Assembly: GCA_001939945.1 (NCBI GenBank)
Contig: MOEB01000024.1
Location: 1 to 64,000 of the forward strand
Length of the DNA stretch: 64,000 nucleotides
Direction of reading: 5' to 3'
DNA from: Aerophototrophica crusticola
GTDB taxonomy: Bacteria; Pseudomonadota; Alphaproteobacteria; Azospirillales; Azospirillaceae
Shown here: piece by piece, positions 1 through 64,000 of the stretch
Position numbering within the stretch: the first letter of the stretch is position 1
Layout: every line of letters begins with the position of its first letter
Program-made: the position numbers and the translations under genes
Notes under the pieces: model-generated
What the model was told of the DNA's origin: nothing
What the model saw: the letters and a program-made list of their open reading frames with translations, nothing else
Databases searched by the model: none

Positions 1-521
1 ACCCGGGCGGCCGGGGGGGCGGCCCGGGGCGTGGCGCCGGGCGGGCTGCCGGCGGCGGGGCGGGCGATGTCCGGCGGCGCGGTGTTCAGGAGCGTCTGCT
101 CACCACCCTCCCCCCGCTCCACGCCCCGGATGGTGGGGGCAGCCTGGGGGCGCACCTCTTCCTCCCGCAGCATGGGGCTGGAGGGTTTGGCACGGCTGTT
201 GGGGTCGGCCAGGTTGCCCACGGTGGGGGCCTGCTTTTCCGACCGTTCGGCCAGCAGCCTGTCCACGGTGGCCTTGTCCAGCCGGCCGGTGGCCTTCAGC
301 CCGACGGATTTCTGGTAGGCGCTGATGGCGGCGGCGGTGGCGGAGTCGAGCTTGCCGCTGGCCCGGCCCTGGTAGAAACCCTTGTCGTCCAGGATCTGCT
401 GCGCCCACTGGATGGTGGCGCCGTTGGGTTCGGCATCCCGGGCCGGCGCTGGGGCGGAAACCAGGCAGCAGGCGGCGACGGCGAGGGCGGGCAGGATCAG
501 GCGGGCGGACGGCTTGGGCAT
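1..521 (-). CDS. Secreted peptidoglycan-binding-domain protein (3' end outside window)
   Basis: The reading frame starts at the ATG complementary to 519-521 and runs off the left edge, so the C-terminus is missing. Residues 1-30 are a signal peptide (MPKPSARLILPALAVAACC, then APAPARDAE). Residues about 35-85 look like a PG_binding_1 fold: an Ile-Gln-Trp-Ala-Gln-Gln helix, a GFYQGRASGKLDSATAAAI stretch and a QKSVGLKATGRLDKATV stretch. After that it becomes Pro/Ala-rich and low in complexity. A GAGG lies 8-9 bases before the start. This fold usually anchors periplasmic or outer-membrane-associated proteins to the cell wall; the effector part, if any, lies outside the window. Confidence 0.7.
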   Translation of the reverse strand, partial: MPKPSARLILPALAVAACCLVSAPAPARDAEPNGATIQWAQQILDDKGFYQGRASGKLDSATAAAISAYQKSVGLKATGRLDKATVDRLLAERSEKQAPTVGNLADPNSRAKPSSPMLREEEVRPQAAPTIRGVERGEGGEQTLLNTAPPDIARPAAGSPPGATPRAAPPAAR

Positions 522-614
522 GGACGGACCTCGGGACACCGGGGGGCGGACAGTCCTGTCATGGACCCGCAACCCTCAAGGCTTTATAAATCGGGCGGTT
601 ACCATGCGGATGCC

Positions 615-2282
615 ATGACCATTTTTCATCCCGCCCCCCTGAAATCCGAAGACCGGGGCTTCGCTGCAACAGCAGGCCCGACGGGGCCGGAGGCGGCACG
701 CCTGTGGCGGACCCTGGCCGTCGGCGGGCTGGGGTCGTTGCTGCTGATCGGGCTGGACGTAGGCCTGGCCCCCGACGGCCCCGCCCTAGCCGGGTTGCTG
801 GCCGTGCGGGTGCTGGCGGTGCTGGTGGCCCTGGGCGTGGCCCGGCTGGCCCTGTCGCGGGGGCTGGAGTCGGCAGGATTGCCCCTGGCCCTGTGGCAGG
901 GGCTGCTGGTGGCCGGCCATGTGCTGGCCTTCAGCCTGTGGTCGGAGACGCTGCCCGGGCATTTGATGGCCATCCTGCTGTTGATGCTGGTCTATCTGCT
1001 GGCACCCAACCGGCCCCCGGTGGCGCTGGCCCTGGGCAGCCTGCTGACGGTCGGCCATTTCGCGATCTATTGGCTTTGCCCCGCGCCCGAGCCATTCCCC
1101 CATGCCGGCGTCGTGCTGGCCGTGGCGGCGCTGAACCTGACAGGCTTCATGCTGCTGGCCGCCCGGCAAGGGCGGGAGCCGGCCCCAGCCGCCACCGCGC
1201 CCCCGGCGGAACCGGCGCCGGCCGTCCCGGCGACGGTGGAAGCGCCGGCGGTGGCGGGGCCTGACCTGCGCGCCCTGGCCCATGACCTGCGGACGCCGCT
1301 GAACGGGCTGTTGGGCTTCGCGCAGCTTCTGGCCGGGACCCCGCTTTCGGCAGAGCAGGCCTCCCACCTGGAACAGATCCGCGTCTCCGCCGAGCGGCTG
1401 CGGCGCCTGCTGGACGAGCGCCTGTCACCCGCGGCGACCAAGGCCCCCCCGAAGCGCCCCCTGTCCCTGGCGACCTTCCCGGCGCCGGCCGCGACTCCGG
1501 CGCGGCCCCTGTCCGTGCTGGTGGTGGAGGATGACGATGTGAGCCGCCTGCTGGCCCGCACCCTGTTGGAGCGCGACGGCCATCGGGTGACGGAGGCCCT
1601 GGACGGGCAACAGGCCGTGGAGAAGGCCGCTGCCGGCGGGTTCGACCTGGTGCTGATGGACATCAGGCTGCCGGTGCTGAGCGGCACGGCCGCCGCCCGC
1701 CGCATCCGCGCCCTGCCCGACCCGGTCCGGGCCGCCGTGCCAATCATCGCCGTGACCGGCAATGCCAGCGGTGCCGACCAGGCGAAGCATGGGGACGCCG
1801 GGATGGACGGCACCCTGCAGAAGCCGCTGGAACGGGAAAGCCTGCGCGCCGTGCTGGCGGGGGTGGCAGCCAAGTCGCCGTCCCCTGCCCCCGCGGCCCC
1901 CGGCCAGCCGGCCGCCCCGGCGGAGCCGGACCCCGGGGTGCTGGACAGCAGCGTGCTGGACGGGCACCGGGAAATCCTGGGACCGGTCCGGGTGGCCCAT
2001 GTGGTGGACAGCTTCCTGCTGACCGCGCCGGTGACGGTGGCGGCGGTGGAAGCCGCCCTGGCCGCCGGCGACCTGAAGACCCTGGGCCGGGCGGCCCACA
2101 AGCTGGGCAGCGGCGCCCTGACGGTGGGCCTGCCCGCCCTGGCGAGGCTGTGCCGGGAAACGGAAGCCAAGGCCGACGGCGGGGAGCGGGAGATCGCCCT
2201 GGAGCGGGCTGCTAAGATTGCCCCGGCCTATGCCGCCGGGACCCGGGCGCTGGACCAGTACAAGGCCAAGCTGGGGACCTAA
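615..2282 (+). CDS. Membrane histidine-kinase-like phosphorelay protein: HisKA-REC-HPt, no ATPase domain
   Basis: 555 aa from the ATG at 615; an in-frame ATG at 561 would add 18 unlikely residues. Residues about 25-170 are hydrophobic and could form roughly six membrane segments. A Pro/Ala linker follows, then a HisKA-type H-box (AHDLRTPLNG, His about 223) with its second helix. The HATPase_c domain that normally follows is absent: the chain passes through a short Pro-rich linker into a receiver domain (VEDDD about 305, phospho-acceptor Asp about 349 in LVLMDI, then AVTG and QKP). The C-terminus is an HPt domain (AAHKLGSG, His about 495). It should accept or relay phosphate but cannot autophosphorylate in the usual way. 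The response regulator at 2350-3066 is convergent and may be its partner. Confidence 0.8.
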   Translation: MTIFHPAPLKSEDRGFAATAGPTGPEAARLWRTLAVGGLGSLLLIGLDVGLAPDGPALAGLLAVRVLAVLVALGVARLALSRGLESAGLPLALWQGLLVAGHVLAFSLWSETLPGHLMAILLLMLVYLLAPNRPPVALALGSLLTVGHFAIYWLCPAPEPFPHAGVVLAVAALNLTGFMLLAARQGREPAPAATAPPAEPAPAVPATVEAPAVAGPDLRALAHDLRTPLNGLLGFAQLLAGTPLSAEQASHLEQIRVSAERLRRLLDERLSPAATKAPPKRPLSLATFPAPAATPARPLSVLVVEDDDVSRLLARTLLERDGHRVTEALDGQQAVEKAAAGGFDLVLMDIRLPVLSGTAAARRIRALPDPVRAAVPIIAVTGNASGADQAKHGDAGMDGTLQKPLERESLRAVLAGVAAKSPSPAPAAPGQPAAPAEPDPGVLDSSVLDGHREILGPVRVAHVVDSFLLTAPVTVAAVEAALAAGDLKTLGRAAHKLGSGALTVGLPALARLCRETEAKADGGEREIALERAAKIAPAYAAGTRALDQYKAKLGT

Positions 2283-2311
2283 AGCGTGTTTACGCTGACC
2301 GTAAACACGCT
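2283..2311. terminator. Perfect 12-bp hairpin between convergent genes
   Basis: AGCGTGTTTACG (2283-2294) pairs exactly with CGTAAACACGCT (2300-2311) across a 5-base loop. It begins one base after the stop codon of the phosphorelay protein and faces the convergent response regulator, so it could end transcripts from both sides. There is no U-tract; it may instead be a dispersed palindrome acting as a terminator. Confidence 0.55.
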
Positions 2312-2349
2312 CTGAACGGCACCCGGCCCGGTTGCCCCGGACCCGACCG

Positions 2350-3066
2350 TCAGCCCACGTCGGCGCCCAGCCGGTAGCCCAGGCCCTTTTCCGTCAGGAT
2401 CAGGTTTGTCTGGCCGCTCTCATCCGCCATCTTCTTGCGCAGGCGGCTGACCAGCACGTCGATGGTGCGGTCGTTGGGGTTCCGGTCCGTGCCGCTGACC
2501 GCGTCGATCAGCTGGTCGCGGGTCACCACCCGGCCGCCGGAGCGGACCAGCAGGGCCAACAGCTCGAACTCCCCCCGGGTCACCCGGACCTCCCGCCCCT
2601 GCGGGTCGATCAGGCGTCGGCGGGCCAGATCCATGGTCCAGCCGCCGAAGCGGCGCACCATGCCCTCCGCCAGCCGCATCTTGCTGGGGTGGGTCCGGCG
2701 CAGCAGGTTGCGGGCGCGGGCCAGCAGTTCCCGCGGGTTGGGCGGCTTGGTCACGTAATCGTCGCCGCCCGTCTCCAGCCCGAAGACGCGGTCATCCTCG
2801 TTGGCGCGGTTGGTGACGATGATGATGCCGACGTTGGAGATGTCCCGGATGCTGCGGGCCAGGGTGAAGCCGTCCTCATCCGGAAGCTCGATGTCCAGCA
2901 GCACCAGGTCGGGTGGCTGGCGAAGCAGAGCGTCACGGGTCTGCCGACCGTTCTCCGCTTCCACCACGATGAAACCGGCCTGGTGGAAGTATCCGGCAAG
3001 GAGGGCCCTGGTCGCCGGCTCATCCTCGACGATGAGAACCAGGGGGGCGTCCGCAATTTCCGCCAT
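2350..3066 (-). CDS. OmpR/TorR-type two-component response regulator
   Basis: 238 aa from the ATG at 3064-3066; earlier in-frame starts (for example 3081, 3222) add no conserved sequence. The N-terminal receiver domain has the acidic pair in VLIVEDEP, the phospho-acceptor Asp in LVLLDIELP, the switch Thr in IIIVTN and Lys in YVTKP. The C-terminal winged helix (from about residue 130) has the usual TRGEFELLALL, RTIDVLVSRLRKK and GLGYRLGA motifs, so it is an OmpR-family DNA-binding activator or repressor. No complete histidine kinase is adjacent; the nearest candidate partner is the ATPase-less HisKA-REC-HPt protein convergent with it. Confidence 0.9.
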   Translation of the reverse strand: MAEIADAPLVLIVEDEPATRALLAGYFHQAGFIVVEAENGRQTRDALLRQPPDLVLLDIELPDEDGFTLARSIRDISNVGIIIVTNRANEDDRVFGLETGGDDYVTKPPNPRELLARARNLLRRTHPSKMRLAEGMVRRFGGWTMDLARRRLIDPQGREVRVTRGEFELLALLVRSGGRVVTRDQLIDAVSGTDRNPNDRTIDVLVSRLRKKMADESGQTNLILTEKGLGYRLGADVG

Positions 3067-3141
3067 CAAGCACCGGACCATATTCGTTGCTGCCGACCCC
3101 GGGGGGCCCGGCGCCCCGCCGTGAATGGGAGGGACTTCACT

Positions 3142-3170
3142 TATTAAGTAAACCATATCATGGCACGCAA
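3142..3170 (-). promoter_or_regulatory. Candidate promoter of the response regulator
   Basis: On the minus strand a TTGCGT (3165-3170) is followed after 17 bases by TTAATA (3142-3147), inside an AT-rich patch unlike the surrounding DNA. This would give a leader of about 70 bases before the ATG at 3066. The -10 region overlaps an 11-base palindrome, ACTTATTAAGT (3139-3149), a possible operator. Confidence 0.4.
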
Positions 3171-3198
3171 AAAACCCTTTTCGCGTGTGCTTGGAAGT

Positions 3199-3225
3199 GG
3201 GATGGGCACCCCGGTCGCCCATCCC
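3199..3225 (-). terminator. Hairpin downstream of putA
   Basis: GGGATGGGC (3199-3207) pairs with GCCCATCCC (3217-3225), a 9-bp stem with a 9-base loop placed 18 bases after the putA stop codon. There is no clear U-run, so intrinsic termination may be weak. Confidence 0.45.
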
Positions 3226-3243
3226 GCCCCCAATCCTTTCGGG

Positions 3244-6200
3244 TCAGCCGCCCAGTTCGAGCAGGGAAGCATTCCCACCGAACGCCGTGGTGTTGATGGT
3301 CAGGGTCTTCTCGGTAGCAAAACGAAGCAGGTAGTGCGGGCCGCCCGCCTTTGGACCGGTTCCGGAAAGACCCTGGCCGCCGAACGGCTGCACGCCCACC
3401 ACGGCGCCGACCATGTTGCGGTTGACATAGGTATTCCCCACCCCCAGCCGGTGGAACAGCTCGATGGAGCGGCTTTCCAAGCGGGTATGCACGCCGAAGG
3501 TCAGGCCATAGCCGGTGGCCGCCAGGTCCGACACCACCTTGTCCAGGGCGTTGGCCTTGAAGCGGATGATGTGCAGGACGGGGCCGAACACCTCCCGCGG
3601 CAGTTGGGACAGGCTGGCGACCTCATACAGGCGGGGGCCGAAGAAGGTACCGTCATTCAGGTGTTCCGGCACCGGAACGGCCTTGATGAGCTTGGCTTCC
3701 CGGTCCATGCGGGCGGCGTGGTCGCGCAGGATGGTCCGCGCCCCCTCGTCGATCACCGGGCCCACGTCGGTGCTGGCGTCCATGGGGTCGCCCAGGCGCA
3801 GCAGGTCCATGGCGCCGGCCAGCATGTGGGCCAGCCTGTCCGCCACCTCCTCCTGCGCGAACAGCACCCGCATGGCGGAGCAACGCTGCCCGGCGGAGAG
3901 GAAGGCGGAGGTGACGCAGTCATCCACCACCTGTTCCAGAAGGGCCGTCGAATCGACGATCATGCCGTTCTGGCCGCCCGTCTCCGCCACCAGCGGCACG
4001 ATGGCGCCGTCCCGGTTGGCCAGCGTGCGGTTGATGGCGCGGCCCGTCTCCGTGCTGCCGGTAAAGCAGACGCCGGAAACGCGCAGGTCGCGGGTCAGGG
4101 CGGCCCCCACCACTTCCCCGTCGCCGGGCAGCAGGGCCAGCACGTCCGCCGGCACGCCGGCCCGGTGCAGCAGGCGCACCGCCTCTGCCGCCACCAGGGG
4201 GGTCTGCTCCGCCGGCTTGGCCACCACGGCGTTGCCCGCCGCCAGCGCGGCCACCACCTGGCCGATGAAGATGGCCAGCGGGAAGTTCCAGGGGCTGATG
4301 CAGGCGAAGACGCCGCGGCCGGTCAGGTACAGCTCGTTGCTCTCCCCCGTAGGACCCGGCAGGCGCACCGGAGCGGCGAACTGTTCCCGCGCCCGGGCGG
4401 CGTAGTAGCGGCAGAAATCCACCGCTTCCCGGATTTCCGCCGCCGCGTCGGGCAGGGTCTTGCCCGCCTCACGGACCAGCAGGGCGAACAGGGCCTGGTG
4501 GTTCTCCTCCATCAGCGCGGCGGCCCGGTCCAGGCAGGCGGCGCGCTCCGCGGCCGGGGTCCGGTCCCAGGCGGGTTGGGCGGCCACGGCGCGGGACAGG
4601 GCCTCCTCCACCGCCTCTGACGTGGCCAGGGTGACGGTGCCCACCTTGCGCTTGCGGTCGGCGGGGTCGGTCACAGGGTTGGCGGGGCCCGGCAGTTCCT
4701 TGCCACCGACGATAGGACCCGCGGTCCAGGGGCGGGAGAGCGCCTTGGCCATGCCGGCCTGCAAGTCGGCCAGCTTGTCCGGCGCGCTCAGGTCATAGCC
4801 CTTGCTGTTCGACCGCTCCTCCCCATACAGCCCCTCCGGCAGGGGGATGCGGGGGTGGCGCAGGGTGCCCTGTTCCTCCAGCGTGCGGGCCGGGTCGGCC
4901 ACCACCTCCGCCACCGGCACGTCCGGGTCCATGTAGGCGTTGACGAAGTTGCTGTTGGCCCCGTTCTCCAGCAGGCGCCGGACCAGGTAGGGCAGCAAAT
5001 CCTCATGCGTGCCCACGGGGGCATAGACGCGGACCCGCGGCATGGACGGCAGCACGTCCCGCGCGGCGGCGAACAGCAGCTCCCCCATCCCGTGCAGGCG
5101 CTGGAATTCCAGGTCCCGGTTGTCGCCCGCCAAGTGCAGGATGGCGGCGATGGTATAGGCGTTGTGGGTGGCGAACTGCGGGTAGATGGCGTCGCGGTGG
5201 CCCAGCATCTTGCGGGCGCAGACCAGGTAGGACAGGTCCGTGGCCGCCTTGCGGGTGAAGACAGGGTAGTCGGCATGGCCGGCGGCCTGGGACCACTTCA
5301 CCTCGCTGTCCCAATAGGCGCCCTTCACCAGCCGCACCATCAGCCGGCGGCCGGCCGAGCGGGCCAGCGCTGCCAGCCAGTCCACCAAGTGCACGGTGCG
5401 CTTCTGGTAGGCCTGGATGGCCAGGCCCAACCCGTTCCAGCCTTTCAGGTCCGGGTCATGGGCGAGCGCCGCGATGACGTCGAGGGAGAGGTCGAGGCGG
5501 TCCGCCTCCTCCGCGTCGATGGTCAGGTTGATGTCCCAGCGCTTGGCCTGGAGGCACAGCTCCTTCACCGGCGGCACCAGCTCCGCCATCACCGAGGCAT
5601 GCTGCGCCTGGACATAGCGCGGGTGCAGGGCGCTGAGCTTGATGGAGACGCCGGGGGCGGCCGTCGGGCCCTTGCCACCGGCCTCCGCCCCCACCTTGTC
5701 CACGGCGTTCTTGTAGGCTTCCAGGTAGCGCTTCGCCTGTTCCCAGGTGCGGGCCCCCTCCCCCAGCATGTCGTAGCTGTGCAGGGTGCCGGCGGGCTTG
5801 GCCTTGCGGGCCTCCGCCAGGGCCTCCGTGATGGTCTTGCCCATGACGAAATGGTCGCCCATCACCTTCATGGCCTGGCCCATGGCGGCGCGGATCACCG
5901 TCTCCCCCGACCGGGCGACCATGCGCTTCAGGAAGCCCTTGGCGTCCTTCTCCCCCGTCTCCAGGCCGGTGACCTTGCCGGTCAGCATCAGGCCCCAGGC
6001 GGCGGCGTTGACGAACACGCTGTCGCTGCGGCCCAGGTGGCTGTCCCATTGCCCTTGCGCGATCTTCTCCGCGATCAGCCGGTCCGCCGTCTCCGGGTCG
6101 GCGATGCGCAGCAGGCACTCCGCGATGCACATCAGCGCGATGCCTTCCTGGTTGGACAGGCCGAATTCCTGAAGGAAGGCGTCCAACGGGCCCAGCTCCT

Positions 6201-6396
6201 TGCGCCGGCCGCGGGCGGCGTTCACCACCGCCACCGCCCGGTCATGGATGGCCTGCCGCTCCCCGCCGGAAAGGCCGTGGCCCCGCAGCAGGGCGGTGAC
6301 GGCCTGCTCCTCCCGCTGGTGCTTGGTGGCGCGGAGCGTGGCACGCAGGGACGCAAGGTCTTGGGCCGGCGGGAGGTCGACCGTGGCAAGCGACAT
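3244..6396 (-). CDS. putA: Bifunctional proline dehydrogenase / L-glutamate gamma-semialdehyde dehydrogenase PutA
   Basis: 1050 aa from the ATG at 6394-6396 (MSLATVDLPP). It oxidises proline to glutamate in two steps: an FAD proline dehydrogenase barrel in the N-terminal half and an NAD aldehyde dehydrogenase in the C-terminal half. Visible ALDH motifs are ISPWNFPLAIF, FTGSTETGRAI, the catalytic Glu about 805 (VAETGGQNG) and catalytic Cys about 839 (SAGQRCSAM). PRODH-type motifs include MVRLVKGAYWDSE and YATHNA-like QFATHNAYT. There is no ribbon-helix-helix domain at the N-terminus, so it does not look like the self-regulating trifunctional PutA. Control probably comes from the divergent Lrp-type gene at 6524. 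Confidence 0.96.
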   Translation of the reverse strand: MSLATVDLPPAQDLASLRATLRATKHQREEQAVTALLRGHGLSGGERQAIHDRAVAVVNAARGRRKELGPLDAFLQEFGLSNQEGIALMCIAECLLRIADPETADRLIAEKIAQGQWDSHLGRSDSVFVNAAAWGLMLTGKVTGLETGEKDAKGFLKRMVARSGETVIRAAMGQAMKVMGDHFVMGKTITEALAEARKAKPAGTLHSYDMLGEGARTWEQAKRYLEAYKNAVDKVGAEAGGKGPTAAPGVSIKLSALHPRYVQAQHASVMAELVPPVKELCLQAKRWDINLTIDAEEADRLDLSLDVIAALAHDPDLKGWNGLGLAIQAYQKRTVHLVDWLAALARSAGRRLMVRLVKGAYWDSEVKWSQAAGHADYPVFTRKAATDLSYLVCARKMLGHRDAIYPQFATHNAYTIAAILHLAGDNRDLEFQRLHGMGELLFAAARDVLPSMPRVRVYAPVGTHEDLLPYLVRRLLENGANSNFVNAYMDPDVPVAEVVADPARTLEEQGTLRHPRIPLPEGLYGEERSNSKGYDLSAPDKLADLQAGMAKALSRPWTAGPIVGGKELPGPANPVTDPADRKRKVGTVTLATSEAVEEALSRAVAAQPAWDRTPAAERAACLDRAAALMEENHQALFALLVREAGKTLPDAAAEIREAVDFCRYYAARAREQFAAPVRLPGPTGESNELYLTGRGVFACISPWNFPLAIFIGQVVAALAAGNAVVAKPAEQTPLVAAEAVRLLHRAGVPADVLALLPGDGEVVGAALTRDLRVSGVCFTGSTETGRAINRTLANRDGAIVPLVAETGGQNGMIVDSTALLEQVVDDCVTSAFLSAGQRCSAMRVLFAQEEVADRLAHMLAGAMDLLRLGDPMDASTDVGPVIDEGARTILRDHAARMDREAKLIKAVPVPEHLNDGTFFGPRLYEVASLSQLPREVFGPVLHIIRFKANALDKVVSDLAATGYGLTFGVHTRLESRSIELFHRLGVGNTYVNRNMVGAVVGVQPFGGQGLSGTGPKAGGPHYLLRFATEKTLTINTTAFGGNASLLELGG

Positions 6397-6523
6397 GGGA
6401 TACCCCAGGGCAGCAGGTGGAATTGGCCGGAGTATGGCAAAGACACTGGCGGATTTCTCGCCATTCTCCGCGGTTTTGCAGTACGTTCTCCTATCAGAAA
6501 GCCAGATCGGCGGAGGAAATCCG
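6397..6523. promoter_or_regulatory. Divergent putA / Lrp-type regulator control region
   Basis: This 127-base gap must hold both promoters. It contains the interrupted palindrome TGGCG-N7-CGCCA (6447-6463), a candidate site for the Lrp-type regulator. The regulator's ribosome-binding site GGAGG (6512-6516) lies 7 bases before its GTG start. Promoter boxes are not clear enough to place. Confidence 0.4.
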
Positions 6524-7009
6524 GTGACCGGGGGCAATGGCCACAAACCTGACAAGGTTGACCTGAACATCCTGCGCATCCTTCAGGAGGATGGGCGCAT
6601 CGCCAATGTGGAGCTGGCCCGCCGGGTCAACCTGTCCCCCACCCCCTGCCTGGAGCGGGTCCGGCGGCTGGAACGGGAAGGCTATGTGCGCCAGTACGTG
6701 GCCCTGCTGGACCCGGAAAAGCTGGACCGGGCGCTGATGGCCTTCATCGAGGTGCGGCTGGACCGGACGACGCCGGACGTGTTCCAGATTTTTGCCGACG
6801 CGGTGGCAGGGCTGGACGAAATCCAGGAATGCCACATGGTGGCGGGCGGGTTCGACTATTTGATCAAGGTGCGGGTCGCCGACATGGCCGCCTACCGCGC
6901 CTTCCTGGGGGACAAGCTGTCCAGCATCCAGGGCGTCGCCCAGACCCATACCTACATGGTGATGGAAGAGGTGAAGAGCACCCATGTGGTGCCGGTACCG
7001 AGGGCGTGA
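6524..7009 (+). CDS. putR: Lrp/AsnC-family regulator, probable proline-responsive activator of putA
   Basis: 161 aa from a GTG at 6524, chosen because GGAGG sits 7 bases upstream and the protein then begins just before the helix-turn-helix. Residues about 8-60 form the AsnC-type HTH (KVDLNILRILQEDGRIANVE, then LARRVNLSPTPCLERVRRLE). The rest is the RAM/AsnC ligand-binding domain (FIEVRLD, CHMVAGGFDYLIKVRV). The divergent position next to putA is the standard arrangement of PutR in alphaproteobacteria, where it activates putA in response to proline. The specific role is inferred from this context; the family assignment is firm. Confidence 0.88.
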   Translation: MTGGNGHKPDKVDLNILRILQEDGRIANVELARRVNLSPTPCLERVRRLEREGYVRQYVALLDPEKLDRALMAFIEVRLDRTTPDVFQIFADAVAGLDEIQECHMVAGGFDYLIKVRVADMAAYRAFLGDKLSSIQGVAQTHTYMVMEEVKSTHVVPVPRA

Positions 7010-7012
7010 CCG

Positions 7013-7771
7013 CTACTGCCCCGGCACGCCCCCTTCCGGCCGCGGCATCGGCAGGTTCACCTGCGCCAGCAGGGCGGCATAGCTGCCGTCGGCCAGCAGG
7101 CTGTTGAAGGCGGCGCGCAGGCGCAGGAGGTGCGGTTCCGGCACGGAGAGGGAGCAGGCCAGCCAGGCCGGGATCGGCGCGAACGCCTTGGTGACCCGGA
7201 CGGGCGGGACCAGCCCCTTCACCTCGGCCTGGCGGACGACGGACAGTTCCTCCAGCCACCACTGGACCCGGCCGGTGGACAGCATGCGGCCGGCATGGTC
7301 GCGGACCCGCATGGGCTCTACCATCCAGCCTTCCTGCCGGGCCATGGCCTCGTAATGGGAGCCGGCGAAGACCAGGACAGGCTCACCCGGGCCGGGCAGG
7401 TCGGGCCCATCGCCCAGCCGGACAAGCACCGTCTGGCCATAGGACATTTCCGCCACCCAATGGCGGGCGGCTTCCCGGGCCGGGCTGCGGACATGGAAGA
7501 AGGAGCAGAGGGGCGTGCTGCCTTCCTCGAACAGGCGGGCGCGGCGGGTGCCGGGGATCGGTTCCGCCCGGAACTGGGCCGCGTCGGCGCCCAGCCGGTC
7601 CAGCAGCATGCGGGCCAGCTCCAGCCCCAGGCCCTGGCCTTCCGGCGCCGCCTCATAGGCGAGGACCACGGGATCGGCCGATACGGCCCGGAGGGTCCAG
7701 GCCGATACGCGGGCGGACGGCACCGACATCAGGAAGGCAAGAAGGAGGACGAGGCCCGCGCGCAGCATCAT
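7013..7771 (-). CDS. Periplasmic solute-binding-like protein (SBP_bac_3 type)
   Basis: 252 aa with a clear signal peptide (MMLRAGLVLLLAFLMSVPSARVSA, cut before WTLRAV). The mature part resembles the short amino-acid-binding-like proteins of family 3: an early GLGLELARMLLDRLG helix (GxxxE/DLxxxL type), a strand-rich middle, and a late region ending FNSLLADGSYAALLAQV, typical of the last helix of such proteins. It stands alone, with no permease or ATPase nearby, so it may be a periplasmic sensor or an orphan binding protein. It ends 3 bases from the convergent Lrp-type regulator. The ligand cannot be predicted. Confidence 0.65.
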   Translation of the reverse strand: MMLRAGLVLLLAFLMSVPSARVSAWTLRAVSADPVVLAYEAAPEGQGLGLELARMLLDRLGADAAQFRAEPIPGTRRARLFEEGSTPLCSFFHVRSPAREAARHWVAEMSYGQTVLVRLGDGPDLPGPGEPVLVFAGSHYEAMARQEGWMVEPMRVRDHAGRMLSTGRVQWWLEELSVVRQAEVKGLVPPVRVTKAFAPIPAWLACSLSVPEPHLLRLRAAFNSLLADGSYAALLAQVNLPMPRPEGGVPGQ

Positions 7772-7802
7772 CGGGACAGGCTAGACCTACCCCTTTCGGC
7801 TG

Positions 7803-9035
7803 TCAAAGGACAGTCATCGAAGAATCCACGTACTTTCGCACGCCTTCACCCGCTGTGACACCGGAGGCCATGCAGCCCTGCAGCAGGTACCCGCCGGTGG
7901 GCGCTTCCCAATCCAGCATCTCCCCACAGGCGAAGACGCCTGGCAGCTTCGTCAGCATCAGTCCCTCGTCCAGCTCCCCCAGCCGGATGCCGCCGGCGCT
8001 GGAGATGGCGCGGTCCAGGCCACGCACGCCGGTGAGGGGGATGGGCAACGCCTTGACCAGGGCGGCCACCGTGGCAGGGCGGGACAGGTCCTGGCCGTCG
8101 GCGAATTCCCGCAGCAGGGGCCCGGCGGGTGGGGCCAGGGACAGGCCCTTGCGCAGCCGGTTGGCCAGGCTGTCGGAGGGGGAGGAGCGGGCAAGCTTGT
8201 TCTGCACCTGGGCCAGGGTCAGGTCCGGCTTCAGGTCCAGGCTCACCACCGCTTGGCCCTCCCGCTCGATGGCGTCGCGGATGGGGGCAGACAGGGCGTA
8301 GAGGGGACCGCCCTCCAGCCCCGCCCTTGTCACCACCAGTTCCCCCGGCACGGTGCGGCCGGCGAAGGTGAGGGTGATGCGCTTCAGCGGCTCCCCTTCC
8401 GCCTTTTCCAGGAAGCCGGGGCTCCAGGCCAGGTCGAAACCGCTGTTGGACGGGCGGAAGGGCGCGATCCCCACGCCGGACCGGGCCAGCAGGGGCGCCC
8501 AGGAGCCATCGGACCCGAGGCGCGGCCAGCTCGCCCCGCCCAGGGCCAGGACCGTGGCGGCGGGGCGGATTTCCTTCGGCCCCTCGGGCGACTCCAGCCG
8601 CAGGGTGCCATCCGGCCCGAAGCCCAGCCAGCGGTGGCGCAGGTGGAATCGCACCCCCTGCCCCGCCAGCCGGTTCAGCCAGGCGCGCAGCAGGACGGAA
8701 GCCTTGAAGGTCTTGGGGAACACCCGGCCGGACGAGCCGACGAAGGTGGGAACGCCCAGCCCCTCGCACCAGGCCCGCAGGTCCGCGGGGGTGAAGCGCC
8801 GCAACAGCCTCTCAAACAGGGGCCGTGCCTCGCCATAGCGGGACAGGAAGCGGTCAAGCGGTTCGGAATGGGTGATGTTCAGGCCGCCGCGGCCGGCCAT
8901 CAGGAACTTGCGGCCCACCGACGGCATGGAGTCATAGACGTCCACCGCCAGCCCGGCTGCGGCCATCACCTCTGCCGCCATCAGCCCGGCCGGCCCGCCG
9001 CCGATGACGGCGACGTTCTTGCGCTTGTCGTCCAT
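7803..9035 (-). CDS. HI0933/BaiN-family NAD(P)/FAD-dependent flavoprotein
   Basis: 410 aa from the ATG at 9033-9035; a TTG four codons upstream is also possible. The N-terminus holds the dinucleotide-binding VAVIGGGPAGLMAAEV motif. The family-specific GRKFLMAGRGGLNITHSE follows at about residue 45-60, and the C-terminus carries the second FAD contact (GVFACGEMLDWEAPTGGYLL). This matches the PP_4765-like branch of the HI0933 flavoproteins, whose substrate is not established; relatives reduce or oxidise small organics. It has no operon partners: both neighbours are separated by gaps and unrelated in function. Confidence 0.85.
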   Translation of the reverse strand: MDDKRKNVAVIGGGPAGLMAAEVMAAAGLAVDVYDSMPSVGRKFLMAGRGGLNITHSEPLDRFLSRYGEARPLFERLLRRFTPADLRAWCEGLGVPTFVGSSGRVFPKTFKASVLLRAWLNRLAGQGVRFHLRHRWLGFGPDGTLRLESPEGPKEIRPAATVLALGGASWPRLGSDGSWAPLLARSGVGIAPFRPSNSGFDLAWSPGFLEKAEGEPLKRITLTFAGRTVPGELVVTRAGLEGGPLYALSAPIRDAIEREGQAVVSLDLKPDLTLAQVQNKLARSSPSDSLANRLRKGLSLAPPAGPLLREFADGQDLSRPATVAALVKALPIPLTGVRGLDRAISSAGGIRLGELDEGLMLTKLPGVFACGEMLDWEAPTGGYLLQGCMASGVTAGEGVRKYVDSSMTVL

Positions 9036-9182
9036 CTGAAATGCCAACGCCCGCCAACCCGAGACCCGGAGGCATCAGGTAGGCGGGCGCGGAGCCGCTG
9101 TAAAGCAGGATGTCGGCGGCCAGGAACTGGACGCCGACAAGGCCGGCGACTGAGGGCCCGGGCCGAAGCCCGGGCATGCGCG

Positions 9183-9542
9183 TCAGGCGCTGGTGATGGC
9201 GCGCTCGACCAGCTGGCCCAGGTGCTGGGTGCGCTTGGTCAGGCTCTGCAACACGTTGGAGATCTCCGCCGTGGCGGCGGCGGTCTGGCCGGACAGGTTC
9301 TTCACCTCACCCGCCACGACGGCGAAGCCCTTGCCCGCCTCACCGGCGCGGGCGGCCTCGATGGTGGCGTTCAGGGCCAGCAGGTTGGTCTGCTTGGCGA
9401 TGGCGTCGATCTGCTGGGCGACGGTGCCCACCTTCTCGATCTCGGTGCGCAGGCCTTCCAGCTCACGGCTGATCTCCTGCAGGGAGGAGGCGAGGTCGCT
9501 CTTGCTCACGCTCGCGATATTGGGATCGTTGCCGTACTTCAT
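9183..9542 (-). CDS. Stand-alone methyl-accepting chemotaxis signalling-tip protein
   Basis: 119 aa from the ATG at 9540-9542 ([13 protein letters not shown]). Almost the whole protein is the chemoreceptor cytoplasmic hairpin: one helix with heptads ([20 protein letters not shown]), the near-invariant tip [20 protein letters not shown], then [16 protein letters not shown] and the return helix to LVERAITSA. There is no sensor, HAMP or membrane segment, and the adaptation region is short. Such a tip should still bind CheW and CheA, so it could act as a soluble minimal receptor or a decoy. No other chemotaxis gene is in the window. The domain is certain; the role is inference. Confidence 0.8.
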
Positions 9543-9735
9543 CGCCGAACACCTGCGTCCGTTGGGGTGGTCTGGAGTCAATTGGGCGCCGCACCCGACC
9601 GGCGCGGCGCCCAACGTCTTACCACAAAGTCGTTGCCTTCTTTGTGATGATTTTCACCCAAGCCTAACCGAACGGGCTAAGCGGTCGCACCCCAACCCGG
9701 TGGCGGCAGCCATCGGTGGCCGGCGACCGCCGGCC

Positions 9736-9753
9736 CGCGCACACGTGTGCGCG
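9736..9753. repeat. Perfect 18-bp palindrome CGCGCACACGTGTGCGCG
   Basis: A perfect palindrome with an ACACGTGT core in the 258-base gap between the chemotaxis-tip gene and serA. It could be an operator for a dimeric regulator or part of the serA 3' structure. No matching copy was noticed elsewhere in the window. Confidence 0.5.
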
Positions 9754-9761
9754 CAAGCCAA

Positions 9762-9776
9762 GCCCGCGGAGCGGGC
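9762..9776 (-). terminator. Possible serA terminator hairpin
   Basis: GCCCGC (9762-9767) pairs with GCGGGC (9771-9776) over a 3-base loop, 25 bases after the serA stop codon. The stem is short and lacks a U-run; the 18-bp palindrome immediately beyond may add to it. Confidence 0.35.
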
Positions 9777-9800
9777 GCCCGGCGATTGAGGGAACGCGAA

Positions 9801-11378
9801 TTAGAAGCTCAGCTCCTTCGCCCGCACCACGCTCGGCAGGCCGCGGATGGTGCCCAGAAGGCCCTCGCCCATGGCCTGGTCCACGGACACAAGCGCGATG
9901 GCGTTGGCGCCAGGGGCGGTGCGGCCCAGGTGGAAGGTGGCGATGTTCACGCCCGCGTCGCCCAGGGTGGTGCCCAGCTTGCCGATGAAGCCCGGCTTGT
10001 CCTCGTTGCGGATGAACAGCATGTTCGGGGTGACTTCCGCCTCGATGGGGACCTCCTCGATCTCCACCAGGCGCGGCTTGTCGCCGCCGAACAGGGTGCC
10101 GGCCACGGACCGGGTGCGCTGCTCCGTCTGGACGATGACCCGGACCAGGGTCTGGTAGTCGCCCGCCAGCTCCCGCTTGGTCTCGCTCACCTTGATGTCC
10201 CGCTCTTTGCAGATGACGGGGGCGTTGACCATGTTCACCGACTCCATCAGGGGCGACAGCAGCCCCTTCAGCACGATGGCGGTCAGCGGGCGGGTGTTCA
10301 GCTCCGCCGCCTGGCCCTCATACTCGATGGTGACGGCCTTGATGCCCGTCTCGGTGATCTGGCCGGCGAAGCTGCCCAGCTGCTCGGCCAGCTTCATGTA
10401 GGGGCGCAGCTTCGGCGCGTCCTCCGCGCTGACGGACGGCATGTTCAGCGCGTTCACCACGGCGCCGGTCATCAGGTAGTCGGACATCTGCTCCGCCACC
10501 TGCAGGGCCACGTTCTCCTGCGCCTCGGTGGTGGAAGCACCCAGGTGGGGCGTGCAGATCACCTTCTCGTTGCCGAACAGCGGGTGCTCCTTGGCGGGCT
10601 CCACCGCGAACACGTCCAGCGCCGCGCCCGCCACGTGGCCGGCGTCCAGGGCGGCCTTCAGCGCCTCCTCCACGATCAGGCCGCCGCGGGCGCAGTTGAT
10701 GATGCGCACGCCGGGCTTGGTCTTGGCCAGGGCCTTGGCGTCCAGGATGTTCTTGGTCTGCTCGGTCAGGGGCGTGTGCAGGGTGATGAAGTCGGCCCGG
10801 CGCAGCAGGTCCTCCAGCTCCACCTTCTCCACGCCCAGCTCCTGCGCCCGCTCCGGCGACAGGAAGGGGTCGAAGGCGACCACCTTCATCTTCAGCCCCA
10901 CGGCCCGGTCGGCCACGATGCCGCCGATGTTGCCGCAGCCGATGACGCCCAGCACCTTGCCGTACAGCTCCACGCCCATGAAGCGGTTCTTCTCCCACTT
11001 GCCGGCGTGGGTGGAGGCGTTGGCGGCCGGGATTTCCCGGGCCAGCGCGAACATCATGGCGATGGCATGCTCCGCCGTGGTGATGGAGTTGCCGAAGGGC
11101 GTGTTCATCACCACCACGCCGCGGGCCGTGGCGGCGGGCACGTCCACGTTGTCGACGCCGATGCCGGCGCGGCCGACCACCTTCAGGTTGGTGGCGGCGG
11201 ACAGGATGTCCTTGGTCACCTTGGTGGCGGAGCGGATGGCGAGGCCGTCATACTCACCGATGATGGCCTTCAGCTCGTCCGGCTTCAGGCCGGTCTTGAC
11301 GTCCACCTCGAGGCCACGCTCGCGGAAGATCTCAACGGCGCGGGGGGACAGGCTGTCGGAAATGAGGACCTTGGGCAT
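9801..11378 (-). CDS. serA: D-3-phosphoglycerate dehydrogenase SerA
   Basis: 525 aa from the ATG at 11376-11378 (MPKVLISDSL); the open frame continues upstream into repeat DNA but without conserved sequence. It catalyses the first step of serine synthesis, 3-phosphoglycerate to 3-phosphohydroxypyruvate with NAD. The NAD-binding motif is GVIGCGNIGGIVADRA. Catalytic motifs are NCARGGLIVEE and TPHLGASTTEAQ. The length matches the long bacterial form with an intervening substrate-binding domain and a C-terminal ACT domain (NEDKPGFIGKLGTTLGDAGV), which usually mediates serine feedback. It lies 187 bases downstream of serC on the same strand. Confidence 0.97.
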   Translation of the reverse strand: MPKVLISDSLSPRAVEIFRERGLEVDVKTGLKPDELKAIIGEYDGLAIRSATKVTKDILSAATNLKVVGRAGIGVDNVDVPAATARGVVVMNTPFGNSITTAEHAIAMMFALAREIPAANASTHAGKWEKNRFMGVELYGKVLGVIGCGNIGGIVADRAVGLKMKVVAFDPFLSPERAQELGVEKVELEDLLRRADFITLHTPLTEQTKNILDAKALAKTKPGVRIINCARGGLIVEEALKAALDAGHVAGAALDVFAVEPAKEHPLFGNEKVICTPHLGASTTEAQENVALQVAEQMSDYLMTGAVVNALNMPSVSAEDAPKLRPYMKLAEQLGSFAGQITETGIKAVTIEYEGQAAELNTRPLTAIVLKGLLSPLMESVNMVNAPVICKERDIKVSETKRELAGDYQTLVRVIVQTEQRTRSVAGTLFGGDKPRLVEIEEVPIEAEVTPNMLFIRNEDKPGFIGKLGTTLGDAGVNIATFHLGRTAPGANAIALVSVDQAMGEGLLGTIRGLPSVVRAKELSF

Positions 11379-11412
11379 GGGACGGGTTCCTTGGGTCTGA
11401 GGCGGGGTTTCC

Positions 11413-11527
11413 CCCCTCACCCCGACCCTCTCCCCGGTGGGGAGAGGGGGAAATCGCGGTGGGGCCGACAAGCCCCCTCTCCCCGACGGGGAGAGGGAGG
11501 GGCCCGCGCAGCGGGAGGGTGAGGGGG
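11413..11527. repeat. REP-like compound palindrome (CCCTCACCC/CCTCTCCCC type) between serC and serA
   Basis: Two 10-bp hairpins, CCCTCTCCCC with GGGGAGAGGG, sit at 11426-11448 (loop GGT) and 11475-11497 (loop GAC). They are bracketed by outer arms CCCCTCACCC near 11413 and GGGTGAGGGG (11518-11527), so the whole block is a large inverted repeat. Sequences of this type are widespread intergenic repeats in Proteobacteria. It lies inside the serC-serA transcript and could set the ratio of the two messages. Confidence 0.75.
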
Positions 11528-11565
11528 TCCCCGGCGATCGGGTCAGGTCAGCGGATGCAAAAGGC

Positions 11566-12726
11566 TCAAGCCGGCTTCACCTGGGCGAAGGCCCAGTCCA
11601 GCCAGGGCAGCAAGGCCTGGATGTCGGCGTTCTCCACGGTGGCGCCGCCCCAGATGCGGATGCCCGGGGGCGCGTCGCGGTAAGAGGCGGCGTCCAGCGC
11701 GACCCCTTCCTTCTCCAGCAGGCCGGTCAGCTTCTTCGCCACCTCGGCCTGCGCCTCGGCCGGGAGGGCGGTGACCGCCGGGTCCACGATCTTCAGGCAG
11801 ATGGAGGTGCAGGAGCGGGTGGCCGGGTCCACCGGCAGGAAGTCAACCCAATCCGTCTTCGCCACCCAGTCGGCCACGGCCTTCAGGTTGGACTCGGAGC
11901 GGGCGACCAGCCCCTCCAGCCCGCCCACCGACTTGGCCCAGGTCAGGCCGTCGATGGCGTCTTCCACCGCGATCATGGAGGGGGTGTTGATCGTCTCCCC
12001 CTTGAAGATGCCCTCGACGACCTTGCCGTCCTTGGTCATGCGGAAGATCTTCGGCAGCGGCCAAGCGGGCTTGTAGCTCTCCAGCCGGGCGACGGCGCGG
12101 GGGCTCAGCACCAGCATGCCGTGGGCCGCCTCCCCGCCCAGCACCTTCTGCCAGGACCAGGTGACCACGTCGAGCTTCTGCCAGGGCAGGTCCATGGCGA
12201 AGGTGGCGGAGGTGGCGTCGCAGATGGTCAGCCCCTCGCGGTCGTCAGCGATCCAGTCGCCGTTGGGCACCCGCACGCCCGAGGTGGTCCCGTTCCAGGT
12301 GAAGACCACGTCGCGGCTGAAATCGACCTGGGCCAGGTCGGGCAGCGCGCCATAGCCGGCGGTCAGGCTGCGCACGTCCTGCAGCTTCAACTGCTTCACC
12401 ACGTCGGTGACCCAGTCCTTGCCGAAGCTTTCCCAGGCCAGCATGTCCACGCCGCGGGCCCCCAGCAGGGACCACAGGGCCATCTCTACGGCGCCGGTGT
12501 CGGAGGCGGGCACGATGCCGACGCGGTAGTCCGCGGGGATGCCCAGGATTTCCTTGGAGAGGGAGATCACCTGCTCCAGCTTGGCCTTGCCGGGCTTGGA
12601 GCGGTGGGAGCGGCCGACCAGGGCGCCCTTGAGCGCCTCGATGGTCCAGCCCGGGCGCTTGGCGCAGGGGCCGGACGAGAATTGCGGATTCGCGGGGCGA
12701 ACCGCGGGCTTCGGCGGAGCCAGCAT
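11566..12726 (-). CDS. serC: Phosphoserine aminotransferase SerC
   Basis: 386 aa from the ATG at 12724-12726, with GGAAGGAA about 8 bases upstream. It transaminates 3-phosphohydroxypyruvate to phosphoserine with PLP; the PLP lysine is in [13 protein letters not shown]. The N-terminal [15 protein letters not shown] and the [16 protein letters not shown] segment mark the alphaproteobacterial/archaeal-type SerC rather than the E. coli type. It also serves PLP synthesis in organisms with DXP-dependent vitamin B6 synthesis. serA follows on the same strand. Confidence 0.96.
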
Positions 12727-12751
12727 ATGGCTATTCCTTCCAGAATAGTAG

Positions 12752-12769
12752 CGCCCCGTTGGGGGGGCG
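12752..12769 (-). promoter_or_regulatory. Leader hairpin before serC (candidate serC RNA motif)
   Basis: CGCCCC (12752-12757) pairs with GGGGCG (12764-12769), and the serC ribosome-binding site follows within about 15 bases. A structured leader called the serC motif is known upstream of serC in alphaproteobacteria. I cannot fold or align this leader here, so membership is a guess from position and a single stem. Confidence 0.35.
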
Positions 12770-12888
12770 TGACCCGCCGCCGACCGTATGGAAAGTTGTG
12801 TTGGGCGTCAATCGCCAGAAGCCCTACCCCAGACAGATTTCTGCCATGCGCGGGCTGGGTGCGACACTTTATTACGATGCAGCCACCC

Positions 12889-14601
12889 TCACGCCGCCGT
12901 CGGGATCAGGGACCGTTCCACCAGCCCCGATTCCATCATGGCGTTGCACAGCTTGAAGTAGGCGTCGCGGCGTTCGCCGGCGCCGGGGAAGCGTTCCAGG
13001 TAGTTCAGGATGAATTCCGGCCGCTTCAGCGCCTGGGTGAGTTGGTCGGAGGCGAGCTGGCGGGCCCGCCCCTCCGGCAGGCCGGAGCAGAGGCGGACGA
13101 TGGCGATGATCCGGTCCGTGTAGGGGATGGACTGGTTGGCCAGGATTTCCGTCCGGATGGACTCGAAGATGGCGGCGTCCAGGATCTCCACCATCTCCCG
13201 CCGGTGCGCCGTGGGCATGCCGGATTGGGCGATGCGGCGGGCGAGGCCGGTCAGCGTCTTGATGGCTTCCATCCGGCTTCCCTGCTCCCGGATGATGTCC
13301 TCCGGCACGATGAAGCTGCGCAGGTAGGGGGCGATCTTGGCCTTCGGCGGCTCACCCGGCGCCTCTTCCGCCAGGGACAGGACGATCTCCGCCTTGGTCA
13401 CCACGCTGCGGGTGCCGGCGATCAGCTCCGCCATGGACTCGGGCTGGATCAGCCGGTCGGCGCGGGAAGCGAGCGCCTCCAAGACCTCCTCGTCCCGGGC
13501 CAGGCCGGGGGCGTTGGCGCGAAGGTAATGCAGCACCTCCACCGTCGCCTTCATCTCATCCCGCAGGCCGCGGTCGCTGCGCAGCGGCAGGCGGGCATGC
13601 AGGTGGCGCAGCAGGCCCTGGCGCAGCTCCGCCAGGGAACGGGGCAGCACACCCCGGGACAGCAGGGTGGACAGGGCCTTGATGCCGCCCGGGTGCTCCG
13701 TGGCGCTGCCGGGCTTGGCCAGGTTGCCGACATAGAGGTCGATGGCCTTCAGCACCAGGTCCATGCGGGTCTTCTCCTCCCCCGCCAGCTCCTTCAGGGC
13801 GAGGGGGGAGGCCAGGATCTCGGCCCCGATGCTGTCCAGCACCCGCATCTCCCGCACCGTCAGGTCGGGGGCCCAGAGGCGGAACAGCCGGTCCAGCTTC
13901 TCCGTCCAGGTCTTGGCGTCGGCCAAGTGGTGGGCCACGGCCCGGCAGAGCTTCAGCCCCACCTCGGGCCCGTTGCCGAGGGTCTTGGACAGGGCCAGCA
14001 GCCCGTCTGCCGGGATGGGCGGCGGGGGGTTGTTGCGGGAGGCCTGGAGCAGCTTGGTGACGCCGGCCTCGATCACCGCCATCAGTTCCTTCATGCGGGC
14101 GACGGCGGTCTGCTTGGTGCCGCGCACCTGCACGCTGGCGATGCGCTGGAGCGCGCCCTGGAGGGTGGTGCCGGCATTGTCCAGGGCCTTTGCATGCACC
14201 TCGTAGGTCAACACCTCCAGCGGGGTCAGGCGGCGCTCGTCCAGGTACTTGGCCAGGAAGGCGCGCATCACTTGGCGCTGCACGTCGCCCAGCAGATCCT
14301 CCGGCTTGTCGCACCAGGAGGCGTCGCGGCCCGGGTTGGCGCGGGCCAGGGGGTCCGTTTCCTGCACGCCGGAGCGCAGGCGCTTCACCATGGTGACGGT
14401 GGTGGAGAAGCCGTGGTCCCGGTAATCCATCCGCCGGACGAGCCGGATGCCGTCCACCTCGTTCCGCTGCACCAGCAGGGCGGCGGAAGGCTCAAGCTGC
14501 CGCAGGTCAGGGCTGTCCTTCACCAGCAGCCACGTGTCGCCGTGGAAGCTGTGAAGCTCATAGACCGTCTCGACGGTGCCGATCAGCGATTTGCCGTCCA
14601 C
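12889..14601 (-). CDS. Large alpha-helical protein of unknown function
   Basis: 570 aa starting at a GTG (14599-14601); a GGGGAC lies just before it and an AGGAG about 17 bases away. I recognise no domain. There is no signal peptide and no membrane segment. The first 70 residues look beta-rich (LIGTVETVYELHSF, WLLVKDSPDLRQLE); the rest is predicted mostly helical, with repeated Leu/Ala/Glu/Arg patterns and a Pro run at about 195 (NNPPPPIP). It is probably cytoplasmic. Codon use is like that of its neighbours, so it appears to be a resident gene. It stands alone: serC is 162 bases downstream on the same strand and the upstream gap holds an acetyltransferase remnant. Confidence 0.75.
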   Translation of the reverse strand: MDGKSLIGTVETVYELHSFHGDTWLLVKDSPDLRQLEPSAALLVQRNEVDGIRLVRRMDYRDHGFSTTVTMVKRLRSGVQETDPLARANPGRDASWCDKPEDLLGDVQRQVMRAFLAKYLDERRLTPLEVLTYEVHAKALDNAGTTLQGALQRIASVQVRGTKQTAVARMKELMAVIEAGVTKLLQASRNNPPPPIPADGLLALSKTLGNGPEVGLKLCRAVAHHLADAKTWTEKLDRLFRLWAPDLTVREMRVLDSIGAEILASPLALKELAGEEKTRMDLVLKAIDLYVGNLAKPGSATEHPGGIKALSTLLSRGVLPRSLAELRQGLLRHLHARLPLRSDRGLRDEMKATVEVLHYLRANAPGLARDEEVLEALASRADRLIQPESMAELIAGTRSVVTKAEIVLSLAEEAPGEPPKAKIAPYLRSFIVPEDIIREQGSRMEAIKTLTGLARRIAQSGMPTAHRREMVEILDAAIFESIRTEILANQSIPYTDRIIAIVRLCSGLPEGRARQLASDQLTQALKRPEFILNYLERFPGAGERRDAYFKLCNAMMESGLVERSLIPTAA

Positions 14602-14760
14602 GTCCCCGACCCAAGCTCCTGGACCCCGGCACGACCGGTCCGCGCATCGGCGGAATCGGGCGCGGGAAAGCGGCCGCTATCTTGCTGAAATCTCCTTTCG
14701 GGGTAAACCCAGTAATATTGCACGCGTGGGTTAATGTTCGGACAGAAAGCATCCCGACGG

Positions 14761-14855
14761 TCAGGCGACGGGGCCCGCCCGCACCATGGCCCGCGACGGG
14801 TCCGCCAGCGGGCCGAAGCCGAACGGGTGCACAAGCCATCGACCGCGCCCCAAAC
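14761..14855 (-). pseudogene. Degraded 3' end of a GNAT acetyltransferase gene
   Basis: Read on the minus strand this ends with FGFGPLADPSRAMVRAGPVA and a stop, matching FGFGPLADPSRVMVRPGPRI at the end of the intact acetyltransferase at 15296-15742. Just upstream, GATGGCTTGTGCACCCG aligns with the same gene's codons for His-Gly-Leu-Tyr-Arg-Gln but is one base short, so the frame is broken. Nothing recognisable of the rest of the gene remains. It is either the remnant of a paralogue or of a partial duplication. The remainder of the 365-base gap 14602-14966 shows no other gene. Confidence 0.7.
14783..14824. repeat. Direct repeat, left copy (acetyltransferase 3' end)
   Basis: 42 bases matching 15318-15359 at 40 positions, in the same orientation. 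Weaker similarity extends to about 14768-14840. Together the two copies flank the AT-rich small gene at 14967-15194. Confidence 0.85.
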
Positions 14856-14966
14856 ACCCATCCTGACAAACAGGCCTGTGTGTAGGGTCAAGCATAAAGG
14901 CTTGTGACGGCTCCATGGGGTTGCCATGTTGGCCGAAATGAACCTTAACGCGGGAATGAGCCAAGC

Positions 14967-15194
14967 ATGGATATCTCAAGAAACGCACTATGGCGCAAAA
15001 CAACCGACATTAAACGGCAGCACGCCGTCTTCGAACTCGTCCATGACAGCGCAATTCTTCTCGACATGGGCTTGTCTGACAATAATGTGATAGAAATTTG
15101 TTTTCATGGTGGAATTTGTTCAGCAACTATTGATTTGGAAGATCTCCTCTCCCTAATTGAGAACGGTAAGAAGCTGATTGATTCTGACCGTTGA
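14967..15194 (+). CDS. Small AT-rich hypothetical protein, probably acquired
   Basis: 75 aa from the ATG at 14967. I do not recognise a named family. The second half has alternating hydrophobic strands (AILLDMGLSDNNVIEICFHG) followed by a helix (DLEDLLSLIENGKKLIDSDR), suggesting a small alpha/beta fold; no signal peptide, no membrane segment. Its DNA is visibly richer in A+T than anything nearby, with codons such as TTT, AAT, ATA and AGA that neighbours avoid. It lies between two direct copies of an acetyltransferase 3' end. A weak GGGAATGAG precedes the start. The reading frame, coding pattern and composition support a real gene of foreign origin. Confidence 0.6.
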   Translation: MDISRNALWRKTTDIKRQHAVFELVHDSAILLDMGLSDNNVIEICFHGGICSATIDLEDLLSLIENGKKLIDSDR

Positions 15195-15295
15195 CAACAG
15201 CGTTACAGTTGGGAGAGACGCAAATGGTTTCGGTGGCTTCGGGCAGTGAAAGCTGAGCACTTGGCGTGTCGGCCGGAAGCCTGCCATGGAGCGGC

Positions 15296-15742
15296 TTAAA
15301 TACGGGGACCCGGCCGGACCATGACCCGCGACGGGTCCGCGAGCGGGCCGAAGCCGAACTGGCGGTACAGGCCGTGGGCATCCGCCGTGAACAGCATCCA
15401 GCGCCGCAGGTCCTGCAACTCCGGGTCGGACAAGGCAAAGCCCACCAGGAACTTGCCCAAGCCCCGGCCCCGCCAGGCATCGTCCACCCAGACATCGGCC
15501 AGGTAGGCGAAGGTGGCCCGGTCGGTGATGACGCGGCAGTAGCCGGCCTGCACGCCATCGGGGGCGTAGAGGCCGATGGGCAAGGCGTGGCGGGCGGCCC
15601 GCTCCACCCGCTCCCGCGCGATGCCCGGCGACCAGTAGCTGCCGCTGAGCCATGCGTGGATGCGGGCGAAGTCCAGCCGGTCCCGGTCGGTGGAGGCGAG
15701 AAAGCCGTCGGCGCGGCGTTCCTCGCGGATCGTCTCTAACAT
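15296..15742 (-). CDS. GNAT-family N-acetyltransferase
   Basis: 148 aa from the ATG at 15740-15742, preceded by GAGGGAAGG. It has the acetyl-CoA-binding motif VWVDDAWRGRGLGKFLVG (Q/RxxGxG/A type) in the middle and the common C-terminal HGLYRQFGFGPLADPSRVMV. It presumably acetylates an amine of a small molecule or peptide; the substrate is unknown. It is the last gene of a compact operon: the LysE exporter ends 8 bases upstream, then the PhzF-like enzyme and a RimL-type acetyltransferase. The 3' end of this gene is duplicated in degraded form at 14761-14855. Confidence 0.88.
   Translation of the reverse strand: MLETIREERRADGFLASTDRDRLDFARIHAWLSGSYWSPGIARERVERAARHALPIGLYAPDGVQAGYCRVITDRATFAYLADVWVDDAWRGRGLGKFLVGFALSDPELQDLRRWMLFTADAHGLYRQFGFGPLADPSRVMVRPGPRI
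15318..15359. repeat. Direct repeat, right copy (inside intact acetyltransferase)
   Basis: Partner of 14783-14824, 40 of 42 identical, 535 bases away. It lies within the last 15 codons of the intact acetyltransferase gene. Confidence 0.85.
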
Positions 15743-15750
15743 CCCTTCCC

Positions 15751-16386
15751 TCACCGGCTCACCGCCATGTGGACGGCCAGCCCGGCCAGGACGGAGCCCA
15801 TGACCATGCGCTGCACCTTGGCCCAGAAAGGCCGGCCGGTGAGGAAACGCGCCACCTCCCCCGCCACCAGCACGTAGCAGGCATTGACCGACAGGCTGAT
15901 GGTCATCTGCACCGCGCCCAGCAGCAGGCCCTGGGCCAGGACGGAACCGCGGCCGGGGTCGATGAACTGGGGCAGCAGGGAAAGGTAGAGCAGCGCCGCC
16001 TTGGGGTTCAGCAGGTTGGTCAGCAGCCCCATGGTGAACAGGCGCCGCGGGCTGTCCGGGGCCAGGTCCCGCACCTGGAAGGGGGATTGCCCGCCGGGTC
16101 TCAAGGCATTCCAGGCCAGCCAGCCCAAATAGGCGGCCCCCGCCCAGCGGATCATCTCGAACGCCACGGGATAGGTCGCCAGCATGGCCGTCAACCCGCC
16201 CACCGTCAGCAGCAGGAAGACGCAGAACCCCACCCCGACGCCAGCCAGGGACACGAGCCCGGCCGCCCGCCCCTGGCAGGCGGAGCGGGAGACCAGGTAG
16301 GCCATGTTGGGCCCCGGCGTCAGCACCATGCCCAGGCACAGGGCCGCGAAGCCGGCCAGGACCGGCAAGGGGACCAGGTCAGACAT
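15751..16386 (-). CDS. LysE/RhtB-family amino-acid exporter
   Basis: 211 aa, about six membrane segments. The N-terminal signature LCLGMVLTPGPNMAYLVSRS and GLVSLAGVGVGF is that of LysE/RhtB translocators, and NLLNPKAALLYLSLLPQFI is the matching central motif. These inner-membrane proteins export amino acids or their derivatives. The start overlaps the stop of the PhzF-like gene by 8 bases, so the two are translationally linked. The operon context (two acetyltransferases, PhzF-like, MocR regulator) suggests export of a modified amino acid or amine; that is inference. Confidence 0.92.
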   Translation of the reverse strand: MSDLVPLPVLAGFAALCLGMVLTPGPNMAYLVSRSACQGRAAGLVSLAGVGVGFCVFLLLTVGGLTAMLATYPVAFEMIRWAGAAYLGWLAWNALRPGGQSPFQVRDLAPDSPRRLFTMGLLTNLLNPKAALLYLSLLPQFIDPGRGSVLAQGLLLGAVQMTISLSVNACYVLVAGEVARFLTGRPFWAKVQRMVMGSVLAGLAVHMAVSR

Positions 16387-17179
16387 GGATGCTGCCTTCC
16401 AGGTACAGCACGCCCCGGCCGCCGATCTTCACCCGGTCGCCCTCCAGCGCGCAGTGCAGCCGCCCGGACCGGGCGGAAACCTGCCGCGCCTCCAGCCGGG
16501 TCTTGCCCAGCTTCTCCGCCCAATAGGGGATCAGGGTGCAGTGGGCGGAGCCGGTGACCGGGTCCTCCGGGATGCCTTCCTTCGGCGCGAAGAAGCGGGA
16601 GACGAAATCCACGTCCCCGTCCGGCCCGCCGCCGGGGGCGGTGACGATGACCATGCGGTCCACACCGGCCAGGTCGAAGAAATTGGGCGCCAGGGCCCGG
16701 ACCTGGTCCGCCGTCTCATAGACGACGAAGTAGTCGCGGGAGGCCAGCACCGCCTGCGGGGCCGGGCCGCCCAGGGCGGGGACCAGGGAAGCGGGCACCT
16801 CCACCGGCTGCGGCGGGCGGCTGGGGAAGTCGAGGGTGAAGACGTCGCCGTCCCGCGTCACGCCCAGCTCCCCCGCCTTCACGGTGCGGAAGCGCATCCG
16901 TTCCAGCCCGGGGTGCAGGATGGTGGACAGGACGAAGGCGGAGGCCAGGGTCGCGTGGCCGCAAAGGTCCACCTCCACCTCCGGCGTGAACCAACGCAGG
17001 CCCCACAGCCCATCGCCCTCCGGCACCAGGAAGGCAGTCTCCGACAAATTGTTCTCCAGGGCGATGGCCTGCATCAGCCCGTCGGGCAGCCAGGAGTCCA
17101 GCGGCACCACCGCTGCCGGGTTGCCGGTGAAGGGACGCTCGGCGAAGGCGTCCACCTGGTACAGGGGAAGGCGGGGCAT
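16379..17179 (-). CDS. PhzF-family epimerase/isomerase-like protein
   Basis: 266 aa, full length for the family. It opens with LYQVDAFAERPFTGNPAAVV and has NNLSETAFLV (conserved catalytic Glu), LCGHATLASAFVL and EDPVTGSAHC, all diagnostic PhzF motifs. PhzF itself isomerises a phenazine precursor, but most homologues are outside phenazine operons and have unknown substrates; no other phz gene is here. It follows a RimL-type acetyltransferase by 16 bases and overlaps the LysE exporter by 8, so it belongs to a four-gene operon. Confidence 0.93.
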   Translation of the reverse strand: MPRLPLYQVDAFAERPFTGNPAAVVPLDSWLPDGLMQAIALENNLSETAFLVPEGDGLWGLRWFTPEVEVDLCGHATLASAFVLSTILHPGLERMRFRTVKAGELGVTRDGDVFTLDFPSRPPQPVEVPASLVPALGGPAPQAVLASRDYFVVYETADQVRALAPNFFDLAGVDRMVIVTAPGGGPDGDVDFVSRFFAPKEGIPEDPVTGSAHCTLIPYWAEKLGKTRLEARQVSARSGRLHCALEGDRVKIGGRGVLYLEGSIHV

Positions 17180-17195
17180 GTCTGTCTCCAGTCGG

Positions 17196-17822
17196 TCAGG
17201 GGCGGTCGAGCATCGCGAGCAGCCGGGCCTTCACCCCCGCCCACTCCCGGTCGGTGATCGAGAAATAGACGCTGTGCCGCAGGGTGCCGTCGGCGCGGAC
17301 CATGTGGTTGCGGAAGGTCCCCTCCTCCACCGCGCCGATCCGGGCCAGGGCGGCGCGGGACTTGGCGTTCATGTGGTCGGTCTTGAACTCCACCCGGGTG
17401 CAGCCCCAGCCCTCGAAGGCGTGGGCAAGCATCAGGAACTTGGCTTCCGTGTTCAGGGGCGTGCGCTGGAAGCGGGGGGCGAGCCAGGTCCAGCCGATCT
17501 CCGCCCGCCAGTTGGCCCTGTCGATGGCCCCGAAACGGGTGGAGCCGGCGATGGCGGCGGTGGCCACATCGACGGTGACGAAGGGCAAGGCCTTGCCCTG
17601 CTGCTGCTCCGCCAGGGCCAGGGCAACCCAGGCCTCCATGCCCGCCCGGTCCCGCACCGGGGCGGGGTACCAGCGGAAGACGTCCGTATCCGCGCTGATC
17701 TCCGCCAGCGTCGCCGCATGCTCCGCCCGCAGGGGCTCCAACCGCACATGCCGCCCGGTCAAGGTAAGGGGTGCCGTGTCGATGCGGTTGTGGGGATGAA
17801 GGGGGACATCCTGGGGGATCAT
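17196..17822 (-). CDS. RimJ/RimL-type GNAT acetyltransferase, first gene of MocR-linked operon
   Basis: 208 aa from the ATG at 17820-17822 (MIPQDVPLHPHN). Motifs of the RimL-like GNAT_3 branch are visible: LTGRHVRLEPLRAEHA at the start, WRAEIGWTWLAPRFQRTPLN, RVEFKTDHMNAKSRAALARI and a GTFRNHMVRADGTLRHS end. This branch acetylates N-termini of proteins or small amines and amino acids. It heads the operon ending with the acetyltransferase at 15296 and is divergent from the MocR-type regulator at 17954, with a palindromic operator 16 bases before its start. Confidence 0.9.
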   Translation of the reverse strand: MIPQDVPLHPHNRIDTAPLTLTGRHVRLEPLRAEHAATLAEISADTDVFRWYPAPVRDRAGMEAWVALALAEQQQGKALPFVTVDVATAAIAGSTRFGAIDRANWRAEIGWTWLAPRFQRTPLNTEAKFLMLAHAFEGWGCTRVEFKTDHMNAKSRAALARIGAVEEGTFRNHMVRADGTLRHSVYFSITDREWAGVKARLLAMLDRP

Positions 17823-17837
17823 GGGAGCCCTGCCTGA

Positions 17838-17855
17838 AATTGTACTGGTACAATT
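17838..17855. promoter_or_regulatory. Palindromic operator AATTGTAC-TG-GTACAATT
   Basis: A perfect inverted repeat with 8-base arms and a 2-base centre, in the gap between the acetyltransferase operon and the MocR-type gene. A further half-site GTACAATC lies at 17901-17908. This arrangement fits binding of a dimeric GntR/MocR regulator. Its position right before the acetyltransferase start means it should control the operon. Confidence 0.6.
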
Positions 17856-17889
17856 ACCGCTGCACGTATGCTCACCGCTGTTTGTGGCG

Positions 17890-17918
17890 TTGTGCTGCGG
17901 GTACAATCCGGCTACACT
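17890..17918 (+). promoter_or_regulatory. Candidate promoter of the MocR-type regulator
   Basis: TTGTGC (17890-17895), a 17-base spacer, then TACACT (17913-17918), giving a leader of about 30 bases to the ATG at 17954. The half-site GTACAATC (17901-17908) lies in the spacer, which would allow autorepression. Confidence 0.45.
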
Positions 17919-17953
17919 GGGCCCCATATCCGGTCAAACGGAACATTGTCCCC

Positions 17954-19354
17954 ATGACAAGCATCCCCATCGCTCCCTGGAAACCGGATCTGTCAGGTCG
18001 GCCCGGCCCCTTGTACCGGGCCATCGCCACGGCCCTGCATGATGACATCCGCAACGGCACCCTGCCGCCCGGCACCCGCCTGCCCACCCACCGGGACCTG
18101 GCCTGGACCCTGAAGGTCACGGTCGGCACCGTCACCCGCGCCTACCAGGAGGCGGAGCGGCAAGGCCTGATCGGGGGGGAGGTGGGGCGCGGCACCTTCG
18201 TGCGCGACCCGCGGCGGATCAATGAGGGGGCGGTGGAGACGCTACCCGGCGGGATCATCGACCTGTCCGTCAACGCCACCGCCCTGTGGCCAGACGCCGA
18301 CAGCCTGCGGGATGCGGTGCAGGCGGTGGCCGGGCGGGGAGACCTGTTGTCCCTGATGGGCTACCAGCCGCCGCAAGGGCCGCAGCGGCTGCGCGCCGCC
18401 ATCGCCGCCTGGGCGGAGGCGACGTCCGGCCTGTCGGTGCCGGAGGACCAGGTGCTGCTGACCACCGGCGGCCAGGGCGCCATGCACGCCGCCCTGTCGG
18501 CCACCACCCGGCCAGGGGACGTGCTGCTGGTGGAGCAGGTGACCTATCCCGGGATCAAGACCCTGGCCCTGCAACTGGGCCTGCGGCTGGTGCCGGTGGC
18601 CATGGACGGGGACGGCATCCTGCCCGACGCGCTGGAACAGGCGGCCCGCGGCCACGGCGCCCATGCCCTGTATTGCATGCCCACCCTGCAGAACCCCACC
18701 ACCGCCACCATGCCCCGGGCAAGGCGGGAGGCCATTGCCGCCGTTGCCCGGCGGCTGGGGCTGGTCATCGTGGAGGATGACGTCTACGGCTTCCTGGCCC
18801 GCACGCGGGAGCCGACCCTGGCGGAACTGGCGCCGGAGGTGACCATCCATATCGGCAGCGTGTCGAAAAGCCTGTTCCCCGGCCTGCGCACCGGCTACGT
18901 CATCGCCCCCCGCCCCCTGCTGGACCGGCTGGCCGCCGTGACCCGCGCCACCATCCTGACCCCCGCCCATTTGGGTGCCGTGGTGACGGCGGAACTGATC
19001 GAGAGCGGTGAGGCCCTGCGCATCGCCGAGCGCCGCCGCGGTCTGGTGGCGGAGCGGCAGGCCCTGGCCCGTAGCATCCTGGGCAACCGGCTGGGCGGCT
19101 CCGACCCTGCCGTGACCCATTTGTGGCTGACCCTGCCGGAAAGCTGGCGCCGCGACGCCTTCGCCCGCGCCCTGCTGGAACAAGGGGTCAAGGTCACCCC
19201 CGCCGACGCCTTCGCCGCCGGCAAGGCAGAGGTGCCGAACGCCGTCCGCGTCTGCCTTTGCTCCGTGGACCGGGCGGAGACGCTGGAACAAGGCCTGCGC
19301 CCCCTGGCCACCCTGCTGGACAGCCCGCTGAGCGTCGAGGCGGCGTTGGTGTGA
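17954..19354 (+). CDS. MocR-type transcriptional regulator (GntR winged helix + aminotransferase fold)
   Basis: 466 aa from the ATG at 17954. Residues about 10-80 are a GntR winged helix (LYRAIATALHDDIRNGTLPP, RLPTHRDLAWTLKVTVGTVT). The remainder is a class I aminotransferase-like domain with VLLTTGGQGAMHAALS, TLQNPTTATM, IVEDDVYGF and the PLP lysine, about 305, in GSVSKSLFPGLRTGY. MocR proteins use PLP and often an amino-compound adduct as the signal. It is divergent from the acetyltransferase-PhzF-LysE-acetyltransferase operon and most likely controls it. It differs from PdxR proper only by context: no PLP-synthesis gene is adjacent. Confidence 0.92.
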   Translation: MTSIPIAPWKPDLSGRPGPLYRAIATALHDDIRNGTLPPGTRLPTHRDLAWTLKVTVGTVTRAYQEAERQGLIGGEVGRGTFVRDPRRINEGAVETLPGGIIDLSVNATALWPDADSLRDAVQAVAGRGDLLSLMGYQPPQGPQRLRAAIAAWAEATSGLSVPEDQVLLTTGGQGAMHAALSATTRPGDVLLVEQVTYPGIKTLALQLGLRLVPVAMDGDGILPDALEQAARGHGAHALYCMPTLQNPTTATMPRARREAIAAVARRLGLVIVEDDVYGFLARTREPTLAELAPEVTIHIGSVSKSLFPGLRTGYVIAPRPLLDRLAAVTRATILTPAHLGAVVTAELIESGEALRIAERRRGLVAERQALARSILGNRLGGSDPAVTHLWLTLPESWRRDAFARALLEQGVKVTPADAFAAGKAEVPNAVRVCLCSVDRAETLEQGLRPLATLLDSPLSVEAALV

Positions 19355-19429
19355 CGAGGACAGGTTGGTCACGTTCCATTGCAACGAGTCTCTGCCCAAA
19401 CCTATCTCGGGGAAGGAGCAGCAACCCAA

Positions 19430-19458
19430 TTGTATGATCTTAAAACTAGACATATGGA
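19430..19458 (+). promoter_or_regulatory. Weak candidate promoter of the tail-spike-like gene
   Basis: TTGTAT (19430-19435), a 17-base spacer and TATGGA (19453-19458) in an AT-rich stretch unlike flanking DNA. Other TATGAT-like hexamers follow closely, so the exact -10 is uncertain. Confidence 0.25.
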
Positions 19459-19476
19459 ATATGATATACGTACCCT

Positions 19477-19511
19477 CCCCCAGTGAGTGAAACAATCATA
19501 GTATCTGGGGG
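19477..19511 (+). promoter_or_regulatory. Inverted repeat that can mask the tail-spike-like gene's ribosome-binding site
   Basis: CCCCCAG (19477-19483) can pair with CTGGGGG (19505-19511). The right arm overlaps the only purine-rich ribosome-binding sequence (GGGGGA) before the ATG at 19517. In the transcript this would form a 7-bp GC-rich stem that hides the site. Confidence 0.45.
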
Positions 19512-19516
19512 AAATT

Positions 19517-21670
19517 ATGACCTGTATTGATTGGCCGTCGATTTCTGACCTGCCGGAGATCACCCCTGACCAGATCGGTGCCAATGATCGGCTTCGGATC
19601 GAAAGGGTTGGCGCAGGGGCCTCGGCCCTGGAAGTCCAGCGATTGGGAGAGATGGCGTTACGCCAGCACTTCAGCGGCGGGGTGCCGTCGCCCATGCGCA
19701 TCCTCGGCACCGACGCGGAGGGCAAGCCAACCAGCTTCACGCCGGGGAGTGTCTGCACGACGACAGAAAACGTCTTCCACCAGGCTTCCGGGGGCTTGGA
19801 AGCACGCAAGCTGCAAGCCGTCCTGGGCGAGTCGACCAGCGTGCTGGACTTCATCCCATCCCAATTGCACCCCGGCATACGGAACAACACAAACACCACA
19901 GACTTGGCGCCCTTTCTGGCAAACGCGGTTGCCTGGGCGAAGCAGGGTGGTCCGGACTTCGGGCGGGAGCTGTTCTGGCCACAGGGCTTCTATCGGCTCC
20001 GTGAGTTGGACCTGACGGGGGTCAGCAATGTCGCCATGCGTGCCGGCGGGAGCGTCGTCCTGGTCGGGACCGCGACCCCGAGCGAGCCTGGGCTGGCCAT
20101 CATCAAGACGACGAATTACCGGGATTGGGTCGCCAGGGGGGGAGCCGTCGGCGCCATCACGTCAACCCGCGGCATCAGCTGGACGGGAGGAACCTGGATC
20201 GTCAACCCGTTGCATATCCACGCCTACGACCATGGCCTGCTCATGGAGCATGCCGTGGAATGGCTGGTGGAGCGGATGTCCGTTTCCGGACGGTGGCGCC
20301 AGACGGCGCTGCCAGGTGGTACCGTCCGGGCAGGGATCTATTACCAGTACAGCTATTGCAATACACTCTTGAACTGCACCATGGGCGACAGCGCGGGTGC
20401 AGACATGGACAGCTTCGCGCTCTACATGGGCAATGACAACCCAAACGCGTTGACAGCCATCAATTGCCGCAGTGCCGGCCGCAATGGCTTCTATGTCACG
20501 GGTTCAGGCCATTCCTTCGTGAGCTGTGACATCTCCACGGGCCCTCAGCCGAATACCACGGGCATCGTCCTTGGCGCTTGCCGAGGCGTGTCCATCGTCG
20601 GCAGCTACTTCGAAGGACATACGGGTTTCTGCATCAGGAAAGCCGGTATCATCGAAGGTGCCAGCATCTCCGGGTGCAAGTTCGAAGTGCTTGACGACGC
20701 GACGGCGATCGATTTCAGCGGGCCCGCGGGCAGCCAAGGCGTCTGCATCACCGGCAATGCCTTCCGGAACGGGAACGCTTCCCCGAGCAACCGGATCGGC
20801 ATCAAGACCTCGACTGCCGACCACGACCTGGTGGTCGCCGGCAATGCGTTCACGAACCTGTCGGTTGAGATCGACCAATCGGCCGGACAGCCACAAGTCG
20901 CCGCCGCGGGATGCCTGCACACCCTCAACCTGCAAGCGAACGGGAACATAACCCAGCGCACGGGTACCTTCACCGCGCCGCAGGTGACCACCCCGCAACT
21001 GACCGCACAGCAGGTAACCGCCCAGCAGGGCATGGGGTTGCAGGATGGTTCCCTGATGGTCCGCAAGACGACGTCCGCCGGGACCATGGGGCGGGGTTGG
21101 GAGTTCAGCCGCGACTACGGGATGGCAGAACTGACGGACCAGCTCTACTTGGGCAGGCCCACGGCCGGGATCCTCATCGGCTTCTATGACACCAACGGCG
21201 GGGGAACCGCGACGGCCGGCAGCATCACCATTTCGGGTGCGACCACGAGCTACAATTCCGTTTCCGACTACCGGGCCAAAGCGCTGTCGGGCGAGGCGTC
21301 AGGTGCCTGTGCGCGGCTTGCCCGCCTGCCGGTCCACCAGGGCCGGATGATCGACGAGCCGGAGGGCAGCGAACGGCCGATGTTGTTGGCCCATGAGGTG
21401 CAAGGCCTGTATCCCCATGTGGTGACGGGCCGCAAGGATGAGATGCAGCCCGAATACCTGTGGGGCTCCGGCCCCGATGGGCGGCCTGCCAAGGTACCGA
21501 CAGGCCGGCTCATCCCAAGGCTGCAGGAACTCGACCGCTCCAAGCTGGTGGACGAGTTGGTCCTGGCCCACAAGGAGGCGATCACCGCCTTGCGGTGGAT
21601 GCTGGACAACTGGCCTGGCGGTGACGTCCCGCCGCATATCGCGGCGAGCCTTGGGATTTCGAAGCCTTGA
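19517..21670 (+). CDS. Orphan phage tail-spike-like protein: beta-helix with C-terminal S74 chaperone domain
   Basis: 717 aa. The N-terminal 130 residues are of unknown fold. From about 130 there are pectate-lyase-like features (FWPQGFYRLRELDLTG, then repeated short strands such as NCRSAGRNGFYVTGSGHSF and GVSIVGSYFEGHTGF, ISGCKFEVLDD, ITGNAFRNGN), consistent with a right-handed beta-helix. A linker with PQVTTPQLTAQQVTAQQ repeats follows. The last 150 residues carry SYNSVSDYRAKALSG and a helix-rich end (DRSKLVDELVLAHKEAITAL), typical of the S74 intramolecular chaperone that trimerises and then cleaves itself off before the Ser of the SDYR motif. No phage structural, lysis or integration genes are nearby. 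It could be a domesticated polysaccharide-binding or -degrading protein. Confidence 0.7.
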   Translation: MTCIDWPSISDLPEITPDQIGANDRLRIERVGAGASALEVQRLGEMALRQHFSGGVPSPMRILGTDAEGKPTSFTPGSVCTTTENVFHQASGGLEARKLQAVLGESTSVLDFIPSQLHPGIRNNTNTTDLAPFLANAVAWAKQGGPDFGRELFWPQGFYRLRELDLTGVSNVAMRAGGSVVLVGTATPSEPGLAIIKTTNYRDWVARGGAVGAITSTRGISWTGGTWIVNPLHIHAYDHGLLMEHAVEWLVERMSVSGRWRQTALPGGTVRAGIYYQYSYCNTLLNCTMGDSAGADMDSFALYMGNDNPNALTAINCRSAGRNGFYVTGSGHSFVSCDISTGPQPNTTGIVLGACRGVSIVGSYFEGHTGFCIRKAGIIEGASISGCKFEVLDDATAIDFSGPAGSQGVCITGNAFRNGNASPSNRIGIKTSTADHDLVVAGNAFTNLSVEIDQSAGQPQVAAAGCLHTLNLQANGNITQRTGTFTAPQVTTPQLTAQQVTAQQGMGLQDGSLMVRKTTSAGTMGRGWEFSRDYGMAELTDQLYLGRPTAGILIGFYDTNGGGTATAGSITISGATTSYNSVSDYRAKALSGEASGACARLARLPVHQGRMIDEPEGSERPMLLAHEVQGLYPHVVTGRKDEMQPEYLWGSGPDGRPAKVPTGRLIPRLQELDRSKLVDELVLAHKEAITALRWMLDNWPGGDVPPHIAASLGISKP

Positions 21671-21834
21671 GCAGCGGGTTGGCCCGCTTCCAGTTGCCTG
21701 GAGGCGGGTCAAGCCTGTCCGGCCCCCATCACCGGCGCTTGATCCGCGCCAGGGTTCCCATCACCCGTGTGACGTCGAGCCCAACGGCGCAAAGCGGGGA
21801 AGGCGCGCCAGGACGAAGAGGGGGGGAACGGCCC

Positions 21835-22281
21835 TCACTCCACCGCCAGCCGCGTGAACAGCACGTGGGCCGGTTGGCCCAAGGGCTGCCAGACGATGGC
21901 GTTCTGGCCGAACATCTCCGCCAGGGCCAGGGCGTCCAGGGGTGGCAGGTCGAGGACGAGGAAACCCTGCTCGGCCCAGTCGCCGGTCTGGGACCGGCCC
22001 TCATGGGGCAGGAACTCCAGATCCTCCTCCTCCAGGATCTCCTGGAGGCGGGCGTGGGCGGCGTCGTTCTCCGCCTTGGGCTTCACCTGGCTGCGGGGGT
22101 TCCAGGCGGTGACGAAGATGGCCTCCGCCGCCCCGTGGCGTTCCAGCAAGGCGTCCAGGTCGGGGTTCATGCGGTGGACGCGGGCGACCACCTTCTTCTT
22201 GCCGTCCATGGCGACATAGTCGGTCGCCTCATAGGGGGCGCGGACCTCGGCCAGGCTCTTGGGCTTGTTCTTGTCGCTCAT
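21835..22281 (-). CDS. DUF3293 domain protein
   Basis: 148 aa. The family hallmark is a strand followed by AIFVTAWNPRSQ and a later HEGRSQTGDWAEQGFLVLDL segment; function is unknown. Residues 1-15 are charged and look disordered. The ATG overlaps the stop of thiD (ATGA), so it is translationally coupled as the last gene of a folP-glmM-thiD run. The 164 bases between its stop and the tail-spike gene hold nothing I can identify. Confidence 0.85.
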   Translation of the reverse strand: MSDKNKPKSLAEVRAPYEATDYVAMDGKKKVVARVHRMNPDLDALLERHGAAEAIFVTAWNPRSQVKPKAENDAAHARLQEILEEEDLEFLPHEGRSQTGDWAEQGFLVLDLPPLDALALAEMFGQNAIVWQPLGQPAHVLFTRLAVE

Positions 22282-23078
22282 GGGAAGGGGCGCACCGTGT
22301 GGCTGTGGTTCAGGGGACCATGGCCGTGGCCATAGCCGGGGGCGGTCCGCAGCGCCTCCCCCACATAACGCCGGGCCCGGTCCACCGAGTCGGCCATCCC
22401 CAGCCCCTGGGCCAGGCCGCAGGCGATAGCGGAGGCCAGGGTGCAGCCGGTGCCGTGGGTGTGCCTTGTCTCCACCCGCGGGCTGGCCCAGACATGCTCA
22501 CCCGCGGCGGTGACCAGCAGGTCGGTGACCTCCGCCCCATCGATATGGCCGCCCTTCATCAACACGGCCTTGGCGCCCAGTTCCCGCAGCTTGGCGGCGG
22601 CGGCGCGCATGCTGTCCAGGTCGCGGACGGGCAGGCCGGTCAGGGCCTCCGCCTCCGGGGCGTTGGGGGTCAGCAGGTCGGCCAGGGGGAGCAGGCGGGT
22701 GGTGACGGTCCCGACGGAGTGCGGGTCAAGCAGGGCATGCCCGCCCTTGGCCACCATGACCGGGTCCACCACGATGGGCACCCGGCCGCCCAAGGCGGCG
22801 ATGCCGGCGGCCACCGTCTCGATCACGTCGGAGGTGGCGAGCATCCCGGTCTTCACCGCGTCGGCGCCCAGATCGTCCAGCACCAGGCGGATCTGCTGCC
22901 GGATGAAGTCCAGCGGCACCGGCAGCACGCCATGGACGCCGCGTGTGTCCTGGGCGGTCAGGGCGGTGATGGCGGTCATGGCATAACCGTCCAGGGCGGT
23001 GACCGCCTTGATGTCCGCCTGGATGCCGGCGCCACCCCCGCTGTCGGACCCGGCGATGATCAGGACGCGCCCCTTCAC
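22278..23078 (-). CDS. thiD: Hydroxymethylpyrimidine / phosphomethylpyrimidine kinase ThiD
   Basis: 266 aa, normal length. It phosphorylates HMP and HMP-P in thiamine synthesis. N-terminal RVLIIAGSDSGGGAGIQADI is the family signature, followed by YAMTAITALTAQDTRGV, PIVVDPVMVAKGGHALLD and the anion-hole motif HGTGCTLASAIAC near the C-terminus. It lies 15 bases after glmM and overlaps the DUF3293 gene by 4, so it is expressed with glmM rather than with a thiamine operon. I see no TPP riboswitch here. Confidence 0.96.
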   Translation of the reverse strand: MKGRVLIIAGSDSGGGAGIQADIKAVTALDGYAMTAITALTAQDTRGVHGVLPVPLDFIRQQIRLVLDDLGADAVKTGMLATSDVIETVAAGIAALGGRVPIVVDPVMVAKGGHALLDPHSVGTVTTRLLPLADLLTPNAPEAEALTGLPVRDLDSMRAAAAKLRELGAKAVLMKGGHIDGAEVTDLLVTAAGEHVWASPRVETRHTHGTGCTLASAIACGLAQGLGMADSVDRARRYVGEALRTAPGYGHGHGPLNHSHTVRPFP

Positions 23079-23093
23079 GGCAGTCTCCCCCTG

Positions 23094-24470
23094 TTACTCC
23101 GCCGCCTGGGCCGGGGCCTTGGCGGCCGCCTCCACCGCGGCGCAGATGTCGTCCACAACCGTGCGGACCAGCGCCTCGTCCTCCCCCTCCGCCATGACGC
23201 GGATCAGGGGCTCGGTGCCGGACTTGCGGATCAGCACCCGGCCGCGTTCGGCCAGCTTTCCCTCACCCGCCTTGATGGCGGCCTGGACCGGGGCCGCGTC
23301 CAGCGGCTTCACACCGGAGGAGGCATCGTAGCGCACGTTCTTCAGGAGCTGCGGCAGCGGGGTGAAGACCTTCAACACTTCCGACGCCGGCCGGCCCGCC
23401 CGCTTGACGCAGGCCAGCACCTGCAGGGCTGCCAGCAGCCCGTCGCCCGTGGTGGCGAAGTCGGACAGGACCACGTGGCCGGACTGCTCCCCGCCCACGT
23501 TGAAGCCCTGCTGGCGCATGCGCTCCACCACATAGCGGTCGCCCACGGGGGTGCGCTCCAGGGTCAGGCCCTTGCCGCGCAGGTGCAGTTCCATGCCCAT
23601 GTTGGACATGACGGTGGCCACCACGCCGCCGCCGCGCAGGCGCCCGTCCTCCGCCCAGGAGGCGCCGATCAGGGCCATGATCTGGTCGCCGTCGATCTGG
23701 GTTCCCGTCTCATCCGCCAGGATCAGCCGGTCGGCGTCGCCGTCCAGGGCGATGCCGATATGGGCGCCATGAGCCACCACGGCGGCGCGCATGGCCTCCG
23801 TGTGGGTGGCGCCGCACTGGGCGTTGATGTTGGTGCCGTTGGGTGCGACGGCGAGGGGGACCACCTCCGCCCCCAGCTCATACAGCACCCGGGGCGCCAC
23901 CTTGTAGGCGGCGCCGTTGGCGCAATCCACCACCACCTTCAGCCCGTCCAGCCGCAGGTCGCGGGGGAAGCTGGACTTCACCACCTCGATATAGCGGCCG
24001 GACGCGTCCTCCATCCGCTGGGCACGGCCCAGGGCGCCGGGGGCGGCCAAGTCGGGGCCGAAGGGCTGCGCCATGCGCGCCTCGATCTCTGCCTCGATCT
24101 CATCCGACAGCTTGTACCCGTCGGGGCCGAACAGCTTGATGCCATTGTCCTGGTACGGGTTGTGGGAGGCGGAGATCATCACCCCCAGATCCGCCCGCAT
24201 GGAGCGGGTCAGCATGGCCACGGCCGGGGTGGGCATGGGGCCCACCATCACCACGTCCATGCCCATGGAGGTGAAGCCAGCGGCGAGCGCCGGTTCCAGC
24301 ATGTAACCGGACAGGCGGGTATCCTTGGCGATGACCACCACATGCCGGTGGCTGCCACGGCGGAACTGCAACGCGGCGGCCATGGCGGCCTTCAGGGCCG
24401 TCTCCGCCGTCATGGGTTCGGTGTTGGCGGTCCCGCGGATGCCGTCGGTGCCGAAAAGCTTACGACCCAT
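23094..24470 (-). CDS. glmM: Phosphoglucosamine mutase GlmM
   Basis: 458 aa. It converts glucosamine-6-P to glucosamine-1-P for peptidoglycan and [19 protein letters not shown] is the typical start; the phospho-serine loop is [20 protein letters not shown], the metal site is [13 protein letters not shown], and [12 protein letters not shown] is the phosphate-binding end. It follows folP on the same strand by 96 bases and is followed closely by thiD. ftsH-folP-glmM is a common order in Proteobacteria; here ftsH is 1.7 kb upstream of folP with an opposed gene pair in between. Confidence 0.97.
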
Positions 24471-24535
24471 TTCCTAAAAATCCCCGCAAATTATTCGATT
24501 ATCCGGCTTAAGCCGTTTATAGCACGCCGGCCCCG
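24471..24535 (-). promoter_or_regulatory. AT-rich glmM upstream region with 12-bp palindrome
   Basis: The folP-glmM gap is markedly AT-rich near glmM and holds the perfect palindrome CGGCTTAAGCCG (24504-24515) with TATAAA and GATAAT hexamers around it. It may contain a glmM promoter separate from that of folP. Boxes cannot be assigned with confidence. Confidence 0.35.
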
Positions 24536-24566
24536 CGGCACCATGGGACACCGGCGGGTGCCCGCG

Positions 24567-25670
24567 TCAGCCCTGCAATGCTGCCCAGACGGAACGCGCC
24601 TGGGCCGTTTCCGGCACGTCATGCACCCGCAGGATCTGCGCTCCCTGCCCCAGCGTCGCCAGCCCCGCCGCCAGGGAGCCCCCCAGCCGCTGCTTCGGTG
24701 GTTCCCCGCGGGACAGGGCGCCGATGAAGCGCTTGCGGCTGACGCCCACCAGGATGGGGCAGCCCAGGCCATGGAACAGGGCGGCGTGACGGAGCAGGTG
24801 CAGGTTGTGCTCCACCGTCTTGCCAAAGCCGATGCCGGGGTCCACGGCGATACGGCTCGGCGGGATGCCGGCATGGCGTGCCGCCTCCACCCGCTCCTCC
24901 AGGGCGTCGAACACGTCGAGGGCGGCGTCGTGGTAGCGCGGGTCCTGCTGCATGGTGCGCGGGTTCCCCACCATGTGCATCAGCACCACGGGGCAGCCGG
25001 CCTTGGCCACCAGGGGCAGGCTGTCCGGGTCGCCGGTCAGGGCAGTGACATCGTTGACGATGCGGGCGCCGGCCTCCAGCGCCGCCCCCATCACCCGGGC
25101 ATGGCGGGTGTCGATGGAGACGACGGCCCCCTTCTCCACCAGCCCGCGCACGACGGGCAGGGTTCGGGCCAACTCCTCTTCCGGGTCCACCGGATCGGCG
25201 CCGGGACGGGTGGACTCGCCGCCCACGTCCAGGATGTCCGCCCCCGCTTGCATCAGGGACAGGCCATGGGCGACGGCGGCGGCCGGGTCGGCATGGTCGC
25301 CGCCGTCGGAGAAGCTGTCCGGCGTCACGTTGACCACGCCTATCACCAACGGCCGGTCCAGCCCCAGCCCGGCCCAGGCGGGCCGCGGGGTGATGGCATC
25401 GAACAGCAGCCGCCGCGCCCGGGCCGCGAAGCCGTCGCCCAGCGCCGCGGCCCAACCCTCCACCTCCGCCGTAGGCATCAGCGCGCGGGCCGTGGCTTCC
25501 CGCTCCCGCACCGCCAGTTCCACCAGGGGGAAGGCATAGGGGCCGCCGGCCAGCCACGCCGCCTGCCCCGCCACCACGGCCTCCTCCGCCGTCGTGCCTG
25601 AGAGCAGCCCCGCGGGGCGCAGATAGAGGTCGGCGGGGCGGGCGGGTCGCGGGAGGGGTGTTGGGGTCAT
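24567..25670 (-). CDS. folP: Dihydropteroate synthase FolP
   Basis: 367 aa from the ATG at 25668-25670; the frame is open further upstream but without conserved sequence. It joins p-aminobenzoate to dihydropterin pyrophosphate in folate synthesis. Core motifs are VIGVVNVTPDSFSDGG, ILDVGGESTRPGA, VSIDTRHARV, NDVTAL, DPGIGFGKT and GVSRKRFIG. An N-terminal extension of about 110 residues before the barrel (LYLRPAGLLSGTTAEEAV) is longer than in E. coli FolP (282 aa) but is seen in alphaproteobacteria. glmM follows. Confidence 0.96.
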   Translation of the reverse strand: MTPTPLPRPARPADLYLRPAGLLSGTTAEEAVVAGQAAWLAGGPYAFPLVELAVREREATARALMPTAEVEGWAAALGDGFAARARRLLFDAITPRPAWAGLGLDRPLVIGVVNVTPDSFSDGGDHADPAAAVAHGLSLMQAGADILDVGGESTRPGADPVDPEEELARTLPVVRGLVEKGAVVSIDTRHARVMGAALEAGARIVNDVTALTGDPDSLPLVAKAGCPVVLMHMVGNPRTMQQDPRYHDAALDVFDALEERVEAARHAGIPPSRIAVDPGIGFGKTVEHNLHLLRHAALFHGLGCPILVGVSRKRFIGALSRGEPPKQRLGGSLAAGLATLGQGAQILRVHDVPETAQARSVWAALQG

Positions 25671-25803
25671 GGCACCGGGCGGGTTGGGACGGCCGTGATT
25701 CCCCACCGTAGCCCAGCGGGAAGGGCAGGCAAAGGTTCGGCCGCTTGCGGCCCGGCTCACAGGACGGTTAGCCTGACCGGTGTCCCCCAACCGAGTCCCG
25801 CCC

Positions 25804-26565
25804 ATGTCCCGCGGCACCCCCGCCCCGTTCCTGCGCAACGTCCGGCTGGCCTGCCCCCCGGCGGGGGGCGGGGACCGCTATCCCTTCACCCTGCCCTACC
25901 TGCGCGGCGGGCTGGCGCTGGAATTGACCACCCCGGTCACGATCTTCGCGGGGGAGAACGGGTCGGGCAAGTCCACCCTGCTGGAGGCCATCGCACTCCA
26001 TTGCGGCTTCGCCATGGAAGGGGGCAACCGCGACCATTGGTATGACGAGCCGGAGTCGGTTGACGTGAAGCCGCTGACCCAGGCCATGCGCTTTTCCTGG
26101 TCGACCAGGGTCACGGACGGCTTCCTGTTGCGGGCGGAGAGCCTGTCCGGCTTCGCCGACACGCTGGACCGCCGGGGGCCGGACTGGCTGGAGCGGTTCG
26201 GCGGGCAGAGCCTGCATGCCCGTTCCCATGGGGAAGCCTTCATGGCCGTGTTCGAGACGGTGGGCAAGCGGCCGGGCATCTACCTGTTCGACGAGCCGGA
26301 GGCGGCCCTGTCGCCCACCCGGCAGCTGGCCTTCCTGCGCATCCTGCATGCCATGGGGCAGTCCAAGGCCTGCCAAGTGATCCTGGCCACCCACTCCCCC
26401 ATCCTGATGGCGGTGCCGGGGGCGCGACTGCTGTGGTTCGACGAGGAGGGGATCAGCCCGCGGGACTGGCGCTCCACGCCGCACGCCCGGGTCTACAAGC
26501 GGTTCCTGGGCGACCCGGACAGTTATCTGGCGGACTTGCTGGACGATATACGACCGGATGGTTGA
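25804..26565 (+). CDS. ABC/RecF-like AAA ATPase (COG3910 type)
   Basis: 253 aa from the ATG at 25804; a GTG at 25780 is an alternative. Motifs in order: FLRNVRLACPP, Walker A AGENGSGKSTLLEAIALHCG, the ABC-signature-like GGQSLHARSHGEAFM, Walker B IYLFDEPEAALSPTRQLAFL, and the switch His in LATHSPIL. It lacks the long coiled coils of SMC/RecN and the nuclease domain of OLD proteins, so it is a compact single-domain ATPase. It lies in reverse orientation between ftsH and folP and overlaps the next small gene by 8 bases. The partner suggests a two-component module; the function is unknown. Confidence 0.88.
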   Translation: MSRGTPAPFLRNVRLACPPAGGGDRYPFTLPYLRGGLALELTTPVTIFAGENGSGKSTLLEAIALHCGFAMEGGNRDHWYDEPESVDVKPLTQAMRFSWSTRVTDGFLLRAESLSGFADTLDRRGPDWLERFGGQSLHARSHGEAFMAVFETVGKRPGIYLFDEPEAALSPTRQLAFLRILHAMGQSKACQVILATHSPILMAVPGARLLWFDEEGISPRDWRSTPHARVYKRFLGDPDSYLADLLDDIRPDG

Positions 26566-27046
26566 CGTTCCGGCCCCCGGGGCATCTGATCTGCCCGCAT
26601 GCAACCGGGGGATGACGATGGTCGCGGACAAGACAGACCAGGGCGGGTTCGGCGACCTGGAAGGGGCCTGCGACATGGCCAGGACGCGCCGCTTCCTCAA
26701 CGGGACAGAGCGCTTCCCTTTCGACTTCCTGGTGGCAGCGGACGGGGAGCCCTCGGTCCGACTGCCGGATTTCGGCTATGCCATCCCCTTCTTCCTGCTG
26801 TGGCAGATGCTTCGGGAAAACCGGGCGGGGCGCATCCAGGACCAGGCCTATGTGGCGGCGGGCCAACGGCTGGAATTCAGCCTGGAGGGCCGGGACTACG
26901 TGTTCTATGCCGACGATTGGGGCGGCGGCTCGGTCCACAGCCGGCGCCGCTGCCCCGCCGACATGGCTTTCCTGGTGGACGTGCTGGGGGCCTGTGACCG
27001 GCTGTTCCTGCGGTCGTCACGGAGCTTGGTGGCGGCGGGGACGTGA
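26558..27046 (+). CDS. Hypothetical protein coupled to the AAA ATPase
   Basis: 162 aa if it starts at 26558, overlapping the ATPase stop by 8 bases; 144 aa if it starts at 26612, which has a GGGGGATGACG just upstream. I recognise no family. No signal peptide or membrane segment. The middle is a compact alpha/beta stretch (PDFGYAIPFFLLWQMLREN, QRLEFSLEGRDYVFYADDWG) and the end is helical (CPADMAFLVDVLGACDRLFL). The overlap and shared orientation make it the likely partner of the ATPase. Confidence 0.6.
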   Translation: MVDVPAPGASDLPACNRGMTMVADKTDQGGFGDLEGACDMARTRRFLNGTERFPFDFLVAADGEPSVRLPDFGYAIPFFLLWQMLRENRAGRIQDQAYVAAGQRLEFSLEGRDYVFYADDWGGGSVHSRRRCPADMAFLVDVLGACDRLFLRSSRSLVAAGT

Positions 27047-27121
27047 GGGGGGCATCATCTCAGTGAATGCGTGTAGGCGCTCAGGTAATTGAGAGCCGCT
27101 CGTAGCCACCCCCAGTGCTCC

Positions 27122-27209
27122 CCCTGCGAAAGCAGGGGCCCACAGTTCTTAAATCCCAGATGCCGTGTTTACCGGGTCAAAAACCGTGGGCTCCTGCTTT
27201 CGCAGGAGA
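27122..27209. repeat. REP-like inverted repeat with GNRA-capped hairpin arms, copy 1
   Basis: Left arm 27122-27148 and right arm 27183-27209 are imperfect inverted copies of CCTGCGAAAGCAGGGGCCCAC. Each arm is itself a small hairpin (CCTGC-GAAA-GCAGG). A second copy of the family lies at 31792-31880. These occupy the 306-base gap 27047-27352, which otherwise holds only the ftsH terminator. Confidence 0.8.
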
Positions 27210-27296
27210 AGCAGGAAGAGCAAACCTCAGGAACTCTTCAGCGCTGATACACGGAAGCCGGATGTAAATGCTAAAGCCATCATTCCACGACCAACG

Positions 27297-27328
27297 AAAA
27301 AGGCCCCCGGGCTTCCCCGGGGGCCTTC
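27297..27328 (-). terminator. Rho-independent terminator of ftsH
   Basis: On the minus strand a 12-bp GC-rich stem (27300-27311 with 27316-27327, 4-base loop) is followed by five U residues (27297-27301), 25 bases after the ftsH stop. It is a strong, canonical terminator. Confidence 0.85.
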
Positions 27329-27352
27329 GTCTTTACGGCACAGCCTCGCGCG

Positions 27353-29287
<1,935 letters not shown>

Positions 29288-29370
29288 GTCGCGGACCTTT
29301 CGTCACCGACCCGTGGGCCCCGCGTGCCGCCCGGGCCGGGTCGGCACATTCCCACACGGGAAGCTTCCCA

Positions 29371-30699
29371 TTAGATAATCTCACCAGCGGGGCTGACAAC
29401 AGGGAAGCGAGGTCCCGCCGCCGGCTCCGGCACAAATGGAAGAACATCGCACCGTACGGTAAGCGTTCCGGACGACACATAGCTCAGATGGGGTACGGCA
29501 AGGACCAAGTCGCCCCCCCATACTGCCGGCAACGTGCGGCGGACCGCCGCGGGCAGGTTCGGGGGCCCAACAGTTTGAAGCTTTTCCCGCACCTGGCCCC
29601 AACCCTTGTCCCCCAACGCGCCGACGGCGGCACCCGCAACCCCTTGGCAGCGCAGCAGGAAACGCCCGTCCCAGACCATTTCCCCATGCGTGGGGAGCGT
29701 GGCTGGCGGGCCGACCCTCCCCGGTTCCCGCATGACGCGCCAGCCCCCGGCTGTGGCATCCACAAGGCAGCGGCCCAGGGTCCCGCTGGTTGTGACATCG
29801 GCGCGCATCCGGCCCAGCAGGCCCCGGACCCGCTCCCGCCGCGGCCGGTAGGTTCCGCCGCCCACCGCAAGGACCAGCCGGGTAAGCAGCCCTTCGGCGA
29901 TGCCGGGGTCGGCATCCGCCAGGGCCGCCCGTCCCAGCTCCACCCAGCCTTCCGGGTAGAAGGCAGCGTGGCGGGCCAGCAGGCGGGCGATCTCCCCCTC
30001 CCTGCCCGCCCTGTCGCGGGCGGCATCCGGGACCATCGCGGCATGATCGGTGTCCACGCGGCCCGACAGGCGGAGGCGGCCACGGGCGTAGCGGTCGGAC
30101 AGGTTGGAAGGGTCGTCCACCCAGGGCTGGCCGAACTTTTCGCAGACTGTTCGCAGGGCGGCGCGCCTGACCCCCAGCAGCGGGCGCAACAGCCGGACAT
30201 GGCGCAGCTCCCGGATGGGGGCCATGCCCGCCAGCCCGTCCGGGCCGCTGTCGCGGGCCTGGCGGATGGCGACGGTTTCCGCCTGGTCGTCCGCCTGGTG
30301 GCCAAGGGCGAGGTGGAGGATCCCTTCCTCCCGGCAGGCCTGCTCCAGCAGGGCATAGCGGGCGGCGCGGGCGGCTTCCTGGATGCCCGTGGCGGGCTTG
30401 GGCCCCTCCCAGCGCAGGATGCGGTGGGGGATGGCACGGGCTTCCATCCACCGCCCCACCTGCCGCGCCTCCGCCGCCGACTCCGGCCGCAGCGCATGGT
30501 CCACGGTGAGCGCCAGGACCGAGCCGCCCCGGTCCCGGGCCCAGCGGTCCAGCAGCAAGGCCAGCGCCAAGCTGTCCGAGCCGCCGGACAGGGCCACCGC
30601 CACGCGTGGCCGCGGCTCGAACGGGCCAAGGGCATCCATCAGCCGGGCGAAGGCCCCGGCCGTCAGAGGGGAGGCCGGACCTTCCGCCCCTACTTGCAC
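29371..30699 (-). CDS. tilS: tRNA(Ile)-lysidine synthetase TilS
   Basis: 442 aa from a GTG (30697-30699) that overlaps the end of cpoB by 10 bases. It makes lysidine at position 34 of the CAU-anticodon tRNA-Ile so that AUA codons are read. The PP-loop is VALSGGSDSLALALLLDRW (SGGSDS at 38-43), followed by LTVDHALRPESAAEA and LGHQADDQAETV. The segment DPSNLSDRYARGRLR is the second conserved block. It is longer than the minimal enzyme, with a poorly conserved C-terminal domain. The overlap places it in the tol-pal-cpoB run before ftsH. Confidence 0.95.
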   Translation of the reverse strand: MQVGAEGPASPLTAGAFARLMDALGPFEPRPRVAVALSGGSDSLALALLLDRWARDRGGSVLALTVDHALRPESAAEARQVGRWMEARAIPHRILRWEGPKPATGIQEAARAARYALLEQACREEGILHLALGHQADDQAETVAIRQARDSGPDGLAGMAPIRELRHVRLLRPLLGVRRAALRTVCEKFGQPWVDDPSNLSDRYARGRLRLSGRVDTDHAAMVPDAARDRAGREGEIARLLARHAAFYPEGWVELGRAALADADPGIAEGLLTRLVLAVGGGTYRPRRERVRGLLGRMRADVTTSGTLGRCLVDATAGGWRVMREPGRVGPPATLPTHGEMVWDGRFLLRCQGVAGAAVGALGDKGWGQVREKLQTVGPPNLPAAVRRTLPAVWGGDLVLAVPHLSYVSSGTLTVRCDVLPFVPEPAAGPRFPVVSPAGEII

Positions 30700-31631
30700 T
30701 TCAGGCGCGCACGCTCCTGCTCGGAGCGGCGCTTGATGGTGGCGGGAGCTTCCTTGTAACCGCGGTTCAGCTCGTCCAGCGCGGCGCAGGCGTCCTCACG
30801 GCGGTTCAGGTTGCCCAGGGCCATGGCCAGCTTCAGCAGGTTGTCCGGGGCCTTGTTGCTCTTCGGGTATTTCTGGAAACCCTCGGCGAAGGCGATGGCC
30901 GCTTCCTTGAACTTGTTGCGGACGTACAGCGTCTCCCCCAACCAGTACTGGGCGTTGCCCGACAGGGAATGGTTGGGGTGCAGCTTCACGAACTGGGCGA
31001 AGGCCTTCTCCGCGTTGGCATAATCGCCCTGGCGGATCAGGTTGAAGGCATAGTCGTACTGCTCCGCCTCCGTCCCGCCGGGAAGGGTGCCGGCGCTGGC
31101 GTCCGGGATGGTCTCCGTCGGCAGGGTCGGCTTGGGCGCGGTGGTACCGGCCGCGGCAAGCTGCTCCCGCGACTGGCCCGCGGCGTCCGCGGCCGCGGAG
31201 GAAGGCGGCGGGCCGCCCAGGCCGCCGCCCTGGCCCTGCTCCAGCCGGCTGAGGCGCAGGTCCATGTCCTGCTGCATCTTGGTGAGCTGCTCACGGATCT
31301 GGCCGAGCTGGAACGAGGCTTCCTCGTACCGGCCGGTCAGGACCTGCATGTTGTTCTCCAGCGTCGTCATCCGCGCCTCCAGCCCGGCGACCACGCCGGG
31401 GTTGGCGCTGGCGACACCCGCCGGGGCGGACGAGCCGCCGCTGCGTCCCCCGCCGCGATAGACCTCGCGGTTCAGGGTCTGCATCTCGTTCTCCAGCCGG
31501 TCCAGCCGGTTGAACAGGTCGCGCATGTCCGCGCTCTGCGCCCAGGCGCCGCCCGCCAGGGGCAAGGCGGCCAACAGGGCGACGGCGGCGGCCATCAGGG
31601 GACGGCGGAAGGCGGCGGGGCGGAGCGTCAT
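30690..31631 (-). CDS. cpoB: Tol-Pal system protein CpoB/YbgF
   Basis: 313 aa from the ATG at 31629-31631. It is a periplasmic protein that links Tol-Pal to cell-wall synthesis at division. Residues 1-32 are a signal peptide ending GGAWAQS. Next comes a coiled coil (MRDLFNRLDRLENEMQTLN, then GLEARMTTLENNMQVL and QIREQLTKMQQDMDLRLS), a low-complexity linker, and three TPR repeats (AEQYDYAFNLIRQGDYANAE, HPNHSLSGNAQYWLGETLYV, YPKSNKAPDNLLKLAMALG). It is separated from pal by a gap that holds a terminator and a REP element, so it probably has its own promoter. Confidence 0.95.
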   Translation of the reverse strand: MTLRPAAFRRPLMAAAVALLAALPLAGGAWAQSADMRDLFNRLDRLENEMQTLNREVYRGGGRSGGSSAPAGVASANPGVVAGLEARMTTLENNMQVLTGRYEEASFQLGQIREQLTKMQQDMDLRLSRLEQGQGGGLGGPPPSSAAADAAGQSREQLAAAGTTAPKPTLPTETIPDASAGTLPGGTEAEQYDYAFNLIRQGDYANAEKAFAQFVKLHPNHSLSGNAQYWLGETLYVRNKFKEAAIAFAEGFQKYPKSNKAPDNLLKLAMALGNLNRREDACAALDELNRGYKEAPATIKRRSEQERARLKCK

Positions 31632-31791
31632 GGGATGGGGCCGGCAGTTGGGCGACGGGACGGCGCGCAGGTTAACCACCTTCGCCCGCGGCGCAAAGGG
31701 TGCAACGGTCGGACGGCAGAAGTGTGGCAAAGTTGGCACTCGGGACTCGGGGGCGGGGTTAGGTCCAACCATTCTCCGCCCGATCCTGCTT

Positions 31792-31880
31792 CCCCCGCGA
31801 AGGCGGGGGTCCACGGTTCCTTGACCACGGCGGCACGGGGATGTGGATAAAAAACTGTGGGTCCCCGCCTTCGCGGGGGA
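31792..31880. repeat. REP-like inverted repeat with GNRA-like hairpin arms, copy 2
   Basis: Arms 31792-31819 and 31852-31880 are inverted copies of CCCCCGCGAAGGCGGGGGTCCAC; each arm folds as CCCCGC-GAAG-GCGGGG-like hairpin. It belongs to the same family as 27122-27209. It occupies the centre of the 407-base gap 31632-32038 between cpoB and pal; the rest of that gap holds the pal terminator and presumably a cpoB promoter that I cannot place. Confidence 0.8.
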
Positions 31881-31967
31881 CACAGCGGGGGGTGCCCGGG
31901 AATCCGGTGGATGGCTGGCAGGAGTCGTCCAGTTCAGGGCAGCCCGTGGAGGAGCGCCCCACACCCC

Positions 31968-32007
31968 AAAAAGAAGAAGGGCGCCGGCCGGTTGCCCGGC
32001 GGCGCCC
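31968..32007 (-). terminator. Rho-independent terminator of pal
   Basis: On the minus strand, GGGCGCC-G-CCGG pairs with CCGG-CC-GGCGCCC (31979-32007, GCAA loop, one bulge) and is followed by TTCTTCTTTTT (31968-31978), 32 bases after the pal stop. Confidence 0.8.
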
Positions 32008-32038
32008 CCCTCCAACCATTTGGCCGGTCAGGCCGTCA

Positions 32039-32533
32039 TCACTTGATGACGGTCACGCCACGGCGGTTCTGGGCCCAGGCGGCCTCGTTGGAACCGAGCA
32101 CGGCGGGCTTCTCCTTACCGTAGGAGATGACCTCGACGCGGGCGCCCTCGACACCCAGGGCGGTCAGGTAGTTCTTCACCGCGTTGGCGCGGCGCTCACC
32201 CAGGGCCAGGTTGTACTCGCGGGTGCCGCGCTCGTCAGCGTGGCCCTCGACGGACACGGTGACCTGCGGGTACTGCTTCAGCCACGCGGCCTGGCGGTCG
32301 AGGGTGGCGGTCGCCTCCGGGGTCAGGTCGAAACGGTCGAACCCGAAGAAGACGCGGTCGCCGACGTTGACCACGAAGTCCTCGGCGGAGCCGGGGACCG
32401 GGCCGGTCTTGGCCGGAGCGGTGGCGGTGGTGGCGGTGCCGCCGCCGGTGTTGGTCGCCGTCTCGGTCGGCTTGGAGCTGCAGGCGGTGACCAGCAGCGC
32501 AGCCGCGAACAGGCTGATAATCTGAGTGCGCAT
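32039..32533 (-). CDS. pal: Peptidoglycan-associated lipoprotein Pal
   Basis: 164 aa. An outer-membrane lipoprotein that binds peptidoglycan and TolB. The lipobox is LVTACSS, with lipidated Cys at 18. A Thr/Ala-rich linker follows, then the OmpA-like domain with FFGFDRFDLTPEATATLDRQ, SVEGHADERGTREYNLALGE and RRANAVKNYLTALGV, including the Asp and Arg that hold meso-diaminopimelate. It is preceded by a GGGGGT ribosome-binding site. A gap of 156 bases separates it from tolB, so a separate promoter is possible. Confidence 0.97.
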   Translation of the reverse strand: MRTQIISLFAAALLVTACSSKPTETATNTGGGTATTATAPAKTGPVPGSAEDFVVNVGDRVFFGFDRFDLTPEATATLDRQAAWLKQYPQVTVSVEGHADERGTREYNLALGERRANAVKNYLTALGVEGARVEVISYGKEKPAVLGSNEAAWAQNRRGVTVIK

Positions 32534-32689
32534 GTTTTTGAGACCCCCTACTTGGACTCTGTCGTGTGTTTATGGTCGGAAGATTGCCCCACGAGCGGCG
32601 CGGACATCATCCAGTCGCCATCGTTACTCGATGTTCAAGACTGGTAAGTCTTTCCGCCGATCTTGCGATGCGAAAATAATGTGACCCCT

Positions 32690-34051
32690 TTAGGGAATCA
32701 AGGGCGACCAAGCCGGGTCCGAAGCATCCGTCGGCGTCAAGACCTGCCTTTCGTTGAACCCTGTCAAGTCGATTGAGAATAGCTTGGCGGTACGCTGGCG
32801 CCCGCCGTCGCCGCTCGGACGCTCCTTGAAGTACATCAGCACGCGGCCGTTGGGGGCCCAGGTGGGGCCCTCGGCATGGAAGGCCTCGGCCAGCATGCGC
32901 TCACCCGTCCCATCCGGGCGGATTACACCGATGTAGAAACGACCCTCGAAAATTCGGGTAAAGGCGATCAGGTCCCCACGCGGCGACCAGACCGGCGTGC
33001 CATAGCGGCCCTTGTCGAAAGTAATCCGCTTCACGTCACTGCCATCAGCATTCATCGTATAAATCTGCTGGGTGCCGCCGCGATCGGATTCGAAGGTGAT
33101 TTTACTTCCGTCGGGGGAGAAGGACGGGGCCGTGTCGATGCTGGGATTGTCCGTCAACCGGGTCTGCCGCCGCGTCCGTAGGTCGAGGGAGTAGATGTCG
33201 GTGTTCCCGTTCTGGGCGAGCGACATGAGGACCCGGTTGCCGTCCGGGCTGAAGCGCGGGGCAAAGGTCATGCCGGGGAAGTCACCCAAAACTTCCTGCC
33301 GGCCGGTGTCGATATTGAACAGATACACCCGAGGCCTGTTGTTGAAGTAACTCAGGTATGTGATTTCCTGGGTCGAGGGGGAGAAGCGCGGCGTCAGCAC
33401 CAGCACCCGCCCGTCGGTCAGGAAGCGGTTGTTCTCCCCATCCTGGTCCATGATGGCCAGGCGCTTCACCCGCTGCGTCGCCGGGCCGGACTCGGCGATG
33501 TAGACGACGCGGGTGTCGAAGTACCCGTCCTCGCCGGTGATGCGCTTGTAGATGGCGTCGGAGATGATGTGCGCCGCCCGCCGCCAGCCGTCCGGCTGGA
33601 CGTTGTAGGCGAGGCCGGTCATCTGCTGGCCCGCGTTCACGTCGAACAGCCGGAACTCGATGCGGATACGGCCGTCCGGCAGGTTGGAGACCGTGCCCGT
33701 CACCAGGGCCTGGGCCTGGATCACCCGCCAGTCGGCGAAGCGCGGCAGCGGGCTGGCGCGGAGCTGTTCCGGCGTCTGCAGGAAGGTCTTGGGGTCCAGC
33801 GGGCGGAACAGGCCCGACCGCTCCAGGTTGGCGGAGATCACGCTGGTGATGCTCTGCCCCGTGGCCGCCGCCTGCGGGTTGTCGGCCGTGAAGGTGGTCA
33901 CGGCGATGGGCAGCGGCTGCTGATTCCCCTTGTACAGGTCGAGGCGGAGTTCCGCCCGGGCCGTCGGCACGAGAGCGACCCCGGGCAGGAGCAACGCGAG
34001 CGCGGCCACCAGGGTGCGGCCGAGGCGAAGCATGGGGGAAAGAGCCAGCAT
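32690..34051 (-). CDS. tolB: Tol-Pal periplasmic beta-propeller protein TolB
   Basis: 453 aa from the ATG at 34049-34051, whose first base overlaps the tolA stop (TGATG). Residues 1-34 are a signal peptide ending PTARAELRL. The N-terminal domain ([29 protein letters not shown]) binds TolA; the C-terminal part is a six-bladed propeller with repeated FSPDG motifs ([61 protein letters not shown]) that binds Pal. All expected elements are present and full length. Confidence 0.97.
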
Positions 34052-35043
34052 CAGAACATGTCCCTCGGGCTGAAGTTGATCACGATGGTGCCCTGGTTGC
34101 CGTACTTCTCGGCCGGCAGGTCCAGGCGCTTGCATCTGGGGTTGTCGATGGCCCGCTTGGCCGACTCCGCGAAGGAGCGGAACCGCGGGTCGGACAGGTT
34201 GCCGCTGCCCTTGATGAACTGGGAGTCGATGACTTCCATCTGCGGGTTGAAGAAGACCCGGAACTCCGCGCTCATCTCCTGCACGCCCTTGGCGCCCACG
34301 TCCACGTTCCAGCAGGCGGCGAACTGCCGGCGCAGCGCGTCCTCCTCCCCCGGGGACAGGGTGGCGTCCTGGCCGGTGCCGGGCGTCGGCACGCGGGTCT
34401 CCCGGTCCTTGGCGGCGTTGATCTGCTTGGACGGCGCGGCGGGGGGCTCGGGCTTCTCCGCCGGCTTGTCCTTCAGCACGTTGTTGAGGACGGACGAGAA
34501 GTCGCGCTTCGGGGGATCCTCCTTCTTCGGGGGGTCCGGCTTCTTCTCTTCCTTCTTCGGCTCCGGCTTGGGCGGGTCGGGCTTTTTCTCTTCCTTCTTG
34601 GGCTCGGGCGGCTTCTCGGCCACCTGCTTCGGCGGCTCGGGCTTCGGCTCCTCCTTCTTGGGAGGCTCCGGCTTCGGCTCGGGCTTGGGTTCCGGCTTCG
34701 GCGGCTCCGGCTTGGGGGGCTCGGGCTTGGGCTCGGGCTTGGGCTCGGGCTTGGGCTCGGGCTTCGGCGGCTCCGGCAGCTTCACCGGCGGCGGAGGGGT
34801 CGGCTCCTCCTTCGCCTCGGGCGGCGGAGGCGGGATCTCCTTCGGCGGGGCCGGCTTCGGTGCGGGCGGGGTCGGCCGCGGCTTCGGCGCCTCCGCCGTG
34901 GTCAGCGGGCCGGGCACGGCCTCGATGGGGACTTCCTGGTACGGAATGATCTCCCGCTCGTCCCGCAGCAGGGGCAGGCCCAGCACCGCGATCAGGAAGA
35001 TCGCGACGTGCAGCACCGCGGAGAGGATCAGGGGCGTGCGCAT
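34051..35043 (-). CDS. tolA: Tol-Pal protein TolA with Pro-Glu-Pro-Lys repeat domain
   Basis: 330 aa. One N-terminal membrane helix ([20 protein letters not shown]) contains the Ser-His motif that contacts TolQR. Residues about 50-185 are an unusually Pro/Lys/Glu-rich repeat domain (PEPKPEPK and [11 protein letters not shown] units) in place of the long alpha-helical domain of E. coli TolA. The C-terminal domain ([44 protein letters not shown]) matches the TolA/TonB-like fold with its conserved cysteines. TolA spans the periplasm and transmits proton-motive force from TolQR to TolB-Pal. The stop overlaps tolB. Confidence 0.95.
34721..34768. repeat. 12-bp tandem repeat within tolA
   Basis: Four 12-base units TCGGGCTTGGGC, the first three identical and the fourth with one change, encoding Pro-Lys-Pro-Glu on the minus strand. 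Slippage here would change the periplasmic reach of TolA in steps of four residues without breaking the frame. Confidence 0.85.
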
Positions 35044-35067
35044 GGTGGCTGGGTCTACCCCGTCCGG

Positions 35068-35538
<471 letters not shown>

Positions 35539-35542
35539 CTGA

Positions 35543-36277
35543 TCAGCCCCGCTCTTCGAGGTGCCGCTGAAGGATGGCGGAGAATTCTGTCACAAATGAG
35601 TCCAGCCGCTCGCCGAAGCGGGCCAGGTCGCTGGAGAAGATGTTGTAGGCCAGCACCGCCGGAATGGCCGCCACCAGGCCGATGGCCGTGGCGAACAGCG
35701 CCTCCGCGATGCCCGGCGCCACCACGGCCAGCGAGGTGTTCTGCTGCGCCGCGATGTTGGTGAAGGCGCGCATGATGCCCCACACCGTGCCGAACAGGCC
35801 GACGAAGGGGCCGGCGGAACCGACGGAGGCCAGCACGGTCATGTAGCGCTCGGCATTGGCCATCTCGCGCCCCACGGTGACGGACATGACCCGTTCCACC
35901 CGCTGGGCGAGGCCGGTGCGCAGGGAGGAGTTGCCGCCCAGCCCCTTCTCCGAGGCCATGCGCCATTCCTGCATGCCGGCGGCGAAGGTGGCGGACAGGG
36001 GGTCGGCCGGGTTGGCCGACACCTCGTCGAACAGCGCGTCCAGGGACCCGCCGGACCAGAACCGCTCCTCGAACTGGGCGGCGGCGGCCTTCATGCGGCG
36101 CAGCTTCATGGCCTTGTCGAAGATGATCGCCCAGGTCCAGACGGAGGCGCCCACCAGCCCCAGCATCACCAGCTTGACCACGGCGTCGGCCTGCCAGAAC
36201 AGGCCCCACATGGACAAATCATGGACGGGCGCCGCCACGGCGGCGACGCCCAGGGCATCAAGGATGGTCGGGTTCAT
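35543..36277 (-). CDS. tolQ: Tol-Pal proton-channel subunit TolQ
   Basis: 244 aa with three membrane segments: an N-terminal one (AVVKLVMLGLVGASVWTWAI) and a central pair (MTVLASVGSAGPFVGLFGTV, LFATAIGLVAAIPAVLAYN), as in the ExbB/MotA family. The large cytoplasmic loop lies between the first and second. It forms the pentameric channel around TolR that uses the proton gradient to energise TolA. It is the first tol gene, 4 bases after ybgC. Confidence 0.97.
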   Translation of the reverse strand: MNPTILDALGVAAVAAPVHDLSMWGLFWQADAVVKLVMLGLVGASVWTWAIIFDKAMKLRRMKAAAAQFEERFWSGGSLDALFDEVSANPADPLSATFAAGMQEWRMASEKGLGGNSSLRTGLAQRVERVMSVTVGREMANAERYMTVLASVGSAGPFVGLFGTVWGIMRAFTNIAAQQNTSLAVVAPGIAEALFATAIGLVAAIPAVLAYNIFSSDLARFGERLDSFVTEFSAILQRHLEERG

Positions 36278-36281
36278 GGGG

Positions 36282-36749
36282 TCAGTCCTGGTCCGGCCTC
36301 GCGAGGAAATCCATCAGCGCCGTGCGCAGAGGCTTGGGTAGACGCACGGGTCTTCCATTTTGGTTAATGCAGGCCAGCCGAAGCCGCGCCACCACCAAAT
36401 CGCCGCCGCCCGGCGGTTGGGGCGACTCGGCGGATGGTCCGGCACGGCGCACGGTCTGGACGGCATCCAGCGTGGCGGCGCCGATATCAGGGATGGTTGT
36501 CACCACTTCAAGCGCGTCGTCCAGCCGCGCGGACTGGCGGAAGTCGATTTCGCAATGCCGTACCGCAAACGCAACACCGTCCTCCGCCACCATGCGGGCG
36601 TGGGGCTGGCCCAGCAGGCGCATGAACTCGTTCCGCGCCCGCTCCATGAAGCGCAGGTAGTTGGCGTGGTAGACGATGCCGCCGGCGTCGGTGTCCTCGT
36701 AATAGACGCGGACGGGATAGACATGCGCCTTCCCGTCCAGCCAGCCCAT
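36282..36749 (-). CDS. ybgC: Tol-Pal-associated acyl-CoA thioesterase YbgC
   Basis: 155 aa from the ATG at 36747-36749 (MGWLDGKAHVYPV). An ATG at 36785 would overlap ruvB by 11 bases and add 12 residues; the shorter form fits the family better. It is a hotdog-fold thioesterase with the catalytic VYYEDTDAGGIVYHANYLRFMERAR signature (Asp in EDTDAGG). The family hydrolyses acyl-CoA or acyl-ACP and is linked to phospholipid work at division. A Pro/Gly-rich insert (SAESPQPPGGGD) sits in a surface loop. tolQ follows by 4 bases. Confidence 0.93.
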   Translation of the reverse strand: MGWLDGKAHVYPVRVYYEDTDAGGIVYHANYLRFMERARNEFMRLLGQPHARMVAEDGVAFAVRHCEIDFRQSARLDDALEVVTTIPDIGAATLDAVQTVRRAGPSAESPQPPGGGDLVVARLRLACINQNGRPVRLPKPLRTALMDFLARPDQD

Positions 36750-36774
36750 GGCCGGCCCCTGCCCCGCCTGCCGG

Positions 36775-37851
36775 TCAGGGTTCATCCGCCGCCTCCGGCA
36801 GGCCGCCCAGCAGGTCCAACTGCCGCGCCGGCGTGGCCGGCGGGTTCAGGCCAAGGTAGCGGTAGCCCGTGTCCGTCAGCATGCGCCCGCGCGGCGTGCG
36901 TTGCAGCAGGCCCTGCTGGATCAGGAAGGGCTCGATCGTCTCCTCCAGCACGTCCCGCTGTTCCCCCAGCGCCGCGCCCAGCGTCTCCACCCCCACCGGC
37001 CCGCCGCCGTAATTGTCGGCGATGCAGCGCAGGTAGCGTCGGTCCATGCTGTCGAAGCCCATGCGGTCCACCTCCAGCCGCAGCAGGGCGGAGTCGGCGG
37101 CGCGGGCGTCCACCACCTCCAGCCCCTGCACGCCGCAGATGTCGCGCACACGGCGCAGCAGGCGGCCGGCGATGCGGGGGGTGCCGCGGGACCGGCGGGC
37201 CACCTCCAGCGCCCCGTCGGCGGTCATGTCCACCCCCAGCAGCCTGGCGCCGCGGCTGACGATGAGCTGCAGTTCCTCCGGCTCGTAGAACTGCAGCCGC
37301 AGGGGGATACCGAACCGCTCCCGCAACGGTCTCGTTATCAAGCCGGAACGGGTGGTGGCGCCCACCAGGGTGAAAGGCGGCAGGTCGATGCGCACGCTGC
37401 GCGCCGCCGGCCCCTCCCCGATGATCAGGTCGAGCTGGAAATCCTCCATGGCGGGATACAGGATTTCCTCCACCGCCGGGGACAGGCGGTGGATCTCGTC
37501 GATGAACAGCACGTCGTTGGGTTGGAGGTTGGTCAGCAGCGCCGCCAAGTCACCCGCCCTGGCGATTACCGGGCCCGACGTGGCGCGGAAGCCGACATTC
37601 ATCTCCTTCGCCACGATCTGCGCCAGGGTGGTCTTGCCCAGGCCCGGCGGGCCGAACAGCAGGACGTGGTCCAGCGCCTCGTTCCGGGACCGGGCGGCCT
37701 GGATGAACAGGGCCAGGTTCTCGCGCGCCTGTTTCTGGCCGATGAACTCGGCCAGGCTCAGGGGGCGGATGGAGCCCTCGCCCGCGTCGATGCCGATGCG
37801 GTCCTGCTCCACCAACCTATCAGGGCCAGGGCGTTCGGGGGCGGGGCTCAC
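36775..37851 (-). CDS. ruvB: Holliday-junction branch-migration ATPase RuvB
   Basis: 358 aa. AAA+ motor that drives branch migration on the RuvA platform. Motifs: [15 protein letters not shown], Walker [19 protein letters not shown], Walker [11 protein letters not shown], sensor 1 GATTRSG and the sensor-2/arginine region [15 protein letters not shown]. The C-terminal winged helix contains [18 protein letters not shown]. ruvA ends 4 bases into it (ATGA overlap), so the two are coupled. ybgC follows. Confidence 0.98.
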
Positions 37852-38468
37852 TGGCTCAGTTCCTTCAGGCCGGTACGGATCAGGTCGGACATGCTGGCCT
37901 CAGGCCCCAGCTTCTGCTGGGCCGCGTTGACGGCGGTGAAGGCCTCCAGCCGGCGGTAGCCCAGGTTGACCAGGGCGGAGACGGCATCGGCCACGGCGGT
38001 GCCGCCGGGGGCCGGGGCCGCCGCGCCGCCCTTCTGCGGCAGGGACACCGGGGTGGAGAGCGCGAACTGCGCGACCTTATCCTTCAATTCGTTCAAAATT
38101 CGGGCAGCCAACTTCGGGCCTACCCCGTCCGCGCGGCACAGGCTGGTCTTGTCCTGGGCGGCGATGCTGCCCGTCAGCTCATCCGTGGACAGGGCCGACA
38201 ACAGGTTCAGCGCCACCTTGGCGCCCACGCCCTGTACCGTGGTCAGCAGCCGGAACCAGTCCCGCTCCTCCGCGTCGGCGAAGCCGTAGAGGGCGATCTT
38301 GTCCTCCGACACCCACATGTCGGTCAGGACCGAGACGGCATTGCCCGGGCTGCCCAGCCGCCGCAGTGTGCGGGCGGAGGCGGCCACCATATAGCCCACC
38401 CCGCCCACGTCGATGATGGCCCAGTCGAGCCCCGTGCTATCGAGCAAACCCGACAGTTTGGCGATCAT
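37848..38468 (-). CDS. ruvA: Holliday-junction-binding protein RuvA
   Basis: 206 aa from the ATG at 38466-38468 ([11 protein letters not shown]). It forms the tetramer that holds the four-way junction. Domain I ([18 protein letters not shown]), the helix-hairpin-helix motifs of domain II ([37 protein letters not shown]) and domain III ([20 protein letters not shown]), which binds RuvB, are all present. ruvC is not immediately upstream as in most relatives: a VapBC module intervenes. Confidence 0.97.
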
Positions 38469-38621
38469 GCCCGCCCTCCCGGTAGGCTGGATGGACGCCG
38501 CGACACCGGCCGCCGCCAGCTGCAACGCCGCCGGCGTGGGCGCGTGTGCCCAGCCGGCCTGTTGGATGTATCCCATGGTCCCGACCCTCGTTCCGATAGG
38601 TCTGGACAGATGGGCATTTTA

Positions 38622-38636
38622 GAACAAAAGGGCAAC
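38622..38636 (-). promoter_or_regulatory. Candidate LexA (SOS) box upstream of ruvA
   Basis: The minus strand reads GTTG-CCCTTTT-GTTC, 7 of 8 fixed bases of the alphaproteobacterial LexA box GTTC-N7-GTTC. It lies 154 bases before ruvA, in the 179-base gap left by the vapBC insertion, within an AT-rich patch where a ruvAB promoter would be needed. The rest of the gap shows nothing identifiable. Confidence 0.35.
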
Positions 38637-38647
38637 ATCAACCACCG

Positions 38648-39079
38648 TCACGCATCGCCGCGCCCATGGGGCAGCAGCAGCGGCAAAGCCGGTCGGATGT
38701 CGGTCGCGGCGAAGTCGTCGCCTTTGTAGAGGAGGGGCAAGCCCCGGCTTGATGCCAAGGCGTAAGAAGCACAATCGCCCAAGTTCAATTGGGCACGATG
38801 CCCCGAACCCTTGCCGTACAATCGATATGCTGCCAAGGCATGCTCAATCTGGTCCAGGTCGAACGCGATGATCCGGGCTTCCATCCGCGCCAACATCCTG
38901 TCGAGCACGGCAAGTGGAGCCTGACCCTTCCGAGATTGGAGCACCGTCTTGGTCTCGAATAGCGTGAAGGCCGAAATCAGAGGCGACTTCGCCACAGCCA
39001 AGGCCCGAGCATAAACAGGCGCATCTGCCTCATGAAGCATCACGCAGACAATGGCGGAGCTATCGACAACACTTTCCAT
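38648..39079 (-). CDS. vapC: VapC-type PIN-domain toxin
   Basis: 143 aa from the ATG at 39077-39079 (MESVVDSSAIVCV). PIN-domain ribonuclease of a type II toxin-antitoxin pair. The acidic active-site positions are visible: Asp in VVDSSAI, Glu in LFETKTVLQS, Asp in NLGDCASYALAS and Asp in LYKGDDFAATDI. Family targets are initiator tRNA or other RNAs; the target here is unknown. The antitoxin gene ends one base upstream, so the two are co-translated. The pair lies between ruvC and ruvA, where no gene is expected. Confidence 0.93.
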   Translation of the reverse strand: MESVVDSSAIVCVMLHEADAPVYARALAVAKSPLISAFTLFETKTVLQSRKGQAPLAVLDRMLARMEARIIAFDLDQIEHALAAYRLYGKGSGHRAQLNLGDCASYALASSRGLPLLYKGDDFAATDIRPALPLLLPHGRGDA

Positions 39080-39080
39080 A

Positions 39081-39341
39081 TCAGTCGAAAGTCCCCCGCT
39101 CATTGTAGCCGAGGATGTCTTCGACACTCCGATCGTTCAGGTCCGGCATGTCCTGGATGCGTCGAATCAGGGCAAGGATTTCGGATTGCCTGGCTTCCTC
39201 GGACTGCCGCTGCTCATCCTCGATGCGTTCGTCCAATTCCCGCAAAGCTTGGATCACCGTCTCCGTGATGCTCGCCCCCAGCTTGTCGGCGACACGGCGG
39301 GCGAGCTGGTCGGCAAGGTCGGATTTGATGTTCAGGGCCAT
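39081..39341 (-). CDS. vapB: VapB-type antitoxin
   Basis: 86 aa. The N-terminal half is a ribbon-helix-helix-like region of the PSK/Rv0623 antitoxin type (MALNIKSDLADQLARRVADK, LGASITETVIQALREL). The C-terminal half is charged and helical (DEQRQSEEARQSEILALIRR, then DLNDRSVEDILGYNERGTFD), the part that normally wraps the toxin. It precedes vapC by one base. As in other pairs it should repress its own promoter, in the 62-base gap before ruvC. Confidence 0.9.
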   Translation of the reverse strand: MALNIKSDLADQLARRVADKLGASITETVIQALRELDERIEDEQRQSEEARQSEILALIRRIQDMPDLNDRSVEDILGYNERGTFD

Positions 39342-39403
39342 CGCTTCTTCCTTTCGTCCGGGCCAGGAAGAAATCTACACCAACCTGGGATTGGGCACAC
39401 CCC

Positions 39404-39940
39404 TCACACCCTCACCCCCAGCACCGCCAGATCCACCTTCCGCCGCGTCTGGGCGTGGTGGGCGTGGCAGATGGCGACGGCCAGAGCATCCGCCGCGTCG
39501 GCGGTGGAGCGTTGGAACCCGGGCAGCAGCATCTTCACCATGTGCTGCACCTGTTCCTTTTCCGCGTGGCCGGTGCCGACCACGGACTTCTTCACCAGCA
39601 TGGGCAGGTACTGTTCCACCGGCAGGCCCGCCTTGGCAGCGGACAGCAGCGCGATGCCCCGGGCCATGCCCAGCTTGAGGGTGGAGGACGGGTTCTTGTT
39701 GGACAGCGTCTCCTCCACGGCGGCCTCGTCGGGCTGCCAGAGGCGGATCACCTCCATGATGCCGTCATGCAGGGTGGTCAGGCGGGTAGCCAGATCTTGC
39801 TTCTCGTTGGTGTTGATGGTGCCGTCGGCCACATGGGTCAGCCGGTTGCCGGCCACGTCGATCACGCCCCAGCCCATGTGCCGCAGGCCGGGGTCCAGCC
39901 CCAGCACCCGCACCGTGCGCACCGATCCAGCCAACGCCAT
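39404..39940 (-). CDS. ruvC: Holliday-junction resolvase RuvC
   Basis: 178 aa from the ATG at 39938-39940 ([15 protein letters not shown]). It is the endonuclease that cuts the junctions moved by RuvAB. The catalytic acids are visible: Asp in [16 protein letters not shown], Glu in [12 protein letters not shown], and the C-terminal Asp pair in [18 protein letters not shown]. It lies 108 bases after yebC and 62 before vapB on the same strand, separated from ruvA by the toxin-antitoxin genes. Confidence 0.97.
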
Positions 39941-40048
39941 CCCCGCCCCCTGCGCAAACATGCCCGCCGGTCCCGGCGGGGCGACCTTCCTACAGGACCG
40001 GAGCCCGGCCGCCCGTGACAATGTTCCGGCGGCCGGGCGGGGCGGGGG

Positions 40049-40804
40049 TCAGCCGCCCAGCTTGTCCATCAGGTCCTGCGGGATGTCGAAGTTGCCCAGC
40101 ACGGTCTGGACGTCGTCATTGTCGTCCAGGAAGTCCAGCAGCTTCATCAGGCTCTGGGCCGAGTCCTCGGCCGTGACCGGCACGGTGTTCAGGGGGATCC
40201 AGGTCAGCTTGGCGCTTTCCGGCGGGCCGAACTTGGCTTCCAGCGCGTCACGCACCTCCCCCAGGCTGTCGGTGGCGGTCAGGACGGAGTGGCCGTTCTC
40301 ATCCGACTGCACGTCGTCGGCGCCCGCCTCGATGGCGGCTTCCAGCATGTCGTCGGCGCTGGCGGCGGAGGCCGGGTAGGCCACCTGCCCCACCCGGTTG
40401 AACATGAAGGAGACGGAGTTCGTCTCCCCCAGCGTCCCGCCGAACTTGGTGAAGGCGGAGCGCACCTCCCCCGCCGTGCGGTTGCGGTTGTCGGTCAGCG
40501 CCTCGATGATCAGGGCGACGCCGCCGGGGCCATAGCCCTCATACCGCACCTCCTCATACACGGAGTCGTCGCCGCCGCCGGGGGTGCCCTGCTTGATGGC
40601 GCGGTCGATGCGGTCCTTCGGCATGTTCTGCGCCCGGGCGGCCTGGATGGCGGCGCGCAGGCGGGGGTTCATGGCCGGGTCGGGCAGGCCGGACTTGGTG
40701 GCGACGGTGATTTCGCGCGCCAGCTTGTTGAAGATCTTCGACCGCTTGGCGTCCTGCGCGCCCTTGCGGTGCATGATGTTCTTGAATTGGCTATGGCCGG
40801 CCAT
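40049..40804 (-). CDS. yebC: YebC/PmpR-family transcriptional regulator
   Basis: 251 aa from the ATG at 40802-40804 ([15 protein letters not shown]). Cytoplasmic protein of the TACO1/YebC family; members act as DNA-binding regulators, and recent work links them to relief of ribosome stalling. Conserved blocks: [59 protein letters not shown], and the [20 protein letters not shown] segment. It stands at the head of the ruvC-ruvAB run as is common in Proteobacteria. It is divergent from the bactofilin-like gene at 40979. Confidence 0.96.
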
Positions 40805-40978
40805 GGGACGTCCAGACTTGTTGTGTATCGTGGCGATATGGGGGCGTGATCGCGCAGCTTGTACCACATGTTGATAGGCTTGGCACCAGCGCCGCGCAAG
40901 GCCGCCGACAGGCGACAATGCGGGGTATTCTCGACCAGCCCTTGCATTGCCGGGGCGGAAACGCCGACAGTGTTAATC

Positions 40979-42130
40979 ATGTCTCCGCCGAACCGGGTAC
41001 GTCCCCTGATGCGCCGATTGCTGCAATCCCTTCTGCTTGCCCTGGCCCTGGCCCCGCCCGCCGACGCGGCGGAGTTCCGCAGCGGCCAGACGGTGGAGGT
41101 GTCGGGCGCGGTGTCGGACACGCTGTTCGCCGCCGGCCAGTCCGTGGCGATGCCGGCCGCCATCGACGGCACGGTGTTCGTGGCGGGCATGCAGGTGGAC
41201 TTGACCGGGGCGGTCAGCGGCGATGCCATGCTGGCCGGGTACCATGTCCATGTCTCCGGCGTCGTGGCCAAGGACGTGATGGCCGTGGCGGGGGAGTTCA
41301 TCCTGGACGGCAGGGTGGCGGGGGATGTGCGCGTCGCCTCACCCACCGTGAGGCTGGAACGGTCCGGCACCGTCGCCGGTGACCTTGCCGCCACCGGTGA
41401 GGAGGTGGTGCTGGCCGGCACCGTGGCTGGCGACGCGCAGCTTGCCGGGGCGCGGGTCGTGGTGTCCGGCACGGTGAACGGCACGCTGGACGTGGCGGCG
41501 GCGGAACTGCGGCTGGAGCCCGGCGCCCGCATCCTGGGCAACATCCGCCACGCCGGCCCCCGCACGGTGGAGGTGCCGGCGGGGGTGACCGTGGGCGGCA
41601 CGGTGCAGTACCGGGAGGATGACAGCCACGTGGACACCGGCCCCACCCTGCTGGAGACGCTGGGGGAGGCGCTGGCCCTGTTCCTGCTGGGGCTGGTGGC
41701 CCTGTGGCTGTTCCCCGGGCTGGTGGCACGGGCCAGCCAGGACCTGCGGCTCCGCCCCGGCCATTCCTTCGGTGTGGGCTTGGCGGCCCTGCTGCTGGCG
41801 CCGCTGCTCGCCGTGCTGCTGATGGTGACGCTGGTCGGCATCCCGCTGGGGCTGCTGCTGCTGGGGCTGTACCTGGTGTCCTTGCCGCTGGGGTTGGCGG
41901 TGGCGGGGTTCGGGCTGGCGGAGTGGGCGGCGCGGCGGCGGGGCCGGGTTCCCCAGGGTAAGGACCAGCCGATGAAGCGCTTCGCCCTGTTCGCGGTCCT
42001 GCTGACCCTGGTGGGACTGGTGCCGGTGGTGGGCGGCCTGGCCCTGGGCATCGCCACCTGCCTGGGCCTGGGCGCCCTGGTGGCGCAGGTGTTGGCGGGG
42101 CGGCGGACGCGCTCATACCCCTCGGCTTGA
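40979..42130 (+). CDS. Bactofilin-like repeat protein with C-terminal membrane domain
   Basis: 383 aa from the ATG at 40979; the ATG at 41009 (MRRLLQSLLLALALA) is a good alternative because a signal peptide ending PADAAEF follows. Residues about 35-195 are short beta repeats of the polymer-forming type (VSGAVSDTLFAAGQSVAM, AVSGDAMLAGYHVHVSGVV, GTVAGDAQLAGARVVVSGTV), here predicted to be exported. The C-terminal 170 residues hold about four membrane helices (LGEALALFLLGLVALWLFPG, VGLAALLLAPLLAVLLMV, GIPLGLLLLGLYLVSLPLGL, GLVPVVGGLALGIATCLGLG). Related proteins are annotated as polymer-forming cytoskeletal proteins; the role is not established. Confidence 0.78.
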   Translation: MSPPNRVRPLMRRLLQSLLLALALAPPADAAEFRSGQTVEVSGAVSDTLFAAGQSVAMPAAIDGTVFVAGMQVDLTGAVSGDAMLAGYHVHVSGVVAKDVMAVAGEFILDGRVAGDVRVASPTVRLERSGTVAGDLAATGEEVVLAGTVAGDAQLAGARVVVSGTVNGTLDVAAAELRLEPGARILGNIRHAGPRTVEVPAGVTVGGTVQYREDDSHVDTGPTLLETLGEALALFLLGLVALWLFPGLVARASQDLRLRPGHSFGVGLAALLLAPLLAVLLMVTLVGIPLGLLLLGLYLVSLPLGLAVAGFGLAEWAARRRGRVPQGKDQPMKRFALFAVLLTLVGLVPVVGGLALGIATCLGLGALVAQVLAGRRTRSYPSA

Positions 42131-42161
42131 GGGTTCGACGGGGCGCCCTATCTCCCCGGCC

Positions 42162-43688
42162 ATGACCGCCCTGCACGTCGTCTGGTTCAAGCGCGACCTG
42201 CGCACCCATGACCATGTCCCCCTGGCCGCCGCCGCTGGCGCGGGCGGGCCGGTGCTGCCCTTGTATGTGGCGGAGCCGGAGCTGTGGGCGCAGCCCGACG
42301 CCAGCGCCCGGCAGTGGGGCTTCGCGGCGGAGGGGCTGGCCGAGCTGCGGGCCGACCTGGGCCGGCGGGGCCAGCCGCTGGTTGTGCGGGTGGGGGACGC
42401 GGTGGACATCCTGGACCGGGTCCGCCGCAAATGGGGCATCAAGGGCCTGTGGAGCCATGAGGAAACGGGCAATGGCTGGACCTACGCCCGGGACCGGCGA
42501 GTCGCCGCCTGGGCCAGGGCGCACGGCATCCCCTGGACGGAGCTGCCGCAGAACGGGGTGGTCCGCCGTCTGAAGGACCGGGACGGCTGGGCCCGGCGCT
42601 GGGAAGGCCGGATGGCGGCGGATGTGACCGTGGCACCGGCGGGCTTGGCGCCGCTGGCCGGCATCGACCCCGGCCCGATCCCCACGGCCACCGGGCTGGG
42701 TCTGTTCCCCGACCCCTGCCCCGGCCGGCAACCCGGTGGGCGGGCCAGGGGCCTGCGTACCCTGGCGAGCTTCCTGGACGACCGGGGGCGGCTGTACCAG
42801 CGCGGCCTGTCCAGCCCGGTGACGGCCTTCGACAGCTGCTCCCGCCTCTCGCCCCACCTGGCCTGGGGCACGCTGTCCCTGCGGGAGGTGGTGCAGGCCA
42901 CGCGGGCGCGGATGGCGGGGCTGGAGGACGCGCCCTTCCGCCGGTCCTTGAGCTCCTTCGTGGAGCGGCTGCACTGGCATTGCCACTTCATGCAGAAGCT
43001 GGAAAGCCAGCCGGACCTGGAGTTCCGCAACGCCCACCCGGCCTATGACGGCCTGCGCGGCAGCGACCCGGCGCGGCTGGCGGCCTGGGCGGAGGGGCGC
43101 ACCGGATGGCCCTTCATGGATGCCTGCATGCGGGCCCTGGTGGCCACCGGCTGGATCAACTTCCGCATGCGGGCCATGCTGATGGCCGTGGCCAGCTATC
43201 ACCTGTGGCTGGACTGGCGGGAGACGGGCCTGCACCTGGCCCGGCTGTTCACGGATTATGAGCCGGGCATCCACTGGAACCAGTGCCAGATGCAGTCCGG
43301 CACGTCGGGCATCAACACCATCCGCATCTATAACCCAGTCAAGCAGGCGGAGGACCACGACCCCGCCGGCACCTTCACCCGCCGCTGGCTGCCGGAGCTG
43401 GCGGGCGTGCCGGGCCACCTGTTGCAGGAACCCTGGAAGATGGACGCGGCGGAGCAGGAGCGGGCCGGCTGCATCCTGGGCCGCGACTATCCCCTGCCCC
43501 TGGTGGACCACCAGGAAGCGGCGCGGGCGGCGCGGGACAAGGTCTGGGCCGCCCGCCGCGGGCCCGACTTCCACGCCTTGGCGGACGCGATCCAGGACCG
43601 GCACGGCTCCCGCAAGTCCGGCCTGAAGCCCAGCAACCCGACGAAGGCCCGGAAGAAGCCGGCCGGGCAACTGGCGTTGGACCTTTGA
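42162..43688 (+). CDS. Cryptochrome/photolyase-family FAD-binding protein
   Basis: 508 aa. It opens with the photolyase alpha/beta domain (LHVVWFKRDLRTHDHVPLAA) and continues into the helical FAD-binding domain (SSFVERLHWHCHFMQKLE, RTGWPFMDACMRALVATGWI, NFRMRAMLMAVASYHLWLDW, DYEPGIHWNQCQMQSG, NTIRIYNPVKQAEDHDP). The Asn/Asp at the flavin N5 region (INTIRIYNP) and the Trp-rich path are as expected for the family. It may repair UV-induced pyrimidine dimers or act as a blue-light sensor; the linked DUF2256 gene is common with this subgroup. Confidence 0.9.
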   Translation: MTALHVVWFKRDLRTHDHVPLAAAAGAGGPVLPLYVAEPELWAQPDASARQWGFAAEGLAELRADLGRRGQPLVVRVGDAVDILDRVRRKWGIKGLWSHEETGNGWTYARDRRVAAWARAHGIPWTELPQNGVVRRLKDRDGWARRWEGRMAADVTVAPAGLAPLAGIDPGPIPTATGLGLFPDPCPGRQPGGRARGLRTLASFLDDRGRLYQRGLSSPVTAFDSCSRLSPHLAWGTLSLREVVQATRARMAGLEDAPFRRSLSSFVERLHWHCHFMQKLESQPDLEFRNAHPAYDGLRGSDPARLAAWAEGRTGWPFMDACMRALVATGWINFRMRAMLMAVASYHLWLDWRETGLHLARLFTDYEPGIHWNQCQMQSGTSGINTIRIYNPVKQAEDHDPAGTFTRRWLPELAGVPGHLLQEPWKMDAAEQERAGCILGRDYPLPLVDHQEAARAARDKVWAARRGPDFHALADAIQDRHGSRKSGLKPSNPTKARKKPAGQLALDL

Positions 43689-43691
43689 CCC

Positions 43692-43859
43692 ATGCCCAAG
43701 ATGCGCCGCAAGGCCGACCTGCCCACCAAACCCTGCAAGCAATGTGGCCGTCCCTTCACCTGGCGGAAGAAGTGGGAGAAGGTGTGGGACGCGGTGCAGT
43801 ACTGCTCCGACGCCTGCCGCCGGGGCAAGGTTCCGGACCGGACGGGCGGCAACCGTTGA
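43692..43859 (+). CDS. DUF2256 small zinc-ribbon-like protein
   Basis: 55 aa from the ATG at 43692, 3 bases after the photolyase stop. The sequence includes KPCKQCGRPFTWRKKWEKVW and VQYCSDACRRGK, giving CxxC and CxxxC pairs that should bind one zinc ion, with many basic residues between. This matches DUF2256, a family often found next to cryptochrome/photolyase genes; its function is unknown. It ends 6 bases from the convergent retropepsin-like gene. Confidence 0.88.
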   Translation: MPKMRRKADLPTKPCKQCGRPFTWRKKWEKVWDAVQYCSDACRRGKVPDRTGGNR

Positions 43860-43865
43860 GACCCG

Positions 43866-44885
43866 TCACTCCGCCGCTGCGGCGGGCGCGGCGAAGGCTG
43901 CCGGGGGGATGATCAGGTTCGCCTGGCGCAGGTCCGGGTCCCGCGGCATCAGCAGCAGCCGACCACGCCCCGCCTCGATCACCACCTGGTAGTTGGACAG
44001 CAGGCCCAACCCCAGCCGACCATCCAGGGCGCGGGGCATCCCTTCCCCCCGCGGGCCGATGGTGGCCTCCACCGGGCCAAGCTCCCGGCCGGCCAGCGCC
44101 AAGGCCGGCAGTTCCGTCCGGCGCAGCATGTAGGGGCCGGCCGCCCCCATCACCGGGACCACGCCCATGGGCCCCGCCAGCGGCTTGACGCCCACCCGTG
44201 CAGCGCTGTCCTCGAACAGGGTGACGGCGCCGAAATCGCCCGTGTCGATCATCAGGGACAAGGGTTGCCCCGCCACCAGGACCGTGGTGGTCAGAAGGTT
44301 GTCGTTCCAGGCCAGCGGCAGCACCAGCGTGTCCGGCCCCGGTTCCGGCAGGACCGGGTTCAGCCGCAGGGCGCCGTGGTCGAAGTCCAGCAGCACGTCG
44401 AAGCTGTGCAGCAGCGAATCCCCCAGCACACCGGCCAGGACCGTGCCGTCGTTGCGGGCCAGGGCCTGGGGCGGCAGGTCGATCACCGCGACCTTCTGCC
44501 CGCGCAGGGTGACCGGCCCGACGGACAGGCTGTCCAGCCGCGCCTTGCCCATGGGAAAGGGCCGGCCGGCGGAATCATAGGCCACCGCCCCGCCCTGCCA
44601 TTCCAGCCCCAGGTCCCTGGCCGTGCCCGGGGTGACCAGATGGATGTCGGTCAGGCCGGTGTCGAACAGGAACGCATGGCCGGGCTGGCCGTTCACCGCC
44701 GCCTCCACCACGATGCGGTGCCGATCCAGGGTGAAGGGGATGTCCAAAGGCGCGGCCAGGGAGGCGATGGCCACCTCATCCTCCGGCGCGCCGGCGCAGG
44801 CCGTCAGCAGTCCCAGGGACAGGAGTGCCGCCCGCGATGCGGCCCGCAGGGACCCGGTCGCCCATCCCGTCGTTACGGTCATCAT
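43866..44885 (-). CDS. Retropepsin-like aspartyl protease lipoprotein
   Basis: 339 aa from the ATG at 44883-44885 (MMTVTTGWATG). A signal peptide with lipobox LGLLTACAG predicts lipid attachment. Two retropepsin-like lobes are visible, each with Asp-Thr-Gly: AFLFDTGLTDIHL and SLMIDTGDFGAVTLF. Each is followed by a conserved GVLGDSLL or GRLGLGLLSN strand pair typical of the second half of the fold. It is therefore a single-chain, two-lobed aspartyl-protease-like protein in the periplasm; activity and substrate are unproven. It is divergent from the PagL-like gene. Confidence 0.82.
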   Translation of the reverse strand: MMTVTTGWATGSLRAASRAALLSLGLLTACAGAPEDEVAIASLAAPLDIPFTLDRHRIVVEAAVNGQPGHAFLFDTGLTDIHLVTPGTARDLGLEWQGGAVAYDSAGRPFPMGKARLDSLSVGPVTLRGQKVAVIDLPPQALARNDGTVLAGVLGDSLLHSFDVLLDFDHGALRLNPVLPEPGPDTLVLPLAWNDNLLTTTVLVAGQPLSLMIDTGDFGAVTLFEDSAARVGVKPLAGPMGVVPVMGAAGPYMLRRTELPALALAGRELGPVEATIGPRGEGMPRALDGRLGLGLLSNYQVVIEAGRGRLLLMPRDPDLRQANLIIPPAAFAAPAAAAE

Positions 44886-45019
44886 GCCGGCTCCACCCGC
44901 CTGCTGCCCCTGGGGAAGCAAACGGGTAAATGGCCGGTTCGGGCAGGCCGCCATCGGCACCTCAGGCCATCGGGCTAGGCGCCGCCGATCGGGGGATGCG
45001 AAATGGGGGGACTGTCGGG

Positions 45020-45550
45020 ATGAGGATACCCAGGATGGCGGCGCTGGCCGCCCTGCTGCTGGCGATACCCGGGATGGCGGGGGCGGGGGAACTGCGGCTG
45101 GGCCTGCTGCGCCAGGACTTCACCAGCTTCTGGGCCGCCGGCCGCAACTTCGAGCGCGCCTGGGCCTTGAACGCCGAATGGGCGGCCGACCCGCTGGGCC
45201 GGGTGATCGGCGGCGAGCTGATCCCCTTCGCCGGGGGCACCTGGGCGCCGGGGAAGGAGCTGGACCGGCTGCATGCCGGGCTGAACTGGCAGCTTTCCGC
45301 CGACCGGGCCTTCCTGCGGCTGGGCCTGGGCGTGGCGGTGCACAACGGCAAGACCAACGACCCGGACAGCTATGGCCGCCGCCGCCAGATGGGCAGCCGG
45401 TTCCTGTTCCACGTGCCCGTCGAGGTGGGCTTCCGGCTGGACCAGCGCCTCAGCCTCAGCGCCTATTTCGACCACGTCTCCAACGCCAACCTGGACGACA
45501 TCAACCCGGGCATCGACACTGCCGGGCTCCGGGTGGGGCTGAGGTTCTGA
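45020..45550 (+). CDS. PagL-like lipid A 3-O-deacylase (acyloxyacyl hydrolase)
   Basis: 176 aa from the ATG at 45020, with a signal peptide (MRIPRMAALAALLLAIPGMA, then GAGE). The mature part has alternating strands of an eight-stranded outer-membrane barrel and ends RVGLRF, a normal barrel C-terminus. The catalytic motif is present as YFDHVSNANLDDINPGID: His and Ser of the triad are in HVS, and the acidic residue 12 positions after Ser is Asp rather than the Glu of Pseudomonas PagL. It would remove an acyl chain from lipid A and alter LPS. There is no lipid A operon nearby. Confidence 0.82.
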   Translation: MRIPRMAALAALLLAIPGMAGAGELRLGLLRQDFTSFWAAGRNFERAWALNAEWAADPLGRVIGGELIPFAGGTWAPGKELDRLHAGLNWQLSADRAFLRLGLGVAVHNGKTNDPDSYGRRRQMGSRFLFHVPVEVGFRLDQRLSLSAYFDHVSNANLDDINPGIDTAGLRVGLRF

Positions 45551-45584
45551 GCCGGGCCAGAAGCACTTTCGAATTCGAAAGTCT

Positions 45585-45857
45585 TCAGCGCGCCGGAATG
45601 GGCGCGGGCGCCTCGACGGCGGCGGGCTGCGGCGGGGCGGTGGCGTCCACTTGCGTCTTGGCCGCCGCCTCCTTCTCCTTCGCCGGGTCGCTGACCTCCG
45701 CCGGGGCGAGGATCATCACCGGCTTGTCCTCCGGCCACCACAGGGGCTCAATGGCCTTGAACACGGTCTGGCTGCCGAAGACGAAGGACGTGATGATAAG
45801 GCCGCCGATGACGATGGCGACGAAGCGGATCAGCAGGGACAGGAACAGGCGCGGCAT
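45585..45857 (-). CDS. Small single-pass membrane protein, unknown function
   Basis: 90 aa. One N-terminal membrane helix (LFLSLLIRFVAIVIGGLIIT), then a short amphipathic stretch with FKAIEPLWWPEDKPV and a Pro/Ala/Lys-rich tail. I recognise no family. The tail composition (AAAKTQVDATAPPQPAA) suggests an unstructured periplasmic or cytoplasmic arm. It is on the same strand as the VWA lipoprotein, which ends 88 bases upstream, and may be co-transcribed with it. Confidence 0.65.
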   Translation of the reverse strand: MPRLFLSLLIRFVAIVIGGLIITSFVFGSQTVFKAIEPLWWPEDKPVMILAPAEVSDPAKEKEAAAKTQVDATAPPQPAAVEAPAPIPAR

Positions 45858-45945
45858 CAGGGCTCCGGGAAGCCGAACGGCGTAAAGGGCGGACAGCGCG
45901 GTGATAAGCCACCGCGCCGTCCATGTATACCGCTTCCGGCAGGGT

Positions 45946-47610
45946 TCAACGCTTGTCCAGGGCGCCCGCCAGCTTCACCAGCCGCAGGAACTCCGCCCGT
46001 TCCCCGTTGGGGTCGGTGCCGCGGGCGCCGGATGCCAGGGCCTCCACCGCCACCCAGGGATAATCCTTCACGAAGCTGGAGCCGCGCAGCTTCTGCCCAT
46101 AGGCCGCGGCCGCGGCGGCGAAGCGCACCTCCGTCCCTGCCTGGTCCAGGCTGGGGACCCGGTCCTTGGACGTGATGGGCCGGGTGACGAGCTGGCTGTC
46201 CTTCGCCCCCGGCGCCTTCCAGCGCAGCTTCAGGAAGGCGATCTCGTTGCCGGCGCCCGCCGGGGCCGCCTTGCCCTTGCCTTCCGGCTGGTAGCGGCTG
46301 GGGTCCAGCAGCCGGGCCTTGCTGTCCGGGGCGACGATCTCATACAGCGCCGTCACCCGGTGGCCGGCGCCCACGTCGCCCGCATCCACCTTGTCGTCGT
46401 TGAAGTCCTGGTTGCGCAGCATCCGGGTCTCGTAGCCGATCAGCCGGTACTCGGCCACCCGGGCAGGGTTGAACTCCACCTGGATTTTCACGTCGTTCGC
46501 CACGGTCAGCAGCGTGCCGCCGAGCTGTTCCCGCAGCGCCCGCCGCGCCTCATGCAGCGTGTCCACATAGACGGCCTGGCCGTTGCCCGCCTGGGCCAGG
46601 GCCTGGGCCACGTCGTCCCGGTAGTTGCCGCGCCCCACCCCCAGCACGGTCAGGGCCACGCCCTTCTCCCGGTAGCCGGCCACGAACTCCGCCAGCTTCT
46701 TCGGGTCGCTGATGCCGAGGTTGAAGTCGCCGTCGGTGGCCAGGATGACGCGGCTGACCCGCCCCTCTCCCGCCGCACCCTCCGCCAGCGCATAGGCCGC
46801 GGTCAGGCCGCCCTGCCCGCCGGTGCCGCCGCCGGCCCCCAGCTTGTCGATGGCGTCGGCGATCAGGGCCCGGTCCTTGCCGGGGGTCAGGGGCAGGATG
46901 GTCCTGCTTTCCCCGGCATAGGTGACCAGGGCGATGCGGTCATCGTCCCGCAGCCCGTCCAGCATCATGCGCAGCGACCGCTTCACCAGCGGCAGCCGGT
47001 CCGGCGCGTCCATGGAGCCGGAGACGTCCACCAGGAACACAAGGTTGGCCGGCGGCCGCGCCTCCGCCGGCACGTCATAGGCGGCCAGGCCCACATGGAC
47101 GATCTCCGCCCCCTGACGCCAGGGCGACGGGTAGACCGCCACCACCGGGTTGAAGGGCTTCGCCTTGACCTTGCTGACGGGGTAGTCATAGCGGAAATAG
47201 TTCACCACCTCCTCCACCCGTACGGCGTCGGGCGGCGGCAGGGAGCCCTGTTCCAGGAAGCGGCGGATGTTGGCGTAGCTGGCCGTGTCCACGTCCACGG
47301 AGAAGGTGGAGACCGGCGCCTCCGCCACGGCCTTGACCGCATTCTCCTCCACCGCCTGGTAGCTGTCGCCCTGCTGCACCGGCACCGGGGGCCGGGCCAT
47401 CGCCATGCGGGCGGCGGGGGCATAGCCGGGGGGCGGCGCGCTTGGCAGCGGCGGCGGCGGGGTGGGGGGCGGCGGCGCCATGGTCGGCACGGGCTCGGGC
47501 GCCAAGCCGCCGATCTCCTGGTCTGCCGGCTTCATGGGCGCGCAACCCACCGCCACCAGGGCGACACCGCCGAGCAGCAGGAACACGGAGCCCTTGTTCA
47601 ACCTTTTCAT
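45946..47610 (-). CDS. YfbK-like von Willebrand factor A lipoprotein
   Basis: 554 aa. A lipoprotein signal peptide (MKRLNKGSVFLLLGGVALVA, then VGCAPM) is followed by a long Pro-rich region (PPPPTPPPPLPSAPPPG). Next is the N-terminal VWF-A-associated domain (PVSTFSVDVDTASYANIRRF, VEEVVNYFRYDYPV), then a VWA domain with an intact MIDAS (LVFLVDVSGSMDAPDRLPLV; later TGGQGG and ATDGDFNLG). The C-terminus matches the DUF3520-type domain (AYGQKLRGSSFVKDYPW). Full length for the family. VWA proteins bind metal and partner proteins; the role of this group is unknown. Confidence 0.9.
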   Translation of the reverse strand: MKRLNKGSVFLLLGGVALVAVGCAPMKPADQEIGGLAPEPVPTMAPPPPTPPPPLPSAPPPGYAPAARMAMARPPVPVQQGDSYQAVEENAVKAVAEAPVSTFSVDVDTASYANIRRFLEQGSLPPPDAVRVEEVVNYFRYDYPVSKVKAKPFNPVVAVYPSPWRQGAEIVHVGLAAYDVPAEARPPANLVFLVDVSGSMDAPDRLPLVKRSLRMMLDGLRDDDRIALVTYAGESRTILPLTPGKDRALIADAIDKLGAGGGTGGQGGLTAAYALAEGAAGEGRVSRVILATDGDFNLGISDPKKLAEFVAGYREKGVALTVLGVGRGNYRDDVAQALAQAGNGQAVYVDTLHEARRALREQLGGTLLTVANDVKIQVEFNPARVAEYRLIGYETRMLRNQDFNDDKVDAGDVGAGHRVTALYEIVAPDSKARLLDPSRYQPEGKGKAAPAGAGNEIAFLKLRWKAPGAKDSQLVTRPITSKDRVPSLDQAGTEVRFAAAAAAYGQKLRGSSFVKDYPWVAVEALASGARGTDPNGERAEFLRLVKLAGALDKR

Positions 47611-47734
47611 GGTCGCTTCCCCCTCACCCCAAATCGATCACCCCAAAGTGGTGGGGGATTGTGTCAGGGAATGGGCGGGGGGCAGGCTTTATTTCAGCCC
47701 TCGAAGGGTTTTGTCACGATCCGATAGGGGACCG

Positions 47735-49339
47735 TCACTCCACGATCATCGCCTCCAGCGTGGCCAGCCGGTCGGCCTCCGCCGCGGGCTTGTCCCAGCG
47801 GACGCGGTGGACGCGGGGGAAGCGCATGGCGACGCCGCTCTTGTGCCGGGTGGAGCGGTGGACGCTGTCGAAGGCCACCTCCAGCACCAGGCCCGGCGGC
47901 ACCTCCCGCACGGGGCCGTAGCGGCGCACCGTGTTGTTGCGGATCCAGCGGTCCAGGCGGACCAGCTCCTCGTCCGTGTAGCCGCTATAGCATTTGCCCA
48001 CGGGCACCAGCTCCCCCCCGTTTTCGGGGTCGCCGGTCCAGGCGCCGAAGGTGAAGTCGCCGTAGTAGCTGGCGCGCTTGCCGTGGCCGCGCTGGGCGTA
48101 CATCACCACCACGTCCAGGGTCAGCGGCCCGCGCTTCCACTTGAACCAGGGCCCTTTGGGCCGGCCGGAGACATAGGTGCTGTCCGCCCGCTTCAGCATC
48201 AGCCCCTCGATGGCGTTGTCGCGGGCACCGGCCCGCAGCGCTGCCAGCTCCTCCCACGTCTCGAAGGGGACCATGGGGGACAGGTCCATGGCGGGGGGCC
48301 GGGTGCGGGCGTACCAGTCCTCCAGCCGCTGGCGGCGGGCGTCGAAGGGCAAGGCCCGCAGATCCTCGTCGCCGTCGAACAGGATGTCGTAAAGCCGGAT
48401 GTGGGCCGGATACTCCTTGACCAGCTTGGGCGTCACCTGCTTGCGGTTCAGGCGCTGCTGCAGGTCGTTGAAGGGCCGCACCTCCCCGTCGCGGACCACC
48501 AGCAGCTCCCCGTCCAGCACCGCGTCGAAGGCCAGCCGTTCCACCACGTCGGGGAAGGCGGCGCCCACCTCCTCCCCGGTGCGGCTGTACAGGCGGCTCT
48601 CGCCCAGGGTGCGGGCGACCACCTGGACCCGGATGCCGTCCCACTTCCACTCCGCCCTATAGGCGGCGGGGTCCAGGCCGGCGATGTCCTCATCCTCCAG
48701 CGGCTGGGCCAGCATGGTGGGGCGATAGCCGCCGGTGGCCGCCACGGTGGGCTTGGGGCCGGCACCCGACAGCCAGCCGAACAGGTCCAGGTAGGGGGCG
48801 CGCAGGCCGTGCCACAGCTCCTCGATCTCATCCACGCTGGCCTGGACGCCGTTGCCCCCGGCCCATTCCGCCAGGGAGGTCTTGGCCAGGCGGGCGGAGG
48901 CGCCGACGCGCAAACTGCCGGTGATCAGCTTCAGCAAGGCATAGCGCCCGTCGCTGTCCAGCGCGTCCAGCCAGCCCTCCAGCAGGGCCGGCACCTCCGA
49001 CCGCTTGGCACTGGTCAGGCCGTGGACCACCTCCGACAGGGGCGGCGGGGGCGTGTTGGTGCCGGGGCGGGCCGGCCAGATCAGGGCCGCCGTCTCCGCC
49101 GTGTCGCCGACGAAGTCATATGACCAGCCATAGAGCACCGGGTCCACCCGGGTCATCACCAGGTTGCGCACGATGGCCGGCTTGGCCGCGCCGAAGGTCA
49201 GGCTGCCGGTCAGCGCCGCCAGCGCCCAGCCCCGCTCCGGGTCCGGCGTGGTCTGCCAATAGTCGGTAAGCAGGCGGATCTTGCCGTTGCGGGCTGGCGT
49301 GAACACCAGCGCGTCCATCAGGGCGGCGAAGCGGTTCAC
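47735..49339 (-). CDS. ATP-dependent DNA ligase (bacterial LigB/LigC-like type paired with exonuclease)
   Basis: 534 aa from a GTG (49337-49339) with GGAGGAGG just upstream; its GTGA overlaps the exonuclease stop. The adenylation motif is EWKWDGIRVQV, with the Lys nucleophile; other ligase motifs are SRTGEEV, DGELLVVRDG, EGLMLKRADSTY and WFKWKRGPLTLD. The N-terminal region (RFAALMDALVFTPARNGKI) is the DNA-binding domain of ligases of this bacterial type. It joins nicks, probably in repair. The operon normally also holds a helicase and a phosphoesterase; here only the exonuclease is linked. Confidence 0.93.
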   Translation of the reverse strand: MNRFAALMDALVFTPARNGKIRLLTDYWQTTPDPERGWALAALTGSLTFGAAKPAIVRNLVMTRVDPVLYGWSYDFVGDTAETAALIWPARPGTNTPPPPLSEVVHGLTSAKRSEVPALLEGWLDALDSDGRYALLKLITGSLRVGASARLAKTSLAEWAGGNGVQASVDEIEELWHGLRAPYLDLFGWLSGAGPKPTVAATGGYRPTMLAQPLEDEDIAGLDPAAYRAEWKWDGIRVQVVARTLGESRLYSRTGEEVGAAFPDVVERLAFDAVLDGELLVVRDGEVRPFNDLQQRLNRKQVTPKLVKEYPAHIRLYDILFDGDEDLRALPFDARRQRLEDWYARTRPPAMDLSPMVPFETWEELAALRAGARDNAIEGLMLKRADSTYVSGRPKGPWFKWKRGPLTLDVVVMYAQRGHGKRASYYGDFTFGAWTGDPENGGELVPVGKCYSGYTDEELVRLDRWIRNNTVRRYGPVREVPPGLVLEVAFDSVHRSTRHKSGVAMRFPRVHRVRWDKPAAEADRLATLEAMIVE

Positions 49340-50385
49340 GTATCCTCCTCCTCGAACCCCACCAGGTGCAGGGGTCGCGCCCGGAAGCCCTGGCCCGTGG
49401 CCCAGTGGACCAGCGCCTCCTCCCGCCCGTGGGTGACCCAGACCTCCGGCGCCTGCACGTCCATCAGGGTCTGGCACAGCTCGTCCCAGTCGCAATGGTC
49501 GGAGATGACCAGCGGCAGCTCCACGCCCTTCTGCCGGGCCCGCTGCCGCACCCGCATCCAGCCCGAGGCATAGGCCACCACCGGGTCGGGCATCCGGCGG
49601 CTCCACTTGTCCTGGACGGCGGAGGGGGTGGAGAGGACGATCTGGCCCTTGAGGTCCTCCTTCGACGCGCCAGTGGCGGGGCGCAGCTCGCCCAAGGGCA
49701 CGCCGTGCCGCTCATACAGCTCGCACAGGGGGATCAGGGCGCCGTGCAGCCAGAGGGGCCTGTCCCACCCGGCCTCCCGCAGCAGGGCGATGACCCGCTG
49801 CGCCTTGCCCAGGGCATAGGCGCCGACGATGTGGGAGCGGTCGGGGTACAGGGCGACGGAGTGGAGCAGCTTCGCCACCTCGTCCTCCGCCGGCGGGTGG
49901 CGGAAGACGGGCAGCCCGAAGGTGGCCTCCGTCACGAAGGCGTCGCAGGGCACCGGCTCGAACGGGGCGCAGGTGGGATCACGGCGGCGCTTGTAGTCGC
50001 CGGACACGACGACCCGGCTGCCCCGCCACTCCACCACCACCTGGGCGCTGCCCAGCACATGGCCGGCGGGGACCAGGGTGACCGTCACCTCCCCCACCGT
50101 CAGGGGCCGGCCGTAGGGCAAGGGCTGCTTGTGGGTTCCGCTCCCCTCCCCCAGCCGGCTTTCCATGATGGCCAGGGTCTCCGGCGTGGCCAGCACGTGG
50201 GTGTGGCCGCCGCGGGCGTGGTCGCTGTGGCCGTGGGTGATGACGGCGCGGTCCACGCCGCGGACCGGGTCGATGTGGAAGCCCCCGGGCTCCACCCACA
50301 GCCCACCCCCGCGCTCCACGGCGCAGGGGTAGACCCAGGTTTCCGGCAAGGGGGCTTTCAGGGCGGGGGCTGCGAGGTCGGTCAT
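49336..50385 (-). CDS. Ligase-associated MBL-fold DNA exonuclease
   Basis: 349 aa. Metallo-beta-lactamase fold with the metal motif AVITHGHSDHARGGHTHV and a beta-CASP-like region (VVSGDYKRRRDPTCAPFEPV, then ISDHCDWDELCQTLMDVQ and VTHGREEALVHWA). It belongs to the single-ended exonuclease family that forms an operon with ATP-dependent ligases. It is transcribed just before the ligase with a 4-base overlap, so the two products are made together. The AbgT transporter gene upstream is on the same strand, 58 bases away. Confidence 0.92.
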   Translation of the reverse strand: MTDLAAPALKAPLPETWVYPCAVERGGGLWVEPGGFHIDPVRGVDRAVITHGHSDHARGGHTHVLATPETLAIMESRLGEGSGTHKQPLPYGRPLTVGEVTVTLVPAGHVLGSAQVVVEWRGSRVVVSGDYKRRRDPTCAPFEPVPCDAFVTEATFGLPVFRHPPAEDEVAKLLHSVALYPDRSHIVGAYALGKAQRVIALLREAGWDRPLWLHGALIPLCELYERHGVPLGELRPATGASKEDLKGQIVLSTPSAVQDKWSRRMPDPVVAYASGWMRVRQRARQKGVELPLVISDHCDWDELCQTLMDVQAPEVWVTHGREEALVHWATGQGFRARPLHLVGFEEEDT

Positions 50386-50443
50386 GCTTCCCAGGATATG
50401 GTTCCTGGAGGCAACGCGACCAGCCGTCAGCCGGGTCCCGTCG

Positions 50444-52012
50444 TCAGCCTCCCGCGGGCGGCGCGATACCCGGAACGGGGATGCTGGCGCTCACCCCCGG
50501 CCCCAGGGGAAGGTCCAGCAGGTACCAGACGCTGAACAGGGCGGTGGAGCTGATGCCGAACCAGACCGAGTAGGGCAGCATGGTGGCCACCAGCGAGCCG
50601 ATGCCGAAGCTGGGCACATAGCGCTGGCACATGATCAGGATCAGCGGGAAGTAGGGCAGCAGCGGGGTGATCGGGTTGGTGAAGGCGTCACCCACACGAT
50701 AGGCGGCCTGGGTCGCCTCCGGGCTGATGCCGACGCCCATCAGCATGGGCACCATCACGGGGGCCAGGATGGCCCACTTGGCCGACGCGCTGCCGATCAG
50801 GATGTTGATCATGGAGCCGACGAGGATAAGCGCCAGCAGCAGCGGCAGCCCGTCGATCCCCGCGGCGCGCAGGAAGGCGGCGCCGTTGATGGCCAGGATG
50901 GTGCCCAGGTTGGACCAGCCGAACAGGGCGATGAAGATGGAGGCGGCGAAGGCCAGAACCAGGTAGCCGCCCATGTCCGACATGCTCTTGCCCATCATGC
51001 CCACCACGTCCTTGTCGGACCGGATGGTGCGGGCGCCGACGCCATAGGCGATGCCGCAGAGCAGGAAGACGACGAACAGCAGGGTGACGATGCTGCCGAA
51101 GAAGGGCGCCAGCGGGTTGTTGGCGTTCTTCGGGTCGCGCAGGACGCCATCCTCCGGCAGCACCAGCCACAGGATCACGGCGACGCTGGCCAGCACCACC
51201 AGACCCGCCGCCCTCAGGCCACGACGCTCCAGCGCCTTCTGCTCGGCCGTGGGCTCATCCACCGCGCCTCCGGGGATGTCGGTCCCCAGGGGGGCGGAGG
51301 CCCAGAGGCGGGGCTCGATGATGCGGTCGGTGACGATGGCGCCCACGATGGTGAACAGGGGAACGAAGGCCATCATCAGGAAATAGTTGGCCGTGGGGGC
51401 CACCACGTAATTCGGGTCATAGAGCTGGGCCGCCGCGGTGCTGATGCCGCCCAGCAGCGGGTCCAGGCTGGTGACCAGCAGGTTGGCGCTGAACCCGCCG
51501 GCCACGCCGGCGAAGGCCGCGGCCAGGCCCGCGATGGGGTGGCGGCCGATGGAATGGAACAGGGCCGCGGCCAGGGGCGTGAGCACCACATAGCCGGCGT
51601 CCGCCGCCAGGCTGGCCTGGACGCCGGCGAAGACCACCGTCAGGGTCAGCAGGCGCGACGGCACGGCGCGCACCAGGGCCGCCAGGCTGACGCCGATCAG
51701 GCCCGCCCGCTCCGCCACGCCCACGCCCAGCATGACCACCAGCACCACGCCCAGCGGGTGGAAGCTGGTGAAGATGGTCGGCAGCTCCGTGAAGAAGCGC
51801 CGGATGTTGGCCGGGTCCGCCAGGCTGACGGCGGTGATCTCCTTGCCCGTGCCCGGGTGGACGGCGCTGGTGCCCAGGGAGGCGAAGAGCAGCGACAGCA
51901 TCACCACGATGGCGATGGCGATCAGGAACAGGGTGGCCGGGTCCGGCAACCGGTTACCCGCCCGCTCGATCCCGGCAAGGATACGCTCGCCGAAGCCCTG
52001 ACTTGTCCCCAT
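50444..52012 (-). CDS. AbgT-family transporter
   Basis: 522 aa from the ATG at 52010-52012 (MGTSQGFGERILAGI). About nine to eleven membrane segments. Family motifs: RAGNRLPDPATLFLIAIAIV near the start, NIRRFFTELPTIFTSFHPLG, VALVRAVPSRLLTLTVVFAG-like segment and AYRVGDAFTNPITPLLPYFP towards the end. AbgT proteins take up p-aminobenzoyl-glutamate or export sulfonamides, energised by proton or sodium gradients. It is divergent from psuG. Confidence 0.93.
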   Translation of the reverse strand: MGTSQGFGERILAGIERAGNRLPDPATLFLIAIAIVVMLSLLFASLGTSAVHPGTGKEITAVSLADPANIRRFFTELPTIFTSFHPLGVVLVVMLGVGVAERAGLIGVSLAALVRAVPSRLLTLTVVFAGVQASLAADAGYVVLTPLAAALFHSIGRHPIAGLAAAFAGVAGGFSANLLVTSLDPLLGGISTAAAQLYDPNYVVAPTANYFLMMAFVPLFTIVGAIVTDRIIEPRLWASAPLGTDIPGGAVDEPTAEQKALERRGLRAAGLVVLASVAVILWLVLPEDGVLRDPKNANNPLAPFFGSIVTLLFVVFLLCGIAYGVGARTIRSDKDVVGMMGKSMSDMGGYLVLAFAASIFIALFGWSNLGTILAINGAAFLRAAGIDGLPLLLALILVGSMINILIGSASAKWAILAPVMVPMLMGVGISPEATQAAYRVGDAFTNPITPLLPYFPLILIMCQRYVPSFGIGSLVATMLPYSVWFGISSTALFSVWYLLDLPLGPGVSASIPVPGIAPPAGG

Positions 52013-52195
52013 TCCCAAACCCCCGCCCGTTGTTCGTATCGTTCCTGATGGAACCGTTGCGCCCTTCGTGCCAAGGCGGACGCCGCTTGGCAAGGGCCGG
52101 TCTGATCCAGGGTGCGATCACCCTACCCGACCTGTGGGTTGCGCCCGCCCCGCGGCACGGGCATTCTCGCGCCCGATCCCCGGGAGAGACAGGCC

Positions 52196-53164
52196 ATGCA
52201 CGACTTCCTTTCCATCCATCCGGCCGTCGCGGCGGCGCTGCGGGCGAACCAGCCGGTGGTGGCGCTGGAATCGACCTTGATCAGCCACGGCCTGCCCCAC
52301 CCCGCCAATGTGGAGACGGCGCTGGCGCTGGAAGCGGCCGTGCGGGCGGCCGGGGCCCTGCCGGCCACCGTGGCCGTGCTGGACGGGCGCATCCGCGTCG
52401 GCCTGGAGGCGGAGGATCTGGAGCGGCTGGCCCAGCCGGGGGTGCGCAAGGTCAGCCGCCGCGACCTGCCCCTGGTGCTTGCCAGCGGCGCCGACGGGGC
52501 CACGACGGTGGCCGCCACCATGATCGCCGCGGAACTGGCCGGCATCTCCGTCTTCGCCACGGGCGGCATCGGCGGGGTGCACCGGGGTGTGGAGACGACC
52601 CTGGACATCTCCGCCGACCTGGAGGAGCTGTCACAGACCGACGTGGCCGTGGTCTGCGCCGGGGCCAAGGCCATCCTGGATTTGCAGAAGACCCTGGAAT
52701 ATCTGGAGACCAAGGGCGTGCCGGTGATCGGCTTCGGCACCGACCGTTTCCCCGCCTTCTATACCGCCAGCCTGCCGCTGCCCGTGGACGGGCGGGTGGA
52801 CAGCGCCGACGACGCGGCCCGCATGCTGCGCGCCAAGTGGCAGTTGGGCCTGAAGGGCGGCGTGGTCATCGGCGTGCCCATCCCGGAGGAAGCCGCCCTG
52901 GACGCCGAGGCGGTGGAAGCCGCCATCCGCCAGGCGGTGGATGAGGCCGAGAACCAGGGCGTGCGCGGCAAGGAGCTGACGCCCTTCCTGCTGAAGCGGC
53001 TGGAGGAACTGACCGGCGGCGCCAGCCTGGCCGCCAACCGGGCCCTGCTGCTGAACAACGCCCGCGTGGCGGGGCAGATCGCCGTGGCCTATGCCCGCCA
53101 GAAGGCGGAGATGGCCCTGCCGAGGAAGGTCACCGCCCCGAACAAGCGCCCGCCGGGGTACTGA
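52196..53164 (+). CDS. psuG: Pseudouridine-5'-phosphate glycosidase PsuG
   Basis: 322 aa from the ATG at 52196 (MHDFLSIHPAVAAAL). It splits pseudouridine 5'-phosphate to uracil and ribose 5-phosphate. Signature blocks: VVALESTLISHGLPHPANVE, VRKVSRRDLPLVLASGADGA (with the Lys-Arg-Asp motif), VFATGGIGGVHRGVETTLDI and NAALLxx-like SLAANRALLLNNARVA. No PsuK kinase gene is adjacent, so the substrate must come from elsewhere. The 183-base gap to the divergent AbgT gene holds both promoters, not resolvable by eye. Confidence 0.95.
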   Translation: MHDFLSIHPAVAAALRANQPVVALESTLISHGLPHPANVETALALEAAVRAAGALPATVAVLDGRIRVGLEAEDLERLAQPGVRKVSRRDLPLVLASGADGATTVAATMIAAELAGISVFATGGIGGVHRGVETTLDISADLEELSQTDVAVVCAGAKAILDLQKTLEYLETKGVPVIGFGTDRFPAFYTASLPLPVDGRVDSADDAARMLRAKWQLGLKGGVVIGVPIPEEAALDAEAVEAAIRQAVDEAENQGVRGKELTPFLLKRLEELTGGASLAANRALLLNNARVAGQIAVAYARQKAEMALPRKVTAPNKRPPGY

Positions 53165-53179
53165 GCGGCGCAGGGCATC

Positions 53180-53261
53180 GTAGGTCGGGGTGACCACCGG
53201 GAACCCCGACATTCACGAGCGCCGTTGGTCGTCGGGGTTCGCATGCGCTCACCCCGACCTA
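53180..53261. repeat. REP-like inverted repeat (GTAGGTCGGGGTGA type), copy 1
   Basis: Left arm 53180-53210 and right arm 53231-53261 are inverted copies built on TAGGTCGGGGTGA and AACCCCGAC. It lies between the convergent psuG and Do-like protease genes, 3 bases from the latter's stop, and could terminate transcripts from both sides. A related copy is at 56231-56311. Confidence 0.8.
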
Positions 53262-53264
53262 GGG

Positions 53265-54677
53265 TCAGCCCCCCACCGTCGTGGTCAGCGTCTGGTCGCC
53301 GCGGCGGATGCTGATGGTCCAACGGCGCGCGCCCTCCCGCAGGGTGGACAGCAGGTCCTGCACCCGGCCGATCTCCGTGTCGTTCACCCGCAACACGATG
53401 TCCCCCGGCCGGAAGCCGAGGGAGGCGGCGGGGGTGCCGCGCTGGACATTCAGGATCACCACCCCCTCCCCCGCCCCGTTGAAGCGGATTTCCTCCACCA
53501 GGGCCGGGTTCAGGTTCGCCACCTCTGCCCCGCTCAAGGGCGTGCGGCCGGGGATCGTGGTCTGCTGGCGGGGCGGGTCCTCCGGCGGGCCGATCAGCCG
53601 CAGGGAAAGCTGCTGCTCCCGCCCCTGGCGCAGCACGGTCAGGCTGGCCGTGCCGCCGATGGGCAGGGTCGCCACCCGGTAGCGCAGGCTGTCAGGGTCG
53701 TCCACCGGGCGGCCATTCACCGCCGTCACCACGTCGCCCACCCGCAGGCCCGCCTGGGCCGCGGGGCCGCCTGGCTTCACTTGGTTGACCAGCACGCCTG
53801 CCGGGCGGGTCAGGCCCAGGCTGTTGGCGATGTCGCCCGTCACCGTCTGCCCGGCCGCGCCGATCCAGGGCCGCACCAGCTTGCCGCCGGTACCCGCCGC
53901 CTCGATCACCGTGCGGACCATGTTGGCGGGGATGGCGAAGCCGATTCCGATGCTGCCGCCGGAGCGGCTGAAGATGGCGGTGTTGATGCCCACCAGCCGC
54001 CCGTCCATGGCGACAAGCGCCCCGCCTGAATTGCCGGGGTTGATGGCGGCATCCGTCTGGATGAAGAAATTGTAGTCGGAGATGCCCACCGCCGTGCGCG
54101 CCACGGCGCTGACGATACCGCTGGTGACGGTCTGGCCCACGCCGAACGGGTTGCCGATGGCCAGCACCAGGTCGCCCACCTGCATGTCGTCCGAATCGTG
54201 GAACTCCAGGAAGGGCAGCCGCTCCCGGCCCGGGTCGATGCGTAGGACCGCCAGGTCCACCCGGTCGTCGGTGCTGACCAGCTTGGCCGGGAACTCCCGC
54301 CGGTCGGCCAGGACCACGGTGATCTCGTCCGCGTCCTTGATCACGTGGGCATTGGTGACGATCAGCCCGTCCGCCGCCAGGATGACGCCGGAACCCAGGG
54401 ACTGCTCCACCCGCTCCCGCGGGATGCCGCCGGTCACGTCGCCGAAGAACCGACGGAACAGCGGGTCCTCCAGCAGGGGGGAGACGCGCTGCTGCACCAC
54501 CCGCCGGCTGTAGATGTTCACCACGGCCGGTGCCGCCCGCTTCACCAGGGGGGCGTAGGACAGGGTGATCTGCTCCCGGCTGTCCGGCACGGTGCGCTGG
54601 GCCGAAGCCGGGGCGGCGGGCAGGATGAGGAGCGCCAGGGCAAGCGCGGCGGGGAGGGTCGGGCGACGGATCAGCAT
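53265..54677 (-). CDS. Do-like periplasmic serine protease (DegP/HtrA family)
   Basis: 470 aa from the ATG at 54675-54677 (MLIRRPTLPAALALALLILP); an ATG five codons upstream is possible. A signal peptide ends near PASAQ. The trypsin-like domain has the catalytic His in VTNAHVI, Asp in VDLAVLRID and Ser in INPGNSGGALV. Two PDZ domains follow (GVLVNQVKPGGPAAQAGLRV, then GVVILNVQRGTPAASLGFRP). It degrades or refolds damaged envelope proteins. The Cys-rich lipoprotein gene is 34 bases upstream on the same strand. Related members are called DegP, DegQ or DegS; the two PDZ domains fit DegP/DegQ. Confidence 0.95.
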   Translation of the reverse strand: MLIRRPTLPAALALALLILPAAPASAQRTVPDSREQITLSYAPLVKRAAPAVVNIYSRRVVQQRVSPLLEDPLFRRFFGDVTGGIPRERVEQSLGSGVILAADGLIVTNAHVIKDADEITVVLADRREFPAKLVSTDDRVDLAVLRIDPGRERLPFLEFHDSDDMQVGDLVLAIGNPFGVGQTVTSGIVSAVARTAVGISDYNFFIQTDAAINPGNSGGALVAMDGRLVGINTAIFSRSGGSIGIGFAIPANMVRTVIEAAGTGGKLVRPWIGAAGQTVTGDIANSLGLTRPAGVLVNQVKPGGPAAQAGLRVGDVVTAVNGRPVDDPDSLRYRVATLPIGGTASLTVLRQGREQQLSLRLIGPPEDPPRQQTTIPGRTPLSGAEVANLNPALVEEIRFNGAGEGVVILNVQRGTPAASLGFRPGDIVLRVNDTEIGRVQDLLSTLREGARRWTISIRRGDQTLTTTVGG

Positions 54678-54711
54678 GGTGGGATCGGGCATCGACGACG
54701 GCGGGGGAGGA

Positions 54712-54948
54712 TCAACGGCAGCCGGCCTGGCAGGCCTGCAACTCCGCCTGGCAAGTGCGGCCCATGCCATAGGTGGTGTTGCCGTCCTGGGCGGAGCGCT
54801 GGTCGCCGCAGATATCGTTCTGCCGCGCGCACTGCGCAAGGCAGGCCTTGCGGGGGTCCAGCACCCGCTCCTGCCCTTCCCGCTTGGCAGGTGGCGCCAT
54901 GCAGCCGGCGAGCATCAGTAGGGCGAGGGAGGCGGCAAAGGCTTTCAT
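54712..54948 (-). CDS. Cys-rich small lipoprotein
   Basis: 78 aa from the ATG at 54946-54948 (MKAFAASLALLMLAGCMAPP). The lipobox is LMLAGC, so the mature protein is about 63 aa. It then has KACLAQCARQNDICGD and a second block GRTCQAELQACQAGC, giving six cysteines after the lipidated one in spaced pairs, likely disulfides in the periplasm. I recognise no family. It is followed by the Do-like protease 34 bases downstream, so it may be co-transcribed with it. Confidence 0.7.
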   Translation of the reverse strand: MKAFAASLALLMLAGCMAPPAKREGQERVLDPRKACLAQCARQNDICGDQRSAQDGNTTYGMGRTCQAELQACQAGCR

Positions 54949-55082
54949 GGCGGACATCCGGGTTGCGGGCGTGGCGGGCATCCTATCCCCCCGGCCCGGC
55001 AAGGCAAGGCGGCAATCGACCGGAACCCACACGCCCCCTTCCGGGTTGCATGCCGTGACGCAATTGACGGAGAGCGACGGCG

Positions 55083-55280
55083 ATGACAGAGACAGGCGGT
55101 TCGGACTGGTACTACATGGTGGCCATCGTCCTGGGGCCCATCCTGTTCATCGCGGTGATGGCCTATGCCGTCATGCGCTCGGCCAAGGGACGCAAAGGCC
55201 GTTCCGCCCCGCCCGGCGGGACCCCGGCCCCGGACCCGCGGGAGGCCGGCTCCAACACGGTCACGCCACGGGAGCGCTGA
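55083..55280 (+). CDS. Small single-pass membrane protein, unknown function
   Basis: 65 aa. A short N-terminus (MTETGGSDWYYM) precedes one membrane helix (VAIVLGPILFIAVMAYAVMR), then a basic segment (SAKGRKGR) that should stay cytoplasmic, and a Pro-rich disordered tail. I recognise no family. It stands alone with divergent and downstream gaps. Codon use is normal for the region, which supports a real gene. Confidence 0.55.
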   Translation: MTETGGSDWYYMVAIVLGPILFIAVMAYAVMRSAKGRKGRSAPPGGTPAPDPREAGSNTVTPRER

Positions 55281-55395
55281 TCCCCGCCAGCATTCACCGA
55301 CATAGCCGAAGCCCTTCCGCCACCCAGGCGAGAGGGCGTATGTGATTTCACAATCCCGCTTTTCCTAATTGCGTAGTCCGCACTAGAAAGAGAAA

Positions 55396-55427
55396 CGGCG
55401 GGCCGGGGATTGGCCCCGAACCCGCCG
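55396..55427 (+). promoter_or_regulatory. Stem-loop in leader of small ORF
   Basis: CGGCGGG (55396-55402) pairs with CCCGCCG (55421-55427), with an inner GGGG/CCCC stem (55405-55408 with 55414-55417). It stands 17 bases before the ATG of a 29-codon frame with a GGGAGAA ribosome-binding site. Confidence 0.4.
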
Positions 55428-55444
55428 CATAAGGGAGAACTGGC

Positions 55445-55534
55445 ATGACGCAAATGCCGTTTCTCCTGGTGTTCCGGCTCCCGGTGTGGCGCCGGCGTGT
55501 GATCCACGTCGTCATCACCCTGGGCCGGGCCTAG
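55445..55534 (+). CDS. Possible 29-residue small protein
   Basis: ATG at 55445 to TAG at 55532-55534; GGGAGAA lies 6-12 bases upstream. The peptide is MTQMPFLLVFRLPVWRRRVI followed by HVVITLGRA: hydrophobic and strongly basic, a possible membrane-active or leader peptide. Hairpins lie directly before (55396-55427) and after (55541-55570), so it looks like a self-contained small transcript. There is no homology to judge by, so it may be chance. The rest of the 414-base gap 55281-55694 shows nothing recognisable. Confidence 0.35.
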   Translation: MTQMPFLLVFRLPVWRRRVIHVVITLGRA

Positions 55535-55540
55535 GAGCCG

Positions 55541-55570
55541 GGCGGGTCGGGTCTAGACCCCCGGCCCGCC
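55541..55570 (+). terminator. Hairpin after the small ORF
   Basis: GGCGGG (55541-55546) pairs with CCCGCC (55565-55570), enclosing a perfect GGGTCTAGACCC palindrome (55549-55560). It starts 7 bases after the stop codon. There is no U-run. Confidence 0.4.
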
Positions 55571-55694
55571 TTGCCCTGCAAAGATAGGCTGAAACACCGG
55601 CCTGTGCAAACCCTTCACACTGGCCCAAACGGAAACCGCGCCCGCGGCGGGTGCCGGGGCGCGGTCCGTTACCTCAGGAGGTTCGGTGGATGCC

Positions 55695-56114
55695 TCAGGC
55701 CTCCTCCGACTCCTCCTTCACCTCGACCGGGCCGCTGTCCTGGCCCTTGGCCGTGACATCGCGGTCCACCAGCTCGATGATGCCCATGGGGGCGGCGTCG
55801 CCGTAGCGGAAGCCGGCCTTCAGGACGCGGGTGTAGCCGCCGGGACGGCCCTTGTAGCGCTCAGCCAGGGTGGTGAACAGCTTGTCCACCATGGCGTGGT
55901 CCCGCAGCTCGGCATAGGCGAGGCGCTTGTTGGCGATGCCGCCCTTCTTGCCGAGGGTGATCAGCTTCTCGACGATCGGCCGCAGGTCCTTGGCCTTCGG
56001 CAGGGTCGTCTTGATCTGCTCATGCTTGATCAGCGCGTTGGCCATGTTGGAGAACATGGCCAGGCGGTGGGAGGTGGTGCGATTGAACTTGCGACCGGCG
56101 TAACCGTGACGCAT
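55695..56114 (-). CDS. rplQ: 50S ribosomal protein L17
   Basis: 139 aa. N-terminal [20 protein letters not shown] is the L17 signature, followed by [20 protein letters not shown]. An acidic tail (EVKEESEEA) extends beyond the E. coli protein (127 aa). It is the last gene of the alpha operon, after rpoA, with a 207-base gap carrying a REP-like repeat. Confidence 0.98.
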
Positions 56115-56230
56115 GGCGTTGCTCCTTCATGGCTTGGCCCCCCGTGGGGAGCCGATGGTATTCCCCGCACGCCCTGTCGGGCCGGTACGGCGGGGGTGGG
56201 CTGGATGCCCGGGGTAAGCGGGTGACCTGG

Positions 56231-56311
56231 GTGTCGGGCTTCGCTTCGCTCAGCGCCGACCTACCGCAATGACGCCGTAGGTCGGTGCCGAGGCAGGGCC
56301 GAGGCCCGACG
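56231..56311. repeat. REP-like inverted repeat (GTAGGTCGG type), copy 2, between rpoA and rplQ
   Basis: Arms 56231-56264 and 56277-56311 are inverted copies of GTGTCGGGCTTCGCTTCGC plus GCCGACCTAC, related to 53180-53261. It interrupts the rpoA-rplQ transcript and could affect mRNA stability between the two genes. Confidence 0.8.
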
Positions 56312-56321
56312 GCACGGGTGC

Positions 56322-57338
56322 TCAGTACGGCTCCTCGAGGCGCTTCGCCAGCTCCTCGATGTTCTCCGGCGGCCAGTTCGGAATCTCCATCCCGAGGTGC
56401 AGGCCCATCTGCGCCAGCACTTCCTTGATCTCGTTCAAGGACTTGCGGCCGAAGTTCGGGGTACGGAGCATCTCCGCCTCCGTCTTCTGCACCAGGTCGC
56501 CGATATAGACGATGTTGTCGTTCTTCAGGCAGTTGGCGGAACGGACGGACAGCTCCAGCTCGTCCACCTTGCGCAGCAGGTTCTTGTTGAAGGGGATCTC
56601 GTCCGCCTTCGTCTCCGCGACCGCGGCCTGCGGCTCCTCGAAGTTGATGAACATCTGCAGCTGGTCCTGCAGGATGCGGGCGGCGATGGCCACCGCGTCC
56701 TCCGGGGTGACCGCGCCGTTGGTCTCCACGTTCAGGGACAGCTTGTCATAGTCGGTGGTCTGGCCGACGCGGGTGTTCTCCACCTTGTAGGCGACCTTGC
56801 GCACCGGGCTGTAGATGGCGTCCACCGGGATAAGGCCGATGGGGGCATCCTCGGGCCGGTTCTGGCTGGCCGGGACGTAGCCCTTCCCGCTATGGACCGT
56901 CAGCTCCATGTTCAGCCGAGCGCCGGCGTCCAGGGTGCAGATCAGGTGGTCGGGGTCCAGAACCTCGATGTCGGCGCCGGTTTCGATCATGCCGGCGGTG
57001 ACCTCGCAGGGGCCCTCGGCGCGCAGCCGCATGCGGCGCGGGCCCTCGGCCCCCATCTTCAGCGCCATCGCCTTGATGTTCAGGACGATGTCGGTCACGT
57101 CCTCACGGACGCCGGGGATGGAGGAGAATTCGTGCAGCACGCCGTCGATGTGGATGGCGGTGACGGCGGCACCCTGCAGGGAGGACAGCAGCACGCGGCG
57201 CAGGGCGTTGCCGAGCGTCAGGCCGAAGCCGCGCTCCAACGGGCCGGCGACGATGGTCGCCTCACGCCGCGAATTGTCGCCGGGAGTGATGTCGAGCTTG
57301 TTGGGCTTCTCGAGCGCCTGCCAGTTCTTCTGGATCAA
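56322..57338 (-). CDS. rpoA: RNA polymerase alpha subunit
   Basis: 338 aa from a TTG at 57336-57338, giving the usual alphaproteobacterial start (Met)[16 protein letters not shown]. AAGAGG lies 8 bases upstream of this TTG. An ATG at 57365 would add nine odd residues. The N-terminal assembly domain ([20 protein letters not shown]), and the C-terminal domain ([40 protein letters not shown]) that binds UP elements and regulators are both complete. It is in the alpha operon after rpsK; no rpsD lies between them. Confidence 0.97.
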
Positions 57339-57496
57339 GGAAGTAGCCTCTTGCCATCGGGTCAAAGATCACACCGGCCCCCACTCCACCCCAATGCTGG
57401 GCTGCCGCGATGGCGGGCGGCAGCCTGTCCCGGGGTGGCGGGGAACCGGTGTGGGTTCTGTCTTGCCCAGTACCAGGTTTCCTGGACCTGGGCAAA

Positions 57497-57556
57497 CCGC
57501 GCCGACTGGCGCGGCGGCGGCACGTGCCGCCGGGCGAGGCCCCGGAGGGCCTCGCC
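57497..57556. repeat. Three back-to-back hairpins between rpsK and rpoA
   Basis: Three abutting palindromes fill 60 bases with no gap: CCGCGCC/GGCGCGG (57497-57514, 4-base loop), the perfect 18-mer CGGCGGCACGTGCCGCCG (57515-57532), and GGCGAGGCCC/GGGCCTCGCC (57533-57556, 4-base loop). They lie in the 236-base rpsK-rpoA gap, inside the operon transcript. Confidence 0.75.
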
Positions 57557-57574
57557 GTTGTCAATGAAGCAGGA

Positions 57575-57973
57575 TCAGACGCGACGCTTCTTCGGCGGGC
57601 GGACGCCGTTGTGCGGGATCGGCGTCACGTCGCGGATGGAGGTGATCTGGAAGCCGACGGCCTGCAGGGCGCGCAGCGCGGACTCGCGCCCCGAACCCGG
57701 GCCCTTCACCTCAACCTCCAGGGTCTTCATCCCGTGCTCCTGGGCCTTGCGGCCCGCGTCCTCGGCCGCGACCTGGGCGGCGTAGGGCGTGGACTTGCGG
57801 GAGCCCTTGAAGCCCATGGTCCCGGAGGACGACCAGGCAATGGTGTTGCCCTGGGCGTCCGTGATCGTGATCATGGTGTTGTTGAAGGTGGCGTTCACGT
57901 GGGCGACGCCGGCGGTGATGTTCTTGCGCTCGCGGCGACGCAGGCGCGCGGCGTTGGCGTTCGGCTTGGCCAT
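57575..57973 (-). CDS. rpsK: 30S ribosomal protein S11
   Basis: 132 aa. Contains [20 protein letters not shown] and the C-terminal [19 protein letters not shown], both characteristic of S11; it forms part of the mRNA exit platform with S7 and S21. It is 15 bases after rpsM in the alpha operon. Confidence 0.98.
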
Positions 57974-57988
57974 GGTCGGGTCCCTACC

Positions 57989-58357
57989 TTACTTCTTCTT
58001 GCCGGCAATCGGCTTGGCGGGACCCTTGCGGGTGCGCGCGTTGGTGTGGGTGCGCTGGCCGCGCACCGGCAGGTTCCGGCGGTGACGCAGGCCGCGGTAG
58101 CAGGCCATGTCCATGAGCCGCTTGATGTTCATGGCGACTTGGCGACGCAGGTCACCCTCGACGCGGTAGTCGGCGTCGATGACCTCACGGATGCGCAGGA
58201 CCTCTTCGTCGGTCAACTGGTGCACCCGGCGCTCGGTCGGGATGCCGACCTTGGCGCAGATGTCCTTGGCGAACTTCGGCCCGATGCCGTGGATGTACTG
58301 AAGGGCGATCTCCACCCGCTTCGCGGTGGGGATATTGACGCCAGCGATACGCGCCAC
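57989..58357 (-). CDS. rpsM: 30S ribosomal protein S13
   Basis: 122 aa from a GTG at 58355-58357, which gives the conserved start (Met)[18 protein letters not shown]; GGAGA lies 7 bases upstream. An ATG further up (58414) would add 19 non-conserved residues. The basic C-terminus [15 protein letters not shown] reaches the P-site tRNA. It is the first gene of the alpha operon here; no rpmJ is seen upstream. Confidence 0.96.
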
Positions 58358-58601
58358 GCGTTCTCTCCATGTCATGCCCGCCGGGATGTCCCGGACGGTG
58401 CGATCTTCGTCCACGCCCTGCCTGCCGGTCCCGGCTCCCGTGGCGGGGAGGTCGGGCGGCTTCAGGGCATCTCATCCGAAGAAATCCTGGTACTGGTACC
58501 GGATCTCCAAATGCATGTACGACCGCAGCCGCCCCATGCGCCTGAGCACCTGGGAGACCGAGGCCGGACCTGCTCAACCCCTTCCGGGATCAAGGGCGCG
58601 G

Positions 58602-58629
58602 AGTATAGCCACGCGCGCCCCGGCGTCAA
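58602..58629 (-). promoter_or_regulatory. Promoter of the rpsM-rpsK-rpoA-rplQ operon
   Basis: On the minus strand TTGACG (58624-58629), a 16-base spacer and TATACT (58602-58607) form a near-consensus sigma-70 promoter. It lies just after the adk terminator hairpin and about 240 bases before rpsM, so a long leader is predicted. The rest of the 355-base gap 58358-58712 shows no gene. Confidence 0.7.
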
Positions 58630-58660
58630 GGCCGAACCTCATGCGCGTGCCCCAAAGCAG

Positions 58661-58688
58661 AAGGGCCGGCCCAACCGGACCGGCCCTT
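58661..58688 (-). terminator. Hairpin ending the spc-secY-adk transcript
   Basis: AAGGGCCGG (58661-58669) pairs with CCGGCCCTT (58680-58688), 25 bases after the adk stop codon. The following bases on the minus strand are only weakly U-rich (CTGCTTTG). It separates adk from the rpsM promoter. Confidence 0.6.
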
Positions 58689-58712
58689 CCATCCACTTAC
58701 GTCCGGAAGGCG

Positions 58713-59360
58713 TCAGGCCTTCAGGATCGCCTCGATCTGGCTGGTGACCTCATCAATCTCCGCCATGCCGTCCACCTGCTTCAGCACACCCCGGCCCGCA
58801 TAATAGGGCAGGATCGGTGCCGTCTGCTTATGGTAGGCGTCCAGGCGCTTGGTCACCGTCTCGGCATTGTCGTCGGCGCGACGGCTGAACTCCGTGCTGC
58901 CGCAATTGTCGCAGACGCCATCCTTGGCCGGGCGCTTGAACGTCTCATGATAGCCGGCGCCGCACTTGGCGCAGGTGAAGCGGCCGGTGATGCGCTCCGT
59001 CAGGGCGGCGTCGTCCACCTTCATCTCGATGACGTGGTCGAGCTTAAGGCCCTTCTGCTCCAGCATCCGGTCCAGCGCCTCCGCCTGCACCACGGTGCGG
59101 GGGAAACCGTCCAGGATGAAGCCGGGCTTGCAGTCCGGCTCATCGATCCGGTTGGAGATCATCTCGATCATGACCTCGTCGGGCACGAGCTGCCCGGCCT
59201 TCATGATCGCGTCGGCCTTCTGGCCCAGGGGGCTGCCCCCCTTCACCAGGGCGCGCAGCATGTCACCGGTGGACAGCTGCACCATGCCATAGGCCTTCTC
59301 CAGCCGCTGCGCCTGGGTGCCCTTACCCGCGCCTGGCGGCCCCAACAGGATCAAGTTCAT
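58713..59360 (-). CDS. adk: Adenylate kinase
   Basis: 215 aa. The P-loop is [36 protein letters not shown] is the adenylate-kinase signature. The lid domain carries CAKCGAGYH and CDNCG, four cysteines that bind zinc, unlike the E. coli enzyme. It balances ATP, ADP and AMP. Its ATG overlaps the secY stop (4 bases), so it is translated with SecY. Confidence 0.98.
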
Positions 59361-60700
59361 CCGCGTCTCCCCCGTAGCTTGGCCTTCTTGATAAGCCCTT
59401 CATACTGGTGCGCCAAGAGGTGCGAGTGTATCTGCGCCACTGTGTCCATGGTCACGGTGACCATGATCAGCAGCGACGTGCCACCAAAGTAGAAGAGCGC
59501 CCCGTACTCCGCGATGAGGAACTCGGGCAAAAGGCAGACCACGGTGAGGTAGGCGGCGCCGATCACGGTCAGCCGCGTAAGCACAAAGTCCAAGTAGTCG
59601 GCGGTGTTCTTGCCTGGGCGGATGCCCGGGATGAAGCCGCCATACTTCTTCAGGTTGTCGGCCGTCTCCGTCGGGTTGAAGACGATGGCCGTGTAGAAGA
59701 AGCAGAAGAAGATGATCAGGGCCGCGTACAGGATCATGTACAGCGGCGTGCCGTGGGCCAGGTAGCTGCTGATGGTGGTCAGCCATTCCGGCCCGCCCTG
59801 GCCGGAGAAGTTCACCATCGTCAACGGCAGCAACAGAAGCGAGCTGGCGAAGATCGGCGGGATCACGCCTGACGTGTTCAGCTTCAGCGGCAGGTGCGAC
59901 GCCTCGCCGCCGAACTGCCGGTTGCCGACCTGGCGCTTCGGGTACTGCACGATCAGCCGGCGCTGGGCGCGCTCAAAGAACACGATGAAGAAGATGATGC
60001 CGATGGCCATCACAATCAGCAGGATGATGAACCAGGTGCTCATGGCCCCGGTGCGGCCAAGCTCCAGGATCTGGGCAATGGCCTTCGGGAACGCCGCCAC
60101 GATGCCGGCGAAGATGATCAACGAGATGCCGTTGCCCACGCCCCGGGCGGTGATCTGCTCACCCAGCCACATCAGGAACATGGTGCCGCCAACCATGGTG
60201 ATGACCGTGCTGATCCGGAAGAACCAGCCGGGCTCGATCACCACCCCTCCCCCTTGCGCGTTCATGCCCTCCAGCCCGATGGCGAGGCCGTAGGACTGCA
60301 CCAGGGCGAGGGCGACGGTCAGGTAGCGGGTGTACTGGTTCAGCCGCTTGCGGCCAGACTCGCCTTCCTTCTTCAGCGTCTCCAGCGTCGGCGAGACAGC
60401 CGTCATCAGCTGGATGATGATGGACGCTGAGATGTACGGCATGATGTTGAGCGCGAAGATGCTCATGCGCTCGACCGCGCCGCCGGCCAGCATGTTGAAC
60501 ATGCCCAGGATGCCGCCCGAGCTGCCGGCGAAGATCTGCGCGAAAGCCGCGCCGTCGATGCCGGGGAGCGGGATATAGGTGCCAAGCCGATAAACGATAA
60601 GCGCACCCAGGGTGAACCAGATGCGCTTCTTGAGTTCCGTTGCCTTCGCGAAGGCGCCGAAATTGATGTTTGCGGCAAGCTGCTCGGCGGCTGATGCCAT
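59357..60700 (-). CDS. secY: Preprotein translocase subunit SecY
   Basis: 447 aa, ten membrane segments expected. Typical start [20 protein letters not shown] with [11 protein letters not shown]; the cytoplasmic loop [20 protein letters not shown]-like segment ([18 protein letters not shown]) binds ribosome and SecA, and [21 protein letters not shown] is a conserved late motif. It is the core channel of protein export. It follows rplO, and adk overlaps its end. Confidence 0.98.
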
Positions 60701-60767
60701 GGCCGGTAATCCTTGGTCGCCTAACGGCGTTCGTCGTGCGTGAAAAGGGACAAACCAAATAAGGGGA

Positions 60768-60795
60768 GGCCGGCGCCTGAGGACAAGCGCCGGCC
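60768..60795 (-). terminator. Hairpin between rplO and secY
   Basis: GGCCGGCGC (60768-60776) pairs with GCGCCGGCC (60787-60795), 9 bp with a 10-base loop, followed on the minus strand by CCTTATTTGGTTTG. It lies inside the operon and may attenuate transcription before secY. Confidence 0.45.
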
Positions 60796-60809
60796 CCGAA
60801 AACTACCGC

Positions 60810-61298
60810 TTACTCGGCGGCGGCCGCGTCGGCCTTCGGCGCGGTCACGGTGACCTTGCCGCCGGCCTTCTCCACCGCCGCGATGGCGGCGGCGGAAGCG
60901 CCGGCCACCTCGAAGGTGAGGGCGGCGCTGATCTCGCCCTTGTTCAGCAGGCGGACGCCGTCACGGGAAGCGCGCACCAGGCGGGCGTTGACCAGAACCT
61001 CGGCGGTGATCACCTCGGTGATCCCCAGGCGACCATCGTCGATGGCCTTCTGGATGGAACCGACATTGATGACCGCGTAGTCCTTGGCGAACTGCACGTT
61101 GGAGAAGCCGCGCTTCGGCAGGCGCCGATGCAGCGGCATCTGGCCGCCCTCGAAGCCCTTGATGGAGACGCCGGAACGGGACTTCTGGCCCTTCACGCCA
61201 CGGCCACCGGTCTTGCCCTTGCCGGACCCGATGCCGCGACCGACCCGGGTCCGCGACTTGCGGGCGCCGGGATTGTCACTGAGCTGGTTGAGCTTCAT
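60810..61298 (-). CDS. rplO: 50S ribosomal protein L15
   Basis: 162 aa. [20 protein letters not shown] and the glycine-rich [20 protein letters not shown] are the L15 signature. The C-terminus has an Ala-rich tail ([15 protein letters not shown]). It is in standard spc order between rpmD and secY. Confidence 0.98.
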
Positions 61299-61334
61299 GG
61301 TCTTGATCCTTCAAGCCGTATCGGGCCGGCCCCC

Positions 61335-61526
61335 TCAGGAGGCCGACTCGACGCGCACGAGGTGCTGAACCTTGGCGATCATGCCACGCACGGCCGGGGT
61401 ATCCTCCAGCTCGCGCGTCCGGTTCAGCTTGTTGAGGCCCAGGCCGATCAGCGTCTCACGCTGGTCGTGGCGGCGGCCGATGGGGCTGCCGATCTGGGTG
61501 ACGACGACGGTCTTCTTCTCGGCCAT
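61335..61526 (-). CDS. rpmD: 50S ribosomal protein L30
   Basis: 63 aa from the ATG at 61524-61526 ([20 protein letters not shown]), which overlaps the rpsE stop by one base (TGATG). Short L30 as in most bacteria, with [24 protein letters not shown] one codon upstream is less likely. Confidence 0.97.
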
Positions 61527-62158
61527 CACGCAGCCTCCTTGCCCTCACCGGCGGCGGTCTCCCGCTTGCCGAGGATGTCGCTCACGCGACGGCCGCGGCG
61601 GGCGGCGACGGCGCGCGGGCTGACGCACTTCTGCAGGGCGTCAAAGGTCGCCTTGATCATGTTGTGCGGGTTGGAGGTGCCGACCGACTTGGTCACCACG
61701 TCCGCCACGCCCAACGCCTCGAAGATGGCGCGCATCGGGCCGCCGGCGATGATGCCGGTACCCGCCGGGGCCGCACGGAGCAGCACCCGCCCGGCGCCGA
61801 AGTGGCCGTGCACGTCGTGGTGCAGCGTCCGGCCCTCGCGCAGGGGCACGCGGATCATGGAGCGCTTGGCCTGGTCGGTGGCCTTGCGGATGGCCTCCGG
61901 GACCTCGCGGGCCTTGCCGGCGCCGACGCCGACGCGGCCCTTGGCGTCACCCACCACGACCAGGGCGGCGAAGCCGAAGCGACGGCCACCCTTCACCACC
62001 TTGGCGACGCGGTTGATGCCGACCAGCTTCTCTACCAGGTCGTCGCCTTCCCGGTCCTCACGCCGATCGCGGTTATCACCCCGGTCGCGGCGTTCGCCGC
62101 GGTCCCGGTTGCGACGCTCACCCTCACCGCCGGCGCCGCTGTTCTCATTACGAGCCAT
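61526..62158 (-). CDS. rpsE: 30S ribosomal protein S5 with charged N-terminal extension
   Basis: 210 aa from the ATG at 62156-62158 ([20 protein letters not shown]). The conserved core begins with [20 protein letters not shown], and [19 protein letters not shown] and [20 protein letters not shown] follow. Before the core there are about 40 residues rich in Arg, Asp and Gly ([18 protein letters not shown]), absent in E. coli S5 (about 166 aa) and probably disordered on the ribosome surface. Confidence 0.97.
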
Positions 62159-62168
62159 GGTACACCCC

Positions 62169-62531
62169 TTAGAACTGCAGGCCGGCTTCACGCGCGGCGT
62201 CGGCCAAGGCCTTCACGCGGCCGTGGAACAGGTACTGGCCGCGGTCGAACACGACCGAGGTCACGCCCTTGCCCACCGCGCGCTCGGCGATCAGCTTGCC
62301 GACCGCCTTCGCCGCCTCGATGTCGGCCCCGGTCTTCAGGGCCTCGCGGAGGTCCTTCTCGAGGGTCGAGGCAGCGGCCAGGGTGTGCCCGGCCGCGTCG
62401 TCGATGATCTGCGCATAGATGTGCTGGGAGGACCGGAAGACCGACAGGCGGGGACGACCGCTGCCGAACTTCCGGATCCGGGTACGAACGCGCTGCTTGC
62501 GCCTCGCGTTGAGATCCTTCTGCTTGCTCAT
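62169..62531 (-). CDS. rplR: 50S ribosomal protein L18
   Basis: 120 aa from the ATG at 62529-62531 ([20 protein letters not shown]). [20 protein letters not shown] and [20 protein letters not shown] are L18 motifs; it binds 5S rRNA with L5. Standard spc position between rplF and rpsE. Confidence 0.98.
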
Positions 62532-62542
62532 GGTCGCCTGCC

Positions 62543-63076
62543 TTACTTCTTCTTGCCTTCTTTGCGGACGATCACCTCGTTCTCGTACTTCACGCCCTTG
62601 CCCTTGTAGGGCTCGGGACCGCGGTACGCGCGGATCTCCGCGGCCACCTGGCCGACCTTCTGCTTGTCGAAGCCGCTGACCGAGATGCTGGTCGGCTTGT
62701 CGCACTTGATCGTGATGCCCGAGGGGATCGGGTACTTCACGTCATGGCTGAAGCCGAGGTTCAGCACCAGGTCATTGCCCTGGACCATCGCCTTGTAGCC
62801 GACGCCGTTGATCTCGAGGTTCTTGGTGAACCCCTTGTCAACGCCGGTGACCAGGTTGAAGACGTTGGTCCGGGCCGTGGCCCAGTTCTCACGGGCAAGC
62901 TTGCCCTCGTTGCGCGGCTTCACGACGACCTTGCCGTCCTGGAGCTCGGCCGCGATGTCCTCGATGAGGGTCAGGCTGAGCTGGCCCAGCTTGCCCTTGG
63001 CGGTGAGGGTCTGGCCGGTGACCTGGACGGTCACCCCGGCCGGGACCGGCACCGGATGCTTTCCGATACGCGACAT
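62543..63076 (-). CDS. rplF: 50S ribosomal protein L6
   Basis: 177 aa. [20 protein letters not shown] opens the protein and the C-terminal [20 protein letters not shown] is the L6 signature. Binds 23S rRNA near the factor-binding site. Standard spc position, 11 bases after rpsH. Confidence 0.98.
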
Positions 63077-63087
63077 GGCCGTGCTCC

Positions 63088-63486
63088 TTAGAACACCTTG
63101 CAGAGGACCTCGCCGCCGACATTGGCAGCGCGGGCCTCAGTGTCCGACATGACGCCGCGGGGCGTCGACAGGATCGCGATGCCGAGGCCGTTGTAGACCC
63201 GCGGCAGGTCGGCGATCTTCGAATAGATCCGGCGGCCCGGCTTGGAGACCCGGTGGATCTCCTTAATCACCGGCTCACCCTCGTGGTACTTCAGCTCGAT
63301 GCGCAGGTTGCGCACACCGGGGCGGACGTCCTCGAGGTCGTAACCGCGGATGTAGCCTTCACGCTTCAGCACTTCCAGCACGTTGGTGCGGAGCTTGGAC
63401 GCCGGGCTCAGGACGACCGATTGACGGGCTTTCTGACCGTTACGGATACGGGTCAGCATATCGCCCAGGGGATCGCTCAGGTTCAT
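63088..63486 (-). CDS. rpsH: 30S ribosomal protein S8
   Basis: 132 aa. [20 protein letters not shown] and the C-terminal [20 protein letters not shown] are S8 signatures. In E. coli S8 is the translational repressor of the spc operon; whether it is so here is not shown by the sequence. Confidence 0.98.
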
Positions 63487-63498
63487 ACCCGACCCTCC

Positions 63499-63804
63499 TT
63501 ACCAGCTGGACTTGGTCATGCCGGGGATCTGGCCGTTGCTGGCCAGGTCACGCAGCGTGACGCGCGAGAGACGGAACTTGCGGTAGTAGGCGCGGGGGCG
63601 CCCCGTCATCTCGCACCGGTTCCGGATACGGACCTTGCTGCCATTGCGGGGCAGTTCGGCCAGCTTGAGGACAGCCTGGAAACGCTCCTCGGGCGGCAGC
63701 GTGCGGTTCCGCACGATCGCCTTCAGCTTCGCCCGCTTCTCAGCCTGCTGCGCGGACATCTGAGTCCGGCGCTTGTTCTTCTCGACGGCGCTCTTCTTAG
63801 CCAT
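63499..63804 (-). CDS. rpsN: 30S ribosomal protein S14 (zinc-free type)
   Basis: 101 aa. Contains [20 protein letters not shown] and [20 protein letters not shown]. Only one cysteine is present and there is no CxxC pair, so this is the long zinc-independent form. Confidence 0.98.
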
Positions 63805-63820
63805 GATCGGTTCCCGCCCC

Positions 63821-64000
63821 TCAGCCGACGAACGGCATTTCGAAGTGCTTCAAGAGGGCCTTGGCCTCCTTGTCGCTCTTCGCGGTGGTCACGAAGATGA
63901 TGTCCATCCCCCGGATCTCGTCGATCTTGTCGTAATCGATCTCCGGGAAGATGATCTGCTCCTTCAGACCCATGGCGTAGTTCCCACGGCCATCGAAGCT
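63821..64000 (-). CDS. rplE: 50S ribosomal protein L5 (5' end outside window)
   Basis: The last 59 codons, ending at the stop complementary to 63821-63823. The translated part includes [20 protein letters not shown], then [20 protein letters not shown] and [13 protein letters not shown], the C-terminus of L5. The spc operon continues beyond the right edge. Confidence 0.96.

Follow-up and report, generated by a model that had tools for sequence, protein, structure and literature searches.

The gene at 561..2282 of the window, by which we mean the whole 64,000-nucleotide stretch of DNA analysed, encodes a membrane-anchored phosphotransfer protein with a HisKA, a receiver and an HPt domain and without an ATPase domain of its own. 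With a rough probability of 0.68, we read it as what is left of a tripartite hybrid kinase resembling TorS, which has turned into a membrane-bound phosphotransfer intermediate, and which would be fed by a donor and would charge the regulator encoded at 2350-3066. The observations on which this reading is based are the architecture of the protein, the absence of the ATPase, the invariance of the HPt histidine and the co-occurrence of the regulator.

The relay gene and its surroundings

The following features were located in the window.

3..572, minus strand: PG_binding_1 protein (Pfam) flanking the relay gene on the side away from the regulator, running past the window start
561..2282, plus strand: relay gene, an open frame of 573 aa
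714..1160, plus strand: N-terminal hydrophobic region (residues 52-200) with five distinct Kyte-Doolittle peaks
1269..1418, plus strand: HisKA, residues 237-286 (Pfam PF00512, E = 5.8e-13)
1281-1283: phospho-acceptor His241 of the relay HisKA
1419..1514, plus strand: Pro/Ala-rich linker, residues 287-318, the site of HATPase_c in the outgroup kinases
1515..1856, plus strand: receiver, residues 319-432 (Pfam PF00072, E = 1.1e-22)
1659-1661: receiver Asp367
2001..2210, plus strand: HPt, residues 481-550 (Pfam PF01627, E = 1.6e-11)
2097-2099: HPt His513
2283..2311, no strand: 12-base inverted repeat between the convergent relay and regulator genes, read from the sequence
2350..3066, minus strand: OmpR-type response regulator (receiver and Trans_reg_C), TorR/ArcA-like, the proposed output (Pfam, NCBIfam)
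3244..6579, minus strand: PutA-like protein with Pro_dh and Aldedh (Pfam, synteny)

The domain content claimed in the sequence-only reading was borne out by Pfam, and the profile search proposed there for a divergent HATPase domain gave no HATPase model at E<=10 in the relay frame. The receiver and the HPt are intact, as had been said, with Asp367 and His513 present, and the Pro-rich linker ahead of the receiver was found at residues 287-318, where half of the 32 residues are Pro or Ala. The remark that a single helix follows the H-box was right as to the helix but not as to any peculiarity, this being the normal second helix of HisKA. The HisKA match covers profile positions 7-56 of 66. As estimated from domain coordinates, the gap between HisKA and receiver is about 163 residues shorter in the relay than in the outgroup kinase L178. 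Stretches of the hydrophobic part match the corresponding proteins of two related genomes, G076 (39%) and G055 (42%).

The GC content at codon position 3 of the relay frame is 0.86-0.94 per 240-base stretch from 681 onward and is unbroken over the joint of HisKA, linker and receiver, so that the check for a hidden frameshift gave no sign of one. Since the first stretch, 561-800, reaches just 0.75, the true start of the relay may be the ATG at 615, which would give a protein of 555 aa. A single-sequence structure prediction of the relay (mean pLDDT 46.5, pTM 0.28) was set aside as evidence.

The regulator has TorR and ArcA as its best models, both scored below their cut-offs; for TorR (NF008034) the score is 221.6 bits (E = 9.7e-66) against a curated cut-off of 275. 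The inverted repeat at 2283..2311 is perhaps a terminator shared by the two convergent genes.

Absence of the ATPase domain

Searching with three outgroup HATPase domains by tblastn gave no match at E<=1 within the 64-kb window, and of the 111 sites in the own genome that match HATPase_c at E<=0.01, none lies on the window's contig, C152. A separate ATPase gene adjoining the relay was ruled out, as there is none on that contig. A frameshift or assembly error concealing the domain was also ruled out, both by the even codon bias and by the same ATPase-less domain order in G055. As the order HisKA-receiver-HPt recurs in that genome, which belongs to another genus, the ATPase-less architecture is not due to chance.

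The same tblastn over the loci of 19 related genomes yielded three matches with E of 0.19-0.96, which were taken as chance. The sole clear match, in L175, lies about 4 kb from the relay of G069, which has moved away from its regulator, and none was seen in L176 and L177. Apart from the window's own locus, 29 loci were fetched, 27 of them with a HATPase match; the remaining two belong to the relatives of the relay. In a survey outside the family, 75 related loci were covered; a HisKA-receiver pair was found in 15, and 60 gave no answer. The short spacing occurred in none of these 15, where 169-323 residues separate the two domains against 22 in the window (pairs at most 400 apart).

Measured as a histidine kinase, the relay has the HisKA with its acceptor His and lacks HATPase_c. 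Such a gene is easily named a histidine kinase despite having no ATP-binding domain, which is a warning for annotation.

Relatives of the relay in the family

Among the 82 genomes of the family, 20, from five genera, have the regulator with an identity of 85-90%, and the next match falls to 54%; the search at the level of the order covered the same 82 genomes. In the class search, with at most 7 candidates scored per genome, 385 genomes were drawn and 3 of them gave the regulator at E<=1e-70, each belonging to the window's genus. The window protein has an HPt relative in each of the 20 regulator-bearing genomes, in three of them not adjacent to the regulator, which supports the suggestion that the convergent regulator is the likely output. 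An HPt profile gave E<=1e-40 in exactly those 20 genomes, followed by G033 at 1.9e-16 and G038 at 7.9e-16. The profile was built from 17 of the 20 HPt rows, so the informative part of this result is the three outside rows, which score about like the 17 inside, and the gap to the rest. In G072, a genome of the window's genus (93% complete, 860 contigs), neither regulator nor relay was found.

PutA adjoins the regulator in every one of the 20 genomes: in the window and in all 19 regions fetched, though in L163 the contig end cuts it. Regulator and PutA, 2350-6579 in the window, stay together throughout.

The gene convergent with the regulator, here called the slot, was read in the 19 other genomes; a hydrophobic part in these relatives was judged by reading the sequences.

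G055: hydrophobic part, HisKA, receiver, HPt
G076: hydrophobic part, receiver, HPt, without HisKA
G066: receiver and HPt
G075, G071, G067, G070, G068: hydrophobic part, Asp-less receiver, HPt
G064, G060, G065, G063, G059, G062, G061, G054: HPt alone, 128-134 aa
G069, G073, G074: SpoVR

At L158, L162 and L163 a SpoVR-type gene now adjoins the regulator, identified by Pfam in L158 and by likeness in the other two. The relays of these last three genomes were located elsewhere by the HPt profile, at L175, L176 and L177, where they adjoin a relative of the PG_binding_1 protein that neighbours the relay in the window; each has an Asp-less receiver and an HPt.

The orthologue survey that had been proposed thus found the window's architecture again in G055, and Pfam found no HATPase_c in any of the 20 relay proteins (E thresholds of 10, 1, 0.01 and 0.01 across the scans). 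HisKA was found by Pfam in two, the window and G055, whose HisKA domains are 50% identical over 54 positions, with the H-box intact in both; the five slot proteins with a hydrophobic part and an Asp-less receiver have a stretch aligned to HisKA without an H-box. A receiver is present in 12 of the 20, and its Asp is kept in four of the 12 (window, G055, G076, G066). The HPt His is kept in all 20. In a survey, the His was missing from 0.9% of HPt domains and the Asp from 2.0% of receivers, as given in the available part of PMC12632262. Identity of the HPt-only proteins to the HPt of the window is 35-50%, and for the one in G064 a direct BLAST comparison with the window protein showed no match at E<=1e-4.

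The eight Asp-less receivers (L151, L155, L159, L160, L161, L175, L176, L177) are mutually conserved, with a mean identity of 77% over 8 rows. They are perhaps pseudo-receivers which have taken on another, new role.

Ancestry

The ten best regulator matches from outside the clade, 48-53% identical and drawn from 8 genomes, all of genus g3, served as the outgroup. In all ten the kinase is convergent with the regulator and carries HisKA, HATPase_c, receiver and HPt. In G038 the HPt match belongs to a frame of 933 aa, whose convergent neighbour is a regulator of 49% identity. The outgroup count excludes L180, an eleventh stretch obtained because of its HPt match and not linked to a regulator. TorS_sensor_domain was found in three of the ten kinases (L186, L187 and L188, from G033, G030 and G036), and against the TorS (TIGR02956) cut-off L186 passes with 715.4, while L178 (416.4) and L179 (462.8) fall below.

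In the regulator tree the 20 regulators lie on one side of a branch with support 100/100. This branch, together with the complete kinase in all ten outgroup loci, indicates that the loss of the ATPase preceded the splitting of the window's clade, and the complete kinase is likely the ancestral state. The ancestor would then have been a sensor-HisKA-HATPase-receiver-HPt kinase standing tail to tail with its regulator. In the tree of regulator and PutA the window branches as sister to its nine congeners (88/77), and the six architectures require 5 changes, with the three SpoVR genomes labelled 'none'; if these were grouped with the Asp-less ones, fewer than 5 would be needed. With midpoint rooting of the trees and a weak support of 82/58 for the HPt-only group, the order of the losses is not firm. 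The HisKA found in both the window and G055 would suit an ancestor with HisKA and without the ATPase.

The loci form a natural deletion series, mostly in one place, running from the complete outgroup kinase through the loss of the ATPase, then HisKA, then the receiver Asp, to the loss of the receiver and the membrane part, and no member of it is without the HPt His. This series makes it possible to test how a relay functions after the loss of its kinase and how orphaned HPt domains gain new donors.

Proposed working of the relay and alternative explanations

Since the relay has no ATPase of its own, its phosphate must come from elsewhere. An unlinked hybrid kinase would phosphorylate the relay receiver at Asp367 from its own, foreign HisKA His; alternatively, a foreign receiver would pass the phosphate directly to the HPt His513. 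From His513 it would go on to the regulator encoded at 2350-3066. Judging by their domains, the four relays with an intact receiver could be charged at the receiver and the other 16 solely at the HPt. As HisKA is present in 2 of the 20 relay proteins but the HPt His in 20, it is the HPt or the receiver, instead of HisKA, that is conserved as the point of entry; what stays constant is the HPt together with the regulator. We infer here the direction of the phosphate, the existence and identity of the donors, and HisKA as a relic or a dimerisation piece. Several points speak against the donor-fed relic: the window HisKA is well formed with an intact H-box, more than would be required of a mere relic; the donor kinase of the relay was not found; the order of the losses is not firm; the HPt-only proteins have a limited likeness to the window HPt; and a single genus supplies the ten outgroup loci.

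The own genome has roughly 40 hybrid kinases without HPt, a rough count drawn from 65 of 111 HATPase, 59 of 147 receiver and 12 of 17 HPt rows. One of these, the C88 kinase (G000:C88:64423-66822, L189; hybrid and without HPt by Pfam), was chosen as the best own-genome match to the window protein without an HPt (49%), its receiver being the most similar to that of the window among those matches (52%). No regulator match was present within the 6.5 kb fetched around it. Its sensor part was matched in G055 at 3.8e-50. As a general donor the C88 kinase was rejected, since the remaining 18 genomes of the clade gave no match (whole protein at E<=1e-130, sensor part at E<=1e-10); as a donor that might act through the relay HisKA it is a lead only. 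A wider picture, which we consider rather doubtful, is that a single ATPase loss orphaned the TorS-like kinase and that its HPt was then adopted by different unlinked hybrid kinases in different lineages, with the regulator almost unchanged; a C88-type orphan kinase may then act via HisKA in the two HisKA-keeping genomes.

The HPt relay of ArcB is reversible, and the relay could be a phosphate sink, in which the regulator, charged by another kinase, would pass its phosphate to the HPt and on to the receiver, where it would be lost. Reversibility is also described for HPt relays in the available part of PMC12632262, and the receiver Asp and HPt His that are kept together in the window, G055, G076 and G066 are all that a sink needs. 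However, a sink within the protein is impossible in the eight of the 20 with an Asp-less receiver and in the eight without a receiver, in which the HPt His is still kept, and we regard this explanation as unlikely.

The sequence-only reading had also suggested phosphorylation in trans. In the form considered here, a partner kinase would label His241 of the relay HisKA within a mixed dimer, and the phosphate would pass from there to Asp367, His513 and the regulator. The H-box, intact in the window and G055, would allow this, trans steps within dimers have been reported for BarA and TorS (available part of PMC4734776), and the match of the C88 kinase at E<=1e-130 is limited, over 82 genomes, to G055, which with the window makes up the HisKA-keeping genomes. 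This proposal has become weaker, as 18 of the 20 relay proteins gave no HisKA match. Nor do the HisKA domains of C88 and the window show any special likeness (42% identity; other own-genome HisKA matches reach 34-38% by another alignment), and the C88 sensor part is weakly matched in five g4 genomes without the regulator. With two genomes, one candidate kinase and no correction for kinship, the coincidence with G055 leaves phosphorylation in trans improbable. That the gene is a kinase decaying into a functionless pseudogene, as the piecemeal lack of domains in most lineages could suggest, is very improbable in view of the open frame with its steady codon bias, the HPt His in 20 of 20, the mean 77% identity of the Asp-less receivers themselves and the retention of the relay in three genomes where it no longer adjoins the regulator.

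Comparison with known systems

A word search of open-licence papers, over titles and the starts of abstracts of the entries listed, gave no description of the relay gene or of an ATPase-less HisKA-receiver-HPt relay. Annotators already recognise kinase-like proteins without HATPase as a class, 'Incomplete HK' of the P2CS database, which is named in the available part of PMC4618731. There it is a label for a missing domain, unlike a described system, and no conserved relay with a regulator is told of; TorS and TorR are unnamed in the main text of this Azospirillum survey so far as available. Architectures are counted by HK, RR and HPt labels in another survey (PMC4558063, available part).

TorS and TorR are the best NCBIfam matches of the two window proteins (TorS 1.6e-44, TorR 9.7e-66), and the outgroup kinases are convergent with homologous regulators in the same manner. 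The relay differs from TorS in having neither HATPase_c nor TorS_sensor_domain, and its score of 152.3 bits lies far below the curated TIGR02956 cut-off of 676.5.

LuxU and others are stand-alone HPt proteins. This form is seen in 8 of the 20 relatives, whereas the window relay keeps its membrane part, HisKA and receiver. LadS reportedly acts through the HPt of GacS.

RcsD is not known to have a receiver. According to the available part of PMC7418988, RcsD is a membrane-bound kinase derivative with an inactive HATPase, whose HPt is needed and passes phosphate from another kinase to the regulator. The proposed relay resembles it in this respect, but its ATPase is absent where RcsD keeps an inactive one, and its HisKA and receiver are intact. 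In SypF of Vibrio fischeri the HPt alone restores function and is fed by the hybrid kinases RscS and HahK (PMC11841056, available part). The HPt of the relay would likewise be donor-fed; SypF is described in the same source as a hybrid sensor kinase, whereas the catalytic domain is absent from all 20 relay proteins. One mark of an HPt intermediate of the RcsD and SypF kind, an HPt domain with a conserved His, is found in the relay.
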